DNA of 64,000 bases from Bradyrhizobium jicamae (GTDB lineage: Bacteria; Pseudomonadota; Alphaproteobacteria; Rhizobiales; Xanthobacteraceae): the NCBI RefSeq assembly GCF_018130215.1, contig NZ_JAFCKQ010000044.1:1-64000 (forward strand). The letters run 5' to 3'. A program made the position numbers and the translations under genes. Position 1 is the first letter of the stretch. Each line of letters opens with the position of its first letter. Positions 1-64,000 of this stretch are shown in pieces. A model generated the notes under the pieces. That model did no database searches. It was not told the DNA's origin and saw only the letters and a program-made list of their open reading frames with translations.

Positions 1-407
1 CCGGCTTTCCCTGCGCGATGGGTTACGGCTTATACGTGCTCGCCCCGGCGAGACTGGGCTCTTTTGTCACCGCCGTCAGCAAGAGACCTTGGTCTCTTGC
101 TGACAGGACACCTGCCACCAGGGCGTCAGGCCTGCACGACTTCGCCGTCCGCCTCATGCGCTCTCGTCAGTCACGCATGCGGCGTCCACCGCATCCCACC
201 ACCACGTTCGTGACGATCGCGAGCGCCCCTCGAGCGGGTGAGACGGCAAATTCTATACACTGATTTTTCGTTACGATAAACCGAATTATTTTCACCGCGC
301 TCCCTTGCGCCGTCGGGCAAATCAGTGCCAGGGGGCCGCGACGCGTGACGGGGAATTGATCTGCCCGTCGGGGCGTGTTGCCGCCGGAGGCGGTCGCACC
401 TGCGATC
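1..407. repeat. Non-coding repetitive, hairpin-rich DNA
   Basis: No convincing gene is visible here; short open frames on both strands have no protein-like character. A perfect hairpin lies at 75-104: GTCAGCAAGAGACC, a TT centre, then its exact complement. A second pair of arms, at 310-324 and 357-371, matches at 13 of 15 positions around the core CGTCGGGCA. The block resembles long intergenic sequences that I recall as recurring in Bradyrhizobium genomes, but that is memory rather than a search. It could be the tail of a dispersed repeat that begins outside the window. Confidence 0.5.
75..104. repeat. Perfect 14-bp inverted repeat with a 2-nt centre
   Basis: The left arm is GTCAGCAAGAGACC at 75-88, the centre is TT, and the right arm is GGTCTCTTGCTGAC at 91-104. 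It would form a very stable hairpin in RNA or a cruciform in DNA. No T-run follows it on either strand, so it is not a textbook intrinsic terminator. Confidence 0.75.
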
Positions 408-698
408 TCATCTTCCGGTGACGCCTGCACCTGTGACGCCTGAGTTTCCCGTCATGCTGGAGTTCGGAGCGTTGGGATTATAGGGCAGTGCGCTGCCACC
501 GACGCCTCCTGACGATCCTACCCGTTGTCCAAGCCTGGCGGGAGGCGCGCTGCCACCGACGCCGGCTGAGGGCGCGGCCCGGTCCCCGGGCTTCGGCGGC
601 AGTGGGGTGCCACCGACGCCTTGTGCGAAAAGTTGAACCGGCGCGAGGGCGAGGCCCAAGGTGATGATCGAGGTGAAGATGATTCCAGTCTTGCGCAT
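408..698 (-). CDS. Small secreted GVGG-repeat protein, function unknown
   Basis: This is a 96-residue protein. An N-terminal signal peptide (Met-Arg-Lys followed by a hydrophobic stretch ending VQLFA, residues 1 to about 25) implies export. The mature part is low-complexity, rich in Gly, Pro, Ala and Ser, and carries three spaced GVGG(T/S) units at about residues 27, 46 and 65. The frame stays open upstream to 905, but that extension is Arg-rich and not protein-like, so the ATG at 698 was chosen because the signal peptide starts exactly there. It is divergent from ggt. No domain is recognised. The repeat pattern suggests a structural or surface-associated periplasmic peptide, which is inference only. 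Confidence 0.55.
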   Translation of the reverse strand: MRKTGIIFTSIITLGLALAPVQLFAQGVGGTPLPPKPGDRAAPSAGVGGSAPPARLGQRVGSSGGVGGSALPYNPNAPNSSMTGNSGVTGAGVTGR

Positions 699-993
699 GT
701 GCTGATCCGATTTCTCGCCAAAGCCGATTGCAGAACACGCAGGCCACACGGCCACAAGTTCTCGACGCAACATCAACGTCCACGTGGCCGGCCTCGTTCC
801 GGTCGGCCACCGCTTCGTGACCGCGCGGATTGCGCGGCGGATCGCCGCGCGAGCGCGCTTGCGTCGGGCTGACGCGATGTCAACAGGTTGAATTTCGTGC
901 CGCAACTATAGTGCGCAAGCGCGCTGCCTGCTAGCTTTGCGCCCTCAGATAGCGCAATGCGCCGCAGCAGACGGCGCTTCCGGGGAGGCCACA
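699..993. other. Divergent intergenic region
   Basis: These 295 bases separate the divergent GVGG protein and ggt. They should hold both promoters. The ggt ribosome binding site GGGGAGG is visible at 982-988. I see no gene and no convincing operator. Confidence 0.5.
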
Positions 994-2730
994 ATGCAAA
1001 AGCCATACATGGGCGCGCGGTGGATTGCTGCCGTGCTTGTTTCGACCAGCATCACGGCCTTTGCGCCGGCCCGCGCGGCATCCGTTGCGCCGGTCGCTGC
1101 CGAAAACGGCATGGTGGTGGCGGCCCAGCACCTGGCGGCGCAGGTCGGCGTCGAGGTGCTGAAGCGGGGCGGCAATGCCGTCGATGCTGCAGTCGCGGTC
1201 GGCTATGCGCTTGCGGTGGTCTATCCGGCGGCCGGCAATCTCGGTGGCGGCGGGTTCATGACCATCCAGCTCGCCGACGGCCGCAAGACCTTCCTGGATT
1301 TCCGTGAAACGGCGCCCAAGGCCGCCACCGCCGACATGTATCTCGACAAGGACGGCAACGTCATCAAGGGCCTTTCCACCAAGGGGCACCTCGCGGTGGG
1401 GGTGCCCGGTTCCGTCGCCGGCATGGAATATGCGCGCGAGAAGTACGGCACCATGAAGCGCGCGGACGTGATCGCGCCGGCGCTGCAACTCGCCGAGGAC
1501 GGCTTCGCGCTGGACCAGGGCGACATTGCCTTGCTGCATACGGCGACGCAGGACTTTCAGGATGACCCGACGTCGGCCGCGATCTTCCTCAACAACGGCA
1601 AGCCGTTCCAGGTCGGCGATAAACTCGTGCAGCACGAGCTCGCCGAAACCCTGCGCGAGATCTCGAAGCGCGGCACCGACGGCTTCTACAAGGGCTGGGT
1701 GGGCGCCGCGATCGTGGCCTCGAGCCAGGCCGGCAAGGGCCTGATCACGCAGGAGGACCTCGACAATTACAAGGTGCGCGAGCTTGCGCCGGTCGAATGC
1801 GACTACCGCGGCTATCACGTGATCTCGTCGCCGCCGCCGAGCTCCGGCGGCGTGGTCATCTGCGAGATCCTGAACATCCTGGAGGGCTATCCGCTCAAGG
1901 ACCTCGGCTACCATTCCGCGCAGGCGGTGCATTACCAGATCGAGGCGATGCGCCATGCCTATGTCGACCGCAACAGCTATCTCGGCGATCCCGACTTTGT
2001 AAAGAACCCGCTCGACCGTCTGCTCGACAAGGGCTACGCCGAGAAGATCCGCGCCGTGATCGATCCGAACAAGGCCGGTGTGTCCAAGGACATCAAGCCC
2101 GGCGTTCCGCCGCATGAGGGCAGCAACACCACGCATTATTCGATCGCCGACAAGGACGGCAACGCCGTGTCGGTGACCTACACGCTGAACGACTGGTTCG
2201 GCGCCAAGGTGACCGCGGCCAAGACCGGCGTGCTGCTGAACGACGAGATGGACGACTTCACGTCCAAGGTCGGTGTGCCGAACCTCTATGGCCTCGTGCA
2301 GGGCCAGGCCAATTCGATCGCGCCGGGCAAGCGTCCGCTATCCTCGATGAGCCCGACCATCGTCACCAAGGACGGCAAGCCGGTCATGGTCGTCGGCACG
2401 CCCGGCGGCAGCCGCATCATCACCGCCGTGCTGTTGACCATGATCAACGCCATCGACTACGGCATGAACGCGCAGGAGGCCGTCGACATGCCGCGGTTCC
2501 ACCAGCAGTGGCTTCCGGACCTGACCAACGTCGAGGACTACGCGCTGTCGCCGGACACCAGGAAGATCCTTGAAGGGTGGGGACAGAAGTTCGGTCCGCC
2601 GCAGCCGGCCAATCACCTGGCGGTCATCATCGTCGGCGCGCCGTCGCTGGGCGGCAAGCCGGTTGGCAATAATCGCTTCTACGGGGCGAACGATCCGCGC
2701 CGCGACTCGGGGCTCGCGGCCGGGTACTGA
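994..2730 (+). CDS. ggt: Gamma-glutamyltranspeptidase
   Basis: This 578-residue periplasmic enzyme cleaves the gamma-glutamyl bond of glutathione and related compounds and transfers the glutamyl group to water or amino acids. The start at 994 follows a strong GGGGAGG site and opens a signal peptide that ends near ARAAS, about residue 29. The hallmark TTHYS motif is at residues 379-383. By family knowledge the first Thr (379) is the self-cleavage site and the nucleophile of the small subunit. The GTPGGSR loop that forms the oxyanion region lies downstream. The length matches the family. No operon partner is seen: the gene upstream is divergent and the one downstream is convergent. Confidence 0.95.
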   Translation: MQKPYMGARWIAAVLVSTSITAFAPARAASVAPVAAENGMVVAAQHLAAQVGVEVLKRGGNAVDAAVAVGYALAVVYPAAGNLGGGGFMTIQLADGRKTFLDFRETAPKAATADMYLDKDGNVIKGLSTKGHLAVGVPGSVAGMEYAREKYGTMKRADVIAPALQLAEDGFALDQGDIALLHTATQDFQDDPTSAAIFLNNGKPFQVGDKLVQHELAETLREISKRGTDGFYKGWVGAAIVASSQAGKGLITQEDLDNYKVRELAPVECDYRGYHVISSPPPSSGGVVICEILNILEGYPLKDLGYHSAQAVHYQIEAMRHAYVDRNSYLGDPDFVKNPLDRLLDKGYAEKIRAVIDPNKAGVSKDIKPGVPPHEGSNTTHYSIADKDGNAVSVTYTLNDWFGAKVTAAKTGVLLNDEMDDFTSKVGVPNLYGLVQGQANSIAPGKRPLSSMSPTIVTKDGKPVMVVGTPGGSRIITAVLLTMINAIDYGMNAQEAVDMPRFHQQWLPDLTNVEDYALSPDTRKILEGWGQKFGPPQPANHLAVIIVGAPSLGGKPVGNNRFYGANDPRRDSGLAAGY

Positions 2731-2782
2731 AAGTGCGGTGGCCCGCAGCCGGGCTCCGGGGCCGCTGTTGACCGGCGTCGTC

Positions 2783-3208
2783 TCAGGTGACGTCGGTCGA
2801 CCTGCCGTCGGCGTTCCTGTTCGGCAGGAGCAGCCGCCTGCGAATGGCGTCGTCGACCAGCTCCAGCGTTCGCTTGGCGTCGCGTGCCTCGGCTTCGGCC
2901 GTTTCGGCGCGAAGCTCGAGGGCCATCAGTCGATCCTGTTGCCCCTCGATGCGCTTCTGGGCCTCTTCGAGGGCCTTGGAGGCGTCCAGAAGCTTGCGTT
3001 CCGTCGCATTGATGATGTCGACCTGGGCCCGTTCGGCGGCCTCGGCGCGCAACTCGCTGACGCGGACCCTGTCCTCTATGCCGCGGAACAGATCCGCCGC
3101 CTGATAGACCAGGTCGAGCGTCCCGGCGCCGGTCTCGGATGGTGAGGGATGCATTGGAAACCCGAGGACATTCTCGGGGGTAATCCGTCTGAAAGCGCGC
3201 TGTGCCAT
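2783..3208 (-). CDS. Coiled-coil hypothetical protein
   Basis: This 141-residue protein has no signal peptide. Residues about 45-125 are almost continuous heptad-like sequence rich in Ala, Glu, Leu, Arg and Lys (for example KLLDASKALEEAQKRIEG), so a long coiled coil is expected. The N-terminus is MAQRAFRRITPEN and the C-terminus is basic then polar. It converges on ggt with a 52-base gap. No enzymatic motif is visible and no function is proposed. It could be a cytoplasmic scaffold or a small structural protein. Confidence 0.7.
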   Translation of the reverse strand: MAQRAFRRITPENVLGFPMHPSPSETGAGTLDLVYQAADLFRGIEDRVRVSELRAEAAERAQVDIINATERKLLDASKALEEAQKRIEGQQDRLMALELRAETAEAEARDAKRTLELVDDAIRRRLLLPNRNADGRSTDVT

Positions 3209-3552
3209 GCGAGTCAGCCTCTTCGCGAGCGAATTGTTCGGCTAATACGATGGGGCCATTATGGTAAATGGATTGCTAACGTCCGCATCAAACCGGTGAT
3301 TGACCTATTTCCGGCGGTGATATCAGGGGGCAGGGGCGAACCGTGATCGATCCAGCTGCCAGCAGCGCGCGCCTTCGGCCGCTGATTTGGGCCCGCGCAC
3401 GGACCGTGCTCTATGGCATAAGTTTGACGTCCCCTGCTTAAAATTCTCCGGTGTCGAATTGCGGGTCCATCGAGCGATCGATATACGGAGCCTCTTGAGT
3501 GGCGAGGCAGCAGGCTCAGAACGAGCCACGCGTTAGCCACGGGACCTGGTCG
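3209..3552. other. Intergenic region before the PBP1A gene
   Basis: This stretch of about 340 bases separates the divergent coiled-coil gene and the PBP1A gene. No RNA gene or repeat was seen. Its 3' end contains an alternative GTG start for PBP1A at 3499, which is preceded by GGAG at 3487-3490. Confidence 0.4.
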
Positions 3553-6051
3553 ATGCGGCTTCTGATACGTTTTTTCGGGTTTCTGTTCGCGGCAGGATCC
3601 GTCGTGTTCCTGGTCGGCATAGCCGGCATCGCCGGACTGTTCTGGCACTTCTCGAAGGATCTGCCCGACTACTCGCAGCTGCAGAACTACGAGCCGCCGG
3701 TGATGACCCGCATCCACGCGTCCGACGGCGCGCTGCTCGGCGAATACGCCAAGGAGCGCCGGCTCTATCTGCCGATCCAGGCAGTGCCGAAGCTCGTCAT
3801 CAACAGCTTCCTGGCGGCCGAGGACAAGAATTTCTACGAGCACGGCGGCATCGATTACACCGGCATGGCGCGTGCCGGCGTCGCCTACATCCAGAACTAC
3901 GGTTCCAACCGCCGTCCGCAGGGCGCGTCGACGATCACCCAGCAGGTCGCCAAGAACTTCCTGCTGACCAACGAGGTGTCGTTCTCCCGCAAGATCAAGG
4001 AAGCCTTGCTGGCGATGCGGATCGAGCGGACCTACTCCAAGGACAAGATCCTCGAGCTCTACCTCAACGAAATCTATCTCGGGCTCGGCGCCTACGGCAT
4101 CGCCGCCGCCTCGCTGGTCTATTTCGACAAGCCGGTGAACGAGCTGACGATCGCGGAAGCGGCCTATCTGGCGGCGCTGCCGAAGATGCCGGCGAGCCTG
4201 CATCCCGTGCGCAACCGCGCCCGCGCCATCGAGCGGCGCAACTACGTGATCGACCGCCTGCAGGAGAACGGCTGGATCACCGCTGCCGACGCCGACAAGG
4301 CGCGCAAGGAACCGCTCGTCGTCACCACCCGCACCAACGGCGCCGCGACCTTTGCCGGTGAATATTTCTCCGAGGAGGTCCGCCGCGACATCTTCGAACG
4401 CTATGGCGAGAAGAAGCTCTACGAGGGCGGCCTCTCGGTGCGCACCACGCTCGATCCGAAGATCCAGGTGATGGCGCGCAAGACCATGGTGGCCGGCCTC
4501 GTGAACTATGACGAGCAGCAGGGCTATCGCGGCGCGATCCAGAAGCTCGACATTTCCGGCGACTGGGGCATCCCGCTGGCCGACATCAAGTCGCTGTCCG
4601 ACATCTCGCCGTGGCGGATGGCGGTGGTGCTGGAGACCAACGACCAGTCGGCGCGGATCGGCTTCCAGCCCGGCCGCGAGCTCGGCGGCGCCATCAGCAA
4701 GCAGCGCGAGACCGGCCTCGTCACGCTCGAGGGCGTGCGCTGGGCAAGGGCACTGTCCGGTCCCTACAAGGGCAAGATTCCGACATCGGTCGCGCAGGTG
4801 CTGCAACCCGGCGACGTGATCTACGCCGATCCGCTCTATGCCAAGGACGGCCAGCGCGTCGAGGGCCAGTACCGGCTGCGCCAGATCCCCGAAATCTCCG
4901 GTGCGATGGTGGCGATGGATCCGCACACCGGCCGCGTGCTGGCGATGGTCGGCGGCTTCTCGTTCGACCAGAGCCAGTTCAATCGCGCGACCCAGGCCTA
5001 CCGGCAGCCCGGCTCGTCGTTCAAGCCGATCGTCTATTCGGCGGCGCTCGACAACGGCTACACGGGATCGACCATGATGGTCGACGCGCCGATCGAGATC
5101 GACCAGGGACAGGGCAACGTCTGGCGCCCGGAGAACTTCTCCGTCGGCAAGTACCAGGGCCAGGTGACGCTGCGCAACGCGCTGCGGCTGTCGCTCAACA
5201 CCGTCACGGTGCGGCTGGCGCAGGAGATCGGCATGCCGCTGATCGGCGAATACGCCAAGCGCTTCGGCGTCTATGACGAATTGCCGAACTATCTGTCCTA
5301 CGCGCTCGGCGCCGGCGAGACCACGGTGATGCGCATGGTCACGGCCTATTCGATGATCGCCAATGGCGGCCGACGCGTGAAGCCGACCCTGATCGATCGC
5401 ATCCAGGACCGCTACGGCCACACCATCTTCCGGCACGACCAGCGCGAGTGCCGCGGCTGCGATGCGCCGGAGGGATGGAAGAACCAGCCCGAGCCGCAGC
5501 TCATCGATCACCGCGAGCAGGTGCTCGACTCCATGACCGCCTACCAGATCACGGAGCTGATGGAAGGGGTGGTGCAGGGCGGCACCGGCATCGCGCTGAA
5601 GGAGGTCGGCAAGCCGATCGCCGGCAAGACCGGTACGTCCAACGAGGCGAAGGATCTCTGGTTCGTCGGCTTCTCGCCGGACCTCGTGGTCGGTCTCTAT
5701 GTCGGCTACGACAAGCCGCGCTCGCTCGGCCGTAACGCCCAGGCCGGCCATACCGCAGCCCCGATCGCGCGCGACTTCATGAAGCTCGCGCTGGCCAACA
5801 AGCCGGCGACCCCGTTCAAGCAGCCGGTCGGCATCCGCCTGGTGCTCGTCGACGCCAAGACCGGTATGCGTGCAGCGCCCGGCCAGAACAGGGGAACGGT
5901 CCTCGAAGCCTTCAAGCCGGGCCAGACGCCGCCAAGTAACGAGGCGCTTGCGACGGTCGCCGGCACCGACGTGATCGACGGCACCCAGCCCGGCGTCTCG
6001 CCGGACGCGGATCGCGCGGTGATGCGATCGGGGACGGGCGGGTTGTACTAA
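3553..6051 (+). CDS. mrcA: Penicillin-binding protein 1A (bifunctional transglycosylase/transpeptidase)
   Basis: This 832-residue class A PBP is anchored by one N-terminal membrane segment (about residues 6-28) and polymerises and cross-links peptidoglycan in the periplasm. The glycosyltransferase domain shows the catalytic Glu in AAEDKNFYEHGG (Glu90), then GASTITQQVAKN and the ELYLNEIYLG signature. The transpeptidase domain has S488-S-F-K491, S547-L-N549 and K692-T-G. All key residues are intact. The ATG at 3553 gives the short cytosolic tail usual for alphaproteobacterial homologues. A GTG at 3499, with its own GGAG spaced 8 bases away, would add 18 residues and cannot be excluded. The gene is monocistronic. 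Confidence 0.95.
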   Translation: MRLLIRFFGFLFAAGSVVFLVGIAGIAGLFWHFSKDLPDYSQLQNYEPPVMTRIHASDGALLGEYAKERRLYLPIQAVPKLVINSFLAAEDKNFYEHGGIDYTGMARAGVAYIQNYGSNRRPQGASTITQQVAKNFLLTNEVSFSRKIKEALLAMRIERTYSKDKILELYLNEIYLGLGAYGIAAASLVYFDKPVNELTIAEAAYLAALPKMPASLHPVRNRARAIERRNYVIDRLQENGWITAADADKARKEPLVVTTRTNGAATFAGEYFSEEVRRDIFERYGEKKLYEGGLSVRTTLDPKIQVMARKTMVAGLVNYDEQQGYRGAIQKLDISGDWGIPLADIKSLSDISPWRMAVVLETNDQSARIGFQPGRELGGAISKQRETGLVTLEGVRWARALSGPYKGKIPTSVAQVLQPGDVIYADPLYAKDGQRVEGQYRLRQIPEISGAMVAMDPHTGRVLAMVGGFSFDQSQFNRATQAYRQPGSSFKPIVYSAALDNGYTGSTMMVDAPIEIDQGQGNVWRPENFSVGKYQGQVTLRNALRLSLNTVTVRLAQEIGMPLIGEYAKRFGVYDELPNYLSYALGAGETTVMRMVTAYSMIANGGRRVKPTLIDRIQDRYGHTIFRHDQRECRGCDAPEGWKNQPEPQLIDHREQVLDSMTAYQITELMEGVVQGGTGIALKEVGKPIAGKTGTSNEAKDLWFVGFSPDLVVGLYVGYDKPRSLGRNAQAGHTAAPIARDFMKLALANKPATPFKQPVGIRLVLVDAKTGMRAAPGQNRGTVLEAFKPGQTPPSNEALATVAGTDVIDGTQPGVSPDADRAVMRSGTGGLY

Positions 6052-6255
6052 AAGCGCTTTCCAGCCTGGCGGATACCGGCTCGCGTCAAGTAATCGGCGG
6101 GCAGGCTCGGACTTCCCCTGATCGATTTGGGAAAAGCGCAAGCGGGCCAGATGTCCCGAGATTGCTCTTTGCGCCAATCAGGACTTTTTGCTGGAACCAG
6201 GAACTTCCGGTGACGTTGAGTGCCTTGCAAGCGGTACGGGGCAGCGTCACCGGCG

Positions 6256-7077
6256 ATGAACATCCTTGATCCCCAGGGCCCGATAGCTGCGGCGGAGCGG
6301 ACGATCCTGGTGGATTCCGTCGCCATCATGCTTGCGATCATCGTTCCGACGATCGCGGCCATCCTCGGCTTCGCCTATTGGTACCGCAGCTCCAATCCGC
6401 GTGCGCAATATCAGCCGGATTGGGCGTATTCCGGCCGGGTGGAGCTGGTGGTCTGGGCGATCCCCGCGCTGACGATCATCCTGCTCGGCGGCGTGGCCTG
6501 GATCGGGGCGCATCAGCTCGATCCCGCGCGTCCGGTGGAAGGGACCGGACAGCCGGTGAGAATCCAGGTCGTTTCGCTCGATTGGAAATGGCTGTTCATC
6601 TATCCGGACCAGCGGGTCGCGAGCCTCAACGCCCTGACCGTCCCGGTCGGGTCTCCACTGCAATTCGAGCTGACCTCGTCGAGCGTCATGAACGCGTTCT
6701 TCATTCCACAGCTCGGCAGCATGATCTACACGATGAACGGGATGGTGACCCGTCTGCAGCTTCGGGCGGATACCGAGGGCACCTATCAAGGGCTGTCGGC
6801 GCATTTCAGCGGCGACGGTTTTCCCGACATGATGTTCGACGTTCATGTCGTGCCGCAGCTTGCGTTCACCGATTGGGTCGGGAAGGCGGCCGGCAGCAGC
6901 CAGGCCCTGAACGCCGAGAGCTACGGAAAATTGGCGCGTCAATCGGTCGGCGATGGACAGCTCATCTACCGGCTGGATGACCCCTTGCTGTTCCAGGCGG
7001 TCGCCACCCAACACATCCCGGCTGCGCCCGGTCCATCGCTGGATCAGCAGGCCCAAGTCTCACCACGGAGCCACTGA
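6256..7077 (+). CDS. cyoA: Cytochrome bo3-type ubiquinol oxidase subunit II
   Basis: This 273-residue protein has two N-terminal membrane helices (about 20-42 and 60-82) and a periplasmic cupredoxin domain. It is assigned to quinol rather than cytochrome c oxidase because the Cys/His/Met ligands of the CuA centre are absent: the loop reads [14 protein letters not shown]. The family motifs DWKWLFIYP and [16 protein letters not shown] are present. It is the first gene of cyoABCD, and cyoB starts on the last base of its stop. The N-terminus begins directly at MNILDPQG. No lipoprotein signal peptide or lipobox precedes it, unlike E. coli CyoA. A GTG at 6220 would add 12 residues but still no signal. 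Confidence 0.93.
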
Positions 7078-9071
7078 TGTTCGGCAAGCTGAGCTGGTCG
7101 GCCATCCCGATCGACCAGCCGATCCCGTTGGTCACCGGCGCGGTGGTGCTGGTGGTGATCGCGGCCGTATTGCTTTGGGTGGTGGTGAGGGGCCACCTGC
7201 CATATCTCTGGCGGGAGTGGATCACCAGCGTCGATCACAAGCGGATCGGCGTGATGTACACCCTGCTGGCCTGCGTGATGCTGCTGCGCGGCTTCGCCGA
7301 TGCGCTGATGATGCGGGGACAGCAAGCGGTCGCGCTGCATTCGCAGGGCTATCTGCCGCCCGAGCACTACAACCAGATATTCTCGGCGCACGGCACGATC
7401 ATGATCTTCTTCGTGGGCATGCCGTTCGTGATCGGCCTGATGAACCTCGTCGTCCCGCTGCAGCTTGGCGTGCGCGACGTGGCGTTTCCGACCCTCAACT
7501 CCGTCGGCTTCTGGCTGACGGCGACCGGGGCGTTGCTGGTCAATATCTCGCTTGTCGTCGGCGAATTCGCGCGAACCGGATGGCTGCCTTATCCGCCCCT
7601 GTCGGAGATGACGTATTCGCCGGGCGTTGGTGTCGATTATTATCTCTGGTCGCTCCAGATCTCGGGCGTGGGGACGCTGGTCGCGGGCATCAATCTCGTT
7701 ACCACTGTGCTGAAGCTCCGCACCCGGGGCATGACATATCTGCGCATGCCGATGTTCTGCTGGACGACGCTCGCCTCGAATCTGCTGATCGTCGCGGCAT
7801 TTCCGATCCTGACGGCAACGCTCGCGATGCTGATCCTCGACCGCTACCTCGGCTTCCACTTCTTCACCAACGAGGCCGGCGGTAACGTCATGATGTTCAT
7901 GAACCTGATCTGGGCCTGGGGGCATCCCGAGGTCTACATCCTGGTCCTGCCTGCATTCGGAATTTTCTCGGAAGTGGTGTCCACGTTCTCCGGCAAACCG
8001 TTGTTCGGCTACCGATCAATGGTGCTCGCGACCATGGCGATCTGCGTCATCTCGTTCATGGTGTGGCTTCACCACTTCTTCACGATGGGCGCCGGGCCGA
8101 ACGTGAATGCGATCTTCGGCATCGCCAGCATGATCATCGCGGTCCCGACCGGCGTGAAGATCTACAATTGGCTGTTCACGATGTACATGGGACGCGTGCG
8201 GTTTGCGACGCCGATGCTGTGGTCGATCGGGTTCATGGTTACGTTCCTGATCGGTGGTCTCACCGGCGTGCTCGTGGCCGTTCCGCCGGCGGATTTCCTG
8301 CTGCACAACAGCCTGTTCCTGGTGGCGCATTTCCACAACGTCATCATCGGCGGCGTGCTGTTCGGCGCGTTCGCCGGCTACACTTACTGGTTTCCCAAGG
8401 CGTTCGGCTTTCGCCTGCATGAGGGGCTTGGCAAGGCTGCCTTCTGGTGCTGGCTGATCGGCTTCTACGTCGCGTTCATGCCACTCTATGCGGTGGGGCT
8501 GCTTGGGATGACCCGTCGCATGCAGCATTACGACGTACCCGAATGGCGTCCCTGGCTGCTGGTCGCATCGCTCGGTGCGATCATTATCCTGATCGGGATC
8601 GTCTGTCAGATCGCGCAACTCGTGGTCAGCATCCGGAACCGGGCCGAATTGCGTGACCGCACAGGTGATCCCTGGGACGGCAGATCGCTCGAATGGGCGA
8701 CGGCCTCGCCGCCGCCGGTTTTCAATTTCGCCATCGCGCCCGACGTGAGTGGGGAGGACGCTTATTGGGCCATGAAGCAGCGGGCACGCCAGCAGGGGAT
8801 GGACGATGCCAGGCCCGACTACAGGGACATCGAGATGCCGCGCAATTCGCCGACCGGATTTATCTGTGCGTTCTTTGCGACAATTATGGGCTTCGCGCTG
8901 ATCTGGCACATCTGGTGGATGGTCGCCGCCGGGGCGATCGGGGCGTTTGCGACGTTCGTGGTGTTCGCCTGGCGCGATCATGACGAATACGTCATTGCGG
9001 CGGCCGATGTGGCGCGGATCGACCAGGCCAACACTGCCGAGCGGCGTGCCCTGATGAGCGGAGCCGCATGA
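7077..9071 (+). CDS. cyoB: Cytochrome bo3-type ubiquinol oxidase subunit I
   Basis: This 664-residue polytopic haem-copper oxidase subunit reduces oxygen to water and pumps protons. The low-spin haem ligand is in FSAHGTIM. The CuB ligands are in WGHPEVYI and WLHHFF, and the high-spin haem region is [11 protein letters not shown]. Quinol-site residues known from E. coli are kept: Arg and Asp in [11 protein letters not shown], and His and Gln in EHYNQIF. This supports ubiquinol as electron donor. The N- and C-terminal extra helices typical of CyoB are present. It is translationally coupled to cyoA (1-base overlap) and cyoC (ATGA, 4-base overlap). Confidence 0.97.
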
Positions 9072-9706
9072 TGGCAATTGCACACGCCGATCCGCACCAT
9101 GTGCACGGCCTGGATTTCGCCGGCGCCGGGCATGCCGGCCCGGCGTCCAAGCGGATCGTCACCGGCTACGGGTTCTGGATATTCCTGCTCAGCGACATCG
9201 TGATGTTCTCGTGCTTCTTCGCGGCCTACGCGGTTCTGTCTGGGCAGACCGCAGATGGTCCGAAGGGATCCGAACTGTTCGACCTTCGATCGGTCGCGGC
9301 CGAGACTGGATGTCTCTTGCTGTCGAGCTTCACCTGCGGGCTGGCCAGCATCGCCGCCGATGAGCGCGAGACGACGCTGTTCCAGCTTGCGATGGCGCTG
9401 ACCTGCGCGCTGGGCCTCGCATTCCTCTCGATCGAGTTGAGGGAATTTGCCAGCCTGGTCGCACGCGGCGCGGGGCCCTCGCGCAGCGCTTTCCTGACCG
9501 CCTTCTTCACCCTCGTGGGATGTCACGGTCTGCATGTCTCTGCCGGCGTCCTGTGGCTTCTGACCATGATGGCGCAAGTTACGGCCAAGGGATTCCGCGC
9601 CGACATCCAGCGCCGCATCCTGTGCTTTGCACTGTTCTGGCACGCGCTCGACATCATCTGGGTGGCGGTCTTCTCGGTGGTCTACCTGCTGGGAGCGGGT
9701 CAATGA
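9068..9706 (+). CDS. cyoC: Cytochrome o ubiquinol oxidase subunit III
   Basis: This 212-residue membrane protein has five predicted helices and belongs to the haem-copper oxidase subunit III family. [22 protein letters not shown] marks the first helix, and the last helices include [24 protein letters not shown]. It is structural, stabilising subunit I. It starts within the cyoB stop (ATGA), and its own stop overlaps the cyoD start in the same way, so the operon is tightly coupled. The His-rich start [14 protein letters not shown] is typical for the family. A second in-frame ATG at 9071 would remove one residue only. Confidence 0.95.
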
Positions 9707-10092
9707 GTGATCAATCGTTCGAACCCCACGCGACCGAATTCGCGCCCGGCGATGAAGGCGAAGGCCAGGTCCGCACCCGCATCCTTGGCTACGTCGTGGG
9801 CCTCGGCCTCGCTGTCGTGCTGACCGTCACGTCGTTCTTCATCGCCGGCACCGATCTGGTTTGGCAGCCCAGCATCCCTGTTGCGATCATCGTGCTGGCG
9901 ATCGCCCAGATGGGCGTGCACCTGGTGTTCTTCCTGCACATCACGACCGGACCCGACAACACCAACAACGTGATGGCGCTGGCCTTCGGCGTCCTGATCG
10001 TCGTGCTCGTCATCGGCGGCTCACTCTGGATCATGGCCAATCTGAACCAGAACATGATGCCGATGGATCAGATCATGCAGATGCAGCGATAG
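9703..10092 (+). CDS. cyoD: Cytochrome o ubiquinol oxidase subunit IV
   Basis: This 129-residue membrane protein has three helices, at about residues 26-48, 56-77 and 88-110. The motif QMGVHLVFFLHI in helix 2 is the CyoD signature. It is a small accessory subunit that helps assemble CuB and subunit I. The start at 9703 overlaps the cyoC stop by four bases. It ends the operon: cyoE (haem O synthase) does not follow and must lie elsewhere if present. Confidence 0.94.
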   Translation: MSDQSFEPHATEFAPGDEGEGQVRTRILGYVVGLGLAVVLTVTSFFIAGTDLVWQPSIPVAIIVLAIAQMGVHLVFFLHITTGPDNTNNVMALAFGVLIVVLVIGGSLWIMANLNQNMMPMDQIMQMQR

Positions 10093-10326
10093 GGGGCGCA
10101 TTCGGTGGTGGGATGGCGGCGGAAGCCGTGCAGCCCCGTGCTCAAGCCCGGAACGTTGCCGGATCGGGCCGCAATTTTCGGACTCGTTTCGTGCCATCGT
10201 GCTTGCCAAGCCCGGGACCGAGCAGGTAGAAGGTCGCACTTGCGCAGGCGCTGATTTGAAAGGCGATCCTGCTCTACGAGATTGTCCGGTCATCCAGCCA
10301 AGCTGTTGATAAAAAAGGACAATTCT
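10093..10326. other. Intergenic region between cyoD and tRNA-Gln
   Basis: These 234 bases hold no gene. Arms ATTGTCC near 10280 and GGACAAT near 10318 form an inverted repeat just upstream of the tRNA. The region should carry the cyo terminator and the tRNA promoter, though neither is clear by eye. Confidence 0.4.
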
Positions 10327-10400
10327 TGGGGAATGGTGTAACGGTAGCACAACAGACTCTGACTCTGTTTGTCTTGGTTCGAATCCAGGTTCCCCAGCCA
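10327..10400 (+). tRNA. tRNA-Gln (anticodon CUG)
   Basis: The cloverleaf can be drawn by hand. The acceptor stem pairs TGGGGAA (10327-10333) with TTCCCCA (10390-10396). The discriminator is G and the CCA is encoded at 10398-10400. The anticodon stem pairs ACAGA with TCTGT around the loop CTCTGAC, giving anticodon CTG, which reads CAG (Gln). The T loop contains GGTTCGAATCC. The U1-A72 acceptor pair is characteristic of bacterial tRNA-Gln. No integrated element is attached to its 3' end. Confidence 0.96.
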
Positions 10401-10483
10401 GTTCGTCACTCAGCCTGACCAGCCTTCAAAATCGCTGCGAGCGCGCCTCGCAGGCTTCGAATGCCGCATCGGTGGCCGATCCG

Positions 10484-12472
10484 TTATTTCGGCGCCGGCG
10501 CCATCATCGCCGCCTTCAGCTGCCATGGCCCGGGATCGAGGATCAACCCGGAAACCTTGCCTGCAGCGTCCCTGATGAAGGCGAGCCTTGTGTGGTCTTC
10601 GTCGTCGACGGTGAACTCGTTGCTTGATGTCGCCACCAGCGGCGTCGCCTTGCCTTTCTCGAATTCGAGGAGGGGCCAGGCGCCGACCGCTTCCGCGACG
10701 AGCTTGCCTTGCTCGACGCGAAACTGAAGCTCGACCGCATTGGCACGGCGCGCGGCTCGCACGATGCTGAGATCGGTTGCGTTGTCCTGGCCCTCGCGGA
10801 CGATTCTGATCCTGACCGTGGTGCCGGCCGGCCCGCGCAGTTTCCCGAACACGTCCTCGAGTGAAAGGCCCGTCAGCGGCGTGTCGTCGAGTTGCGTGAT
10901 CAGATCGCCCGCCATCACGCCGGCCCTGGCTGCGGGGGCACCACGAGTCGGCTTGTTGATCCGCAAGCCGTCCTGCTCCATCGTGACGAAGTCCTCGATG
11001 CCGAGCCAGCCATTCCTGCCGTCGGCCAGGCCCTGCCGGTCACGCGAGCTCACCGAGTAGCCGAAATCATAGGTGCCGACATAATCGGCGAGGGCTTCAG
11101 GGCTCACACTCGCCGGCGCTGCCGGAGGAGCGGACGAGGGCGGCTCGGGAATCGTCAATGCGCCATAGGTGAGATGATTGATCCCGGCATACATCACCGC
11201 GCCGCGTCCTTTGCTGCCCGGCGCCCCCTGGACCATCTGGACGCCGATCAGTTTCTCCGCCGGATCGACCCAGAAATAGGTGCCCCAGAATCCGGCCCAG
11301 GAGAAGCTTCCGGGCGCTCCGGGAATCCAGCTGTGGATCGGACTGGTGCGGATGCCGAAGCCCAATCCAAAGCTTGCTCCGGCGCGGGAGCCGACCTCGT
11401 TGCCGCCAAAGATCCTGACATCCGCAGCCAGGGCGGGCGTCGTCATCTGTTTCACCGCTTGGGCGCTGATCACGCGCACGCCGTCGAGCTCGCCGTCGTT
11501 GAGAAGCATCTGGGCGAAGCGGAGATAATCGGGCGCGGTCGACACCAGCCCGCCGCCGGCGGAAAACAGTTTTGGCGTCGTCGTCATGTCCCAGATCGGC
11601 GGCCGCACCGGCATCGGAGAATCGACGAGACGGTCGAGCTTGTCCTGCGGAACGTAGAAGCCGGTGTCGACCATGTGCAGCGGCGCGAAGATGCGGCTCT
11701 GCATGAACTGGTCGAGCGGCTGCCCGGACGCCACTTCGACCACCCGGCCCAGCACTTCGGAGCTCCAGCCATATTCATGGACCTCGCCGGGCTGATGAGC
11801 GAGCGGCAGGCCGGCCAGGCTGGAGACGAAATCCGCCAGGGTCTTGTCACGTCGAAACACGGCCTTCCAGCCATAGAACGTATGGATCAGTCGAATCCCG
11901 AACTCGGCGTCCGGGTTGGAAAGCCCCCGTTCCGGATAGGCAAAATACATCTCGGCATCGATCAGCCCCGAGGTGTGGCGCAGCAGGTCGCGGACCGTCA
12001 TCGGCCGTTTCGGCGGATCGAGCCTGGGATTGCCGGTGGCCGGGTCGATGGTCGCGACCCGCATCTCCGCGAGCTCGGGCAGATAGCGGGCGACCGGCGC
12101 GTCGAGCTCGAGCTTGCCGTCATCGACCAGGATCATGGCGGCGACGCTGGTCACCGGCTTCGTCATGGAGGCGATCCAGAAGATCGAATTCGTCTTCATC
12201 GGAACCGTCTTGGCACGGTCCTGGAATCCGATGGCCTGCAGATAGGCGAGCTTGCCGCTCCTCGCGATGGCAACCACGGCGCCCGGGAGAAGACCAACCG
12301 ACGGCGGGAAAGCATCGAAGCGCGCCTGATACCAGGGCGCGATCCGCGCCAGGCGGACGGGCGAAAAGCCCAGGCTCCTTGCATCGCCCGTTGACGTGAG
12401 GTCGTCGGCGCGCGCCGGCCCGGACAGGCAAAGCACGATTGGTATCGCCCACAGCGATGCGATCAGCTTCAT
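10484..12472 (-). CDS. Exported serine hydrolase (class C beta-lactamase fold) with PDZ domain
   Basis: This 662-residue protein has a cleavable signal peptide (residues 1-22, ending PARA). Residues about 30-420 are a beta-lactamase/esterase/DD-peptidase domain with the nucleophile motif S102-M-T-K105 and a Tyr motif (EYGWSSEVLG) in place of the usual YxN. A linker rich in Ala and Pro follows, then a PDZ-like domain (about 480-555, APAARAGVMAGDLITQLDD) and a C-terminal beta domain. The substrate is unknown; family members are esterases or peptidases, and no resistance role should be read into it. It is divergent from the liv binding protein and convergent with the tRNA. Confidence 0.85.
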   Translation of the reverse strand: MKLIASLWAIPIVLCLSGPARADDLTSTGDARSLGFSPVRLARIAPWYQARFDAFPPSVGLLPGAVVAIARSGKLAYLQAIGFQDRAKTVPMKTNSIFWIASMTKPVTSVAAMILVDDGKLELDAPVARYLPELAEMRVATIDPATGNPRLDPPKRPMTVRDLLRHTSGLIDAEMYFAYPERGLSNPDAEFGIRLIHTFYGWKAVFRRDKTLADFVSSLAGLPLAHQPGEVHEYGWSSEVLGRVVEVASGQPLDQFMQSRIFAPLHMVDTGFYVPQDKLDRLVDSPMPVRPPIWDMTTTPKLFSAGGGLVSTAPDYLRFAQMLLNDGELDGVRVISAQAVKQMTTPALAADVRIFGGNEVGSRAGASFGLGFGIRTSPIHSWIPGAPGSFSWAGFWGTYFWVDPAEKLIGVQMVQGAPGSKGRGAVMYAGINHLTYGALTIPEPPSSAPPAAPASVSPEALADYVGTYDFGYSVSSRDRQGLADGRNGWLGIEDFVTMEQDGLRINKPTRGAPAARAGVMAGDLITQLDDTPLTGLSLEDVFGKLRGPAGTTVRIRIVREGQDNATDLSIVRAARRANAVELQFRVEQGKLVAEAVGAWPLLEFEKGKATPLVATSSNEFTVDDEDHTRLAFIRDAAGKVSGLILDPGPWQLKAAMMAPAPK

Positions 12473-12847
12473 CCCGTCACCTCCGCCAGAACACGGGCAC
12501 GGTCCTGCCGAATCGAAGCTTGCACTTTTTTAGCTCGGCGGCTCGCCGATTTCCGAACCGAAGCTGGCCGAATTCTACAAGCGGCCAGCCAATTTTCGGA
12601 ATCGGCACCGGTTCGTCGGCCGGAGCGCGATCGAGGCATTCATCGCACGCAGGATACGTGCCCGACGCTGCACAGTCTCGTTGCAGCGACTTTAGTCGAA
12701 GTCGGCCATCGTTCGCGGGCACCTCAACTTGCCGGTTCAGGAGGGCCATGCAATGCTGGCACACCAAGAAAACGAGGGAAGGCATCGGCGCTTCGCCGAA
12801 CGTTTCCCGCCAATAATGCCGGTCACGGGGCTTTCGGAGACGTTCAC
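12473..12847. other. Divergent intergenic region with a nested inverted repeat
   Basis: These 375 bases lie between the hydrolase (minus strand) and the liv binding-protein gene (plus strand). No convincing gene is present; a 102-codon minus-strand frame at 12477-12785 has no recognisable features. The main structure is the nested inverted repeat at 12545-12606. Confidence 0.5.
12545..12606. repeat. Nested inverted repeat, 62 bp
   Basis: The outer arms are GCCGATTTCCGAA (12545-12557) and TTCGGAATCGGC (12595-12606), complementary with one base missing. The inner arms are GCTGGCC (12563-12569) and GGCCAGC (12583-12589), which match perfectly. The two stems nest, so one long hairpin is possible. 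It sits midway between two divergent genes, where it could be an operator or part of an untranslated leader. Confidence 0.65.
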
Positions 12848-14101
12848 ATGAGACTGTCGAAACTTGTCGGGCCGCTCGCCGCGGCCACGATCGTGATGGG
12901 GTTGGCTTCGAGCGCGCTGGCGCAGCAGAAGACCGTCAAGATCGGCGCGGTGTTTCCTCTGAGCGGCAATGCGGCCAGCGCCGGCGTGCACGCCAAATAT
13001 GCGATCGAGGTCGCGCTCGACATCATCAACAATGCCCATCCCGAGCTCGGCGATCTCCCGCTTGCGAAGAATGCCGGCCTTGCCGGGCTCGGCGGCGCCA
13101 AGGTCGAGGTGGAGTTCGCCGACAACCAGGGCAGTCCCGCCACCGGGCAGAACCAGGCGCTGCGGCTGATCACGCAAGAGAAGGTGGTGGCGCTGACCGG
13201 CGCCTATCAGTCCGGCATCACGCTGACCGCCAGCGCGATATCGGAGAAATACGGCATTCCCTTCGTCAACGGCGAGTCGGTTGCGGCGAACCTCACCGAG
13301 CGCGGCTTCAAATGGTTCTTCCGCACCACGCCGATCGCAACCGATTTCGCCAAGGTCTATTACGACTTCCTGACCGAGATGAAAGCGTCCGGCTCCAAGA
13401 CCGACAATATCGCGCTGGTGCATGACACCACCGAATACGGCGCCTCCGTGGCCCAGACCATCACCGCGGTCTTCAAGGAGAAGGGACTATCAGTCGCGCA
13501 GGACGTCGCCTACACGACGAATGCGACCGACGTGCAGAGCCAGGTGCTGCAGCTCAAGGAAAAGAAGCCCGACGTCGTGATCATGATCTCCTACACGTCG
13601 GATGCGATCCTGTTCGCCAAGACGATGCAGGCGCTCGACTACAAGCCGCCGATGCTGCTGGCCGACGACGCCGGCTATTCCGATCCGTCCTTCATCAAGG
13701 CGGTCGGCAAGATATCGGAGGGCGCCTTCAACCGCTCGTCCTGGAGCACTGGTCCCGCGGGGTCGCCGACCGCGATCATCGCAAAACTCTACAAGGAGAA
13801 GAGCGGCGACGAGATGGACGACACCGCGGCGCGCGAGATGCAGGGCTTCTTCGTGCTGGTCGATGCGATCGACCGCGCCGGCTCGACGGAACCGGCCAAG
13901 ATCCAGGCGGCGCTGAAGGCGACCGATCTCAAGCCCGGGCAATTGATGATGGGCTACAAGGGCGTCAAGTTCGACGACAAGGGCCAGAACACCCTGGCTT
14001 CCGGCCTGATCATCCAGTTGCAGGACGGCGAGAACTACGTCGCGGTGTTTCCGAAGGCGAATGCCGAGAAGCCGCCGATGATGCCCTACAAGGGCTGGTA
14101 A
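12848..14101 (+). CDS. Branched-chain amino acid ABC transporter, periplasmic binding protein
   Basis: This 417-residue type-1 periplasmic binding protein (Leu/Ile/Val-binding family) has a signal peptide of about 25 residues ending SSALAQ. The mature start KTVKIGAVFPLSGNAASAG is the typical first strand and ligand loop of the family. It captures the substrate and delivers it to LivHM. It heads the gene order binding protein, livH, livM, livG, livF. A stem-loop at 14128-14149 separates it from livH, consistent with more binding protein than permease. The exact ligand (branched-chain amino acid, amide or aromatic acid) cannot be told from sequence. Confidence 0.9.
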   Translation: MRLSKLVGPLAAATIVMGLASSALAQQKTVKIGAVFPLSGNAASAGVHAKYAIEVALDIINNAHPELGDLPLAKNAGLAGLGGAKVEVEFADNQGSPATGQNQALRLITQEKVVALTGAYQSGITLTASAISEKYGIPFVNGESVAANLTERGFKWFFRTTPIATDFAKVYYDFLTEMKASGSKTDNIALVHDTTEYGASVAQTITAVFKEKGLSVAQDVAYTTNATDVQSQVLQLKEKKPDVVIMISYTSDAILFAKTMQALDYKPPMLLADDAGYSDPSFIKAVGKISEGAFNRSSWSTGPAGSPTAIIAKLYKEKSGDEMDDTAAREMQGFFVLVDAIDRAGSTEPAKIQAALKATDLKPGQLMMGYKGVKFDDKGQNTLASGLIIQLQDGENYVAVFPKANAEKPPMMPYKGW

Positions 14102-14127
14102 ACGGGGTGAAAGCCTGGCGCTATCAT

Positions 14128-14149
14128 ATGCCGTCAATGGCGACGGCAT
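14128..14149 (+). other. Intercistronic stem-loop after the liv binding-protein gene
   Basis: The arms ATGCCGTC (14128-14135) and GACGGCAT (14142-14149) are perfectly complementary around the loop AATGGC. The hairpin lies 26 bases after the binding-protein stop and 18 before livH. No U-run follows, so it more likely stabilises the upstream mRNA or partially terminates than fully terminates. Confidence 0.65.
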
Positions 14150-14167
14150 GATCGGATCAACGGCGCG

Positions 14168-15031
14168 ATGTCCTTAGTCCTAGTCCAGGTGATCGTCGGC
14201 GGCCTCCTGCTCGGGGCGGTCTATGCGCTGTTCTCCTCCGGCCTGACGCTGGTGTGGGGCATGATGAACGTGGTCAACTTCGCCCACGGCGATTTCGTGA
14301 TGCTCGGCATGTACGTCGCCTACGTCGTCTATACCCTGCTCGGCGGCGGGCCGCTGCTCGGCGCGCCGCTGGCGACGCTCCTGCTCGCGACGCTCGGCGT
14401 CATCGTCTATTTCGGCCTGATCCGCGACGTCATGAAGGGGCCGATGCTGGCGCAGATTCTCGGCACTTTCGGATTGGCGCTGCTGCTGCGCTACTCGGTG
14501 TTCTGGTGGTTCGGCGCCAATTTCCTGTCGCTGCCGGGCAATCTCGTCGGCGGCACATTCGATGTTTTCGGCATCCGCATCGAAGCCTCGCGGCTGCTTG
14601 CCGGCGTCGTCGCACTGCTGGTGACGCTCGGCCTGCATCTGCTGCTCACGCGCTCGACGCTGGGATCGCGGATGCTGGCGGTTGCGGAGGATTCCACGGC
14701 GGCGCAGCTGATGGGAATCCGGCCCGACACCATGCAGGCGATTGCCTGGGCGATCGCGGCAGGCGCCACCGGCCTTGCCGGTGCGCTGATCGCGACTTTC
14801 TTCTACGTCGTGCCGACGGTCGGCGAGACGCTCGGCATCGTCGCCTTCGTCACCGTCTCGCTCGGCGGCTTCGGCAGCGTGCCGGGCGCGCTGGCGGCAG
14901 GTCTCCTGATCGGCGTGATCGAGTCGCTGTCAGGCTATCTGATCGGCGCCGTCTACAAGGACATGGTGGTCTACGCGCTGTTCCTCGGCTTCCTCTGGTT
15001 CAGGCCGCAGGGCCTGATGGGCAAAACGTGA
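14168..15031 (+). CDS. livH: Branched-chain amino acid ABC transporter permease LivH
   Basis: This 287-residue inner-membrane permease has about eight hydrophobic segments. The family start GGLLLGAVYALFSSGLTLVWGMMNVVNFAHGDFVMLG is characteristic of LivH. It forms the translocation channel with LivM. Its stop (15029-15031) overlaps the livM start by one base, so the two are translated together. The length is normal. Confidence 0.94.
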   Translation: MSLVLVQVIVGGLLLGAVYALFSSGLTLVWGMMNVVNFAHGDFVMLGMYVAYVVYTLLGGGPLLGAPLATLLLATLGVIVYFGLIRDVMKGPMLAQILGTFGLALLLRYSVFWWFGANFLSLPGNLVGGTFDVFGIRIEASRLLAGVVALLVTLGLHLLLTRSTLGSRMLAVAEDSTAAQLMGIRPDTMQAIAWAIAAGATGLAGALIATFFYVVPTVGETLGIVAFVTVSLGGFGSVPGALAAGLLIGVIESLSGYLIGAVYKDMVVYALFLGFLWFRPQGLMGKT

Positions 15032-16008
15032 TGCGGCGCGCGCTCTGGCTCCTGGTCGCGCTGGCGGTCGTCATCGCCTACCCCTTCGTGTTCTCGACGC
15101 CGTTCCAGCAGCGGGTCGGCGCGCTGATCCTGCTCTATGCGATCGCCGCGTCGGCCTGGAACATCATCGGCGGCTATGCGGGCCAGGTTTCGGTCGGCCA
15201 TGTCGTGTTCTTCGGCTGCGGCGCCTATGCCGCGATGGGCGCATACGCGCATTATGCGCTGTCGCCGCTCGTCGGGATTCCCGCAGGGCTCGTCGCCGCC
15301 GTCGCGATCGCTGCCGTGATTGGCGTGCCGACGCTGCGGCTGTCGGGGCATTATTTCAGCATGGCGACGATCGCGGTCGCCGAGCTGGCGCGGCTGATCG
15401 TCACCAACACCGACTATCTCGGCGCGGCGGTCGGCCTGAGCGGCCCGACGGTGCCGCGCAATGTGTTCGATCTCTCCTTCATCTCGGCGCTGCCGTACTA
15501 CTATCTGTTCCTTGCCATCCTCGCGATGACTCTTGGCATCACCTGGTGGATGGCGAACAGCCGGATGGGATTTTATCTGCGCGCCATCAAGGACAGCGAG
15601 CGCGCGGCACGCTCGCTCGGCGCGCCGGCAAGCCGCACCAAACTCTATGCCTACATGCTGAGCGCCGGGCTCACCAGCGTGGCCGGCGCGCTCTATGCGA
15701 TGATGTTCGGTTTCGTCGACCCGGAATCCGGGCTTGGCATCCTGATCTCGGTGAAGATCCTGATCATGGCCGCGCTCGGCGGTGCGGGGCTCCTGTTCGG
15801 ACCTCTGGTGGGTGCTGCGATCCTGGTACCGCTGGAGGAGATCTCCAACAGCTGGCTCGGCGGCCAGGGCGCCGGCCTGACCTTCGTGGTCTATGGCGCC
15901 ATCATCGTGCTGATCGCGCGCTTCCAACCTGGTGGCATCCTCGCGCTCGTCAACCGTGTTTGGGCGAGGCGCGGGTCGACAGCGAAAGGAGCACCCGATG
16001 CTCCTTGA
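15031..16008 (+). CDS. livM: Branched-chain amino acid ABC transporter permease LivM
   Basis: This 325-residue membrane permease is the partner of LivH. Residues about 40-70 (YAIAASAWNIIGGYAGQVSVGH) carry the LivM signature, and the cytoplasmic coupling loop AIKDSERAARSLG is present near residue 190. The frame is open far upstream, but the ATG at 15031 is the coupled start inside the livH stop and gives the expected length. Its 3' end overlaps livG by 11 bases. Confidence 0.94.
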   Translation: MRRALWLLVALAVVIAYPFVFSTPFQQRVGALILLYAIAASAWNIIGGYAGQVSVGHVVFFGCGAYAAMGAYAHYALSPLVGIPAGLVAAVAIAAVIGVPTLRLSGHYFSMATIAVAELARLIVTNTDYLGAAVGLSGPTVPRNVFDLSFISALPYYYLFLAILAMTLGITWWMANSRMGFYLRAIKDSERAARSLGAPASRTKLYAYMLSAGLTSVAGALYAMMFGFVDPESGLGILISVKILIMAALGGAGLLFGPLVGAAILVPLEEISNSWLGGQGAGLTFVVYGAIIVLIARFQPGGILALVNRVWARRGSTAKGAPDAP

Positions 16009-16768
16009 GGCGCGCGAGATTACAAAAGCCTTCGGCAGCTTCAAGGCGGTGGATGCAGCAAGCGTCACGCTGGAGCCCGGCGACATCCTCGGCCTGATCG
16101 GCCCGAACGGCGCCGGCAAGTCGACCTTCTTCAACTGCCTGACCGGCGATCTGCAGACCACGTCGGGCCAGGTGCTGTTCGAGGGCCACGACATCACGCG
16201 CGCAACGCCGGAGGCGCGGGCGAGGCTCGGGCTCGCGCGCACCTTCCAGGTGCCGCAGACCTTTGAGGGCATGACCGTGCTCGAGAACGTCATGATCGGC
16301 GCCTTTTTGCGCTCCTCGCATCGCGCCGAGGCCGAGAGCAAGGCGCGCGCGGTGCTGGCGCGGGTCGGCATGGAGCGGCTGGCGGACGCGCCGGCGCGCG
16401 CGCTCGGCACGCCCGGCCGCAAGCGGCTCGAGATCGCGCGGGCGCTGGCGACCGAGCCGAAAGTGCTGCTGCTCGACGAGGCGATGGCGGGACTGACGCT
16501 GCGCGAGGTGCAGCTTGCGATCGACCTGGTGCGCGATATCCATCGCTCCGGCGTCACGCTCGTGATCGTCGAGCACATCATGGAAGTGATCATGTCGCTG
16601 GCGAGCCGTGTCATGGTGTTTCACCAGGGCAGGGAGATCGCCCGGGGCGATCCTCGCGAGGTGACGTCGAATCCGGCCGTGATCGCCGCCTATCTCGGCA
16701 GCCGCGCCGCCGCCAAGGTAGCCGCCGGGCATACGCCGATCGAATTGATGGGCGGGTCCGAGACATGA
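15998..16768 (+). CDS. livG: Branched-chain amino acid ABC transporter ATP-binding protein LivG
   Basis: This 256-residue ABC ATPase has Walker A GPNGAGKST and Walker B VLLLDEAMAGL, followed by a switch His in VIVEHIMEV. The ABC signature region is degenerate (GTPGRKRLEIARAL), as in other LivG proteins, and the C-terminus NPAVIAAYLG is the LivG-specific tail. The start at 15998 follows AAAGGAG (15985-15991) inside the livM 3' end. The stop overlaps livF by four bases. Confidence 0.93.
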   Translation: MLLEAREITKAFGSFKAVDAASVTLEPGDILGLIGPNGAGKSTFFNCLTGDLQTTSGQVLFEGHDITRATPEARARLGLARTFQVPQTFEGMTVLENVMIGAFLRSSHRAEAESKARAVLARVGMERLADAPARALGTPGRKRLEIARALATEPKVLLLDEAMAGLTLREVQLAIDLVRDIHRSGVTLVIVEHIMEVIMSLASRVMVFHQGREIARGDPREVTSNPAVIAAYLGSRAAAKVAAGHTPIELMGGSET

Positions 16769-17481
16769 CCGGGGCGCTGCTGAAGATCGAGCATCTCGAG
16801 GTGCGCTACGGTGACCTGATCGGGGTCTCCGACGTCTCGCTCGAGGTAGCGCAGGGCAGCGTGGTCGCGCTGCTCGGCTCCAATGGCGGCGGCAAGACCA
16901 CGACGTTGAACGCGATCGCGGGCCTGATCCCGGTGCATTCCGGAACCATCCGCTTTGCCGGCGAGGAGATTGCGGGGCAGGCGGCCTTTGCCATCGTGCG
17001 CAAGGGGCTGGCGCTGTCGCCGGAGGGCTGGCGGCTGTTCGTGCAGCAAAGCGTCGAGAACAATCTGCTGCTCGGCGCGACGCCGCTGCACGACAGATCG
17101 CGTATCCGCGCGCTGCTCGAGCGCGTCTACGACATCTTCCCGCGCCTGAAGGAGCGCCGCACCCAGCGCGCCGGCACGATGTCCGGCGGTGAGCGGCAGA
17201 TGCTCGCGGTCGGCCGCGCGCTGATGAGCGATCCGAAGCTCCTGATGCTGGACGAGCCGTCGCTCGGCCTCGCGCCTGCGGTGGTCGAGTCGATGTACGA
17301 GACTTTCGGCCGCCTGCATCGCGAGGGCCTGACCATCCTGCTCGCGGAGCAATCGATCGAGCTGGCGCTGGAGGTCTCCGACTTCGCGACGGTGTTGCAG
17401 GTCGGCAAGAGCGTGCTGTCGGGGACCGCAGCCGCGCTCGCCGAGGATCCGCAGGTGCAGAAGGCGTATTTGGGGGCGTAA
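16765..17481 (+). CDS. livF: Branched-chain amino acid ABC transporter ATP-binding protein LivF
   Basis: This 238-residue ABC ATPase is the second nucleotide-binding subunit of the Liv complex. Walker A is GSNGGGKTT (Gly-Gly where many have Gly-Ala), the signature is MSGGERQMLAVGRAL, Walker B is LLMLDEPSLGLAP, and the C-terminus VQKAYLGA is usual. It starts in the ATGA overlap with livG and ends the operon, 28 bases from the convergent IalB-family gene. Confidence 0.94.
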   Translation: MTGALLKIEHLEVRYGDLIGVSDVSLEVAQGSVVALLGSNGGGKTTTLNAIAGLIPVHSGTIRFAGEEIAGQAAFAIVRKGLALSPEGWRLFVQQSVENNLLLGATPLHDRSRIRALLERVYDIFPRLKERRTQRAGTMSGGERQMLAVGRALMSDPKLLMLDEPSLGLAPAVVESMYETFGRLHREGLTILLAEQSIELALEVSDFATVLQVGKSVLSGTAAALAEDPQVQKAYLGA

Positions 17482-17509
17482 CTGCGTACGCGCCGTTCGG
17501 GTTCAGATC

Positions 17510-18052
17510 TTACTTGATCTTCTCGTACACTGCGGCGAAGTCGGCGAGCGGCATCGGGATGGTGATGGTTTCCTTGCCGAGATTCTGGAACGACACCTTG
17601 AGCTCCTTGCCCGACTTCAGCTGCGCCAGGATATCGGTGCCGACAGGGGCGTTGACGTAGCAGCCGCGCGCCTCGCAGGTCTGGATCGGGACGTCGACGG
17701 GCTTGCCGTCGTCGATCTGCAGCCTGGCGCCGACGGGCAGGTTGAGCCCGAGCGGCAGCTGGATCAGCGCAACGGGCGTGCGGGTGTCGCCGGGGACGCG
17801 GATATTGATCAGCACGACGAGCTGGCCGGTCTTGCTGAACACGGCCGTCTGCTCCATCGCGCATTCGAGCGGCGCATCACGGCTTGCCGAGGTGCAGCGC
17901 GCGACCCAACCCGGATTGGCGGCGGGCGCCGCATCGGCATGGGGAGGTGCGGGAGACGGTGCGGCCTTGCCCTTGGGCGTCTGGGCGTGTCCGGAACCGG
18001 CCGCGGCGAACAAGGCCAGTGCAATGAACAACGACCTTGCGACAATCTTCAC
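17510..18052 (-). CDS. Invasion-associated locus B (IalB) family periplasmic protein
   Basis: This 180-residue protein has a signal peptide (about residues 1-23, ending GHAQ), a Pro/Ala-rich linker, then the IalB fold. Conserved features are GWVARC, the PLECAMEQ segment, INIRVP, PLGLNLPVG and the Cys pair in QTCEARGCYV, giving four Cys likely in disulphides. In Bartonella the founder protein aids entry into red cells. In soil alphaproteobacteria the family is common and has no defined role, so virulence should not be inferred. It lies downstream of the RND pump in the same direction, 60 bases apart, with an inverted repeat between them. Confidence 0.85.
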   Translation of the reverse strand: MKIVARSLFIALALFAAAGSGHAQTPKGKAAPSPAPPHADAAPAANPGWVARCTSASRDAPLECAMEQTAVFSKTGQLVVLINIRVPGDTRTPVALIQLPLGLNLPVGARLQIDDGKPVDVPIQTCEARGCYVNAPVGTDILAQLKSGKELKVSFQNLGKETITIPMPLADFAAVYEKIK

Positions 18053-18062
18053 GACACCAGCT

Positions 18063-18091
18063 CCGGCACAAACGCCGTGCGGATGTGCCGG
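18063..18091 (-). terminator. Inverted repeat between the RND pump and IalB genes
   Basis: The arms CCGGCACA (18063-18070) and TGTGCCGG (18084-18091) are perfect around a 13-base loop. It follows the RND permease stop on the minus strand and precedes the IalB-family start. It may end or attenuate the pump transcript, although no U-run is clear. Confidence 0.4.
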
Positions 18092-18112
18092 CGAGCAGCG
18101 GACAAAGTCAAG

Positions 18113-21100
18113 TCATTCGGCCGCCTGCTTGACCGAACCGTCCGCGTCGTGGTCGGCGTCGTCGTCGGCACGCGGCGAACGGCCCCAATTGGCGAAGGCG
18201 TTGGAGAGCCGGTCGAGATAGAGGTAGACCACGGGCGTCGTGAACAGCGTCAGGGCCTGGCTGACGATCAGGCCGCCGACCATCGCGTAGCCGAGCGGCT
18301 GCCGGATTTCCGAGCCGGTTCCGGTGCCGAGCATCAGCGGCACGCCGCCGAGCAGCGCGGCCATCGTCGTCATCATGATCGGGCGGAAGCGGAGCACGGC
18401 GGCCTGGCGGATCGCTGCCACCGGCTCCATGTGCTGGTCGCGCTCGGCGGCGATCGCGAAGTCGACCATCATGATGCCGTTCTTCTTCACGATGCCGATC
18501 AGGAGGATGATGCCGATCAGCGCGATCAGCGAGAAGTCGAAGCCGGCCGCCATCAGGATTGCGAGCGCGCCGACGCCGGCCGAAGGCAGCGTCGACAGGA
18601 TCGTGATCGGATGGATGTAGCTCTCGTAGAGAATGCCGAGGATCAGGTAGACCACGACGAGCGCAGCCAGGATCAGGAGCGGCACGGTGCCAAGCGATTG
18701 CTGGAACGCCTGCGCGGTGCCCTGGAAGCTCGAGCTCAGCGTCGGCGGCGCGCCGAGTTCGACCATCGCCTTCTGCACCGCCTCGGTGGCCTGGCCGAGG
18801 GCGACACCCTGGGCGAGGTTGAACGAGATGGTGATCGCGGGGAATTGGCCCTGGTGGCTGATCGAGAGCGGCCGTACCGGCACGCTGGTCCAGGTCGCGA
18901 ACGTCGACAGCGGCACCTGGTCGCCCGTCAGCGGCGACTTGACGTAGATCTTGTCGAGCGTGTCGATCGCGCCCTGCAGCTCCGGCAGCACCTCGAGGAT
19001 CACGTGGTAGCTGTTGAGCTGGGTGAAGTACTGGGTCACCTGGCGCTGGCCGAACGCGTCGTAGAGCGTGTCGTCGATCAGCTGCGGCTGGATGCCGTAG
19101 CGCGAGGCGGTGTCACGGTTGATCTTGAGCTCGAGCGTGGTTCCGGCACTCTGCTGGTCGGTGGCGACGTCGCGCAGCTGCGGCAGCGTCTGCATCTTGC
19201 TCAGGATCTTCGGCGCCCACTCGTTCAGCTCGGTGAGGTTGGCGTCCTGCAGCGTGAACTCGAACTGGGTGCGCGTCGGACGGCCGCCGAGGCGCACGTC
19301 CTGCGCCGCCTGCATGAAGAGTCGGGCGCCCTCGACCTTCTCGAGCTTCGGGCGCAGCCGGGCGATGACCTGCTGCGCGTTGGCGTCGCGGTCCTTGAGC
19401 GGCTTAAGGGTAATGAACAGGTTGCCGTTGTTGCCGGCGCGGCCGCTGCCGCCGATGGCCATCGCCACCGTCGCCACGGCAGGGTCCTGCATCACGATCT
19501 TGCCGAGCGCTTCCTGCTTGCGCTTCATCTCGGCAAAGGAGACATCCAGGTTGGCTTCCGAGGTCGCCGTGATCAAGCCGTTGTCCTGCTGCGGGAAGAA
19601 GCCCTTCGGGATGATCACGAAGAGATAGATCGACAGCGCGAGCGTGGCGAAGAAGATCACCAGCGTGGTGCGCTTCCAGCTCAAAGCGAGGTCGAGCACG
19701 GTCTCGTAGCCGCGCAGCATGGCGTCGAAACCGCGTTCGCTGATCTGGTAGAAGCGGCCGTGCTTCTCCTCGTTATGGGCGCGGAGGAAGCGCGAGGCCA
19801 TCATCGGCGTCAGCGTCAGCGACACCAGCATCGAGACGAAGATCGTCATCGCCAGCACCACCGCGAACTCGCGGAACAGGCGGCCGATGATGCCGCCCAT
19901 CAAGAGCAGCGGAATCAGCACCGCGACCAGCGAGACGCTGATCGAGACGATCGTGAAGCCGATCTCGCTCGAGCCCCTGAAGGCCGCCCGCATCGGCTTC
20001 TCGCCTTCCTCGATGTAGCGGCTGATGTTCTCCAGCATCACGATGGCGTCGTCGACCACGAAGCCGACCGCGATCGTCAGCGCCATCAGCGACAGATTGT
20101 CGAGCGTATAGCCGAAGATCCACATCAGCGCGCAGGCCCCGAGCAGGGCAAGCGGCACCGTCACCGCGGGGATCACGGTCGCCCAGAAACTGCGGAGGAA
20201 TACGAAGATCACCATGACGACCAGGAAGATGGTCAGCAGCAGGGTGAACTGGACGTCCTCGACCGCGGCGCGGATCGTGGTGGTGCGGTCGGAGATCAGC
20301 TCGATCTTGATCGCGGGCGGGATGGCCGCGACCAGGCGGGGCAGCGCCGCCTTGATCTTGTCGACGGTGTCGATGACGTTGGCGCCGGGCTGCTTGAACA
20401 CGACGAGGAACACGCCGCGCTTGCCATTGGCCCAGGCGGCCTGCTTGGCGTCCTCCGGCCCGTCAACCGCCTGACCGATGTCGCGGATCCGCAGCGGACC
20501 GCCGTTGCGGTAGGCGATGATGACGTCGTTCCACGGTTCGGCCTTCAGAAGCTGGTCGTTTGCATAGATGGTGTAGGCGCGAGTGTCGCCGTCGATGTTG
20601 CCCTTGGGGCTGTCGACTGTCGCGATGTTGATCGCGTTGCGAACGTCCTCCAGCGACAATCCCTTCGCGACCAGCTTGGCCGGGTCGATCTGGACGCGCA
20701 CGGACGGCTTCTGCTGCCCGCCGATGATGACCTGCGCGACGCCGGAAATCTGGCTGATCTGCTGGGCGAGCTGGGCGTCGACGGCATCGCTGACCGTCGT
20801 CAGCGGCAGCGTGTCCGAGGTGGCCGACAGCAGGAGGATCGGCGAATCCGCCGGGTTGACCTTGCGATAGGTCGGAGGCGAGGGAAGGCTCTTGGGCAGC
20901 TGGCCGCTGGCGGCGTTGATCGCGCCCTGCACGTCGTTGGCGGCGCCGTCGATCGAGCGGTTGAGGTCGAACTGGATCGTGACCGACGCCGTGCCCAGAT
21001 AGCTGGTCGACGTCATCTGGGCGATGCCCGGAATCTGGGCGAATTGCCGCTCCAGCGGCTGCGCGACCGAGGTCGCCATCGTCTCCGGGCTGCCGCCCGG

Positions 21101-21259
21101 CAGGGTTGCGGTGATCTGGATGGTCGGGAAGTCGACCTGCGGCAGCGGCGCCACCGGCAACAGCGGGTAGGCGACGAGGCCGACGAAGAGGATGCCAGCC
21201 ATCAGCAGCGACGTGCCGATGGGGTAGCGAATGAATGGTGCGGAAATTCCGTCGCTCAT
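18113..21259 (-). CDS. RND multidrug efflux permease (MdtB/AcrB type)
   Basis: This 1048-residue inner-membrane proton-driven exporter belongs to the hydrophobe/amphiphile efflux family. Expected features are the N-terminal helix (PFIRYPIGTSLLMAGILF), the Pro-rich PLLPVAPLPQVDFPTI turn, the TM4 proton-relay pair in VGFVVDDAIVMLEN, and the TM10 Lys in GIVKKNGIMMVDFA. The permease is of the MdtB/MdtC kind. Only one permease is encoded here, so the pump is probably homotrimeric. The start at 21259 overlaps the adaptor stop (ATGA). The frame is open upstream, but that part is a shadow of the adaptor gene. No outer-membrane channel gene is adjacent. The substrates are unknown. Confidence 0.94.
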   Translation of the reverse strand: MSDGISAPFIRYPIGTSLLMAGILFVGLVAYPLLPVAPLPQVDFPTIQITATLPGGSPETMATSVAQPLERQFAQIPGIAQMTSTSYLGTASVTIQFDLNRSIDGAANDVQGAINAASGQLPKSLPSPPTYRKVNPADSPILLLSATSDTLPLTTVSDAVDAQLAQQISQISGVAQVIIGGQQKPSVRVQIDPAKLVAKGLSLEDVRNAINIATVDSPKGNIDGDTRAYTIYANDQLLKAEPWNDVIIAYRNGGPLRIRDIGQAVDGPEDAKQAAWANGKRGVFLVVFKQPGANVIDTVDKIKAALPRLVAAIPPAIKIELISDRTTTIRAAVEDVQFTLLLTIFLVVMVIFVFLRSFWATVIPAVTVPLALLGACALMWIFGYTLDNLSLMALTIAVGFVVDDAIVMLENISRYIEEGEKPMRAAFRGSSEIGFTIVSISVSLVAVLIPLLLMGGIIGRLFREFAVVLAMTIFVSMLVSLTLTPMMASRFLRAHNEEKHGRFYQISERGFDAMLRGYETVLDLALSWKRTTLVIFFATLALSIYLFVIIPKGFFPQQDNGLITATSEANLDVSFAEMKRKQEALGKIVMQDPAVATVAMAIGGSGRAGNNGNLFITLKPLKDRDANAQQVIARLRPKLEKVEGARLFMQAAQDVRLGGRPTRTQFEFTLQDANLTELNEWAPKILSKMQTLPQLRDVATDQQSAGTTLELKINRDTASRYGIQPQLIDDTLYDAFGQRQVTQYFTQLNSYHVILEVLPELQGAIDTLDKIYVKSPLTGDQVPLSTFATWTSVPVRPLSISHQGQFPAITISFNLAQGVALGQATEAVQKAMVELGAPPTLSSSFQGTAQAFQQSLGTVPLLILAALVVVYLILGILYESYIHPITILSTLPSAGVGALAILMAAGFDFSLIALIGIILLIGIVKKNGIMMVDFAIAAERDQHMEPVAAIRQAAVLRFRPIMMTTMAALLGGVPLMLGTGTGSEIRQPLGYAMVGGLIVSQALTLFTTPVVYLYLDRLSNAFANWGRSPRADDDADHDADGSVKQAAE

Positions 21260-22437
21260 TCCTGCGTCACCTTCGGCCTGAGCTGATCCTTGGGCTGATC
21301 CGTGCTCGCGACCGCCGTCGTCACCAATGTGCCCGGCGAGACCTTGTACTGGCCGGCCGTGATCACCTGTTGTCCCGGCGACAGCCCCTCGTCGATCACC
21401 GACTTGCCATCGATGGACTGGCTGACCTTGATCTTGCGAAGCTCGGCCTTGTTGTCCTGGTTGACTGAAAAAGCATAGAGGCCGTCCGTTCCGTGCTGCA
21501 CCGCGTCGTCGGGGACGACGGTGGCATCGTGCAAGGTCCGGACCAGGAGCCGGGTCGAGACCGACTGGCCCGGCCACAACGCATGATCCTTGTTGTCGAA
21601 CACCGCCTTGAGCCGGATAGTCCCGCTGGTCGTATCGACCTGGTTGTTGATCAGTGCCAGCGTGCCGGTGGAGAGCACCCGCTTGCCGTCGGTCGACAGC
21701 GCGATGGTCTTCGGTGGCGCCACCTTGAGGGCTGCCTTGATGTCGGGCAGCTGCTCTTCCGGCGCGGTGAAGATCACGGTGATCGGCTCGACCTGGGTGA
21801 TCGAGACGATCGCCGTCTGGGCCGAGGCATTGACGATATTGCCGACATCGACTTGGCGCAGGCCGACGACCCCGTCGATCGGTGACTTCACGGTGGCGTA
21901 GTCGACCTGGGTTTTGGCGTTGAAGATGGCCGCGTCATCGGCCGCGATCTGGGCGGTCAGCTGGGCGACGGTGGAGCGCTGGGTATCGAGCTGCTGGCGC
22001 GTGGCGAACTCGCCGAGCTTGGTGTAGCGCTGCAGATCGAGGTTGGCGTTGGCGAGATTGGCTTCGTCCTGCGCCTTCTTGGCGTTGGCCTGGTTCAGCG
22101 CCGCTTGATAGGGCCGCGGATCGATCTCCACCAAAGTGTCGCCCGCCTTGACGAACTGGCCTTCCTTGAAGGCGATCCTGGTGATCTCACCGTCGACCCG
22201 GGTGCGGACCTGGACGGTGTTGAAGGCCTGCACGGTGCCGAGGCCGGTCAGATAGACCGGGAAGTCGGCCTTTTCGACTGGGGCGATCTTGACCGGAACG
22301 GCCGGGCGTACCGCGGCGCGCTTCTGCGCGGCCTCGGCGGCCAGCTTGTTGTCCGTGTATTTCTGCCAGCCGAAATAACCCGCTGCACCGACGGCAGCAA
22401 GAAACAAGACCCAACCGATGGTACCTGACTTCGACAT
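21256..22437 (-). CDS. RND efflux periplasmic adaptor (membrane fusion protein)
   Basis: This 393-residue adaptor links the permease to an outer-membrane channel. It has an N-terminal membrane anchor (IGWVLFLAAVGAAGYFGW), a lipoyl half-motif VDGEITRIAFKEGQFVKAGD, a coiled-coil hairpin rich in Ala, Gln and Asn (about residues 105-170), the second lipoyl half (SPIDGVVGLRQVDVGNIV), a beta-barrel and a membrane-proximal domain. The ATG at 22437 has AAGAG upstream; an in-frame start at 22515 lies inside the likely operator region and is less likely. It is the first gene of the pump operon, divergent from a MarR regulator. Confidence 0.93.
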   Translation of the reverse strand: MSKSGTIGWVLFLAAVGAAGYFGWQKYTDNKLAAEAAQKRAAVRPAVPVKIAPVEKADFPVYLTGLGTVQAFNTVQVRTRVDGEITRIAFKEGQFVKAGDTLVEIDPRPYQAALNQANAKKAQDEANLANANLDLQRYTKLGEFATRQQLDTQRSTVAQLTAQIAADDAAIFNAKTQVDYATVKSPIDGVVGLRQVDVGNIVNASAQTAIVSITQVEPITVIFTAPEEQLPDIKAALKVAPPKTIALSTDGKRVLSTGTLALINNQVDTTSGTIRLKAVFDNKDHALWPGQSVSTRLLVRTLHDATVVPDDAVQHGTDGLYAFSVNQDNKAELRKIKVSQSIDGKSVIDEGLSPGQQVITAGQYKVSPGTLVTTAVASTDQPKDQLRPKVTQE

Positions 22438-22519
22438 GCGGACTCTTGGGTTGGACGAAAGAATAATGGGAGATTGAAACGCTTCACAGACCTTGCGGAT
22501 ATAATATGCGTGCACTTAA

Positions 22520-22531
22520 TGTGTAAACACA
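22520..22531. promoter_or_regulatory. Palindrome TGTGT-AA-ACACA in the efflux/MarR intergenic region
   Basis: This is a perfect 5-bp inverted repeat with a two-base centre, 83 bases upstream of the adaptor start. It is a second candidate binding site in the divergent control region, weaker than the site at 22546-22571. Confidence 0.4.
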
Positions 22532-22545
22532 CCAAGGCTTGAGAA

Positions 22546-22571
22546 TCCTAAACATTTGGAAAGGTTTAGGA
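22546..22571. promoter_or_regulatory. Candidate MarR operator
   Basis: The arms TCCTAAAC (22546-22553) and GTTTAGGA (22564-22571) are perfectly complementary with a 10-base spacer. The site lies between the divergent pump operon and the MarR gene, 63 bases before the MarR ATG. MarR dimers usually bind such palindromes and repress both directions. The assignment rests on position and symmetry. Confidence 0.6.
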
Positions 22572-22633
22572 AAGAAACGCGCAGAAACAATCCGACAATA
22601 AATCCGAACAGGAGACGTTCCGGGGACCCCCTA

Positions 22634-23095
22634 ATGTCGCTCGATCTCAAACGTCAGTTCATTGCCCAGCTCGTCGAGAGTTCTCGGCTGTTGCGCAACT
22701 ATATCGATCATCGCGCCAAGGCGCGAGGAACCACGCGGGCCCAGTGGATCGTGTTGTTCCGGCTGCGGGAGCAGGAAGGACTGTCGCAGGTCGATCTTGC
22801 CGACGTGCTCGAGTTGCAGCCGATCTCGCTGGTCCGGCTGCTTGATCGTCTGGTCGAGCATGGCCTGCTCGAACGCCGGCCCGATCCCAGGGACCGCCGC
22901 GCCAACCGCCTGTTCCTGACCAGGAGCGGGCGTCAGCTGGTCGATGATCTCGACAGTCTTCGCAACGCGATCGCCTGCGATGTGCTGCGCGATGTGCCGG
23001 ATGCGCATGTCGAGAGTGGCCTTGCCATGCTTCGCCAGGTCAAGGACCGCATCAAGACGCTTGCCGAGGGACCGGAAACCGTCGCCGCGAAATAA
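22634..23095 (+). CDS. MarR-family transcriptional regulator
   Basis: This 153-residue winged-helix protein dimerises through its terminal helices. The recognition region SQVDLADVLELQPISLVRLLDRLVEHGLLERRPDPRDRR is the MarR signature: helix-turn-helix followed by the basic wing. The ATG at 22634 gives the standard length; the open frame upstream is intergenic. It is divergent from the RND pump and most likely represses it, responding to a small phenolic or drug-like ligand. That role is inferred from context. Confidence 0.93.
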   Translation: MSLDLKRQFIAQLVESSRLLRNYIDHRAKARGTTRAQWIVLFRLREQEGLSQVDLADVLELQPISLVRLLDRLVEHGLLERRPDPRDRRANRLFLTRSGRQLVDDLDSLRNAIACDVLRDVPDAHVESGLAMLRQVKDRIKTLAEGPETVAAK

Positions 23096-23213
23096 CCGGC
23101 GCGTCCCATTCAACATCGCTTGTTGACGCGACGTGCATCACGCCACGAGGTTGAAACGCGCCATGATGTCGTTCATATCGCGCGCATCGAACCTGCGAGG
23201 CGAGGAATACGCG

Positions 23214-23453
23214 ATGGACGAATTGAACGGGCGGATGATGGCGTGCCAGATCCTGATCACCGGCCTGATCGCGCGTGTCGCCAATGAGCAGCGCGATCCC
23301 CTGCGCTTCCTCACCGACTTCCGCGACGAGATCAAGGCGGTGGTCGGCGGCGTCAACATCACCGGCATGGAGAACACCGAGCGTGTGCGGCAGGTCGCGC
23401 AGCAGACCGTCGATGAGCTGTTCTCGCTCATGAAGCCGCCGAGCAGCGAATGA
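23214..23453 (+). CDS. Small conserved-looking cytosolic protein, unknown
   Basis: This 79-residue protein starts MDELNGRMMACQ. The ATG at 23214 is preceded by GAGGA (23202-23206) at good spacing. ATGs at 23163 and 23166 would add a 16-17 residue segment with no clear site. The sequence is amphipathic and mostly helical (LITGLIARVANEQRDPLRFLTDFRDEIKAVV), with no membrane segment or Cys motif. It is the same strand as marR with a 118-base gap. No function can be assigned. Confidence 0.65.
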   Translation: MDELNGRMMACQILITGLIARVANEQRDPLRFLTDFRDEIKAVVGGVNITGMENTERVRQVAQQTVDELFSLMKPPSSE

Positions 23454-23703
23454 TCGGCATCGCGCGGCGCCGATCCCGGCGCTGTTTAGAACCATTATTA
23501 GAACGCTTACAAAGTTACTTTAGAACGATTTCAGACTGCGTAGCCGATTTCAGGCGAAAGATTTAGAATCGCTTTGAATTAGGGCGATTCAAGCGCGTTG
23601 TTGCCGACATCGCATTGACCGGAAAATGCACGCTCAGTAACCGAAAGAGACAGTTCGCCGCACTTTCGACTCCGCGCGAACTTGATCTTCTGGGGCGTGT
23701 GAA
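23454..23703. other. Control region upstream of the TonB-dependent receptor
   Basis: This 250-base, relatively AT-rich leader contains four copies of a TTTAGAA-like heptamer and no gene. It is the most AT-rich stretch in this part of the window and probably holds the receptor promoter. Confidence 0.5.
23485..23568 (+). promoter_or_regulatory. Cluster of TTTAGAA repeats, Irr/ICE-like iron control element
   Basis: TTTAGAA occurs at 23485-23491, 23519-23525 and 23562-23568, and the variant ATTAGAA at 23497-23503, all on the plus strand. Related TTTCAGA/TTTGAAT sequences follow several copies. Irr-bound iron control elements of Bradyrhizobium contain TTTAGAA-type half-sites. The position directly upstream of an iron-siderophore receptor makes iron-responsive control by Irr likely, but the element is a direct-repeat array rather than a clean palindrome. 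Confidence 0.5.
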
Positions 23704-26280
23704 ATGAGCAATGCAAAGGCGCCGAGATCGCTTCGGTTCGAAGCGGCAATGAACTCGGCCAACGACAATTCGAATTACTCCGGCGCGAAGGTTTCCGCGG
23801 TCGCGAGCCTGATCGCGGTGGCATCCTTTTCGGGTGCCGAAGCGCAGCAGGCCCTCCCGGCGGTGACGGTCGATGCCCCGGTCGCGCGCCCGCGTCCCGC
23901 TGCCTCCAAACCGACGCCGGACCAGGTCCGCGCCCGCACGGCACTGCGCAACGCTGCGCGGCGCAACCAGCAGGCGCAGCAAGCGCCGGTGCCGTTCCCG
24001 AATGCCGGCGGTCTCGCCGCCGATCGCGATCCGTATGCGGATGCGGCGGCGCCCTACAAGGTCGACCACGTCCAGTCGTCGAGCAAGTTTCCCGAGCCGA
24101 TCCTGAACACGCCGAAGTCGATCACGGTGCTGTCGAAGGACGTGCTGGCGGACAAGAACGCCACCACGCTGAAACAGGCGATCCTGTCGACGGCCGGCGT
24201 GACGCTCGGCTCGGGCGAGGGGGGCAATGCCTTCGGCGATCGCTTCTTCATCCGCGGCTTCGACGCGCGCAACGACATCTTCATCGACGGCGTGCGCGAT
24301 CCCGGCGTCAGCGTGCGCGAGAACTTCTTCACCGAGCAGGTCGAGATCCTGCGTGGACCCGGCTCATCCTTCGCCGGCCGCGGCACCACCGGCGGCGCGA
24401 TCAACATCGTGACCAAGCAGGCCACGGAAGAGAAGAGCTTCTACAACATGGACACCACGTTTGGCACCGACCAGACCAAGCGTGTGACGCTCGACGTCAA
24501 CCAGGTGATCAGCCCGACATTGGCGGTGCGCGCGGGCGGCCTGTTTCAGGACGCCGACGTCGCCGGTCGCAACAATGTGACTGACGACCGCAGTGGCGCC
24601 TTCGTCGCGACGAAGTGGACGCCGGTCGACGCGGTGAAGATCACCGGCGATTACGTGCACACCGAGCTGCACGGCATCCCGGACTTCGGCGTGCCTTACT
24701 ATCGGCCGGGCTCGCCGGCCCCGGGAAACATCTTCACCAGCACGGCCGGCGGACCGTTTCCTGAATTCGGCTCGCCCGCCAACGCCTTCTACGGCCTGGT
24801 CAATCGCGACTTCTTCAAGGTCCAGCAGGACATCGGAACGGTCAGCGGCGAAGTCCACGTCACGCCCGACCTCGTCCTGACCGACAAGATCCGCGCCTCG
24901 CGCTCGATGAACAGCTACGTCGGGACGACTCCCGAATCTCCCGTCATCGCGACCCCGCTGTCCGCCTCGACGGTGACAATCAATCCGCAGAGCCGCTATC
25001 AGATCACCGACGTGCTCGCCAATCAGAGCGAGGCCACCTACAAGTTCGACACCGGCGGCTTCAAGCACACGGCGGTGGGTGGCGTCGAGATTTCGCGGGA
25101 GACCTCGTATATCGACAAATACGCCGGGCTCACGTCGGAGGGTAACGGCACGGTGTCCAGCACGGGCGGGTCGTTCCCCGGCACCTCGGTGTTCTATCCG
25201 CAGTACACCAACGCGCTACCGGCATCGACCCCGACGCTGGCGGGCCTGCCGACCAACCTCTCGATCGACACCAGGAGCGTCTACCTGCTCGACAGCGTCA
25301 ATTACCACGACCTCGTCATCCTCAACGGCGGCATCCGCTACGACGACTACACCATCAACACCAGCGGCTATGGCAGTGTCGGCGGCGTGACCACGCTTGG
25401 CGCGCAGAGCGCCGAGTTCGGCATGCCGAACTTCAATCTCGGCCTGACCTTGAAGCCTGCGCCGAACGGCAGCGTCTATGCGGCCTATGCGACGTCGACC
25501 AATCCGGTCGGCGCAGAATTCGACGGCACCAGCACCGCCTATGGCGGCCTTTCGCCGATCCTGAACGGCACCAACAACCAGATCTTCGGACCGGAAAAGA
25601 ACCAGGCGATCGAGGTCGGCACCAAATGGGAGCTGTTCGACCGTCATTTGCTGCTGACGGCGGCGCTGTTCCAGACCAACAAGGAAAACGCGCGTGAGGC
25701 GCAGAATGTCGGCAGCGCCGCTGCGGCTGCCGCGATTCCGGGCTGCTCGTACACGCTGCCGGCCGGGTCGGGCAGCGTATCCTGCATCACCGCCGGCGCC
25801 GCCTATTATGTCCGCGGCATCGATCTCGGCGTCGGCGGCAAGATCACCGACAAATGGAGCGTTTTCGGCGGCCTCGTGCTGATGCAATCGGAGGTCACGA
25901 AGTCGCTGGCGCCGTCGCCGCAGCCGCTGCTCTATCCGACCAATGTCGGGCTGCAGCTCGCCAACGTCGCGCACCAGTCCTTCAGCATGCTCACGAAGTA
26001 CCAGCTCACCGACGTGTGGGAGCTTGGCGGGCAGGCGGTCTATCGCTCGAAGATCTATGGCGGCACGCTGCTCGCGGCCAACCAGGGGACCTCGCTTCCG
26101 AGCTACTGGCGCTTCGACGCCTTTGCCGAGGCCAAGATCGACAAGCACTGGACCGTGAAGCTGTTCGTCAACAACATCTTCGACAAGCGTTACTACGACG
26201 CGCTCTACCAGAGTGCGACGCCGTTCGTGCTCGAAGCGCCGGGACGCGCCGCGTATCTGGTCGTGTCCGCGCGTTACTGA
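23704..26280 (+). CDS. TonB-dependent siderophore receptor
   Basis: This 858-residue outer-membrane transporter has an unusually long N-terminus (hydrophobic export core at about residues 30-48, ending GAEAQQ). A TonB-box-like LPAVTVDAP follows at about 50-58, then a Pro/Ala/Arg linker, the plug domain (FPEPILNTPKSITVLSKDVL to GGAINIVTKQA) and a 22-strand barrel. It ends in aromatic Tyr (VVSARY), as barrel proteins do. The plug is of the ferric-siderophore class; the precise ligand is unknown. A haem receptor is less likely because no FRAP/NPNL-type motif is visible. It is followed at 21 bases by piuC. Confidence 0.92.
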   Translation: MSNAKAPRSLRFEAAMNSANDNSNYSGAKVSAVASLIAVASFSGAEAQQALPAVTVDAPVARPRPAASKPTPDQVRARTALRNAARRNQQAQQAPVPFPNAGGLAADRDPYADAAAPYKVDHVQSSSKFPEPILNTPKSITVLSKDVLADKNATTLKQAILSTAGVTLGSGEGGNAFGDRFFIRGFDARNDIFIDGVRDPGVSVRENFFTEQVEILRGPGSSFAGRGTTGGAINIVTKQATEEKSFYNMDTTFGTDQTKRVTLDVNQVISPTLAVRAGGLFQDADVAGRNNVTDDRSGAFVATKWTPVDAVKITGDYVHTELHGIPDFGVPYYRPGSPAPGNIFTSTAGGPFPEFGSPANAFYGLVNRDFFKVQQDIGTVSGEVHVTPDLVLTDKIRASRSMNSYVGTTPESPVIATPLSASTVTINPQSRYQITDVLANQSEATYKFDTGGFKHTAVGGVEISRETSYIDKYAGLTSEGNGTVSSTGGSFPGTSVFYPQYTNALPASTPTLAGLPTNLSIDTRSVYLLDSVNYHDLVILNGGIRYDDYTINTSGYGSVGGVTTLGAQSAEFGMPNFNLGLTLKPAPNGSVYAAYATSTNPVGAEFDGTSTAYGGLSPILNGTNNQIFGPEKNQAIEVGTKWELFDRHLLLTAALFQTNKENAREAQNVGSAAAAAAIPGCSYTLPAGSGSVSCITAGAAYYVRGIDLGVGGKITDKWSVFGGLVLMQSEVTKSLAPSPQPLLYPTNVGLQLANVAHQSFSMLTKYQLTDVWELGGQAVYRSKIYGGTLLAANQGTSLPSYWRFDAFAEAKIDKHWTVKLFVNNIFDKRYYDALYQSATPFVLEAPGRAAYLVVSARY

Positions 26281-26301
26281 CGGAGGGAGCGAAACCGCGC
26301 G

Positions 26302-26991
26302 ATGCTGGTCTGTATTCCCAACGTGTTGAGCAAGGCCGATGTGGTGGATATCCGCCGCATCATGGATGCTGGCAGCTGGGAGGACGGCCGTTCGACCGCA
26401 GGCGCGGCTTCCGCGCTGGTCAAACGCAACGAGCAGCTGCCGCCCGACAGCGAGGTCGCGCGGCAACTCGGCAACCGCATCCTCAGCGCGCTGTCGGCCA
26501 GCCCGCGGTTCATCTCGGCGGCGATCCCGCTGAAAATCTTTCCGCCCTTGTTCAACCGCTATGCCGCCAGTGACGGACACCATTTCGGCCTGCACGTCGA
26601 CAATGCGGTGCGCGGGGACAAGCTCACCGGCTTGCGGATCCGCACCGACCTCTCGGTCACGCTGTTTTTATCGGAGCCGGAAGACTACGAGGGCGGGGAG
26701 CTCGTCATCGAGGATCTCTACGGGTCACATGAAATCAAGCTGCCGGCGGGCGATCTGGTGCTCTATCCTGCGTCCAGCCTGCATCTGGTGACGCCGGTCA
26801 CCCGGGGCACGCGGGTTGCGTCTTTCTTCTGGCTGCAGAGCATGATACGCGACGCCCACGCGCGCAGCCTGATCTTTGATCTCGACACTGCGATCCAGGC
26901 CCTGGTTGAGCGGCTGGGGCGCGACGACCCCGAAACGGTCAAATTGACCGGCATCTATCACAACCTGATCCGACACTGGGCCGAAGTATGA
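26302..26991 (+). CDS. piuC: PKHD-type Fe(II)/2-oxoglutarate hydroxylase PiuC
   Basis: This 229-residue cytosolic dioxygenase-fold protein has the iron ligands HxD in FGLHVDNAV and the distal His in [14 protein letters not shown], with the Arg that binds 2-oxoglutarate four residues on. The family (YbiX/PiuC) is almost always encoded beside TonB-dependent siderophore receptors, as here. Its substrate is not established; a role in iron release or siderophore handling is usually proposed. The length is normal. It is probably co-transcribed with the receptor. Confidence 0.93.
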
Positions 26992-27017
26992 AGACTTCGC
27001 TAGGTGCTGGATCAGAG

Positions 27018-27034
27018 ATGTTATATTGTAACAT
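27018..27034. promoter_or_regulatory. Zur-box-like palindrome
   Basis: ATGTTATATTGTAACAT is a 17-base palindrome with 6-bp perfect arms (ATGTTA and TAACAT). It starts 27 bases after the piuC stop and ends 51 before the DUF2946 start. It closely resembles the alphaproteobacterial Zur motif, whose core I recall as GTTATA-nn-ATAAC. This suggests zinc-dependent control of the DUF2946 gene and possibly of exbB, exbD and tonB. Confidence 0.55.
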
Positions 27035-27084
27035 TAGGGCGGCCGGGCAGATCCGTTGCTTTCCCGGCCGAGGCGCATGTCGAC

Positions 27085-27522
27085 ATGAAGTGGTTCCGGG
27101 CAAATATCAGACAGGGTTCGCGGCTCGCGCTTCTCGCGCTCGCGATCCAGTTTGTGCTGTCGTTCGGACATGTCCACGAAAGCCATGCGCGTGCGGCACT
27201 CGGCGACGTGCAGCACGCCGTTCGCACTGTGTCGGCGCCTGTCCCGCAAGTTGTTCGGGATGCGGGCGCGTCCTGGTTCATTCCCTCCTGGGTCGTTCGC
27301 TCGAGGGCGCACTCGGATGGTCGTTCCGATCATCATGGACTGGCAGACGATTGTCCGATCTGCGCCGTGCTGGCGCTCGCCAGCACGATGCTCTCGGCGA
27401 CGCCGCCCGAACTGCCGGCTCCTCAAGCCGCCGAGTTCGCCTATCTGATCACCAACGCCGCGCCGGTCGACGTCGATTGGGCCGATGCCGCGTTTCAGCC
27501 TCGCGGACCGCCCGTCATCTGA
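27085..27522 (+). CDS. DUF2946-family His-rich exported protein
   Basis: This 145-residue protein has one N-terminal hydrophobic segment (LALLALAIQFVLSFGHV, about residues 12-28), acting as signal or anchor. The rest carries clustered potential metal ligands: HVHESH near residue 28, HSDGRSDHHG near 86-95, and the CPIC motif typical of DUF2946 near 100. The start at 27085 follows GAGG. It sits between piuC and exbB, behind a Zur-like palindrome. A periplasmic metal-handling role (zinc or copper) is inferred from residues and context; no activity is known for the family. Confidence 0.75.
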   Translation: MKWFRANIRQGSRLALLALAIQFVLSFGHVHESHARAALGDVQHAVRTVSAPVPQVVRDAGASWFIPSWVVRSRAHSDGRSDHHGLADDCPICAVLALASTMLSATPPELPAPQAAEFAYLITNAAPVDVDWADAAFQPRGPPVI

Positions 27523-27638
27523 GCGACGGCCGGCATCGGCCCGTTGACGCGTCGCGGCTGCTATCCCGGCATCGGGCAACAGTTGCGACCGATCTGTGCA
27601 TACGCCGTGATTGAATGATCCAGTTCCCGGACAGAAGA

Positions 27639-28628
27639 ATGAAAATGTCAACCTTTCGCGCGACCCGTCGTCTAGCTCTGGTGCTGGCGACGCTGTCGTT
27701 TGCATCGCCGCTATCCGCTCAACAGACGTCCGCACAGCAGACAGCGGCTCCGGCGCCGCAACAGGCTGCAGCGCCGACGCAAGCGCAGGCGGCCCCGCCG
27801 CAGGCAGTTCCGGCACCAGCGCAGGCGCCTGCATCACCTGCCGCGATGCCCTCGGCCGCATCCGCGCCGCAGACGATCGCCGCTCCGGGCGATGGCGAGA
27901 GCAAGTTGCTGAAGTCCACTGCGACCGGCCTGCATGAGTTGTCGCCGTGGACCATGTTCATGAACGCCGACATCATCGTGAAGGCGGTGATGATCGGTCT
28001 CGCCTTCGCCTCGCTGGTCACCTGGACGGTGTTCATTGCCAAGACCATCGAGCTGACCGTCGCCCAGGGCAAGCTGCGTCGCGCGCTCGCCAGGGTCGGC
28101 GAGGCGCGGTCGCTCGCCGAGGCGCAGTTCTCGCTCGGCGCCAAGGGCAGCGTGCTGTCGTCATTCATCAACGCCGCGATGCGCGAGGGACGGCTGTCGG
28201 CCGGAATCTCCAGCGACAGCGGCATCAAGGAGCGCGCGGCCTCGAGCTTCGCCGAGATCGTGCGCGCCGAGGCGCGCCGCATCCGCATCGGCATGGGCCT
28301 GCTCGCGACCATCGGCGCGACGTCGCCGTTCGTCGGCCTGTTCGGCACTGTCTGGGGCATCATGAACAGCTTCATCGGCATTTCGAAGTCGCAGACCACG
28401 AACCTTGCCGTGGTGGCGCCCGGTATCGCCGAGGCGCTGCTCGCAACTGCGATCGGTCTCGTCGCGGCGATCCCCGCGGTCATCATCTACAATCACTTCT
28501 CGCGTGTCACGAAGGGCTATCTCGAGCTCGTCAACCGCGCCTCGGGCGCCGCGGCACGGCTGCTGTCGCGCGATCTCGACCGTACCCATGGCAGCGTGCC
28601 CGGTAGCGCCCGCGCGGCGGCGGAGTAG
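27639..28628 (+). CDS. exbB: TonB-system proton channel subunit ExbB
   Basis: This 329-residue inner-membrane protein powers TonB using the proton gradient. It has a signal-like N-terminus ending LSAQQ, then about 70 residues of Gln/Ala/Pro-rich periplasmic sequence. Three transmembrane helices follow: MIGLAFASLVTWTVFIAKT, and the pair starting GLLATIGATSPFVGLFGTVWGIM and IAEALLATAIGLVAAIPAVI. The long N-terminal extension is usual for rhizobial ExbB. The start is uncertain between 27615, 27639 and 27645. It lies three bases upstream of exbD. Confidence 0.92.
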   Translation: MKMSTFRATRRLALVLATLSFASPLSAQQTSAQQTAAPAPQQAAAPTQAQAAPPQAVPAPAQAPASPAAMPSAASAPQTIAAPGDGESKLLKSTATGLHELSPWTMFMNADIIVKAVMIGLAFASLVTWTVFIAKTIELTVAQGKLRRALARVGEARSLAEAQFSLGAKGSVLSSFINAAMREGRLSAGISSDSGIKERAASSFAEIVRAEARRIRIGMGLLATIGATSPFVGLFGTVWGIMNSFIGISKSQTTNLAVVAPGIAEALLATAIGLVAAIPAVIIYNHFSRVTKGYLELVNRASGAAARLLSRDLDRTHGSVPGSARAAAE

Positions 28629-28631
28629 GCG

Positions 28632-29099
28632 ATGGCGGTCTCGATCACAGACGCTGACGGCGACGACGATTTCGCCGAATCCCACGAGATCAACGTCACG
28701 CCGTTCATCGACGTGATGCTGGTGCTGCTGATCATCTTCATGGTGGCGGCGCCGCTCTCGACCGTCGATCTGCCGATTGACTTGCCGACCTCGACGGCAA
28801 CGGCGACGAAGAAGCCGGACAAGCCGACCTATGTCAGCATCAAGCCCGACCTCTCGCTTGCGATCGGCGAGACCTTCGTCAAGCGGGTCGATCTGGTGAA
28901 CGCGCTCGACGCCATCCCCGACATGACCAAGGACAAGTACATCTTCGTGCGCGCCGATCGGGCGGTTCCCTATGGCGAACTGATGGACGTGCTGGAATTC
29001 CTGCGCAAGGGCGGCTATTCCAAGGTCAAGCTGGTGGCGCTGGAGGGAGTTCCGGATGCGGCGGCGCAGCAGGGCGCACCGACTGCGACGAAGCCATGA
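28632..29099 (+). CDS. exbD: TonB-system subunit ExbD
   Basis: This 155-residue protein has a short cytoplasmic N-terminus and one membrane helix bearing the essential Asp (INVTPFIDVMLVLLIIFMV), followed by a periplasmic domain. It assembles with ExbB to energise TonB. It is directly coupled to exbB (3-base gap) and followed by tonB (16-base gap). Confidence 0.95.
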   Translation: MAVSITDADGDDDFAESHEINVTPFIDVMLVLLIIFMVAAPLSTVDLPIDLPTSTATATKKPDKPTYVSIKPDLSLAIGETFVKRVDLVNALDAIPDMTKDKYIFVRADRAVPYGELMDVLEFLRKGGYSKVKLVALEGVPDAAAQQGAPTATKP

Positions 29100-29115
29100 T
29101 GAAGGCCTGACGCCG

Positions 29116-29904
29116 ATGTCCGATCTCGAGCAGAAGCCGTCCCGGAAATTGTGGGTGTCCGCCGCGGTCGCAGCGCTGCTGCTGCATGTCGGCGGAGCCG
29201 CGCTCGCGCTGACCAACCTGCAGGCGGACGACCCGGAGGATGTCTCCGGCGTGTCGGCGATCGAGGTCGGAGTCGAACTGGCGGCACCGCAGCGTGAGGT
29301 CACCGATCTGCCGGCCGGTCCCGACGCGGATGCGTCGGTCGCTTCTCCTGAGGTCCCCGAGCAAAAGGCCGAGGTGAAGGAAACCGACCTGCCGAAGGAC
29401 ACCCCGACGACGACCGAAGACGCCGACCGCGTGGTGACCGAGAACGACAACAACAAGCCGAAGGAAGAAGAGCAGAAGGTCGCTGCGGTCCAGACCGCCG
29501 CATCGCAGGAGTCGGTCGCGGCGGAAGCGACCGCGATGCCGACGGTGGAAGCCGCTCCCGATGCGCAGCGCTCGGTGGCGCCGGTGGTCGGCAACGGCAA
29601 CGCGCTCAGGCACGCGCGCGAGACCTGGCAGAAGGTCCTGATGGCGCATCTCGACAAGCACAAGAAATATCCGGCCGACCGCGCGCTCAAATCGGCCGAG
29701 ATCTATGTGCGCTTCACGCTGGACCGGCTCGGGCACGTGCTCGAGACGTCGATCGAGAAGGGCTCCGGCGACGCCGCCTTCGACCAGGCTGCGATTGCAA
29801 TGGTCAAGCGCTCCGACCCGGTTCCGGCGCCGCCTCCGCTCGTCGCCGACGAGGGCCTGAGCTTCACGCTGCCCGTGATCTTCCGCGTCAAGGGCAAGGG
29901 CTGA
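29116..29904 (+). CDS. tonB: Energy transducer TonB
   Basis: This 262-residue protein spans the inner membrane once (LWVSAAVAALLLHVGGAAL, about residues 11-29). A long acidic and Pro/Lys/Thr-rich periplasmic spacer follows, then a C-terminal TonB domain (about 180-260) with HKKYPADRALKSAEIYVRFTLDRLG. It delivers energy from ExbBD to outer-membrane receptors such as the one at 23.7 kb. The ATG at 29116 was chosen because the upstream in-frame extension is only Arg-rich exbD shadow. It ends the operon. Confidence 0.94.
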   Translation: MSDLEQKPSRKLWVSAAVAALLLHVGGAALALTNLQADDPEDVSGVSAIEVGVELAAPQREVTDLPAGPDADASVASPEVPEQKAEVKETDLPKDTPTTTEDADRVVTENDNNKPKEEEQKVAAVQTAASQESVAAEATAMPTVEAAPDAQRSVAPVVGNGNALRHARETWQKVLMAHLDKHKKYPADRALKSAEIYVRFTLDRLGHVLETSIEKGSGDAAFDQAAIAMVKRSDPVPAPPPLVADEGLSFTLPVIFRVKGKG

Positions 29905-29920
29905 AGCTCCATTTCTCGAT

Positions 29921-29934
29921 GTCATTCCGGGGCG
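29921..29934. repeat. Fragment of the cloverleaf palindromic repeat
   Basis: GTCATTCCGGGGCG is identical over all 14 bases to the left arm of the element at 35661-35739, but no matching right arm follows. It appears to be a truncated copy after tonB. Confidence 0.6.
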
Positions 29935-29967
29935 CTGGCCATGGGGTCGCGTACGCGGTGACTGCAA

Positions 29968-31185
29968 TCAGCTCTTCTTGACCAGCGGGCAGGCGCTCTT
30001 CTCGAGCGGCAGGAACGCTTCGTCCGCGGGAATGGTCGCAATCAGCCTGTAATAGTCCCACGGATATTTCGACTCGGACGGCTTCTTCACCTCGAACAGA
30101 TAGGCCGGGTGGATCTTGCGGCCGTCGGCGCGGATCGAGCCCTTGCCGAACAGCGGATCGTCGGCCGGCAGCTCCTTCATCTTGGCGACCACGGCGCGGC
30201 CGTCATGCGGGTTGCCTCCGAGCGCTTCGAGCGCCTTGAAATAATGGATGAGCGACGAATAGACGCCGGCCTGCACCATGGTCGGCGGGTTCTTCTTGAA
30301 GCGCTCCATGAAGCGCTTCGAGAAGGCGCGGGTCTGGTCGTTCATGTCCCAGTAGAAGCTTTCGGTGAAGTTCAGGCCCTGGGCGATGTTGAGGCCGAGC
30401 GCGTTGACGTCGGTGATGAACATCAGCATGCCCGCAAGCTTCTGGCCGCCCGAGACGATGCCGAACTCGGCCGCCTGCTTGATCGCGTTGGTGGTGTCGC
30501 CGCCGGCGTTGGCGAGGCCGATGACCTTGGCCTTCGAACTCTGCGCCTGCAGCAGGAACGATGAAAAGTCAGCGGTGTTGAGCGGATGCTTGACGCTGCC
30601 GAGCACCTTGCCGCCGCTCGACGTGACGGCAGCCGTCGTGTCGCGCTCGAGCGCCTGGCCGAAGGCATAGTCCGCGGAGATGAAAAACCAGGTGTCGCCG
30701 CCGGATTTGACCAGCGCCCGGCCGGTGCCGTTGGCGAGCATGTAGGTGTCGTAGGCCCAGTGCACGGTATTGGGCGTGCATTGCGAGCCGGTGAGATCGG
30801 ACGAACCCGAGCCCGAGTTCAGGTTGACGACATTCTTCTCTTTGGCGAGGTTGGCGATCGCGAGCCCGACATTGGAGGCCGCGAGATCGACGAACACGTC
30901 GACCTTCTCGACATCGATCCACTGCTTGCCGATATTGACGGCGACGTCGGGCTTGTTCTGGTGATCGGCCGAAATGACGTCGATCTTCCAGCCCTTCGCC
31001 AGCAGCCCGGAATCCTCGACCGCCATTTGCGCCGCGACCACCGAGCCCGGTCCGCCGATGTCCTGGTAGAGTCCGGACTGATCGCCGAGCGCGCCGACGC
31101 GGACCACCTTGTCCATCGTCTGCGCGGATGCGCCGGCGCCGAACAGGCTCATGCCCGCCACGAGGGCTGCAATGGATCGCTTCAT
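29968..31185 (-). CDS. ABC transporter periplasmic binding protein, branched-chain amino acid type
   Basis: This 405-residue type-1 periplasmic binding protein starts at 31185 behind a strong GGGAGGAAAG site and has a signal peptide (MKRSIAALVAG to GASAQ). The family pattern VRVGALGDQSGLYQDIGGPG and the segment SADHQNKPDVAVN place it among Liv/urea/short-chain-amide type receptors. It is an orphan: no permease or ATPase gene adjoins, and the liv operon at 12.8-17.5 kb has its own receptor. It may serve a transporter encoded elsewhere. The ligand is unknown. Confidence 0.9.
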   Translation of the reverse strand: MKRSIAALVAGMSLFGAGASAQTMDKVVRVGALGDQSGLYQDIGGPGSVVAAQMAVEDSGLLAKGWKIDVISADHQNKPDVAVNIGKQWIDVEKVDVFVDLAASNVGLAIANLAKEKNVVNLNSGSGSSDLTGSQCTPNTVHWAYDTYMLANGTGRALVKSGGDTWFFISADYAFGQALERDTTAAVTSSGGKVLGSVKHPLNTADFSSFLLQAQSSKAKVIGLANAGGDTTNAIKQAAEFGIVSGGQKLAGMLMFITDVNALGLNIAQGLNFTESFYWDMNDQTRAFSKRFMERFKKNPPTMVQAGVYSSLIHYFKALEALGGNPHDGRAVVAKMKELPADDPLFGKGSIRADGRKIHPAYLFEVKKPSESKYPWDYYRLIATIPADEAFLPLEKSACPLVKKS

Positions 31186-31338
31186 CTTTCCTCCCGCATG
31201 ATTTTTGTTCTGGGGCTTCACTATGCCCGGCGGCAACGGCGCCGCCTAGGGGAGCGAAAGTCGATCGCGAAATTCCACGTTGCGACAAATTAATTCGACC
31301 CTTGTTGAGCCGGCACTATGGTTGTGCAGAGGCAGGGC

Positions 31339-32913
31339 ATGCGCATGAACTTGACTGGCTCAGTGTCGGCGACCAACGCACGGCCGTGCGGGATCGATTG
31401 GCTCAGGGTCGATATGGCGCATCGCCCTGCCGTGTGGATCACGGCCCTCTCGGTCGGGATCGTGCACGCGGCGACGGCCGGTCGCTATGATGCGCAGCGC
31501 AATGAACTCTACTTCCTCGCCTGTGGCTGGCATCCGGATTTCGGCTATGTCGACCAGCCCCCGCTGGTGCCGTTGATTGCGGCGACGACCCAGCTGTTCG
31601 GCATCAGCACCTGGATGCTGCGGCTGCCCGCGACGATCGCCGCTGTCGCTCTGGTGTTTCTGGCGGCGTCCTTTGCGCGACTGCTGGGCGGCGGGGCGAG
31701 GGCGGCTGTGTTTGCCGCGATCGCGGCAAGCATCGCGCCGGGCCTTGCCGGACTGTCCTCGCATCTGACGACATCGACCTTCGAGCCGCTGGCCTGGACC
31801 GGCGCGGCATTCCTGCTGGTGCGGGCGATCCGCGAGGAGCGACGCACCGATCTGGTCTGGACCGGTGTCGTCGCGGGCGCGGCGATGGAAGCGAAATGGG
31901 GCATCGCGATCTGGCTGGTCGCGCTCGGCGCGGGCATCGTCGCGACATCGTCGCGCCGCATCCTCGCCTGGTGGCAGCTCTGGCTCGGGGTCGTGATCGC
32001 AGCCGCGCTGTTCGCACCGAACCTGATCTGGCAGTGGCAGCACGACTGGCCGTTCTTCGCGGTGATCCTGCCGCATCTCGAGAGCCAGAGGGATTACACC
32101 GGTCCGTTCTGGCAGTTCGAATGGCGGCAGGCGCTGTCGATGAACGTCGTGCTCGCGCCCTTGATCGTTGCAGGCATGCTTGCGCCCTTCGTCGATCGCC
32201 GGCTCGCCGATGCGCGGTTCCTGTCGATCGGTTTCGTGCTGACGACCGCGTTCTATTTCCTGCAGCGCGGCACGAACTACTATCTGTTTCCGGTCTATCC
32301 CACGATGTTTATCGTCGGCGCCGTCTGCTGCGAACGGCTCGACGCCTGGATCACGCGTGGCTGGATCGCTGGTGCCATCGCCGTCAGCGCGGTGTTCGCG
32401 CCGGTCGCATTGCCGATCCTGGAGCCCGAACTGCTGCAACGCTACATGCAGGCGACCGGCATCAAGCCTGCGCCGATCGAGGCGGCGGGCGTCGGTGCTC
32501 CGCTGACCCAAGGCCTGTCGGACGAGTTCGGCTGGCGCGAACTCGAGCAGAAGGTCGCCAAGGCCTATCGGGCGCTGCCGCCGGACGAGCGGAGCCGCGC
32601 CGCCATCGTCGCGGCCAATTACGGGCAGGCGGCCGCGATCGATGTCTACGGCAAGGCCGACGGCTTGCCGCCGGCGCTGAGCGGCCACAACCAGTATTGG
32701 CTATGGGGGCCACGCGGCTACGACGGTTCACTCGCCATCCATGTCGGTGGCGACCCGCAGCGCTGGCAGCGTGGGTGCCAGTCGATCCAGAACGTCGACA
32801 AGACCGACAACGCCTTTGCCATGCCGTATGAGAACAACCGGCCGATCTTCATCTGCCGCGGCATCCGCGTGCCGCTGACGCAGATCTGGGACAGGTTGAG
32901 GCGCTACCGCTGA
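31339..32913 (+). CDS. Membrane glycosyltransferase, family 39 (ArnT/PMT-like)
   Basis: This 524-residue protein has about ten hydrophobic segments across residues 30-390, then a soluble C-terminal region. Early residues YDAQRNELYFLACGWHPDFGYVDQPPLVPLIA match the first periplasmic loop of GT39/ArnT-type enzymes, in which an acidic residue is catalytic. The family moves a sugar from a polyprenyl-phosphate carrier to lipid or protein in the periplasm; the acceptor here is unknown. The ATG at 31339 is favoured by AGAGG at 31328-31332. A start at 31318 would add seven residues. It is divergent from the binding protein. Confidence 0.82.
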   Translation: MRMNLTGSVSATNARPCGIDWLRVDMAHRPAVWITALSVGIVHAATAGRYDAQRNELYFLACGWHPDFGYVDQPPLVPLIAATTQLFGISTWMLRLPATIAAVALVFLAASFARLLGGGARAAVFAAIAASIAPGLAGLSSHLTTSTFEPLAWTGAAFLLVRAIREERRTDLVWTGVVAGAAMEAKWGIAIWLVALGAGIVATSSRRILAWWQLWLGVVIAAALFAPNLIWQWQHDWPFFAVILPHLESQRDYTGPFWQFEWRQALSMNVVLAPLIVAGMLAPFVDRRLADARFLSIGFVLTTAFYFLQRGTNYYLFPVYPTMFIVGAVCCERLDAWITRGWIAGAIAVSAVFAPVALPILEPELLQRYMQATGIKPAPIEAAGVGAPLTQGLSDEFGWRELEQKVAKAYRALPPDERSRAAIVAANYGQAAAIDVYGKADGLPPALSGHNQYWLWGPRGYDGSLAIHVGGDPQRWQRGCQSIQNVDKTDNAFAMPYENNRPIFICRGIRVPLTQIWDRLRRYR

Positions 32914-32923
32914 CCTGACGGGA

Positions 32924-33346
32924 TCAGCGCCAGTAGTAGCGGATCGCGACGTAGACCACGACGAGGCAGCCGAAGATCAGCGCCACCGGCAGCGGGCGCT
33001 TGGCGTTCGGGTCCTGCTTCGGCTTGCTGGGCAGGCGGCGGAATGCGGTGACGTTGCCGGTGTCGGTGCTCGGCTCGCGCGAGCGGGCGGGAACTTCGGG
33101 GGCGGTTCCGGCACCGCCCATTTCGGCATAGTAGCTGCGGTACATCTGCTGGATGGTCGCCTCGCTCGCCTCGGCCTCGTCCATCTGCTCCAGCAGCTTC
33201 TTGTAGATGGCCAGGAAATTCTGCGCTTCCAGCGGCAGGGCGGAGGCGCCGTTGAGCTTGGCCATCATCTTCCAGGTTGCAAAGTCGGCCCGCGCGCGGG
33301 TGTCGGCGCGTCGCGCAATCAGCATGTCGGCAGCTTTGATCACCAT
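32924..33346 (-). CDS. Hypothetical protein with C-terminal membrane anchor
   Basis: This 140-residue protein is soluble and helical for about 75 residues (AADMLIARRADTRARADFATWKMM). A polar Pro/Ser/Arg linker follows, then one C-terminal hydrophobic helix (LPVALIFGCLVVVYVAIRYYW, about residues 118-138), so it looks tail-anchored. There is no signal peptide. It is in the same direction as, and 26 bases downstream of, the site-2 protease gene, so co-transcription is likely. No known domain is recognised. Confidence 0.7.
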   Translation of the reverse strand: MVIKAADMLIARRADTRARADFATWKMMAKLNGASALPLEAQNFLAIYKKLLEQMDEAEASEATIQQMYRSYYAEMGGAGTAPEVPARSREPSTDTGNVTAFRRLPSKPKQDPNAKRPLPVALIFGCLVVVYVAIRYYWR

Positions 33347-33372
33347 GGCCTCGAAGCGTTCCTCGGTCTCAT

Positions 33373-34053
33373 TTACGTATTTCCTGTGATCAGGAGAAGG
33401 GCCTGGATCACATATCCGGTCAGTGTCCGCAGTATCGTGGAAATAACATCAAGATTGAGGCCCAGCCGGCTGCCCAGCATCGGCAGCAGGATCAGGAGCC
33501 CGATCAGGATCAGCATGCCGTAGGGCTCGAGCCGGGCCAACGGGAGGGCCAGCGGCCGTGGCAACAGCCCGACGGCGACCCGGCCGCCGTCCAGCGGCGG
33601 GATCGGCATCATGTTGAAGATCGCAAGCACGATGTTGATCAGGAAGGCGTTTTTCAGATTGTCCGCGGTCCACCGGGCGGCATCCGCCGGGACGAAAGGC
33701 AGGGCGTGGAATGCCAGCGCCGCGGCGGTCGCCAGGATGATGTTGGTCAGAGGTCCCGCCAGCGCCACCCACACCATGTCGAGCCTGGGGTGGTTCAGGT
33801 TGCGGAAGTTCACCGGGACCGGCTTGGCATAGCCGAACAGGAACGGCGAATGCCCCAGCAGCAGCACGGCGGGCAGGATCAGCGTGCCGAACGGGTCGAT
33901 ATGCTTCAGGGGATTGAAGCTGACGCGGCCGAGCTGCCAGGCCGTGTTGTCACCGAGCCGGTGGGCGACGAAGCCGTGCGCCGCCTCGTGGAAGGTGATG
34001 GCGATCACCAGCGGCAGCACCCAGACCGAGATGTCGTAGAGCGAGATGTTCAA
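33373..34053 (-). CDS. Site-2 protease family protein (M50 zinc metalloprotease)
   Basis: This 226-residue polytopic protein has the metal motif H22-E-A-A-H26 in the first helix and the third-ligand motif NMMPIPPLDGGR (Asp in LDGG) in a later helix. These two define M50 intramembrane proteases. There is no PDZ domain, so it belongs to the short SREBP/YwhC-like branch of unknown substrate. The segment RVSFNPLKHIDPFGTLILP is typical of that branch. It may be operonic with the tail-anchored protein downstream. Confidence 0.88.
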   Translation of the reverse strand: MNISLYDISVWVLPLVIAITFHEAAHGFVAHRLGDNTAWQLGRVSFNPLKHIDPFGTLILPAVLLLGHSPFLFGYAKPVPVNFRNLNHPRLDMVWVALAGPLTNIILATAAALAFHALPFVPADAARWTADNLKNAFLINIVLAIFNMMPIPPLDGGRVAVGLLPRPLALPLARLEPYGMLILIGLLILLPMLGSRLGLNLDVISTILRTLTGYVIQALLLITGNT

Positions 34054-34139
34054 TGTGCTGAGCCTTGATGCGGGCTTTGGGTCGCGAGGGATCGAACCAC
34101 GAGGCTAGCACGGATTTGCCGCATCCCCGGTGACAGCGG

Positions 34140-34886
34140 CTAATAGGTCGCGCGCCCGCCCGAGATGTCGAACACCGCGCCGGTCGAGAAGGCGCAATCC
34201 TGCGACGCCAGCCAGGTCACCATCGCGGCCAGCTCCTCGACCAGCACGAAGCGGCCCTTCGGGATCTTCGACAGCATGAAGTCGATGTGCTGCTGCGTCA
34301 TCTGGTCGAAGATCGCGGTCTTCGCCGCGGCCGGCGTCACCGCGTTGACGAGGATGTCGTGCTGCGCGAGCTCCTTGCCGAGCGATTTCGTCAGCGCGAT
34401 CAGGCCGGCCTTCGATGACGAATAATGCGCCGCGTTCGGGTTGCCTTCCTTGCCGGCGATCGAGGCGATGTTGACGATGCGGCCGTATTTCTGGCCGATC
34501 ATCACAGGCACGATCGCCTTGCAGCAGATGAAGGGAGCCTCGAGATTGATGCGCATTACCCTGCGCCAGTCGTCGAGATCGGTTTCCCAGACCGGCTTGT
34601 TGGCTCCGGTGATGCCGGCATTGTTGACGAGGATGTCGATCTTGCCGAACGCCCTCAGCGTCTGATCGCGCGCGGAGTCCACGGCGGCAGGGTCGGCGAC
34701 GTCGGTCTTGATCGCGATCACGTTCTCGCCGATCGCCTTGGCGGTCTTCTCGGCCAGCTGCTGGTCGAAATCCCAGATTGCGACTTTCGCGCCGGAGGCG
34801 ACAAAGCGCTCGGTGATGGCGCGGCCGAAGCCCTGCGCGCCACCGGTGACGACGGCGCAGCGGCCGTTGAGATCGATCTTGTTCAT
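34140..34886 (-). CDS. SDR-family NAD(P)-dependent dehydrogenase
   Basis: This 248-residue Rossmann enzyme has the cofactor motif TGGAQGFGR, the NNAG motif (LVNNAGITG), the active-site Ser in NIASIAG and YSSSK with catalytic Tyr and Lys. It is likely a sugar, sugar-lactone or sugar-acid dehydrogenase because it is last in the minus-strand arm with a second SDR and an IlvD/Edd dehydratase. FabG-type ketoacyl reductase is the sequence-level alternative, but the neighbourhood argues against it. It lies 20 bases downstream of the second SDR gene. Confidence 0.85.
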   Translation of the reverse strand: MNKIDLNGRCAVVTGGAQGFGRAITERFVASGAKVAIWDFDQQLAEKTAKAIGENVIAIKTDVADPAAVDSARDQTLRAFGKIDILVNNAGITGANKPVWETDLDDWRRVMRINLEAPFICCKAIVPVMIGQKYGRIVNIASIAGKEGNPNAAHYSSSKAGLIALTKSLGKELAQHDILVNAVTPAAAKTAIFDQMTQQHIDFMLSKIPKGRFVLVEELAAMVTWLASQDCAFSTGAVFDISGGRATY

Positions 34887-34906
34887 GCCGGGTGCCCTCG
34901 GATGCG

Positions 34907-35638
34907 TCAGAGCATGAAGCCGCCGTCGACGACCATGTCGACGCCGGTGGTGAATGCGGCCTCGTCGCTTGCGAGATAGACCGCCATGGCCGCTATTTCC
35001 TCGGCGGTGCCGAGCCGGCCCATCTTCTGGCGGGCGACGAATTTCTCGCGTCCATCGGGGCCAGCTGCCGCCGCGCGATCGAGCATCGAGGGAGTCTCCA
35101 CGGTGCCCGGGCAGATGCTGTTGCAGCGGATGCCCTGCGTGATGAAGTCGAGCGCAACCGCGCGCGTCAGCAGCGAGACCGCCGCCTTGGACGCGCTGTA
35201 GACATAGCGGTTGGCCGGGGGCCGGAGCGCCGCACAGGACGAGATGTTGACAATGCTGCCGCCGCCGCCCGCCAGCATCGCCGGCAGGAACGCCTTGATG
35301 GTCCGGTGCATGGATTTGACGTTGAGGTCGAACGAGAAGTCGAAGTCCTCTTCCGAGCAGTCCAGGATGGTTCCGTTGTGCACGAAGCCGGCTGCATTGA
35401 GCAGGACGTCGATCTTGCCGACGCGCTTGGCGAAGGCATTGACGTCAGCGGTGTTGCGCACGTCGAGCCGCGACGTCTCGGCAATGCCTTCCTTGCCGAG
35501 CGTGGCGATGCCGCCTTCATTGATGTCGGTCGCGATGACCGTGGCGCCTTCGCGCGCGAATGCGATGGCGCATGCACGTCCGATGCCCGCGGCGGCGGCG
35601 GTGACGACGGCCCGCTTTCCCTTCAGTCGGTCTGACAT
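34907..35638 (-). CDS. SDR dehydrogenase, 2-keto-3-deoxy-L-fuconate dehydrogenase-like
   Basis: This 243-residue enzyme starts at 35638 behind AAAAGGAG. It has TAAAAGIGRA for NAD, an Asp after strand 2 (ATDINE, favouring NAD), LNAAGFVHNGT, SSCAALR, and YSASK with Tyr and Lys. The pattern LDCSEEDFDFSFDLNVKSM and PGTVETPS closely follow the human DHRS6/BDH2 family, whose bacterial members include 2-keto-3-deoxy-L-fuconate dehydrogenase. With an acid-sugar dehydratase upstream, oxidation of a 2-keto-3-deoxy sugar acid is plausible. (R)-3-hydroxybutyrate dehydrogenase is the alternative. Confidence 0.82.
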   Translation of the reverse strand: MSDRLKGKRAVVTAAAAGIGRACAIAFAREGATVIATDINEGGIATLGKEGIAETSRLDVRNTADVNAFAKRVGKIDVLLNAAGFVHNGTILDCSEEDFDFSFDLNVKSMHRTIKAFLPAMLAGGGGSIVNISSCAALRPPANRYVYSASKAAVSLLTRAVALDFITQGIRCNSICPGTVETPSMLDRAAAAGPDGREKFVARQKMGRLGTAEEIAAMAVYLASDEAAFTTGVDMVVDGGFML

Positions 35639-35660
35639 TGATTGCTCCTTTTCCGTGTCC

Positions 35661-35739
35661 GTCATTCCGGGGCGCGCGCAGCGCGAACCCGGAATCCCGA
35701 GATTCCGGGTTCGATGCTATCGCATCGCCCCGGAATGAC
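35661..35739. repeat. Cloverleaf-like palindromic intergenic repeat
   Basis: The outer arms GTCATTCCGGGGCG (35661-35674) and CGCCCCGGAATGAC (35726-35739) are perfect. Three hairpins nest inside: CGCGC/GCGCG (35673-35685), AACCCGGAATC/GATTCCGGGTT with loop CCGA (35686-35711), and CGATGC/GCATCG (35712-35727). The whole folds as a four-way junction. It lies between the second SDR and the dehydratase genes. Similar elements are dispersed in Bradyrhizobium and relatives as I recall; a 14-base fragment recurs at 29921-29934. Confidence 0.85.
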
Positions 35740-35750
35740 GGCGTTTGGTA

Positions 35751-37589
35751 TCAGTGATTGTCCCGCGCGACGCCGACCTTGCCGGCGATGTTCTGGTAGC
35801 GCGTCGCCAGCTCGAGGCAGGCGCCGGTCGCGTGCTGGCCGACTGTCTGCCGGTAGAGCTCCTGCCACGGCGTCTGGTTCGCCGGATGCGGGAATCCGCC
35901 CTTGGCTTTCAGCTCGGCGCGGCGGGTGCGCAGCTCGTCTTCCGAGATCAGGATGTTGGCGCTGCCCTTGTTGAGGTCGATGCGCACCTTGTCGCCGGTC
36001 CTGAGGATCGCGAGCCCGCCATCGGCAGCCGCTTCCGGCGAGGCGTTGAGGATCGACGGCGAGCCCGAGGTGCCGGACTGCCGGCCGTCGCCGATGCAGG
36101 GCAGGGACAGGATGCCGCGTTTGATCAGGGCAGCTGGCGGCTGCATGTTCACGACCTCGGCGCCGCCGGGATAGCCGATCGGACCGGTGCCGCGGATGAA
36201 CAGCACGCAGTGTTCGTCGATACCGAGCGCGGGGTCCTCGATCCGTGTGTGATAATCCTCAGGACCCTCGAACACGATGGCGCGGCCCTCGAAGGCGTTG
36301 AGGTCCTTCGGGTTGGAGAGATAGCGGTCGCGGAACTCCTTGGAGATCACGCTGGTCTTCATGATCGCGGAGTCGAACAGATTGCCGCGCAGCACGATGA
36401 AGCCGGCGTCCTTCACCAGCGGCTTGTCATAGCTCCAGATCACGTCGCCGTCGGGCTTCGGCGCATCCTTGCAGTTCTCGCCCATGGTGCGGCCATTGGC
36501 GGTGACGGCGCCCTCGTGGATGCGCCTGTGCTTCATCAGCTCGCGCACCACCGACGGCACGCCGCCGGCACGGTGATATTCCTCGCCGAGATAGAAGCCG
36601 GCCGGCTGCATGTTCACCAGCAGCGGCACGTCGTGACCGTATTTCTGCCAGTCGTCGATCGAGAGTTCGACACCGACGTGGCGCGCCAGGGCGTTGATGT
36701 GGATCGGAGCGTTGGTCGAGCCGCCGATCGCGGAGTTGACCACGATGCAGTTCTCGAACGCCTGGCGCGTCAGGATGTCCGAAGGCTTGAGGTCTTCCCA
36801 GACCATCTCGACGATGCGCTTGCCGGTCTCGTAGGCGATCTGGCCGCGCTCGCGATAGGGCGCCGGGATCGCCGCGCAGCCCGGCAACGAGAAGCCCAGC
36901 GCCTCGGCGAGCGAGTTCATGGTCGAGGCTGTGCCCATGGTGTTGCAATGGCCCACCGATGGCGCCGAGGAGGCCACGATCTCCATGAACTCGTCATAAT
37001 TGATCTCGCCCGCGGCGAGCCGCTCGCGCATCTTCCAGACGATGGTGCCGGACCCGGTGCGCTGGCCGTCATGCCAGCCGTTCAGCATCGGGCCGCCCGA
37101 CAGCACGATTGCGGGCATATTGACGGTCGCCGCCGCCATCATGCAGGCCGGCGTGGTCTTGTCGCAGCCGGTGGTCAGCACGACGCCATCGAGCGGATAG
37201 CCGAACAGGATCTCGACGAGGCCGAGATAGGCGAGGTTGCGGTCGAGCGCTGCCGTCGGGCGCTTGCCGGTCTCCTGGATCGGGTGGGTCGGAAATTCCA
37301 TCGCGATACCGCCTGCGGCACGGATGCCCTCGCGCACCCGGTGCGCAAGGTCGAGGTGATGCCGGTTGCACGGTGACAGGTCGTTGCCGGTCTGGGCGAT
37401 GCCGATGATCGGCTTGCCCGACTGCAGTTCCTCGCGCGTCAGGCCGTAATTGAGGTAGCGCTCGAGATAGAGCGCGGTCATGCCCGGATTGTGCGGATTG
37501 TTGAACCATTCCCGGGAGCGGAGTTTGCGGCCCTTGCCGTTGTGGTCCTGGCCGGTGGCGGCATGCCCGTTGGTGTGGGGTTCTGTCAT
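35751..37589 (-). CDS. Sugar-acid dehydratase, IlvD/Edd family (L-arabonate dehydratase-like)
   Basis: This 612-residue iron-sulphur enzyme removes water from a sugar acid to give a 2-keto-3-deoxy acid. Probable cluster ligands are Cys74 (SPCN), Cys142 (TTGCDKTTP) and the Cys of [10 protein letters not shown] near residue 214. Three-Cys [2Fe-2S] coordination is known for rhizobial L-arabinonate dehydratase, and the extended N-terminus with [20 protein letters not shown] is typical of that subgroup. The ATG at 37589 has GGGAGAA upstream. It is first in the minus-strand arm and preceded by a LacI-type operator. The substrate could be arabonate, fuconate, xylonate or galactonate. Confidence 0.9.
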
Positions 37590-37731
37590 TGGTTTCTCCC
37601 GCAATGCAAACTCTTGATCGGCCTGTTCAGAGGCTTCGATTTCTACCTTGCGCAAATTGTTGCGCATTACAAATCCGGCGGATCACGAACAGGTGTCGCC
37701 GTCGGATGATTGGACCTTAGTTGAAGACACT

Positions 37732-37745
37732 TGGTTGCGCTATCA
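37732..37745. promoter_or_regulatory. LacI-type operator upstream of the dehydratase arm
   Basis: TGGTTGCGCTATCA has the central CG and TGnTnGC-GCnAnCA symmetry of LacI/GalR-family operators. It lies 143 bases upstream of the dehydratase start and 43 bases past the end of the lacI gene. It is identical at 12 of 14 positions to the reverse complement of the site at 38859-38872. Confidence 0.65.
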
Positions 37746-37787
37746 TTTTGTCATTTGACCTCCCTGTGACAGTTCCTGATCGGGGTG

Positions 37788-38816
37788 CTAGCTGCGCCGC
37801 GCCGAACTTTGCCGTTCCATGACACTGAAGCCGAGATCGACCACCGGCTCGGCGGGCCTGCGTCCTTCCAGCGTCTCGATCACCATCGTGGCAGCGTCCC
37901 TGCCCATTTCATAGCGATTGGTGCGCACGCTGCTCAGCGTCGGCACGCTCGACGACATGAATTCGAGATCATTGAAGCCGACGATCGCGATCTGGTCGGG
38001 CACCGCCATGTGTCGCCGCTTGCATTCGAACAGGGCGCCCAGCGCCAGGTCGTCATTGACGCAAAACACCGCGTCGATGTCGGGCGCCTTGGCGAGCAGG
38101 TCGGCAAACAGCGTGCCGCCCAGCGTCACCGAGGTCGGCACCGCCGTGGTGACGACCAGCCGCGGATCGAACAGCGCGGCGTCGTTCATCGCGGCCTGGT
38201 AGCCGTCGAGCCGTCGCTGCACCCGCGGGTCCATGCGCGCTCCGAGGAAGCCGATCCGGCGGCACCCTTGCGCGAGCAGGTGGGCGATGGCGGCCCTGGA
38301 GGCGTCAAAATGCGAGAATCCGATCATCATGTCGATCGGGGAGGGTCCGATCTCCATGATCTGGACGATCGGACAATCGACGCTCTCCATGATGGCGCGG
38401 GAATCCGCGGTCTGGTTGATGCCGGTTACGATCAGACCGGCGGGCTTCTGTGCCAGAAACAGCCGCAGCAGGCGCTCTTCCTGCAGGATGCTGTAGCGGG
38501 TGTTGGCGAGCTGGATGGAGTAGCGGCTGCCGTCGAGCGCATCATAGATGCCTCGCAGCACGTCGGCGAACACGTTGTTGGTGAGCGAGGGGATCAGCAC
38601 GCCGACCACCTCGGTGCGCTGCGAGGCGAGCGCGCGGGCGGCGAGGTTCGGCACATAGCCGAGCTCTTTTGCCGCACTCTCGACCCGTGCGCGCTTGCCG
38701 ACCGAGAGGGCTTCGGGAGTCCTGAAGAAGCGCGACGCCGTGATCGGGCTGACGCCGGCGAGCTTGGCGACTTCGGTGAGCCTGATCTTCCCTGGCGTGA
38801 TGCGCTTTCGGGCCAT
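37788..38816 (-). CDS. LacI-family transcriptional regulator
   Basis: This 342-residue repressor-type regulator has an N-terminal helix-turn-helix ([20 protein letters not shown], about residues 12-31), the hinge helix motif ([14 protein letters not shown]) and a periplasmic-binding-like effector domain ([21 protein letters not shown] onward). It resembles the GntR branch that senses gluconate-like sugar acids. It sits between two divergent catabolic arms, and each arm has a matching operator, so it most likely controls both, released by a sugar acid or 2-keto-3-deoxy intermediate. Confidence 0.92.
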
Positions 38817-38858
38817 TTGCCGCTCATATCACAGGCCCCGTCGCGGACAAACCGATAT

Positions 38859-38872
38859 TGACAGCGCTACCA
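38859..38872. promoter_or_regulatory. LacI-type operator upstream of the sugar transporter arm
   Basis: TGACAGCGCTACCA has a CG centre with half-sites TGACAGC and TGGTAGC. It overlaps a TTGACA sequence (38858-38863) that could be a -35 box for the transporter arm, with a poor TATTCG about 18 bases on. It is also 43 bases upstream of the lacI start, so autoregulation is possible. Confidence 0.65.
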
Positions 38873-39022
38873 GCACCTTGTTATTCGAGCGATTGCCAAA
38901 ACCGAATAAACTGCGGACAATATCGTCGGTCCAAATCGGCCGTGTTCCATGCGGCCGCAGCAAGAACAGAGCGGTCGGGGCACTCGTCGTACACCGCCGG
39001 GAACGTTGAGGGAGGGAAGTGG

Positions 39023-40087
<1,065 letters not shown>

Positions 40088-40139
40088 CGTAAAAACTGGC
40101 CGATACAAGCAAGAACATAGAAACTGTAGGGAGAGAATA

Positions 40140-41453
40140 ATGAGCGATTTCAACAGGCGTGACGTCCTCAAGGCCGGGCTTGGCGCCACCGCCGTTCTGG
40201 CGGGGCCGGGAATTGTCCCGGTGCGTGCCGCGACCTGGACCAACACGCCGGAGCCGAATGCCTCGATCCGGGTGCTGCGCTGGAAGCAGTTCATTCAGGC
40301 CGAGTACGACAAGTTCGCCGAGCTCACCAAGAAGTTCTCCGAGACGACAGGCGTCAAGGTGAAGCTCGAAGCCGAGAGCTGGGAGGACATCCGTCCGAAG
40401 GCCGCAGTCGCCGCCAATGTCGGCGCCGGACCTGACCTGATCATCGGGACGCTCGACGATCCGCACAAATTCCCCGAGAAACTGATCGACGTCACCGACG
40501 TCGCCGACTATCTCGGCGCCCAGTATGGCGGGTGGTATCCGGTCGCCGAGAAGTACGGCAAAAAGGGCAATGGCTGGATAGCGATCCCGCAGGGCGCGAC
40601 CGGTGGCTGCCTGAACTACCGCATCAGCCACATGAAGGCGGCCGGCTTCCAGGAATTCCCCAAGGACACGGCCGGCTTCCTCAAGCTGTGCCAGGCCCTC
40701 AAGAAGAACAACACGCCGGCCGGCTTCGCGCTCGGCCACGCCACCGGCGATGCCAACGGCTGGTGCCAATGGGCGCTGTGGGCGTTCGGCGGCAAGGTCG
40801 TCAACGAGAAGAACGAGGTCGTGATCGACTCTCCCGAGACGATCGCCGCGATCGAATACGTCAAGCAGCTCTACGAGACCTTCATCCCCGGCGTGCTGTC
40901 GTGGAACGACTCGAACAACAACAAGGCGTTCCTGAACGGCGAGCTCAGCCTGACGCTGAACGGCATCTCGATCTGGACCGTCGGCAAGACCTCATCCGAT
41001 CCGAAGCAGCAGGAAATCGCCAAGGACATGGACCACGCGCCGATGCCGATCGGCCCGGTGGGCAAGCCGACCGAGCAGCAGAACATCCTGGTGGCCTATG
41101 GCTACAAATATTCCAAGTACCCGAAGGCAGTGAAGGAATACATCAAGTTCATGTGGGACAAGGCGAACTACGACGCCTGGGAAGTCGCCTCCAACGGCTA
41201 CGTCTCGCCGCCGCTGCCGGCCTACAACGACAATCCGGTCTGGACCTCCGATCCCAAGATCACGCCGTACCGCGACTGCCTCAAGCGCTGCCTGGACAAC
41301 GGCTATGCCGGTGATCTCGGTTACGCCTCGGCTGCCGTGATGGGCGACTTCGTCGTCGTCGATATGTTCGCCGAAGCGGCAGCCGGATCGGTAACGCCGA
41401 AACAGGCGGCAGCGCGGGCTGCCGAGCGCGCCAAGCGCTACTACCAGAGCTGA
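40140..41453 (+). CDS. Sugar ABC transporter substrate-binding protein (CUT1)
   Basis: This 437-residue extracellular solute-binding protein family 1 member has a twin-arginine-type signal (NRRDVLKAGLGATAVLAG), so export through Tat is likely. The mature protein starts about residue 31 and shows family features such as FSETTGVKVKLEAESWEDIRPK and GATGGCLNYRISHMKAAG. It delivers a sugar, polyol or sugar acid to the two permeases. GGGAGAG precedes the start. A strong stem-loop at 41468-41495 follows the stop and may raise its mRNA relative to the permeases. Confidence 0.92.
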   Translation: MSDFNRRDVLKAGLGATAVLAGPGIVPVRAATWTNTPEPNASIRVLRWKQFIQAEYDKFAELTKKFSETTGVKVKLEAESWEDIRPKAAVAANVGAGPDLIIGTLDDPHKFPEKLIDVTDVADYLGAQYGGWYPVAEKYGKKGNGWIAIPQGATGGCLNYRISHMKAAGFQEFPKDTAGFLKLCQALKKNNTPAGFALGHATGDANGWCQWALWAFGGKVVNEKNEVVIDSPETIAAIEYVKQLYETFIPGVLSWNDSNNNKAFLNGELSLTLNGISIWTVGKTSSDPKQQEIAKDMDHAPMPIGPVGKPTEQQNILVAYGYKYSKYPKAVKEYIKFMWDKANYDAWEVASNGYVSPPLPAYNDNPVWTSDPKITPYRDCLKRCLDNGYAGDLGYASAAVMGDFVVVDMFAEAAAGSVTPKQAAARAAERAKRYYQS

Positions 41454-41467
41454 TCTTCTCTCATCCG

Positions 41468-41495
41468 CGCGGCGTCCGGTCCACTGGACGCCGCG
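41468..41495 (+). other. Intercistronic stem-loop after the sugar binding-protein gene
   Basis: The arms CGCGGCGTCC (41468-41477) and GGACGCCGCG (41486-41495) form a perfect 10-bp stem with an 8-base loop, between binding protein and permease. No U-run follows. It probably protects the upstream mRNA or attenuates transcription into the permeases. Confidence 0.75.
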
Positions 41496-41519
41496 GCAAT
41501 TCTGTCAGGGAAACCCGAG

Positions 41520-42467
41520 ATGGCAGTTCTGGCCGAGCCCGTCGCCGCGCAAGTCAAGCGCAGCAGCATGTGGTCCAGAGCGTTCGAAAGTCGAAACTTT
41601 CTGGGCGCGATGTTCATGGTGCCGGCAATCGCCATCCTTGTGCTGTTTCTGGCCTATCCGCTTGCGCTGGGCTTCTGGCTCGGCATGACCGACACCAAGA
41701 TCGGCGGCGTCGGGCGTTTCATCGGCTTCCAGAATTTCGTTTCGCTCTCCAGGGACTCCGTATTCTGGCTGTCGGTGTTCAACACCATCTTCTATACGGT
41801 CACCGCCAGCATCGTGAAGTTCGCCATCGGGCTATACCTGGCGTTGCTTCTCAATGAGCGACTGCCGTTCAAGTCGATGATCAGGGCCATCGTATTGCTG
41901 CCGTTCGTGGTGCCGACCGTGCTGTCGGCGATCGCATTCTGGTGGATCTACGACAGCCAGTTCTCGATCATCTCGTGGGTGCTGATCAAGGCGGGCCTCC
42001 TGACGCGCTATATCGAATTCCTCGGCGATCCCTGGAACGCGCGCTGGTCGGTCGTGGTCGCCAATATCTGGCGCGGCGTGCCCTTCGTGGCGATCACGCT
42101 GCTCGCGGGCCTGCAGACCATCTCGCCTTCGCTCTACGAAGCGGCCAATCTCGACGGCGCCACCAACTGGCAGCGTTTCCGCCACATCACGCTGCCGATG
42201 TTGTCGCCGATCATCGCCGTGGTCATGACGTTTTCGGTGCTGATGACGTTCACCGACTTTCAGCTCATCTACACCATCACGCGAGGCGGACCGATCAACG
42301 CCACCCATCTGATGGCGACGCTGTCGTTCCAGCGCGCGATCACCGGCGGCAATCTCGGCGAGGGCGCGGCGATCTCGAATGCGATGATCCCGTTCCTGGT
42401 CGCGGCGATCCTGCTCAGCTTCTTCGGACTGCAGCGCTCTCGCTGGCAACAGGGCGGGAGGGACTGA
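41520..42467 (+). CDS. Sugar ABC transporter permease (MalF/UgpA type)
   Basis: This 315-residue permease has six transmembrane helices. The cytoplasmic EAA loop that contacts the ATPase reads EAANLDGATNWQRFRHITLPML near residue 210. It pairs with the following permease, two bases downstream. The N-terminus is a 30-residue polar cytoplasmic tail. The length and order fit CUT1 importers. Confidence 0.94.
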   Translation: MAVLAEPVAAQVKRSSMWSRAFESRNFLGAMFMVPAIAILVLFLAYPLALGFWLGMTDTKIGGVGRFIGFQNFVSLSRDSVFWLSVFNTIFYTVTASIVKFAIGLYLALLLNERLPFKSMIRAIVLLPFVVPTVLSAIAFWWIYDSQFSIISWVLIKAGLLTRYIEFLGDPWNARWSVVVANIWRGVPFVAITLLAGLQTISPSLYEAANLDGATNWQRFRHITLPMLSPIIAVVMTFSVLMTFTDFQLIYTITRGGPINATHLMATLSFQRAITGGNLGEGAAISNAMIPFLVAAILLSFFGLQRSRWQQGGRD

Positions 42468-42469
42468 CG

Positions 42470-43345
42470 ATGACAACCGTGGACGACCAGAGCGTCGGAA
42501 TGTCCTACCTGGAGAGCTTTCCGAGGAAGCTCCTCCGCGTCTACCTCCCGCTCGGCCTGATCACGTTCTTCCTGCTGTTCCCGTTCTACTGGATGGCGGT
42601 GACGACGTTCAAGCCGGATGCGGAGATGTACGACTACGAGAAGTACAATCCGTTCCTGATCGCGCATCCGACGCTGGAGCATATCAAGAAGCTGTTCTTC
42701 GACACCGACTATCCGCTCTGGATGTGGAACACCGTGATCGTCTCGGTGTCCTCGACCTTCATCTCGCTGTTCGCCAGCGTCTGTGCGGCCTACGCGATCG
42801 AACGGCTTCGCTACAAGGGATCGCGTTATGTCGGGCTTGCGATCTTTCTTGGCTACCTGGTTCCTCCGTCCATCCTGTTCATCCCGCTTGCCGCGATCGT
42901 GTTTCAGCTCGGCTTGTTTGACGGCAATCTGGCGCTGATCCTGACCTATCCGACCTTTCTGATCCCGTTCTGCACCTGGCTGCTGATGGGATATTTCCGC
43001 ACCATCCCCTACGAGCTCGAGGAGTGCGCGCTGATCGATGGCGCGACGCGGCTGCAGATCCTGACCAAGATCACGCTGCCGTTGTCGCTTCCCGGAGTGA
43101 TCTCGGCCGGCATTTTCGCTTTCACCCTGTCGTGGAACGAGTTCATCTATGCGCTGACCTTCATCTCCTCGTCCGAAAACAAGACGATTCCCGTCGGCGC
43201 GATTACCGAGCTCGTCAACGGCGATGTCTATCATTGGGGCGCGCTGATGGCGGCGGCGCTGACAGGCTCTGTTCCGGTCGTTATCCTTTATTCCTTCTTC
43301 GTTGAGTACTATGTGTCGGCCATGACCGGCGCCGTGAAGGAGTGA
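42470..43345 (+). CDS. Sugar ABC transporter permease (MalG/UgpE type)
   Basis: This 291-residue second permease has six helices and the EAA loop EECALIDGATRLQILTKITLPL near residue 190. The ATG at 42470 sits two bases after the upstream stop with GGGAGGGAC before it; the longer open frame overlaps the first permease and is not used. It completes the importer with genes at 39023-42467. Confidence 0.94.
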   Translation: MTTVDDQSVGMSYLESFPRKLLRVYLPLGLITFFLLFPFYWMAVTTFKPDAEMYDYEKYNPFLIAHPTLEHIKKLFFDTDYPLWMWNTVIVSVSSTFISLFASVCAAYAIERLRYKGSRYVGLAIFLGYLVPPSILFIPLAAIVFQLGLFDGNLALILTYPTFLIPFCTWLLMGYFRTIPYELEECALIDGATRLQILTKITLPLSLPGVISAGIFAFTLSWNEFIYALTFISSSENKTIPVGAITELVNGDVYHWGALMAAALTGSVPVVILYSFFVEYYVSAMTGAVKE

Positions 43346-43404
43346 CCCGCCATGCGGACGCGCCCGAGGCGGCGCGTTCCGGCCAATAGGTAAGGAGTAG
43401 GCTC

Positions 43405-44391
43405 TTGCACATTCTGATTCTCGGCGCCGCCGGCATGGTCGGCCGCAAACTCGCGGAACGTCTGCTGCGTGAAGGCCGCCTCGGCAAGCAGGACATCACC
43501 AGGATGACGCTGCAGGACGTGGTCGCGCCGGCCAGGCCGGCGAATGCCTCGGTTCCGGTCAGCGTCGTCGCCTCGGATTTTGCAGATGCCGGCGCTGCCG
43601 CGCCCCTGATCGCCGAGCGGCCGGACGTGATCTTCCATCTCGCCGCGATCGTCTCGGGCGAGGCAGAGGCCGAGTTCGACAAGGGCTACCGCATCAACCT
43701 CGATGGCACGCGCTACCTGATCGACGCGATCCGCGCCGCCGGCGGCGGCTACAAGCCGCGGTTGGTGTTCACCTCCTCGATTGCGGTGTTCGGCGCGCCG
43801 TTCCCGGAGAAGATCGGCGACGAGTTCTTCCACACACCACTGACGAGCTACGGTACGCAGAAATCGATCTGCGAGCTCCTGATCAACGACTACACCCGCA
43901 AGGGTCTGCTCGACGGGATTTCTATCCGTCTTCCCACCATCTGCGTGCGGCCGGGCAAGCCCAACAAGGCGGCATCCGGCTTCTTCTCAAACATCATCCG
44001 TGAGCCCCTGGCGGGCGAGGAGGCGATCCTGCCGGTCTCCGAGGACGTGCGGCACTGGCACGCCTCGCCGAAATCGGCGGTCGGCTTCCTGATCCACGCC
44101 GGCACCATGGACCTCAACGCGATGGGCCCGCGGCGCAATCTCAGCATGCCCGGGCTCTCGGCCACCGTCGGTGAGCAGATCGCGGCCCTTGAACGTGTCG
44201 CCGGCAAGAACGTCATCGCGCGCATCAAGCGCGTGCCGGACCCGACCATCATCGGCATCGTCTCGGGATGGCCGCGCGATTTCGTCACCGATCGCGCGCT
44301 CAGGCTCGGCTTCACCACGGCCGAAAAGACCTTCGACGACATCATCCGAATCCATATCGAGGACGAACTCGGCGGCAAGTTCGTGGGCTGA
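43405..44391 (+). CDS. denD: NAD-dependent epimerase/dehydratase family, DenD-like (D-erythronate dehydrogenase)
   Basis: This 328-residue extended SDR starts at a TTG (43405) behind TAAGGAG at good spacing. The NAD motif GAAGMVGRKLAERL is at residues 7-20. The catalytic Ser region is VFTSSIAVFG and the Tyr/Lys motif is SYGTQKSICELL. These patterns match D-erythronate dehydrogenase (DenD), which oxidises a sugar acid in tetrose-acid catabolism. In this cluster it could act on another aldonate, so the symbol is tentative. It is placed between the transporter and the KDG kinase, in one operon. Confidence 0.8.
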   Translation: MHILILGAAGMVGRKLAERLLREGRLGKQDITRMTLQDVVAPARPANASVPVSVVASDFADAGAAAPLIAERPDVIFHLAAIVSGEAEAEFDKGYRINLDGTRYLIDAIRAAGGGYKPRLVFTSSIAVFGAPFPEKIGDEFFHTPLTSYGTQKSICELLINDYTRKGLLDGISIRLPTICVRPGKPNKAASGFFSNIIREPLAGEEAILPVSEDVRHWHASPKSAVGFLIHAGTMDLNAMGPRRNLSMPGLSATVGEQIAALERVAGKNVIARIKRVPDPTIIGIVSGWPRDFVTDRALRLGFTTAEKTFDDIIRIHIEDELGGKFVG

Positions 44392-44406
44392 AGCGCGCGT
44401 CGAGGA

Positions 44407-45375
44407 ATGACTTTGAAGATGACCCGGGTTGCTTGCATCGGCGAATGCATGATCGAGCTGCGCCAGGCCCCAGGCGGCCAGGCCGGCGGGCTGTACACGC
44501 GCTTCTATGGCGGCGATACGCTCAACACCGCCGTCTATCTGTCGCGGCTCGGCGTCGATGTCGACTACATCACCGCGCTCGGTGACGACGCGCTGAGCGA
44601 CGAGATGATCGCGGGCTGGGCCAGCGAGGGCATCGGCACCAAGCGCGTCGCCCGGCTGCCGGGCAAGCTGCCGGGACTTTATCTGATCCAGACCGACGAC
44701 CGGGGCGAGCGGCGCTTCTTCCATTGGCGCGACAGCGCCGCCGCGCGCAGCCTGATGGACCTGCCCGAGACCGAGGACATCCTGAACTCGCTGGCGAGCT
44801 ATGACATCGTCTATCTCTCGGCGATCACGCTCTCGATCCTGCAAGAGGACGGACGGGAAAGACTGATGGCGGCGCTCAAGCGCGCGCGGCTGCTTGGAAC
44901 CCGGTTCGCGTTCGACACCAATTTCCGCGCCCGCGGCTGGCCCGATCTTGCCGTCGCGCGCAGTGTGTTCAGCGGCGCGTTCGAGACCGCCGATATCGTG
45001 CTCGCTTCGACCGAAGATCTCGCGCCGCTCTTTCCCGGCGAGAGCAACACGGCGCTGCTCGCCGCGATCTCCAGCCCCGAGGTGGTGCTGAAGCTCGCCG
45101 AACCGGCCTGCATCCTGCGTTTTGCCGGGAGATCGGGCGAGGTAAGGGCGGAGCCGCTGACCAAGCCGGTGGTCGACACCACGGCGGCAGGCGACAGCTT
45201 TGCCGCGGCCTATCTCGCCGCGCGTCTCGGCGGCGCCGAACCGGAGGATGCGGCGCGCGCGGGCCATCGTCTCGCCGGCGTCGTGATATGCTATCCCGGC
45301 GCGATCGTTCCACGCTACGCCATGCCGCTGAAGAAGCCGGTACGGTCCTCAACCTCCCGCAAGGCCTCCCAATGA
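44407..45375 (+). CDS. kdgK: 2-keto-3-deoxygluconate kinase (PfkB family)
   Basis: This 322-residue ribokinase-fold enzyme phosphorylates 2-keto-3-deoxygluconate to KDPG. It shows CIGECMIELRQ, the sugar loop FYGGDTLNTAVYLSRLG and the catalytic/anion-hole motif DTTAAGDSFAAAYLA near the C-terminus. The start is ambiguous: ATG 44407 has GAGGA touching it, whereas TTG 44413 or ATG 44419 have better spacing to the same site. The last four bases overlap the aldolase start, so product channelling from kinase to aldolase is consistent with the order. Confidence 0.9.
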   Translation: MTLKMTRVACIGECMIELRQAPGGQAGGLYTRFYGGDTLNTAVYLSRLGVDVDYITALGDDALSDEMIAGWASEGIGTKRVARLPGKLPGLYLIQTDDRGERRFFHWRDSAAARSLMDLPETEDILNSLASYDIVYLSAITLSILQEDGRERLMAALKRARLLGTRFAFDTNFRARGWPDLAVARSVFSGAFETADIVLASTEDLAPLFPGESNTALLAAISSPEVVLKLAEPACILRFAGRSGEVRAEPLTKPVVDTTAAGDSFAAAYLAARLGGAEPEDAARAGHRLAGVVICYPGAIVPRYAMPLKKPVRSSTSRKASQ

Positions 45376-46022
45376 CAGCGACATCGAAGCAGGACCAGAT
45401 CGCCGCGCTGTTCCGGCAAGCCACCGTGATCCCGGTGCTGACCATCGAGCGGCTGGAGGATGCCGTGCCGCTCGCCAGGGCGCTGGTGGCCGGCGGCGTG
45501 CGGACGCTGGAGGTGACGCTGCGCACGCCGGTCGCGATCGAGGCGGCCAAGGCGATGATTGCCGAAGTGCCCGACGCGATCGTCGGCATCGGTACCATCC
45601 TCAACGGCGATGACCTTGCGCGCGCGGAGGCGCTCGGCGCCAAATTCGGCATCAGCCCCGGTGGCACACCGGAGCTGTTGAAGGCGGCAGCAACCAGCCG
45701 GCTGCCGTTCGCGCCGGGCATCGCCACCGCGTCGGAACTGATGCAGGCGCTGGCTTGTGGCTTCGACGTCGTCAAGTTCTTCCCCGCCGAGCAGGCTGGC
45801 GGTATCAAGGCACTGCGGGCGCTCGCCGGCCCGTTCCCGCATGTCCGCGTCTGCCCGACCGGCGGTATCGGGGAGGCCAACGCGGCGACCTGGCTCGCCG
45901 AGCCGAATGTGCTGGCGGTCGGCGGCTCCTGGCTGTGCCCTTCCGCCGAGATCCGCGCCGGCAACTGGGCCGGCATAACCGCCATGTGCGCGAAGGCGAT
46001 GAAAACGCTGAAAGCGGCCTGA
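45372..46022 (+). CDS. eda: 2-keto-3-deoxy-6-phosphogluconate aldolase
   Basis: This 216-residue class I aldolase splits KDPG into pyruvate and glyceraldehyde 3-phosphate. The Schiff-base Lys is K135 in FDVVKFFPAE, the general acid/base Glu is E47 in TLEVTLRT, and the phosphate loop is VCPTGGIGEANA. The ATGA overlap with kdgK fixes the start at 45372. It is last in the sugar-acid arm. KDPGal aldolase (DgoA) is the main alternative within the family. Confidence 0.92.
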   Translation: MTATSKQDQIAALFRQATVIPVLTIERLEDAVPLARALVAGGVRTLEVTLRTPVAIEAAKAMIAEVPDAIVGIGTILNGDDLARAEALGAKFGISPGGTPELLKAAATSRLPFAPGIATASELMQALACGFDVVKFFPAEQAGGIKALRALAGPFPHVRVCPTGGIGEANAATWLAEPNVLAVGGSWLCPSAEIRAGNWAGITAMCAKAMKTLKAA

Positions 46023-46037
46023 AGATGGGTTACATAA

Positions 46038-46059
46038 CTCCCTGAACAGGAACAGGGAG
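46038..46059 (+). other. Stem-loop enclosing the thiolase ribosome binding site
   Basis: The arms CTCCCTG (46038-46044) and CAGGGAG (46053-46059) are perfect around an 8-base loop. The right arm contains the GGGAG that would serve as ribosome binding site for the ATG at 46068. It may also end the aldolase transcript. Confidence 0.55.
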
Positions 46060-46067
46060 ATACGGCC

Positions 46068-47240
46068 ATGACTGCAGCCAGCATCGTAGGTTGGGCACAC
46101 ACGCCATTCGGCAAGTTCGACGCAGAGACCGTCGAAGGCCTCGTCGTCAAGGTTGCCAACGAGGCGATGGCTGATGCCGGCATTGCCGCCTCTGACGTCG
46201 ACGAGATCATGCTCGGCCATTTCAACGCCGGCTTCTCGCCGCAGGATTTCACCGCGTCGCTGGTGCTGCAGGCCAACCCCGCGCTGCGCTTCAAGCCGAC
46301 CACGCGCGTTGAAAACGCCTGCGCCACCGGCTCGGCCGCCGTGCACCAGGGCATCCGCGCCATCGAGGCCGGTGCCGCGAAGATCGTGCTGGTGGTCGGC
46401 GTCGAGCAGATGACGCGGACGCCGGGACCGGAGATCGGCAAGAACCTCTTGAAGGCCTCCTATCTGCCCGAGGACGGCGATACGGTCGGCGGCTTCGCCG
46501 GCGTGTTCGGCAAGATCGCGCAGGCCTATTTCCAGAAATACGGCGACCAGTCGGACGCACTGGCGATGATCGCCGCCAAGAACCACAAGAACGGCGTCGC
46601 CAACCCCTATGCGCAAATGCGCAAGGATTTCGGCTTCGAGTTCTGCCGCGCCGAGAGCGACAAGAATCCGTTCGTCGCCGGTCCCCTCAAGCGCACCGAC
46701 TGCTCGCTGGTCTCGGACGGCGCCGCCGCGCTGGTACTGACCGATGCCGAAACTGCGAAGAGCATGGGCAAGGCGATCAACATCCGCGCCACCGCGCATG
46801 CGCAGGATTTCCTGCCGATGTCCAAGCGCGACATCCTGCAGTTCGAAGGCTGCACCACCGCCTGGCAGCGCGCGCTGCAGAAGGGCGGCCTGCAACTCTC
46901 CGACCTCTCTTTCGTCGAAACCCATGACTGCTTCACGGTTGCGGAATTGATCGAATATGAAGCGATGGGCCTGACGCCGAAGGGGCAGGGCGCACGTGCC
47001 ATCATGGAGGGCTGGACCCAGAAGGACGGCAAGCTGCCGGTCAATCCGTCCGGCGGCCTCAAGGCCAAGGGTCATCCGATCGGCGCCACCGGCGTCTCGA
47101 TGCATGTGATGACGGCGATGCAGCTCGCCGGCCAGGCACCGGAGGGCATGCAGCTGAAGGACCCGCAGCTCGGCGGCATCTTCAACATGGGCGGCGCCGC
47201 GGTCGCCAATTACGTCTCGATCCTCGAGCCCGCCAGGTAA
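46068..47240 (+). CDS. Thiolase family protein (acetyl-CoA acetyltransferase, SCP2-like)
   Basis: This 390-residue thiolase has the nucleophile Cys85 in VENACATGSAA, the His motif GLKAKGHPIGATG near residue 335, and HDCFTVAELIEYE in the middle. The C-terminus lacks the second Cys motif CxGGG and ends with NMGGAAVANYVS, as in SCP2-type thiolases. It would cleave a 3-ketoacyl-CoA or condense acyl-CoA units. It begins a run of CoA-metabolism genes on the plus strand. Confidence 0.9.
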   Translation: MTAASIVGWAHTPFGKFDAETVEGLVVKVANEAMADAGIAASDVDEIMLGHFNAGFSPQDFTASLVLQANPALRFKPTTRVENACATGSAAVHQGIRAIEAGAAKIVLVVGVEQMTRTPGPEIGKNLLKASYLPEDGDTVGGFAGVFGKIAQAYFQKYGDQSDALAMIAAKNHKNGVANPYAQMRKDFGFEFCRAESDKNPFVAGPLKRTDCSLVSDGAAALVLTDAETAKSMGKAINIRATAHAQDFLPMSKRDILQFEGCTTAWQRALQKGGLQLSDLSFVETHDCFTVAELIEYEAMGLTPKGQGARAIMEGWTQKDGKLPVNPSGGLKAKGHPIGATGVSMHVMTAMQLAGQAPEGMQLKDPQLGGIFNMGGAAVANYVSILEPAR

Positions 47241-47258
47241 TTTCGGGGCATTCGGCAA

Positions 47259-48791
47259 ATGAACATTGCCGAATGGCTGGCGGCGACGGCGCGGGCGCGT
47301 CCCGATGCGCCGGCGCTGCTGACCGGGTTCGACCTCGACGCCGATTACAAGACCTTCGCCCGCCGCGCCGCCTCGATCGGGGCGGCGCTGACGCGCGAGC
47401 GCGGCATTGTGGCCGGCGATCGCGTTGCGCTGTTTGCGACCAACTGCACGCAATACCTCGAATGCCTCTACGGCATCTGGTGGACCGGCGCGGTGGCAAT
47501 CCCGATCAACGCCAAGCTGCACGGCCGCGAGGCGGCCTGGATCTGCGGGAATGGCGGCGCGAAGCTCGCGTTCGTCTCCGACGACACGATCGCAGCGCTG
47601 AGCGAGGCGAAGGACGATTGTCCCGCCGGCATGACGATGCTGTCGGTCGACGGCGACGCTTACAAGACGATGCGCAGCGGCGAGGGCCCGCCGGCGCCGT
47701 TGCCGCGCGAGACCAATGATCTCGCCTGGCTGTTCTACACATCAGGCACGACAGGTCGGCCCAAGGGCGTGATGCTGAGCCACGGGAATTTGCTGGCGAT
47801 GTCGTTGTGCTATGTCGCCGACGTCGATCCGGCGACGCCGAACGATGCCTCGCTCTACGCAGCGCCGATCTCGCATGGCGCCGGCCTCTACAATTTCCCG
47901 CATGTCCGCATGGGGGGCCGGCACGTCATCCCGGAATCCGGCGGCTTCGATCCGGACGAGGTGCTCAATCTTGGCCGCCAGCTCGACAATGTCGTGATGT
48001 TCGCGGCACCGACCATGGTGCGGCGCCTGGTCGATGCGGCGAAGAAGCGCGGCGAGAACGGCGAGGGGCTCCGCACCATCATCTATGGCGGCGGGCCGAT
48101 GTATACCGCCGACATCAGGGATGCGATCGCGACCATGGGCCAGCGCTTCGTGCAGATCTACGGCCAGGGCGAGTCGCCGATGACGATCACCGCGTTGTCG
48201 CGCGACTGGCACCGGCGCAGCGACCATCCGCGCTATCTCGAACGGCTGGCGTCGGTCGGCGTCGCGCAGAGCGTCGTCACCGTGCGCGTCACCGACAGGG
48301 ACTCCAGGCCGTTGCCCGCGGGTGAGACCGGCGAAATCGAGGTGAAGGGCGCAACCGTGATGCTCGGCTACTGGAACAACCCCGGGGCCAATGCCGAGAC
48401 GCTCAGGGATGGCTGGCTGCGCACCGGCGACGTCGGCCGGCTCGATGCCGACGGCTTCCTCACCTTGTCCGATCGTTCCAAGGACGTGATCATCTCGGGC
48501 GGCACCAACATCTATCCGCGAGAGGTCGAGGAAGCCCTGCTGACCCATCCCGACATAAGCGAGGTCTCCGCCATTGGTGTGCCAGATCCGGACTGGGGCG
48601 AGATCGTCGTCGCCTGCGTCGTGCTGGCGCAGGGCGCCGCCGCCGACGACGGCAAGCTCGATGCGCATTGCCTGGCCTCGATCGCGCGCTTCAAGCGGCC
48701 GAAGCGGTATGTCTATCTCGATGCGCTGCCGAAGAACAATTACGGCAAGGTGCTGAAAACCGCGCTGCGGGAAATGATGGCAAAGGGATAG
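47259..48791 (+). CDS. Acyl-CoA synthetase (AMP-dependent ligase)
   Basis: This 510-residue adenylate-forming ligase activates a carboxylic acid to its CoA thioester. It has the P-loop-like YTSGTTGRPKG, QIYGQGESPMT in place of the usual YGxTE, the hinge motif GWLRTGDVGRLDADGFLTLSDRSKD, and the C-terminal catalytic Lys in NNYGKVLKTALR. It is 18 bases after the thiolase. The acid is unknown: medium-chain, aromatic or cyclic acids are all possible. Confidence 0.93.
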   Translation: MNIAEWLAATARARPDAPALLTGFDLDADYKTFARRAASIGAALTRERGIVAGDRVALFATNCTQYLECLYGIWWTGAVAIPINAKLHGREAAWICGNGGAKLAFVSDDTIAALSEAKDDCPAGMTMLSVDGDAYKTMRSGEGPPAPLPRETNDLAWLFYTSGTTGRPKGVMLSHGNLLAMSLCYVADVDPATPNDASLYAAPISHGAGLYNFPHVRMGGRHVIPESGGFDPDEVLNLGRQLDNVVMFAAPTMVRRLVDAAKKRGENGEGLRTIIYGGGPMYTADIRDAIATMGQRFVQIYGQGESPMTITALSRDWHRRSDHPRYLERLASVGVAQSVVTVRVTDRDSRPLPAGETGEIEVKGATVMLGYWNNPGANAETLRDGWLRTGDVGRLDADGFLTLSDRSKDVIISGGTNIYPREVEEALLTHPDISEVSAIGVPDPDWGEIVVACVVLAQGAAADDGKLDAHCLASIARFKRPKRYVYLDALPKNNYGKVLKTALREMMAKG

Positions 48792-48845
48792 GCTGCCGCC
48801 CCGGGGCGCGCTAACCTCAAGGTCCGCCATTCCGGAGACTGCGCC

Positions 48846-49046
48846 ATGGGAATTGAAACCTCTCTGTCCCTTTCGGAAGTGAACAACCGCATTGCGATCC
48901 TCCGGGACAATATCAGGCAGCTGATCGAGCAGGCCGCGGGTGCCGCGGGCGCCGAAGTCGAGGAGCGGATTTCCCAGCGGATCGAGCAGCAGAATGCGGA
49001 GCTCGAGAAGCTCCTGAAGGTGCGCGAGGCGATGACGGGGCAGTAA
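48846..49046 (+). CDS. Small helical protein, unknown
   Basis: This 66-residue acidic protein is predicted mostly helical with heptad-like spacing (VNNRIAILRDNIRQLIEQ and ERISQRIEQQNAELEKLLKV), so it could form a small coiled coil. GGAG lies about nine bases upstream. There is no signal peptide or metal motif. It sits between the ligase and the CoA-transferase genes on the same strand; whether it belongs to that pathway is unclear. Confidence 0.7.
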   Translation: MGIETSLSLSEVNNRIAILRDNIRQLIEQAAGAAGAEVEERISQRIEQQNAELEKLLKVREAMTGQ

Positions 49047-49186
49047 TCCGGAACGATCCGCGGGCGGTCGGCGATGGCGGTCGGCCGCCCGTGCGCATAC
49101 GCCCATACGCCCGGCGCAGGTTGATCTTGGCAAACACCTCCCGTTACTAGGTCCGTAAACCAGAACATTCGGGAGCGCACAGGACG

Positions 49187-50389
49187 ATGGGACCACTGCA
49201 GGGCATCAAGGTCGTGGACATGACGACCGTGCTGATGGGGCCCTATGCGACCCAGATGCTCGGCGATTACGGCGCCGACGTCATCAAGGTGGAGTCGCCC
49301 GACGGCGACGTGACGCGGCAGATCGGACCGACGCGGCATCCCGGCATGGGGCCGGTGTTCCTCAATACCAATCGCAGCAAGCGCTCGATCTGCCTCGATC
49401 TGAAAAAGCCCGCCGGGCGCGACGCGGTGCTGCGGCTGATCGCGAAGGCCGACGTGCTGGTCTACAATGTGCGCCCGCAGGCGATGGCGCGGCTGCAACT
49501 CGGCTACGACGTGGTCTCGAAGATCAATCCGCGGCTGGTCTATGCCGGCGTGTTCGGTTTCGGCCAGGCAGGGCCATATGCGGCCAAGCCGGCCTATGAC
49601 GATCTGATCCAGGGCGCCACCGCACTCCCGGCACTGATGGCGCAAACGTCCGACGGCGTGCCACGCTATGTGCCGAACGCGCTGGTCGATCGTATCGTCG
49701 GTCTCACCGCGGTCGGTGCGATCTGCGCCAGCCTCGTGCATCGCGACCGCACCGGGCAGGGCCAGCGCGTCGACATTCCGATGTTCGAGACCATGGCGGG
49801 CTTCGTGATGGGCGACCACATGGGCGGACTGACCTACGATCCGCCGCTCGACAAGGGGGGATACGCGCGACACCTGTCGCCGGACCGGCGTCCTTACAAG
49901 ACGTCCGACGGCTATATCTGCGTGATCGTCTACAACGACAAGCAGTGGGAGAACTTCTTCAGGGCCACCGGCCGCGACGATCTCCGCAGCGATCCGAAAT
50001 TCGCCACCTTCGCTGGCCGCGCGGTCAACATCGATGTGGTCTACGCCGAGCTTGCGCGCATCCTGCTGACGAAGACCACCGCGCAGTGGAACGGGATCCT
50101 GGAAAAGGCCGACGTGCCCGTGATGCCGATGCATGATCTCGAGACGTTGCTGCAGGATCCGCACATCGTCGCCACCGATGTGTTTCCGGTCACCGAACAT
50201 CCGACCGAGGGCCGCATCCGCAACATGAAGGTGTCGGCGCGGTGGTCGGAGACAACGGCCGAGCCGCAGCGGCTGGCGCCGCGGCTCGGCCAGCATGGCG
50301 AGGAGATCCTGCGCGAGGCAGGCTACTCCACCGAGGAGATCGCTGCGATGGCGCGCGACGGCGTCACCAGGCTCGCTACCAACCCCTGA
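49187..50389 (+). CDS. CaiB/BaiF-type (class III) CoA transferase
   Basis: This 400-residue enzyme moves CoA between acyl groups. Family features are the N-terminal GIKVVDMTTVLMGPYATQMLGDYGADVIKVE, the NTNRSKRSICLDLKKPAGR strand, and the likely catalytic Asp in KPAYDDLIQG near residue 145. The C-terminal GQHGEEILREAGYSTEEI is typical. The gene is 11 bases upstream of an acyl-CoA dehydrogenase, supporting activation and oxidation of one acid substrate. Confidence 0.93.
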   Translation: MGPLQGIKVVDMTTVLMGPYATQMLGDYGADVIKVESPDGDVTRQIGPTRHPGMGPVFLNTNRSKRSICLDLKKPAGRDAVLRLIAKADVLVYNVRPQAMARLQLGYDVVSKINPRLVYAGVFGFGQAGPYAAKPAYDDLIQGATALPALMAQTSDGVPRYVPNALVDRIVGLTAVGAICASLVHRDRTGQGQRVDIPMFETMAGFVMGDHMGGLTYDPPLDKGGYARHLSPDRRPYKTSDGYICVIVYNDKQWENFFRATGRDDLRSDPKFATFAGRAVNIDVVYAELARILLTKTTAQWNGILEKADVPVMPMHDLETLLQDPHIVATDVFPVTEHPTEGRIRNMKVSARWSETTAEPQRLAPRLGQHGEEILREAGYSTEEIAAMARDGVTRLATNP

Positions 50390-50400
50390 GGACCGCACGC

Positions 50401-51567
50401 ATGGATTTTGCACTCACGGCCAACCAGGAATCGATCCGCGACGCCATCGCCAAGATCTGCGCGCGGTTCGACGATGCCTACTGGCTGAAGAAGGACAAGG
50501 AGGGCGGCTATCCGGCCGATTTCCACCGTGCGCTGGCCGATGCCGGCTGGCTCGGCATCTGCATCCCAGAGGAATATGGCGGCTCCGGCCTCGGCATCAC
50601 CGACGCCGCGATCATGATGCGCGCGATCTCGGAATCGGGCGCCGGCATGTCCGGCGCGTCGGCCGTGCACATGAACGTGTTCGGGCTCAATCCGGTGGTG
50701 GTGTTCGGCACCAGGGAGCAGTGCCAGCGCATGCTGCCGCCGATCATCGACGGCCGCGACAAATCCTGCTTCGCCGTGACCGAGCCGAACACCGGCCTCA
50801 ACACCACCCAGCTCAAGACCCGCGCAGTGCGCCAGGGCGACAAGTACATCGTGAACGGCCAGAAGGTCTGGATCTCGACCGCGCAGGTCGCCAACAAGAT
50901 CCTGCTGCTGGCGCGTACCACGACCCTTGAGGAGGTGCGCAGCCCGACCCACGGGCTCAGCCTGTTCTACACCGATTTCGACCGCAAGCGCGTCACCGTG
51001 CACGAGATCGAGAAGATGGGCCGCAAGCCCGTCGACTCCAACGAGCTGTTCCTCGAGAATTTCGAGATCCCGGTCGAGGATCGTATCGGCGAGGAAGGCC
51101 GCGGCTTCGAATACATCCTGCACGGCATGAACCCGGAGCGCATCCTGATCGCCGCGGAAGCGGTCGGTCTCGGCCAGATCGCGCTGAAGCGGGCCTCGGA
51201 GTACGCCAAGGGACGCATCGTGTTCAACCGTCCGATCGGCATGAACCAGGCGATCCAGCATCCGCTGGCGAAGTGCTGGATGGAACTCGAGGCCGCCTGG
51301 CTGATGGTGCTTCGCGCCGGCTGGCAGTACGACCAGAACCTGCCCTGCGGCCCCGCGGCGAACTCTGCGAAATATCTCGCCGCCGAAGCCGGATTCCATG
51401 CCTGCGAGCAGGCGGTGATGACCCATGGCGGCTTCGGCTATGCCAAGGAATATCACGTCGAGCGTTACCTGCGGGAGTCACTGATCCCCCGCATCGCACC
51501 GATCAGCCCGCAGCTCATCCTCAGCTTCATTGGCGAGAAGGTGCTCGGGCTTCCGAAGTCGTATTGA
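50401..51567 (+). CDS. Acyl-CoA dehydrogenase
   Basis: This 388-residue flavoenzyme introduces a double bond between C2 and C3 of an acyl-CoA. It shows CFAVTEPNTGLNTTQLKTRA (FAD/substrate loop), KVWISTAQVAN, and the C-terminal HGGFGYAKEYHVERYLRES. The usual catalytic Glu (in YxGxxE near the C-terminus) is not obvious, and the base may be at a non-canonical position. The longer open frame upstream overlaps the CoA transferase and is discarded. Confidence 0.92.
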   Translation: MDFALTANQESIRDAIAKICARFDDAYWLKKDKEGGYPADFHRALADAGWLGICIPEEYGGSGLGITDAAIMMRAISESGAGMSGASAVHMNVFGLNPVVVFGTREQCQRMLPPIIDGRDKSCFAVTEPNTGLNTTQLKTRAVRQGDKYIVNGQKVWISTAQVANKILLLARTTTLEEVRSPTHGLSLFYTDFDRKRVTVHEIEKMGRKPVDSNELFLENFEIPVEDRIGEEGRGFEYILHGMNPERILIAAEAVGLGQIALKRASEYAKGRIVFNRPIGMNQAIQHPLAKCWMELEAAWLMVLRAGWQYDQNLPCGPAANSAKYLAAEAGFHACEQAVMTHGGFGYAKEYHVERYLRESLIPRIAPISPQLILSFIGEKVLGLPKSY

Positions 51568-51580
51568 GAGTTGCGCTGAC

Positions 51581-52717
51581 ATGAGCTTCGTCACCGGCGT
51601 CGGTCTCACATCCTACGGCAAGCATGAAGGCTCATCCTCGCTCGACCTGATGAGCCAGGCGGCCGAGCTTGCCATATCGGATGCCGGGCTGAAGCGCTCC
51701 GAAATCGACGGCATCCTCTGCGGCTATTCCACGGTCTCGCCGCACATCATGCTGGCGACGGTCTTCGCCGAGCATTTCGGCATTCGCCCGTCCTATGCCC
51801 ATGCCGTGCAGGTCGGCGGCGCCACCGGGCTCGCGATGACCATGCTGGCGCATCATCTCGTCGACGCCGGCGTGGCCAGGCACGTGCTGGTGGTCGGCGG
51901 CGAGAACCGCCTCACGGGGCAGAGCCGGGACGCGTCGATCCAGGCGCTGGCCCAGGTCGGCCATCCCGAGTATGAAGTGACGCTGGGGCCGACGATCCCC
52001 GCCTATTACGGCCTGGTCGCGACCCGCTACATGCATGAATACGGCGTGACCGAGCGCGACCTCGCCGAGTTCGCGGTGCTGATGCGAAAGCATGCCATGC
52101 TGCATCCCGGCGCTCAGTTCCACCAGCCGATCACCGTGGCCGACGTGATGGCGTCAAAGCCGGTGGCGATGCCGCTCAAGCTGCTCGACTGCTGCCCGGT
52201 GTCCGACGGCGGTGCGGCCTTCGTGATCAGCCGCGAGGCCACGGGCGACGAGCGTGTTCGCATTCGCGGCTGTGCGCAGGCCCACACGCACCAGCACGTC
52301 ACGGCAGCACCCGCGCTGAGCGAACTTGGTGCGGAGATTTCGATTGCGAAGGCGAAGGACGTATCGGGCATCGGGATTTCGGATGTCCGCTACGCCGCCG
52401 TCTACGACAGCTTCACGATCACGCTCGCGATGCTGCTTGAAGACCTTGGCCTTGCCAAACGTGGCGAGGCGGCGGCACGGGTGCGCGCCGGCTATTTCAA
52501 TCAGGACGGCGAAATGCCGCTCAACACCCATGGCGGCCTACTCAGCTATGGCCATTGCGGCGTCGGCGGCGCGATGGCGCATCTGGTCGAGGCCCATCTG
52601 CAGATGACCGGCCGCGCCGGCAATCGCCAGGTGCACGATGCCTCGATTGCACTGCTGCATGGTGACGGCGGCGTGCTGTCGTCGCATGTCAGCATGTTCC
52701 TGGAGCGCGTGCGATGA
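51581..52717 (+). CDS. Thiolase-fold protein lacking the catalytic Cys
   Basis: This 378-residue protein aligns with SCP2-type thiolases, but the nucleophile position reads VQVGGATG (Gly80) where active enzymes have Cys (compare VENACATG in the thiolase at 46 kb). The distal His motif is altered to GGLLSYGHCGVGG. It is coupled by ATGA to a DUF35 zinc-ribbon protein. Such thiolase/DUF35 pairs occur widely; some act as scaffolds or as lyase/retro-aldol enzymes on CoA side-chain intermediates. So this is probably not a simple ketothiolase. The ATG at 51581 lies 13 bases after the dehydrogenase stop. Confidence 0.85.
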   Translation: MSFVTGVGLTSYGKHEGSSSLDLMSQAAELAISDAGLKRSEIDGILCGYSTVSPHIMLATVFAEHFGIRPSYAHAVQVGGATGLAMTMLAHHLVDAGVARHVLVVGGENRLTGQSRDASIQALAQVGHPEYEVTLGPTIPAYYGLVATRYMHEYGVTERDLAEFAVLMRKHAMLHPGAQFHQPITVADVMASKPVAMPLKLLDCCPVSDGGAAFVISREATGDERVRIRGCAQAHTHQHVTAAPALSELGAEISIAKAKDVSGIGISDVRYAAVYDSFTITLAMLLEDLGLAKRGEAAARVRAGYFNQDGEMPLNTHGGLLSYGHCGVGGAMAHLVEAHLQMTGRAGNRQVHDASIALLHGDGGVLSSHVSMFLERVR

Positions 52718-53073
52718 GCGGAGCAATCGGCGACTGGACCAGGGGCGCGGAAGCAATCGTCTACCAGATCTGCAGCGCCTGCGGGGCGCGGCAATATTTC
52801 CGTCGCGGCTTCTGCGCCGCCTGCGGCGCGTCCGACCTCGCCGAGCATCGGGCGAGCGGGGCAGGGACGGTCTATGCAACCTCGCTGGTCTGCCGCGCCG
52901 CCACGCCGGAGACGCGGGCGCACGTGCCTTACAACATCGTGCTTGTCGACACCGACGAAGGGTTCCGCATGATGGCCCATGGCGACAATGACCTCGCCAT
53001 TGGCGACAAGGTCACCGCGCGCTTCGCGCAATTCGCGGGACGGCTGGTTCCTTATTTCGCAAAGGCGAAGTGA
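52714..53073 (+). CDS. DUF35 OB-fold protein with zinc ribbon, thiolase partner
   Basis: This 119-residue protein has an N-terminal rubredoxin-like zinc ribbon with Cys20, Cys23, Cys34 and Cys37, followed by an acyl-CoA-associated OB fold (GAGTVYATSLVCRAA to DKVTARFAQF). In other organisms DUF35 proteins bind thiolase-superfamily enzymes and help channel acyl-CoA. The ATGA overlap with the Cys-less thiolase gene makes a complex very likely. Confidence 0.9.
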   Translation: MSGAIGDWTRGAEAIVYQICSACGARQYFRRGFCAACGASDLAEHRASGAGTVYATSLVCRAATPETRAHVPYNIVLVDTDEGFRMMAHGDNDLAIGDKVTARFAQFAGRLVPYFAKAK

Positions 53074-53143
53074 GGGGCCTGGACGATCCAATCAGGACGC
53101 AAAACCTGGGATTGGTTCGCTCGGCCCCTCCGAGTTGCGGATA

Positions 53144-53245
53144 CTACCGCCAGTAGAAAATGACGCTGGCGATGACGAGCATCGCCGTCACCGCCAGCAT
53201 TTGCGCAAGCGCTTCCGAGGCCGCCCTCTTGGTGGCTTCCTTCAT
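53144..53245 (-). CDS. 33-residue single-helix membrane protein
   Basis: This short frame begins with a basic amphipathic stretch (MKEATKRAASEALAQ) and continues into a hydrophobic helix (MLAVTAMLVIASVIFYW) ending Arg-stop. GGGGAA is placed five bases before the ATG on the minus strand. The composition (Lys/Arg inside, then a helix of about 17 residues) is what a small inner-membrane protein looks like. It lies between the DUF35 gene and the carboxymuconolactone decarboxylase-like gene, opposite in strand. No family is recognised. Confidence 0.55.
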   Translation of the reverse strand: MKEATKRAASEALAQMLAVTAMLVIASVIFYWR

Positions 53246-53487
53246 GCGTTTCCCCTAGACTTGGGCGTGACTCATCGTTGCGCTGACAGCGCGCAAGACG
53301 GCCAGATTGTACTCGGAACACCCCGCGTCGAGTATTCGCCTTTGATGAGTCCCCACTCGACGAATATCGACCTTCGCAGGGTTGTCCGTGATTGCGGCGG
53401 CAATTTGACTCGCGCGTGTTGCTCCAGCGGCAGTCGGCGGCTATTGTTTTTGGAACCCAAGAACAACATCATCATCAAGGTCAGGAA
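53246..53487. other. Intergenic region, probable divergent promoters
   Basis: These 242 bases lie between the 33-residue membrane protein (minus) and the AhpD-like gene (plus). I see no gene or repeat. AAGGTCAGGAA just before 53488 is the downstream ribosome binding site. Confidence 0.4.
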
Positions 53488-54015
53488 ATGGCTCGCATCG
53501 ACTACTCCGATCCCGCAGCGGCAAGCCCACGCACCCGCGAGATCCTCGACAAGAACCGCAACGCCAACATCTTCCGCATGATGGCGCATTCGCCGAGCTA
53601 TTTTGAGCAGTATTGCCGCCTCGGCGGCGCGATCCGCCACAGGGGCGAGCTCGATCCGGTCGTGCGCGAGCTTGCGATCACGCGCACCGGCATTCTCTGC
53701 GAAGCACCGTATGAGATCGTCGCGCACAAGCGGATCGGCAAGAATGTCGGCGTCACCGACGAGCAGAACGCGGCGCTGGAGAACTGGCAGCAGGCAAGCT
53801 GCTTCAACGAGGTGCAGCGCGCGGCGCTCGCCTTCACTGACGAGATCGTCAAGCTGAAGAAGCCGACGGACGCAACGTTCGAGGCGATCGCATCCAGGCT
53901 GACGCCGGCGGCATTGATCGAACTGCAGCTCTCGGTCGGCTTCTACATCATGACGTCGAAGTTCCTGGAGACCTTCGAGATCGACATGCAGCCGGTCACG
54001 GAAGTGGTGAGCTGA
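53488..54015 (+). CDS. Carboxymuconolactone decarboxylase / AhpD-like protein
   Basis: This 175-residue all-helical protein has the CMD core: RELAITRTGILCEAPYEIVAHKRIG. The CxxC redox pair of true AhpD proteins is not present (only one Cys aligns), so peroxidase-reductase activity is doubtful and a lactone decarboxylase-like or unknown role is more likely. The start at 53488 follows AAGGTCAGGAA. It comes after the acyl-CoA gene run and may act in the same pathway. Confidence 0.85.
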   Translation: MARIDYSDPAAASPRTREILDKNRNANIFRMMAHSPSYFEQYCRLGGAIRHRGELDPVVRELAITRTGILCEAPYEIVAHKRIGKNVGVTDEQNAALENWQQASCFNEVQRAALAFTDEIVKLKKPTDATFEAIASRLTPAALIELQLSVGFYIMTSKFLETFEIDMQPVTEVVS

Positions 54016-54026
54016 ACCGATCGGTC

Positions 54027-54207
54027 TTTCTCCGCCTCGCCCCGCCTGCGGGGAAAGGCGGAGCGCATGCAGCGGAGCGGAATGCGCTCCGGGTGAGGGG
54101 CCCTCCGCGAGTGTTACTTCCGGTGATTTTGCGGAAGCCGTCCCTCACCCCAACCCGCTAAGAGCGAGCTTCGCTCGTCTCGACCCCGCAAGGGCGGAGC
54201 GAGGGAG
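54027..54207. repeat. Bradyrhizobium-type intergenic palindromic element
   Basis: About 180 bases between convergent genes. The left half holds a hairpin with CCCCGC (54040-54045), CT, then GCGGGG (54048-54053), extended by CGCCT/AGGCG. GGTGAGGGG near 54093 can pair with CCCTCACC near 54140. The right half has GAGCGAGCTTCGCTCG and GAGCGAGGGA. The GGTGAGGGG and CCCTCACCCCAACCC signatures are of the kind found in dispersed rhizobial intergenic repeats. It may end both convergent transcripts. Confidence 0.6.
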
Positions 54208-54216
54208 AAGACACAT

Positions 54217-56076
54217 CTACCCCGACGTCAGCAGATCCACCTTCGCATTGGCGACGATCAGTCGCTCAGCGAGCAGTTGCGCGAGATTGCGCATGATCTT
54301 CTCGCCCGCGCGCGGGTGCTGCTGGGCGAAGCGCTCGAAATCGCCGATCGTCATCTCATGGGCGGTGGCCGCCATGTCGGCCAGCACGTCGGCGGATCGT
54401 CTTGGCTCCAGCAGAGCCATCTCGCCGAAGGCCGTGCCAGCGGTCAGCGTCGCAAGGCGAATGCCGTCGGGCAAGGTGACATGGACCACGCCACTGCGCA
54501 GGAAGTACAGCGAGGCCGCCGCATCGCCCGCGGCGATGATCTTCTCGTTCGGCTGGTAGGTCCTGATCGCGCAGAGCCGGGCGAAATCGGCGAGTTCGGT
54601 TTCGCTCAACCCGGCGAGCAATGGCTGCTCGGAGAGCTCGGTGGTCTCCAGGAAGTCGATCGAGCCGCCATAGCGGTAGACGATCTGGTCTTCGGCCCAT
54701 TCGATCGCGGTGTCGAGCAGATAGAAATCCCTGATATTGCCAAGCCGGTTGGTCCACTCGCTGATCGTGCTCCATGCCCGCGAGGCCCGCTTGATGCCGG
54801 AGAGGATCACGGTGACGCCCAGCTCGGCGAGCTCCTTGAAGGCTTCCGCCACCAGGCGGGCGCCGGCCCGCGTCGTCGACGTGACACGGCGCAGATCGAA
54901 GATCACGAATTCCGGGCGCGGCGCGCCGGCGAGCCGGCGCGAGATGTAGTCGACATTGGACAGCGACAGCGTGCCGACCAGCTCGATGACACGGACCTCC
55001 TGGAAGTGCCTGGCCAGGATCTCCTGCTCCTGCGGCCGGCGCACGCGCCGCGACGGGTTCTTGCCGATATTGTAGTCGGCGATGATGCTGTGGCGCGCGT
55101 CGTCGGCGCGGTTGAGCATGTGCAGGTCGTAGTGCGCCGACAGCGACTCGCAGACCTTGATGCCGCGCACGCTGTTGCCGTGCTTGTCGAGCTTCGGCGA
55201 ATAGCTGCCGAGCCCGAGCCGCGCTGGCAGCGCCGCCAGGATGCCGCCGCCGACTCCGCTCTTGGCGGGAATGCCGACGCGGTAGATCCATTCGCCGGCA
55301 TAGTCGTACATGCCCGACGACGTCATCACCGAGAGCGTGCGCGCGATCGCGTAGGGCGTCACAACCTGCTCGCCGGTCAGCGGATTGACGCCGTGATTGG
55401 CAAGCGTCGCCGCCATCACGGCGATGTCGCGCGCGGTGACGAGGATGGCGCATTGCCGGAAATAGACATCGAGCACCGCAGGCACGTTGTCCGTGATCAC
55501 GCCGTTGGTACGCAGCAGGTAGCCGATCGCCCGGTTGCGGTCGCCGGTCGCGCTTTCCGATGCATAGACCGCCTCGTCGACACCAAGCTCGCGGCCGGCG
55601 AAGCGGCCGAGTGCGTGCCTGACATATTCGAACGCGCCGTCGCCCTTGGCGGCGTGGATCAGGCCGGAACAGGCGATCGCACCCGCATTGACCATCGGGT
55701 TGAACGGATGGTTCTCGGCGTTGAGCCGGATCGAGTTGAAGGGGTCGCCCGACGGCTCGACGCCGATCACGCTTTCCACCCGCTCGGCGCCCAGCGTGTC
55801 CAGCGCCAGCGCGAACACGAACGGCTTTGACATCGACTGGATCGTGAAGGGCACCCTGGTATCGCCGACCTCGTAGACATGGCCGTCGAGGGTCGCGAGG
55901 CTGATGCCAAAATGGGCAGGATCAGCCTTGCCGAGCTCGGGGATGTAGTCGGCGACGGCCCCGCCGGTCTCCGGCAGGAAGTCGGTGTAGCATTCGTGCA
56001 GGAAGCGCAGCAGCGGCGGCTGCGAACCGGCCCAGTTGATGGTGTTTGCGGTGACGGGAGGCGGCGACTGTTTCAT
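54217..56076 (-). CDS. glsA: Glutaminase A fused to STAS and cyclic-nucleotide-binding domains
   Basis: This 619-residue protein hydrolyses glutamine to glutamate and ammonia in its first part (about residues 20-320). It has the serine-protease-like nucleophile S81-M-S-K84, NPMVNAGAI with substrate Asn, and KSGVGGGI. Residues about 358-465 form a STAS domain (IELVGTLSLSNVDYIS, VIFDLRRVTSTTRAGARL). Residues about 487-605 form a cNMP-binding domain with PNEKIIAAGD and the phosphate-binding cassette FGEMALLEPRRSADV (Arg560 and Ser561 kept). This implies allosteric control by cAMP or cGMP. Ordinary glutaminases are about 310 residues. AGGAGG lies very close to the ATG at 56076. Confidence 0.93.
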   Translation of the reverse strand: MKQSPPPVTANTINWAGSQPPLLRFLHECYTDFLPETGGAVADYIPELGKADPAHFGISLATLDGHVYEVGDTRVPFTIQSMSKPFVFALALDTLGAERVESVIGVEPSGDPFNSIRLNAENHPFNPMVNAGAIACSGLIHAAKGDGAFEYVRHALGRFAGRELGVDEAVYASESATGDRNRAIGYLLRTNGVITDNVPAVLDVYFRQCAILVTARDIAVMAATLANHGVNPLTGEQVVTPYAIARTLSVMTSSGMYDYAGEWIYRVGIPAKSGVGGGILAALPARLGLGSYSPKLDKHGNSVRGIKVCESLSAHYDLHMLNRADDARHSIIADYNIGKNPSRRVRRPQEQEILARHFQEVRVIELVGTLSLSNVDYISRRLAGAPRPEFVIFDLRRVTSTTRAGARLVAEAFKELAELGVTVILSGIKRASRAWSTISEWTNRLGNIRDFYLLDTAIEWAEDQIVYRYGGSIDFLETTELSEQPLLAGLSETELADFARLCAIRTYQPNEKIIAAGDAAASLYFLRSGVVHVTLPDGIRLATLTAGTAFGEMALLEPRRSADVLADMAATAHEMTIGDFERFAQQHPRAGEKIMRNLAQLLAERLIVANAKVDLLTSG

Positions 56077-56362
56077 TGCCTCCTGTTGTGCAACGCAATC
56101 AGGGCGCGCGCAACCGAGCGGGCGATGCCGTTGGGTGCCAAGCAGGGTGGTCGGAATGGCCCGCAACCGGACGGCTATCGATCCCTCAGCGGCGTCAGCA
56201 AAGCGAGCGATCGCTCGCTAATTGTTTCGTCATACGAAACTTTCGCTTTGAAAACGTTTCCAACGCAAAACCGCGCGAAACGCTACTCCGCTCGAAAGAC
56301 GGAGTGCCCCTGACGCCGTCCCTGGGGCGAGCAAGCTTCGAGGGAAGTTTGGACGACTGCTC
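56077..56362. other. Glutaminase promoter region
   Basis: These 286 bases separate the glutaminase start and the biotin-carrier stop. They contain the palindrome at 56224-56240 and an AT-richer stretch around 56220-56280 that is a likely promoter. I see no gene. Confidence 0.45.
56224..56240. promoter_or_regulatory. Candidate IclR operator upstream of glutaminase
   Basis: GTTTCG-TCATA-CGAAAC is a perfect 6-bp inverted repeat with a 5-base spacer. It has the same architecture as ATTCCG-TCACA-CGGAAT at the iclR start, with 12 of 17 bases identical and symmetric differences. It lies 148 bases upstream of the glutaminase ATG. Confidence 0.5.
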
Positions 56363-56584
56363 TCAGGTCTCGACGATTGCGATCGCTTGGCCTTCGGCGA
56401 TCACATCGTCAATCTTGACCAGAATCGACTTGATTTTGCCTGCGGCCGTCGATGTGACCGGGATTTCCATCTTCATCGCTTCGACGAAGGCAATTTCGTC
56501 ACCGTCACCGATGCTGCTTCCGGCTTGAACGGGAAGCGCGCAGACGCGCCCCGCGACTTCGGCCACGACCTTGATATCTGGCAT
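56363..56584 (-). CDS. Biotin/lipoyl-binding carrier protein (biotin carboxyl carrier type)
   Basis: This 73-residue single-domain carrier has the biotinylation motif EAMKME with modified Lys38, and the paired hammerhead strands VAGRVCALPVQAGSSIGDGD and AAGKIKSILVKIDDVIAEGQ. It is a minimal biotin carrier lacking the Pro/Ala-rich leader of AccB. It is divergent from IclR and the carboxyltransferase at 57.6 kb, for which it is the obvious carrier. No biotin carboxylase gene is adjacent. Confidence 0.88.
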   Translation of the reverse strand: MPDIKVVAEVAGRVCALPVQAGSSIGDGDEIAFVEAMKMEIPVTSTAAGKIKSILVKIDDVIAEGQAIAIVET

Positions 56585-56677
56585 TCCACTCTCCGATACC
56601 GGCCTGCCAGAAATTTCATCCGGCGAACGGCTTTTTGTTGTGGCCGCACATTGCCTGATGTAGCTTGATCAGCAAGT

Positions 56678-56702
56678 GGAATTTTATTCCGTCACACGGA
56701 AT
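56678..56702. promoter_or_regulatory. Overlapping IclR-type palindromes at the iclR start
   Basis: Half-sites alternate: GGAAT (56678-56682), ATTCC (56686-56690) and GGAAT (56698-56702). They form GGAAT-TTT-ATTCC and ATTCCG-TCACA-CGGAAT. Both lie between the divergent biotin-carrier and iclR genes, and the second overlaps the ATG at 56701. They fit an autoregulatory IclR operator. Confidence 0.6.
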
Positions 56703-57690
56703 GGAGCCTATAAAGATGGGACGGCGCTCGGAACGGCTTAGCAGGCAGGGAATGCTCGCCAGCGAGACTGGTGATGACGATGTGATTCAGGTGGTGTCGC
56801 GCGCATTCGATGTGTTGCGATGCTTCGAAGGGCACGAATCTCGGTTGGGCAATCTCGAGATTTCCAACCGCTGCGGCCTGCCGCGCTCGACGGTGTCGCG
56901 CCTGACGCACACGCTGACGCGGATGGGACAGCTCGTTTATCTGCCGCGCGATCAGAAATATCGCATCGGCCCGAGCGCGGTGGCGATGAGCACCACGATG
57001 ATGAAGGGATTGCAGCTGCGCAACCTGATCCGGCTGCGCCTGCAGGACGTCGCCGACCAGTTGCCCGGCACCGTGGGCTTCGTGATCCCGGACCGCTTTC
57101 ACCTGGTCTATCTGGAATTCGCCCGCGCCGCGAACGCGCTCGGCCTGCACGAAGCGACCGGCAGCCGCATATCGATGGCGACCACCGCCGCCGGCCACGC
57201 CTATACCGCGGCGCTCGATCCCGTCGTCGGCGACGCGCTGATCGCTGAGATGGAGCGTGAGATCCCCGACGGAGCGAAGCTGCTCACGCCGCGCATCGAA
57301 GCCAATCGCCGTCATCTGCGCGAGCGCGGTTATGTGGTCGCCTGCGGCCTGTGGAGCCCGCACATCAACGGCGTCGGCGTGCCGCTGTGGTCGCCGCAGT
57401 ACCAGACCTACGTCGTCACTACGATCGGCCTGCTTTCGGCGATGTATGACGAGAAGCGGCTGCATGCGGAGGTCGCGCCGCAGATGATCGAGCTTGGTGC
57501 CACGCTTGCCAGCCTGCTTGAAGGCGCCGAAGGCGATATCTTCAGCAATCGGATCGAACGCAAGTCGCTTCCGGTGACCGCTCATAACAATAATAAAATC
57601 ATCAGGACGGAGGCATTGAATGAACTGGAAGCCGGAACTCGACGACCTCGCCCGGCGCGAAGCGTTCGCGCGGGAGATGGGAGGCGTTGA
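56701..57690 (+). CDS. IclR-family transcriptional regulator
   Basis: This 329-residue regulator has an N-terminal winged helix (VVSRAFDVLRCFEG, LGNLEISNRCGLPRSTVSRLTHTL, about residues 30-85) and a C-terminal effector domain (VIPDRFHLVYLEFARAANA, ATTAAGHAYTAAL, GVGVPLW). It is longer than usual (250-280) because of a polar C-terminal tail that overlaps the carboxyltransferase gene by 71 bases in another frame. The start could be 56701 or 56716; the latter leaves the palindrome free. It probably regulates the adjoining carboxylase genes and possibly glutaminase. Confidence 0.85.
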   Translation: MEPIKMGRRSERLSRQGMLASETGDDDVIQVVSRAFDVLRCFEGHESRLGNLEISNRCGLPRSTVSRLTHTLTRMGQLVYLPRDQKYRIGPSAVAMSTTMMKGLQLRNLIRLRLQDVADQLPGTVGFVIPDRFHLVYLEFARAANALGLHEATGSRISMATTAAGHAYTAALDPVVGDALIAEMEREIPDGAKLLTPRIEANRRHLRERGYVVACGLWSPHINGVGVPLWSPQYQTYVVTTIGLLSAMYDEKRLHAEVAPQMIELGATLASLLEGAEGDIFSNRIERKSLPVTAHNNNKIIRTEALNELEAGTRRPRPARSVRAGDGRR

Positions 57691-59179
57691 CAAGGTCAAG
57701 CGGCAGCGCGACCAGGGCCGGCTCACCGTCCGCGAGCGGATCGATGGACTGGTGGACCAGCAGAGCTTCCATGAGGTCGGTGCGATCTCCGGCATCGCCG
57801 AATATGACGAGAACAACGAACTCAGGCATCTGACGCCGGCGAACTGCGTGTTCGGCCGCGCCCGGGTCGACGGCCGCACCGTGGTTGTCGTCGGCGACGA
57901 CTTCACCGTGCGCGGCGGGTCGGCGGACGCATCGATTTCCGCCAAGCCGCTGATGGCGGAGGAGATGGCGCACGACTTCCGCCTGCCCATCATCCGCGTC
58001 ATCGAGGGCTCCGGCGGCGGCGGCTCGGTGAAGACGATCGAGACCAAGGGCGCTGCCAATCTGCCGGGCGGCGTCGGCGGTACGCGCTGGTACTGGTACA
58101 CGACCGCCAATCTGGCGCGCGTGCCCGTGGTCGGGCTCGGGCTCGGCTCGGTGGCGGGTCTCGGCGCTGCGCGGCTGGCCGCGACGCATTATTCGGTCAT
58201 GACCAAAAGCTCGGCGATGTTCGTCGCCGGCCCGCCGGTGGTGAAGCGGCTCGGCCAGGACCTGACCAAGCAGGAGCTCGGCGGCGCCGACATCCAGACC
58301 CGCGCCGGTGCGATCGATCAGGCTGTCGATACCGAGGAAGAGGCGTTCGAATGCGCAAGGCGCTTCCTGTCCTACCTGCCGTCGTCAGTCTATGACCTGC
58401 CCCCGACGATTCCCTGCACCGACGATCCCGAGCGGGCGGAGGAGCAGCTGCTGAAGGCGGTGCCGCGAAATCGCCGACAGGTCTACAAGATGCGGCCGAT
58501 CATCGAGGCTGTGGTCGACCAGGGCTCGTTCTTCGAGGTATCGGCCAATTTCGGCCGGCCGATCATTACCGGCCTGGCGCGGGTCGAGGGCAGGGCGGTA
58601 CTGCTGCTCGCAAGCGATCCTTTCCATTATGGCGGCTCGTGGACCGCCGATGCCTGCCAGAAGGTGGTGCGCTGGGTCGACTTTGCCGAGACCTTCCATC
58701 TGCCGGTCGTCTATCTGATGGACTGCCCCGGCTTCATGATCGGGCTGGAGGCGGAGAAGTCCGCCACCATCCGCCACGGCGTGCGGGCGATGGCGGCGGT
58801 CAATCAGAGCACGGTGCCGTGGTGCACCATTATCATCCGCAACGCCTTCGGCGTCGCCGGCGTGGTGCATCAGCCGGCCAACCGCTTCTCGATGCGCTAC
58901 GCCTGGCCGTCGGCCTATTGGGGCTCGCTGCCGCTGGAAGGCGGCATCGAGGCGGCCTACCGCGCCGAGATCGATGCGGCTGCCGATCCCGCCGCCAAGC
59001 TGCGCGAGATCGAGGATCGCCTCAACAAGCTGCGCTCGCCGTTCCGCTCGGCCGAGAAGTTCTGGGTCGAGGAGGTGATCGACCCGCGCAAGACGCGCTC
59101 GCTGCTCTGCGAGTTCGCGCGTCTCGCCGAACCGATCCGCACGCCCGGGCCACCCGGCAACATGTCGACGCGGCCGTAG
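57620..59179 (+). CDS. Acyl-CoA carboxylase carboxyltransferase (beta) subunit
   Basis: This 519-residue crotonase-fold enzyme of the propionyl/methylcrotonyl-CoA carboxylase type transfers a carboxyl group from carboxybiotin to an acyl-CoA. N-domain motifs are GRLTVRERIDGLVD, VIEGSGGGGSV and GLGSVAGLGAARLA. C-domain motifs are VYLMDCPGFMIGLEAEKS, IIIRNAFGVAG and WPSAYWGSLPLEGGIEAAY. GGAGG (57609-57613) precedes the ATG by six bases, inside the iclR 3' end. The carrier is the 73-residue protein divergent upstream; the biotin carboxylase must be encoded elsewhere. The acyl-CoA substrate is not determined. Confidence 0.92.
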   Translation: MNWKPELDDLARREAFAREMGGVDKVKRQRDQGRLTVRERIDGLVDQQSFHEVGAISGIAEYDENNELRHLTPANCVFGRARVDGRTVVVVGDDFTVRGGSADASISAKPLMAEEMAHDFRLPIIRVIEGSGGGGSVKTIETKGAANLPGGVGGTRWYWYTTANLARVPVVGLGLGSVAGLGAARLAATHYSVMTKSSAMFVAGPPVVKRLGQDLTKQELGGADIQTRAGAIDQAVDTEEEAFECARRFLSYLPSSVYDLPPTIPCTDDPERAEEQLLKAVPRNRRQVYKMRPIIEAVVDQGSFFEVSANFGRPIITGLARVEGRAVLLLASDPFHYGGSWTADACQKVVRWVDFAETFHLPVVYLMDCPGFMIGLEAEKSATIRHGVRAMAAVNQSTVPWCTIIIRNAFGVAGVVHQPANRFSMRYAWPSAYWGSLPLEGGIEAAYRAEIDAAADPAAKLREIEDRLNKLRSPFRSAEKFWVEEVIDPRKTRSLLCEFARLAEPIRTPGPPGNMSTRP

Positions 59180-59190
59180 GAGAGCAACGC

Positions 59191-60357
59191 CTAGGACTCG
59201 CTTTCGCGATGCACGTCGTGGATCACGATGCCCATGCCGTTCTGGGGCATCCTGATCCAGTCGCGCCGCTTCAGCGAGCGCCTGGTGTCCTCGTGTCCGC
59301 TGACCCAATGCTCGCGCATCGAGGTGCCCGAGAATTCGTGGTCCTTGGCGTCGCCTTCATAGGCCTTCTGCTGATAGATCAGCTGCAGCAGCGTGATGCC
59401 CGGCAACTTGCTGTTCGATTTCTTGAGCTGACGTTCCTCCTCCGACAGCTGCCCGTCGGGGATCTTCGACAGCGCCGTGTGCAGGGCGCAGCGCAGATTG
59501 TAGGTCTTGCGGTAGACGTCGGTGTTGTAGCGGGTGCGCGAGGAATACATGATGTCCTTGTGGCGGGCCATCACGTCCTGGATGTCGCGCGGCAGCGCGC
59601 CACGAGCCGAGAACAGGTCGACCTGGAACACCAGCGAGTTCGCGTTGTCCTCCTGATCGAGCAGATGCTGCAGCGGCGTGTTTGAGACGATGCCGCCATC
59701 CCAGAAATGATCGGTGCCGACCTTCACCATCGGCAGCGCCGGCGGCAGAGCGCCGCTCGCCATGATGTGCTCCGGGATGATCTCGTCATGGGCGTTGTCG
59801 AAATAGATGAAATTGCCCGAGAGCACGTTCACCGCGCCGACCGCGAAGCGCATCTTCTTGGAGTTGATGCGATCGAAATCGACCAGCTCGAGCAGCGACT
59901 CGCGCAAGGGGGTGGTGTCGTAATAGCTGGTGGCGGTGCGCGCGCCGGTCGGGCTGAACCACGGATTGCCGGCGTGCGGCGTGAAGAAGCCGGGCTGGCC
60001 GAGCGTCGTGGTCAGCCATGAGCTGGTGAAGTTGCGGGCCTTGCGGAAGATGTCGCCATCCGGCGTGTAGTACCAGATCTTGCGGCTGGTGATGCGATCC
60101 CAGAACGTGTGCAGCCGCTCCAGCCGCTTCTCCGGCGGATTGCCGGCGATGATCGCCGAGTTGATCGCGCCGATCGAGACGCCGCAGACCCAGTCCGGTT
60201 CGATATTGGATTCATGCAGCGCCTGGTAGACGCCGGCCTGGTAGGCGCCGAGCGCTCCGCCGCCCTGCAGCACCAGTGCCACGCGGTCGCAGCCTGTGGG
60301 CCGCCAGCCCGGCGTCGCATGATCGTAATCTTCGACTTGAGGTGACCGCGCATCCAT
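59191..60357 (-). CDS. Patatin-like phospholipase
   Basis: This 388-residue lipid acyl hydrolase has the oxyanion motif QGGGALGAYQ, the nucleophile Ser61 in CGVSIGAIN and the catalytic Asp in DGGIVSNTPL. It belongs to the group with a C-terminal DUF3734-type extension (about residues 270-388). There is no signal peptide, so it is cytosolic or membrane-associated. The start at 60357 gives a sensible N-terminus; the frame is open to 60480 but that part is Arg-rich. It converges on the carboxyltransferase with an 11-base gap. Confidence 0.9.
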   Translation of the reverse strand: MDARSPQVEDYDHATPGWRPTGCDRVALVLQGGGALGAYQAGVYQALHESNIEPDWVCGVSIGAINSAIIAGNPPEKRLERLHTFWDRITSRKIWYYTPDGDIFRKARNFTSSWLTTTLGQPGFFTPHAGNPWFSPTGARTATSYYDTTPLRESLLELVDFDRINSKKMRFAVGAVNVLSGNFIYFDNAHDEIIPEHIMASGALPPALPMVKVGTDHFWDGGIVSNTPLQHLLDQEDNANSLVFQVDLFSARGALPRDIQDVMARHKDIMYSSRTRYNTDVYRKTYNLRCALHTALSKIPDGQLSEEERQLKKSNSKLPGITLLQLIYQQKAYEGDAKDHEFSGTSMREHWVSGHEDTRRSLKRRDWIRMPQNGMGIVIHDVHRESES

Positions 60358-60562
60358 GACCGTACTCCAGTTTGCGGCGAGAATTGAGCGCGCCAATGAC
60401 GCCGTGATGACAACCCGCCGCCTGCGGACGGCACATCTGATGCGCGCGCCCGCATGGCCTCGTGGCCGGGCATGGGTCATGCGGCTGACGGAAATCCCTC
60501 ATATCGCCGTCAATCTCGGCCGCTAGCCTTGCCGCAACATCTTCAGACAGGGGGATTTTGCG
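60358..60562. other. Divergent promoter region, patatin/acetoacetate decarboxylase
   Basis: These 205 bases separate the divergent patatin and acetoacetate decarboxylase genes. They hold AGGGGGA at about 60548-60554 as the decarboxylase ribosome binding site. No other feature is seen. Confidence 0.4.
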
Positions 60563-61345
60563 ATGCGCAGGGAAGATCTGCTCAAGCTTCCGTCGATGCC
60601 GGCCGCGGGTCCGAGCTATCCCGCCGGCCCCTACCGTTTCGTCGATCGCGAATTCCTGGTCATCACCTACGAGACCGATCCGGAGCTCATCCGCGCCGGC
60701 TTGCCCGAGCCGCTGGCGCCGATCGCGGATCCGATCGTGCATTACGAATGGATCAGGATGCCCGACTCTTCCGGCTTCGGCAGCTACACCGAGTCCGGCC
60801 TCGTGATCCCCGCGAAGCTGCACGGCGAGGACGTCAACTTCGTCTGCCAGATGTATCTCGACGATGATCCGCCGATCGCGGCGGGGCGCGAGATCTGGGG
60901 CTTTCCCAAGAAATACGCCCACCCCAAGCTCGAGATCGTCAAGGACACGCTGACCGGCACGCTGGAATATGCCGGCCAGCTCGTCGCCATGGGCACCATG
61001 GGTTACAAGCACGAGAGCATGGCGGGCAATGGCGACGTCACCCGCGCCACGCTGTCGAAGACGCAGATCAATCTGAAGATGATCCCCGGCGTCGACGGCC
61101 GCCTCGAGGTCTGCCAGCTGGTTGCGATCAACCTCACCGACATCGTCGTCAAGGGCTCGTGGATCGGGCCCGGTCGGCTGCATCTGGTGCCGCATGTCAA
61201 CGCGCCGGTGGCTGATTTCCCGGTCAAGCGCGTGGTCGGTGCGCATCATTATATCGCCGACCTGACGCTGCCGTTCGGCCGTGTCGTGCACGATTACAAC
61301 AAGCAGGCCGTTGAATCCGAGCCGACCGGCCTCGCTGCGGAATAA
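60563..61345 (+). CDS. adc: Acetoacetate decarboxylase
   Basis: This 260-residue protein converts acetoacetate to acetone and CO2, or a related 3-keto acid. The Schiff-base Lys is K116 in GREIWGFPKKYAHP, with the neighbouring Lys117 that lowers its pKa. The VNFVCQMYLDDDPPIAAGRE strand and the C-terminal hydrophobic pocket region fit the family. In this neighbourhood of CoA-metabolism genes (carboxylase, thiolases) it may drain a keto acid from lipid or branched-chain catabolism. Confidence 0.92.
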   Translation: MRREDLLKLPSMPAAGPSYPAGPYRFVDREFLVITYETDPELIRAGLPEPLAPIADPIVHYEWIRMPDSSGFGSYTESGLVIPAKLHGEDVNFVCQMYLDDDPPIAAGREIWGFPKKYAHPKLEIVKDTLTGTLEYAGQLVAMGTMGYKHESMAGNGDVTRATLSKTQINLKMIPGVDGRLEVCQLVAINLTDIVVKGSWIGPGRLHLVPHVNAPVADFPVKRVVGAHHYIADLTLPFGRVVHDYNKQAVESEPTGLAAE

Positions 61346-61396
61346 GGACGTCGCCCGGTGACTGGTGGCGCGCAATGGCCTTGCGCGCCATTTTCG

Positions 61397-62701
61397 TCAG
61401 GCTGCCACCGGTTTGGCCTGCGGTTGCGTCTGTGGCTGCGGCCGCGAGATCGCCAGCACCAGCCCGGATGCGATCACGCATAGCGCACCGGCGATGAAGA
61501 AAGCCGGCAGATAGCTCGAATAGATCGTCCGCGACAGTCCGGCGCCGAACGCCGCGGCACCGGCGCCGAGCTGATGGCCGGCAAAGATCCAGCCGAATAC
61601 CAGATTGGCGCGCTCGGCGCCGAAACGCTGCGCGGTGAGCCGCACCGTCGGCGGCACGGTCGCGATCCAGTCCAGCCCGTAGAACATCGCAAACACCGAT
61701 AGCCCGTAGAACGTGAAGTCGGAGTACGGCAGCCAGATCAGCGACAGCCCGCGCAGGCCGTAATACCAGAACAGCAGGTAGCGATTGTCGAAACGGTCCG
61801 ACAGCCAGCCCGAGATGATGGTGCCAAAGAAGTCGAAGATGCCCATCGCGGCGAGCAGGCTCGCGGCCTGGACTTGCGGGATGCCGTAGTCGAGGCACAT
61901 CGGGATCAGATGGACCTGCACCAGGCCGTTGGTCGAGGCGCCGCAGACGAAGAAGGTCGCGAACAGGATCCAGAACGCCAGTGATTTCGAGGAGTCGCGC
62001 AGCGTGCCGAGCGCGGCGGCCATGATCGGCGTATTGGCCGGCGGCGGGGCGGGGAGCGGCGCGGTACCCTCATCGCCGAACGGGCGCAGGCCGACATCGC
62101 TCGGCCGGTCGCGCATCACCATCAGCACGGCGAAGGCGGCGACACCGAGCACGACGCAGACCAGCCCCAGCGCGACGCGCCAGCCGTAGTGCTCGGTCAG
62201 GGTCGCGAGCAGCGGCAGGAAGGCGAGCTGCCCCGTCGCGACGCTCGCGGTCATCATGCCGATCACGAGGCCGCGGCGCGCCACGAACCAGCGCGTCGCA
62301 ATCGTCGCGCCCAGCACCAGCGCGGTCATGCCGGTGCCGATCCCGATCACGACGCCCCACAGCAGCATCAGCTGCCACACCTGGGTCATGAACAGCGAGG
62401 CGACGAGGCCGGACACCACGATCAGCTGCGCGGCCAGCGTCACGTTGCGAAGGCCATAGCGGTTCATCAGCGCCGCGGCGAACGGCGCCATCAGCCCGAA
62501 CAGGATGAAGCGGATCGACAGCGCCGAGGAGATCTCCGCGGTGCTCCAGCCGAACTCCTTTTGCAGCGGCACGATGAAGACGCCGGGCGCGCCGACGGTG
62601 CCGGCCGAGATCAGCGCGGCCAGGAAGGTGACGCCGACCATCACCCAGCCATAGTGGATGTTGCGGCGGGCGAGGGTCGAAGCAAGCCAGTTCGAGATCA
62701 T
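61397..62701 (-). CDS. MFS transporter (monocarboxylate/oxalate-formate antiporter-like)
   Basis: This 434-residue 12-helix transporter begins at RRNIHYGWVMVGVTFLAAL, typical of the OFA/MCT branch. Early motifs are GVFIVPLQKEFGWSTAEISSALSIRFI and LMNRYGLRNV (the loop 2-3 motif). The ATG at 62701 was chosen; a TTG at 62746 with a 15-residue extension is possible. It converges on acetoacetate decarboxylase with a 51-base gap. The substrate is probably a carboxylate, by family only. Confidence 0.88.
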   Translation of the reverse strand: MISNWLASTLARRNIHYGWVMVGVTFLAALISAGTVGAPGVFIVPLQKEFGWSTAEISSALSIRFILFGLMAPFAAALMNRYGLRNVTLAAQLIVVSGLVASLFMTQVWQLMLLWGVVIGIGTGMTALVLGATIATRWFVARRGLVIGMMTASVATGQLAFLPLLATLTEHYGWRVALGLVCVVLGVAAFAVLMVMRDRPSDVGLRPFGDEGTAPLPAPPPANTPIMAAALGTLRDSSKSLAFWILFATFFVCGASTNGLVQVHLIPMCLDYGIPQVQAASLLAAMGIFDFFGTIISGWLSDRFDNRYLLFWYYGLRGLSLIWLPYSDFTFYGLSVFAMFYGLDWIATVPPTVRLTAQRFGAERANLVFGWIFAGHQLGAGAAAFGAGLSRTIYSSYLPAFFIAGALCVIASGLVLAISRPQPQTQPQAKPVAA

Positions 62702-62848
62702 TGTGTACCGGATGAAATGCGGTGCGGGTTTATCGTTGATGCGCAATATGCCATGGGAATGCGATGACTAAAATGCCATAGTTCCCTCGTTTTCGGACAT
62801 ATTCCGGCGATCTAAGGGATGGCAAATGTCCGATGTCCGGAACGGTTT

Positions 62849-62933
62849 GTCATCGCGAGGAGCGATTGCGACGAAGCAATCCACGTTTCCGCGTATGCGG
62901 CGCGGTGGATTGCTTCGCTTCGCTCGCAATGAC
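62849..62933. repeat. BIME-like palindromic repeat
   Basis: The outer arms GTCATCGCGAG (62849-62859) and CTCGCAATGAC (62923-62933) match at 10 of 11 positions. The inner arms GAAGCAATCCAC (62873-62884) and GTGGATTGCTTC (62905-62916) are perfect. The apex contains TTTCCGCGTATGCGGCGC. It is a dispersed intergenic element of the type I recall from Bradyrhizobium, here between the MFS and thiolase genes. Confidence 0.8.
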
Positions 62934-62961
62934 GAAGACACGAGGTTCGTGACGCATCACC

Positions 62962-64000
<1,039 letters not shown>

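Follow-up and report, generated by a model that had tools for sequence, protein, structure and literature searches.

Zur control of a TonB energiser has been described in Acinetobacter baumannii, where a Zur box precedes tonB1-exbB1-exbD1 and Zur-controlled ZnuD receptors are encoded in the genome (PMC3516566). The tonB gene was up-regulated 4-5 fold with TPEN, and a response of the tonB1-exbB1-exbD1 set to an iron chelator has been reported as well (PMC3516566). In Caulobacter crescentus, TonB-dependent receptors are under Zur control and the DUF2946 gene CC2720 heads a Zur-dependent operon (PMC4176598). Two further DUF2946 proteins are regulatory leaders. CruR (bp2923) of Bordetella pertussis is the copper-responsive leader of bfrG-bp2921 (PMC9426467), and in Rhodobacter capsulatus the nascent exported protein CutF gates the next gene by metal (PMC9973294). 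The word "zinc" does not occur in the main text of the CruR paper (PMC9426467). The Pseudomonas aeruginosa genes PA0433 (DUF2946)-PA0434 were up-regulated under the chelator NAC and are not marked as Zur regulon (PMC9431628). "TonB" is absent from the main text of the S. fredii Zur paper (PMC7029138).

We analysed a stretch of 64,000 nucleotides from Bradyrhizobium jicamae (contig NZ_JAFCKQ010000044.1, positions 1 to 64,000 of the forward strand), hereafter called the window, in which a putative Zur box and a DUF2946 gene stand between piuC of a siderophore receptor operon and exbB, exbD and tonB. The features of the locus are as follows.

23485..23578, + strand: Irr (ICE)-like TTTAGAA repeats upstream of the receptor, starting at 23485, 23497, 23519 and 23562, by repeat comparison with relatives
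23704..26280, + strand: TonB-dependent catecholate-siderophore receptor, PiuA/PiuD/Fiu-like (Pfam plug and barrel; PDB 5fok (PiuA), E 3.9e-112, 5nec (PiuD) and 6bpm (Fiu))
26302..26991, + strand: piuC, PKHD-type Fe(II)/2OG hydroxylase (NF003973, over cut-off)
26988..27017, + strand: what may be left of an exbB start, sharing ATGA with the piuC stop (exbB begins here in relatives without the cassette)
26996..27001, + strand: TTCGCT, 22 nt before the box, at the place of TTGACA in most receptor-linked cassettes; poor as a -35 element (promoter scan negative)
27018..27034, + strand: putative Zur box ATGTTATATTGTAACAT, by motif scans of window, genome and relatives
27085..27522, + strand: DUF2946 gene, 145 aa, probable CruR/CutF-like leader (Pfam PF11162, 30.3 bits, cut-off 23.7)
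27352..27363, + strand: CXXC motif (CPIC, residues 90-93), the leader's putative metal site, from the window translation
27502..27513, + strand: RGPP (residues 140-143), putative arrest motif 2 residues before the stop, from the window translation and relatives
27523..27638, + strand: leader-exbB intergenic region, 116 nt, with no significant RNA fold
27639..28628, + strand: exbB (Pfam MotA_ExbB)
28632..29099, + strand: exbD (Pfam ExbD)
29116..29904, + strand: tonB (Pfam TonB_2/TonB_C)

The first-pass annotation of this DNA had placed a Zur-like box immediately upstream of the DUF2946 gene and exbB/exbD/tonB, and this was confirmed. The 17-mer ATGTTATATTGTAACAT was found with exactly the letters and the position (27018-27034) given there, and 50 nt separate its end from the DUF2946 ATG (27085). 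When up to 3 mismatches were allowed, the sole other match to ATGTTATATTGTAACAT in the window was its own reverse strand (0 expected from shuffles). The genome-wide motif scan that the annotation had proposed as a check (8.55 Mb, 135 contigs) detected three places within 3 mismatches of ATGTTATANTATAACAT and none in the reversed control. The first (C70:182413) heads genes for a 63-codon His-rich peptide, znuC, znuB, znuA and a COG0523 gene; the second (C48:294733) lies 49 nt before a second DUF2946 gene, which is followed by a gene for a 791-aa TonB-dependent receptor; the third is the window box. GTTA-N5-TAAC is the core given for Zur sites (PMC4176598), and the window box holds this palindromic core within an AT-rich 17-19-mer, as Zur operators do. 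The core alone was tried as a marker of Zur sites and rejected. It occurred 7 times in the genome vs. 54 times in the reversed control and is thus not selective, whereas the full 17-mer is. The window box is also close to two published sites, the Caulobacter znuK site GATGTTATATCATAACAAT (PMC4176598, Table 1) and the gamma-proteobacterial zur box AATGTTATAWTATAACATT of the A. baumannii study (PMC3516566).

Sites with up to 2 mismatches were present in all 265 genus genomes searched, at 1-8 per genome (reversed control, 0-3 per genome). Sixty stretches around such sites were fetched from 22 other genomes of the genus (G001-G022). Within 450 nt behind the site we found znuC in 22 stretches, DUF2946 in 20, COG0523 in 12 and none of these in 6, so that 54 of the 60 sites precede one of the three kinds of gene. 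Chance occurrence of the box was ruled out by the window shuffles, the genome scan and the genus scan. The genome has three Fur-family genes, for Irr (NCBIfam IrrA, over cut-off), a Fur/Mur-like protein and a Zur-like protein of 173 aa (L091). The best NCBIfam match of the latter is Zur at 122 bits, below the cut-off of 167, and among solved structures it is most similar to 7dh7 (Fur family) and E. coli Zur (4mtd). Since the same box precedes znuCBA in its own genome and znuC, COG0523 and DUF2946 genes in the 22 sampled genomes, and a Zur-like protein is encoded, the reading of 27018-27034 as a putative Zur site is well supported. With two other Fur-family proteins in the genome, the site could instead serve Mur/Fur or Irr. 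This is highly improbable in view of its company of znuCBA and COG0523 genes and its closeness to GATGTTATATCATAACAAT and AATGTTATAWTATAACATT; the Irr-like repeats of the receptor also look quite different from the box.

A side observation concerns the znu locus. The 63-codon frame between the Zur box and znuC (L088:5939-6130; G000 C70) encodes a His-rich peptide that starts with MAHTHSHPHPHPHSHAHPHEHSH and continues with one hydrophobic stretch; it is possibly a small zinc-binding membrane protein.

To describe the DUF2946 gene, we compared 51 unique leader proteins, ∼20 of them from stretches fetched for holding a Zur site; the 30 loci L128-L157 had been chosen by protein score. L132, L147, L156, L128, L129 and L130 were dropped as duplicates, together with identical proteins and a second L206 frame. 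All 51 end in R(A/G)PP-XX-stop, with RAPP in 48 and RGPP in 3. The CXXC lies 52 residues from the stop in 47 proteins and 53 in the remaining 4, and 66-89 residues precede it with the starts as chosen (n = 51). A hydrophobic stretch at the start and conserved histidines accompany the CXXC. The gap from the leader to the next start is 107-170 nt in the 36 of 51 loci with a next start fitting the pattern, and 116 nt in the window. In the window, 46 residues separate CPIC from RGPP, and the leader is the first gene behind the Zur box, yet it lies inside a longer operon that opens with the receptor. A box at 30-60 nt was absent for 4 of the 51 proteins (L166, L169, L217 and L211). For L169, a box with 2 mismatches does lie 48 nt from the start but was outscored by a better one farther off, and in L217 the site is 392 nt away. 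In L211 (G020) and L166 (G003) the order is Zur site, COG0523 gene, DUF2946; from this order, the leader may not only head Zur operons but also occur within them.

A fixed distance from the CXXC to the C-terminal end, together with a free N-terminal part, would be expected under a tunnel-based arrest. The DUF2946 protein of the window probably acts as a CruR/CutF-type regulatory leader and forms one unit with the Zur box, a role that the first-pass annotation had overlooked. This leader likely adds a metal-responsive layer (copper in the studied members; zinc is possible). Alternatively, the Zur box and zinc control could be real and DUF2946 an ordinary exported metal-binding protein, e.g., for periplasmic zinc handling, with no ribosome arrest. 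The hydrophobic start, the conserved histidines and the CXXC would suit such a protein, and the C-terminus of R. capsulatus CutF alone did not stall in one assay (PMC9973294). We consider the exported protein rather unlikely, as the CXXC-stop distance fixed at 52-53, R(A/G)PP 2 residues from the end and the free N-part would be unexpected for a mature protein. CruR and CutF provide precedents for a leader, and the next frame is a receptor or exbB in the listed loci (L247 is without a receptor match).

The same genome holds two further DUF2946 genes over the family cut-off (G000 C56:93721-96897). They carry CCSxC and RAPP, are very similar to each other and lie ∼2.8 kb apart with copC between them. 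There is no Zur-like site near these genes (best, 7-8 mismatches), and they are a probable duplicated copper-type leader unit that exists beside the Zur kind. We also observed a 208-codon frame in the window (26988-27614, + strand) that runs from the ATG overlapping the piuC stop through the whole of DUF2946 in another frame and stops directly before an ATG at 27615, which is in frame with exbB; in L013 and L021, the ATG at the piuC stop is in frame with DUF2946. Through the 208-codon frame, ribosomes could bypass the leader on their way from piuC to exbB, but a frame arising by chance in GC-rich DNA is just as possible.

The usual home of the cassette is at the head of receptor operons. An alignment search with the leader gave matches at E 0.001 in 261 of the 265 genus genomes, and the best E was below 1e-30 in ∼230 of them (hand count); the weaker matches may be other DUF2946 kinds. 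In the loci of the 30 top-ranked genomes (L128-L157), all 30 carry a box with up to 2 mismatches, 31-54 nt before the leader ATG; the search model was built from 5 box-bearing members, 4 of which recur among these 30 loci. Behind the leader, 25 of the 30 have a frame similar to TonB-dependent receptors and the other 5 have exbB-exbD. The L134 receptor type matches ZnuD best (4rdr, E 9.7e-22), and the C48 receptor type gave weak matches only. Across the wider family (Nitrobacteraceae by tree labels), a box with up to 2 mismatches lies within 60 nt of the leader in 17 of 20 fetched loci (the exceptions are L245, L247 and L248), and 19 of the 20, all except L247, have a receptor-like frame after the leader, some by weak similarity. 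When 150 genomes were drawn evenly from the order, 4 had matches at E 1e-6, all of the genus; in 159 family genomes, matches, many of them weak, were found in 61 genomes and 19 of 47 genera. The Zur box and leader form a conserved cassette that usually heads receptor operons, some of them ZnuD-like.

A possible receptor-plus-energiser arrangement was noticed at another locus. In L217 (G022:C1:5731100-5735200), a Zur site, a DUF2946 gene and a receptor lie ∼5 kb before an ExbD gene (5738286), perhaps as one operon under a single Zur cassette.

The exbB-linked cassettes differ from this pattern in their promoter region. From one line-up of promoter regions, loci with more than 2 mismatches were dropped, along with L206, L169, L132, L013, L021, L022, L147 and L156. 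In a count over 49 unique cassettes with a box, an exact TTGACA precedes the box by 22, 23 or 25 nt in 43. Five of the six exceptions are the exbB-linked ones, with TTCGCT, TTCCCT or TTCACT in place of TTGACA; for the sixth, L169, the distance had been taken from a different box. A consensus promoter at the window box, as expected from the receptor-linked copies, was searched for and rejected: the scan of 26800-27800 detected no consensus sigma-70-type promoter (0 vs. 0.2 by chance). An internal promoter in the window is therefore doubtful. No terminator was detected by scan between piuC and exbB; the one weak match lies inside piuC, at 26809. In the window, the promoter on which Zur acts may be weak or unusual, or Zur may instead be a roadblock for transcripts coming from the receptor.

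The RNA fold of the leader-exbB region (27523-27650) was not unusual (z -0.67), and a CutF-like stem-loop over the exbB start was unsupported. When 36 receptor-linked intergenic regions were folded to a consensus, the only result was a short CGUC/GACG hairpin, and it showed little covariation. The absence of a special fold leans toward a CruR-like rather than a CutF-like mode.

We next turn to the piuC-exbB junction. From an ExbB search of 84,980 species genomes the best 80 loci were taken, not all of them the same locus. DUF2946 precedes exbB in 3 of these 80, namely L013 (B. erythrophlei GAS478) and the MAG loci L021 and L022, exactly those with a box of up to 3 mismatches. The DUF2946 letter pattern also flagged unrelated frames in L014, L053, L058 and L086, which were removed on visual inspection; L011, L037, L038 and L054 hold little upstream information, as their sequence starts no more than ∼120 bases from the ExbB match. 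Among L007-L048 and L075, 39 loci have a piuC match, and 36 of them have neither a DUF2946 match nor a box. The leader search added L128-L132 (G137, G136, G039, G230 and the genome of the window), in which exbB and exbD lie behind the leader. The G039 locus is identical with L013, and the leaders of G137/G136 are those of L021/L022; the cassette is found between piuC and exbB in the window and 4 other genomes so far. The L013/L130 and L131 boxes have one mismatch in the GTTA-N5-TAAC core.

At 8 junctions (L007, L009, L010, L014, L015, L016, L020 and L029) exbB starts at the piuC stop or a few bases after it. In the window, L013, L021 and L022, an ATG overlapping the piuC stop opens a peptide that resembles an exbB start (e.g., MNTSLGAVSEM or MNTSLGVVAEM), with the box directly after it. 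The arrangement resembles the scar that an insertion would leave where exbB starts. In the leader tree, from which L132, L147, L156, L128, L129 and L130 were dropped as duplicates, together with identical proteins and L206, the 5 exbB-linked leaders fall on one side of a branch with support 100/98, beside the receptor-linked ones (midpoint root). Vertical descent of the cassette was examined on both gene trees, on each of which the cassette label needs 3 changes; the two trees disagree on the neighbours of the window. They fit either one gain with losses or transfer between lineages. A mosaic was also observed over 23704-29904 of the window. The receptor and PiuC group with B. ivorense/tropiciagri-like rows, and ExbB-ExbD-TonB with B. 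lablabi SZCCT0422 (L014); window TonB is 44% identical to that of L007 and 80% to that of L014.

The window set has ExbB, ExbD and TonB domains together and is distinct from the tol cluster. The genome has two PF02472 (ExbD/TolR) genes, the window exbD and one in the tol cluster; the latter is preceded by a TolQ/ExbB-family gene and followed by a 311-aa frame that has no Pfam match and is TolA by its position, and then by a TolB-domain gene. On this basis, exbB-exbD-tonB of the window appears to be the only TonB energiser of the genome. Only two PF02472 genes were found in 4 of 5 cassette genomes vs. 4 of 30 others (Fisher p 0.006), in a post hoc test on genomes that are not independent (G039/G230 and G136/G137 seem to be close pairs), whose pattern G039 breaks and whose check for the cassette covers the comparison genomes other than G023-G030. 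It gives a hint that presence of the cassette goes with lack of ExbD beyond Tol.

The box before exbB could also be a non-functional passenger, with the energiser under iron control only, via the upstream Irr-type promoter. The 36 of 39 piuC loci that keep the gene order without a box, the lack of TTGACA in exbB-linked copies, the negative promoter scan of the window and the long branch (1.15) of the window leader, perhaps a sign of relaxed constraint, would all agree with a passenger. However, the exbB-linked box is kept with 1-2 mismatches in 3 lineages that differ by 15-27% from the window in ExbB, and the leader motifs are intact. The scarcity of ExbD beyond Tol in cassette genomes would provide a reason to need zinc control, and Zur could act as a roadblock without an internal promoter. 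We regard a passenger as unlikely.

The first-pass annotation had further proposed that the energiser is zinc-controlled and the receptor iron-controlled, based in part on Irr-like repeats before the receptor. Such repeats exist, and in relatives with a placeable receptor start (4 loci were not placeable) they lie at similar distances before the receptor, in keeping with Irr control of the receptor operon. Their identity as ICE elements depends on a consensus, which we take to be TTTAGAANNNTTCTAAA, and each TTTAGAA repeat is 3 mismatches off. Zinc control of the energiser stands as the best reading of the company of the box and of the Zur-like protein, but the clean split between the two metals is doubtful. 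In relatives without the box exbB directly follows piuC, like members of a single operon, no terminator was found from piuC to exbB and no promoter was found in 26800-27800. The energiser is probably under both zinc and iron controls.

Our preferred reading, which we hold to be likely, is that the Zur operator and a CruR-type leader form one cassette that was placed once before exbB in a siderophore operon, and that the energiser consequently answers to both zinc and iron shortage. With zinc present, Zur on 27018-27034 would lower DUF2946-exbB-exbD-tonB, and zinc shortage would release it. Zur would block an internal promoter overlapping the box and/or roadblock read-through from the receptor promoter, and iron shortage would reach the leader and exbB-exbD-tonB by that read-through. 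DUF2946 would not be a structural transporter part; its nascent chain, via CXXC and RGPP, would gate the genes behind it in response to metal. The cassette would ancestrally have headed Zur-controlled receptor operons before its single placement at exbB. An energiser that serves both a siderophore receptor and a zinc receptor would gain from both inputs. More tentatively, Bradyrhizobium and related genera might possess a two-layer zinc switch, in which Zur on DNA and a zinc-sensing CruR-type arrest peptide make up a movable cassette; captured in the siderophore operon, it would let the single energiser answer iron once and zinc twice. The metal is copper in both studied DUF2946 leaders, CruR and CutF (PMC9426467; PMC9973294), which weighs against our preferred reading.

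The locus would join two metal controls described apart, the repressor Zur and the DUF2946 nascent-chain leaders, of which the two examined so far are tied to copper. A leader that senses zinc would amount to a nascent-chain switch responsive to zinc; with a copper-sensing leader, copper would gate the zinc receptors and the energiser as well. Through the relocation of a regulatory cassette, an apparently sole TonB energiser would be shared between metals. A ready natural comparison is offered by close relatives that have or lack the cassette at this junction. In our literature search, which covered few subscription journals, we found no work in which Zur repression and a CruR-type leader are combined at zinc receptors or energisers.

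Compared with the known systems, the window is similar to A. baumannii in the Zur box before a TonB-ExbB-ExbD set. A. baumannii has a second, predicted Fur-type TonB set, and the available sections of that report mention neither a DUF2946 leader nor a placement between piuC and exbB in a siderophore operon (PMC3516566). B. pertussis CruR is also 145 aa long, with CXXC at residues 90-93 and RAPP at 139-142, compared to 90-93 and RGPP at 140-143 in the window leader; CruR has 45 intervening residues and 3 after RAPP, and the window leader 46 and 2. Both belong to an operon with a TonB-dependent receptor and precede an intergenic region, of 162 bp behind CruR and 116 nt in the window; CruR is the first gene there, its copper sensing has been shown and a receptor follows it, whereas energiser genes follow in the window (PMC9426467). 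CutF resembles our reading in the gating of the next gene by a nascent DUF2946 chain, but it has CxxxC and an mRNA stem-loop, and copper promotes expression, which is the opposite sign (PMC9973294); the window has no significant fold. The Caulobacter Zur sites are near-identical to the window box. The operon headed by CC2720, however, is one for zinc efflux (czrCBA-zntA) that is activated, has a poor site to which Zur binding could not be seen in vitro and is not one of receptor or energiser genes (PMC4176598). The closest relatives are the Zur-box/leader/receptor operons of the same genus and related genera, which are like the window in box, leader and spacing; ZnuD-like or other TonB-dependent receptors follow there, in contrast to exbB-exbD-tonB in the window. 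Zur-controlled TonB-ExbB-ExbD genes (A. baumannii) and a DUF2946 gene heading a Zur-dependent efflux operon (Caulobacter) were thus already known, and what is new here is the reading of Zur-linked DUF2946 proteins as leaders of the CruR/CutF type.
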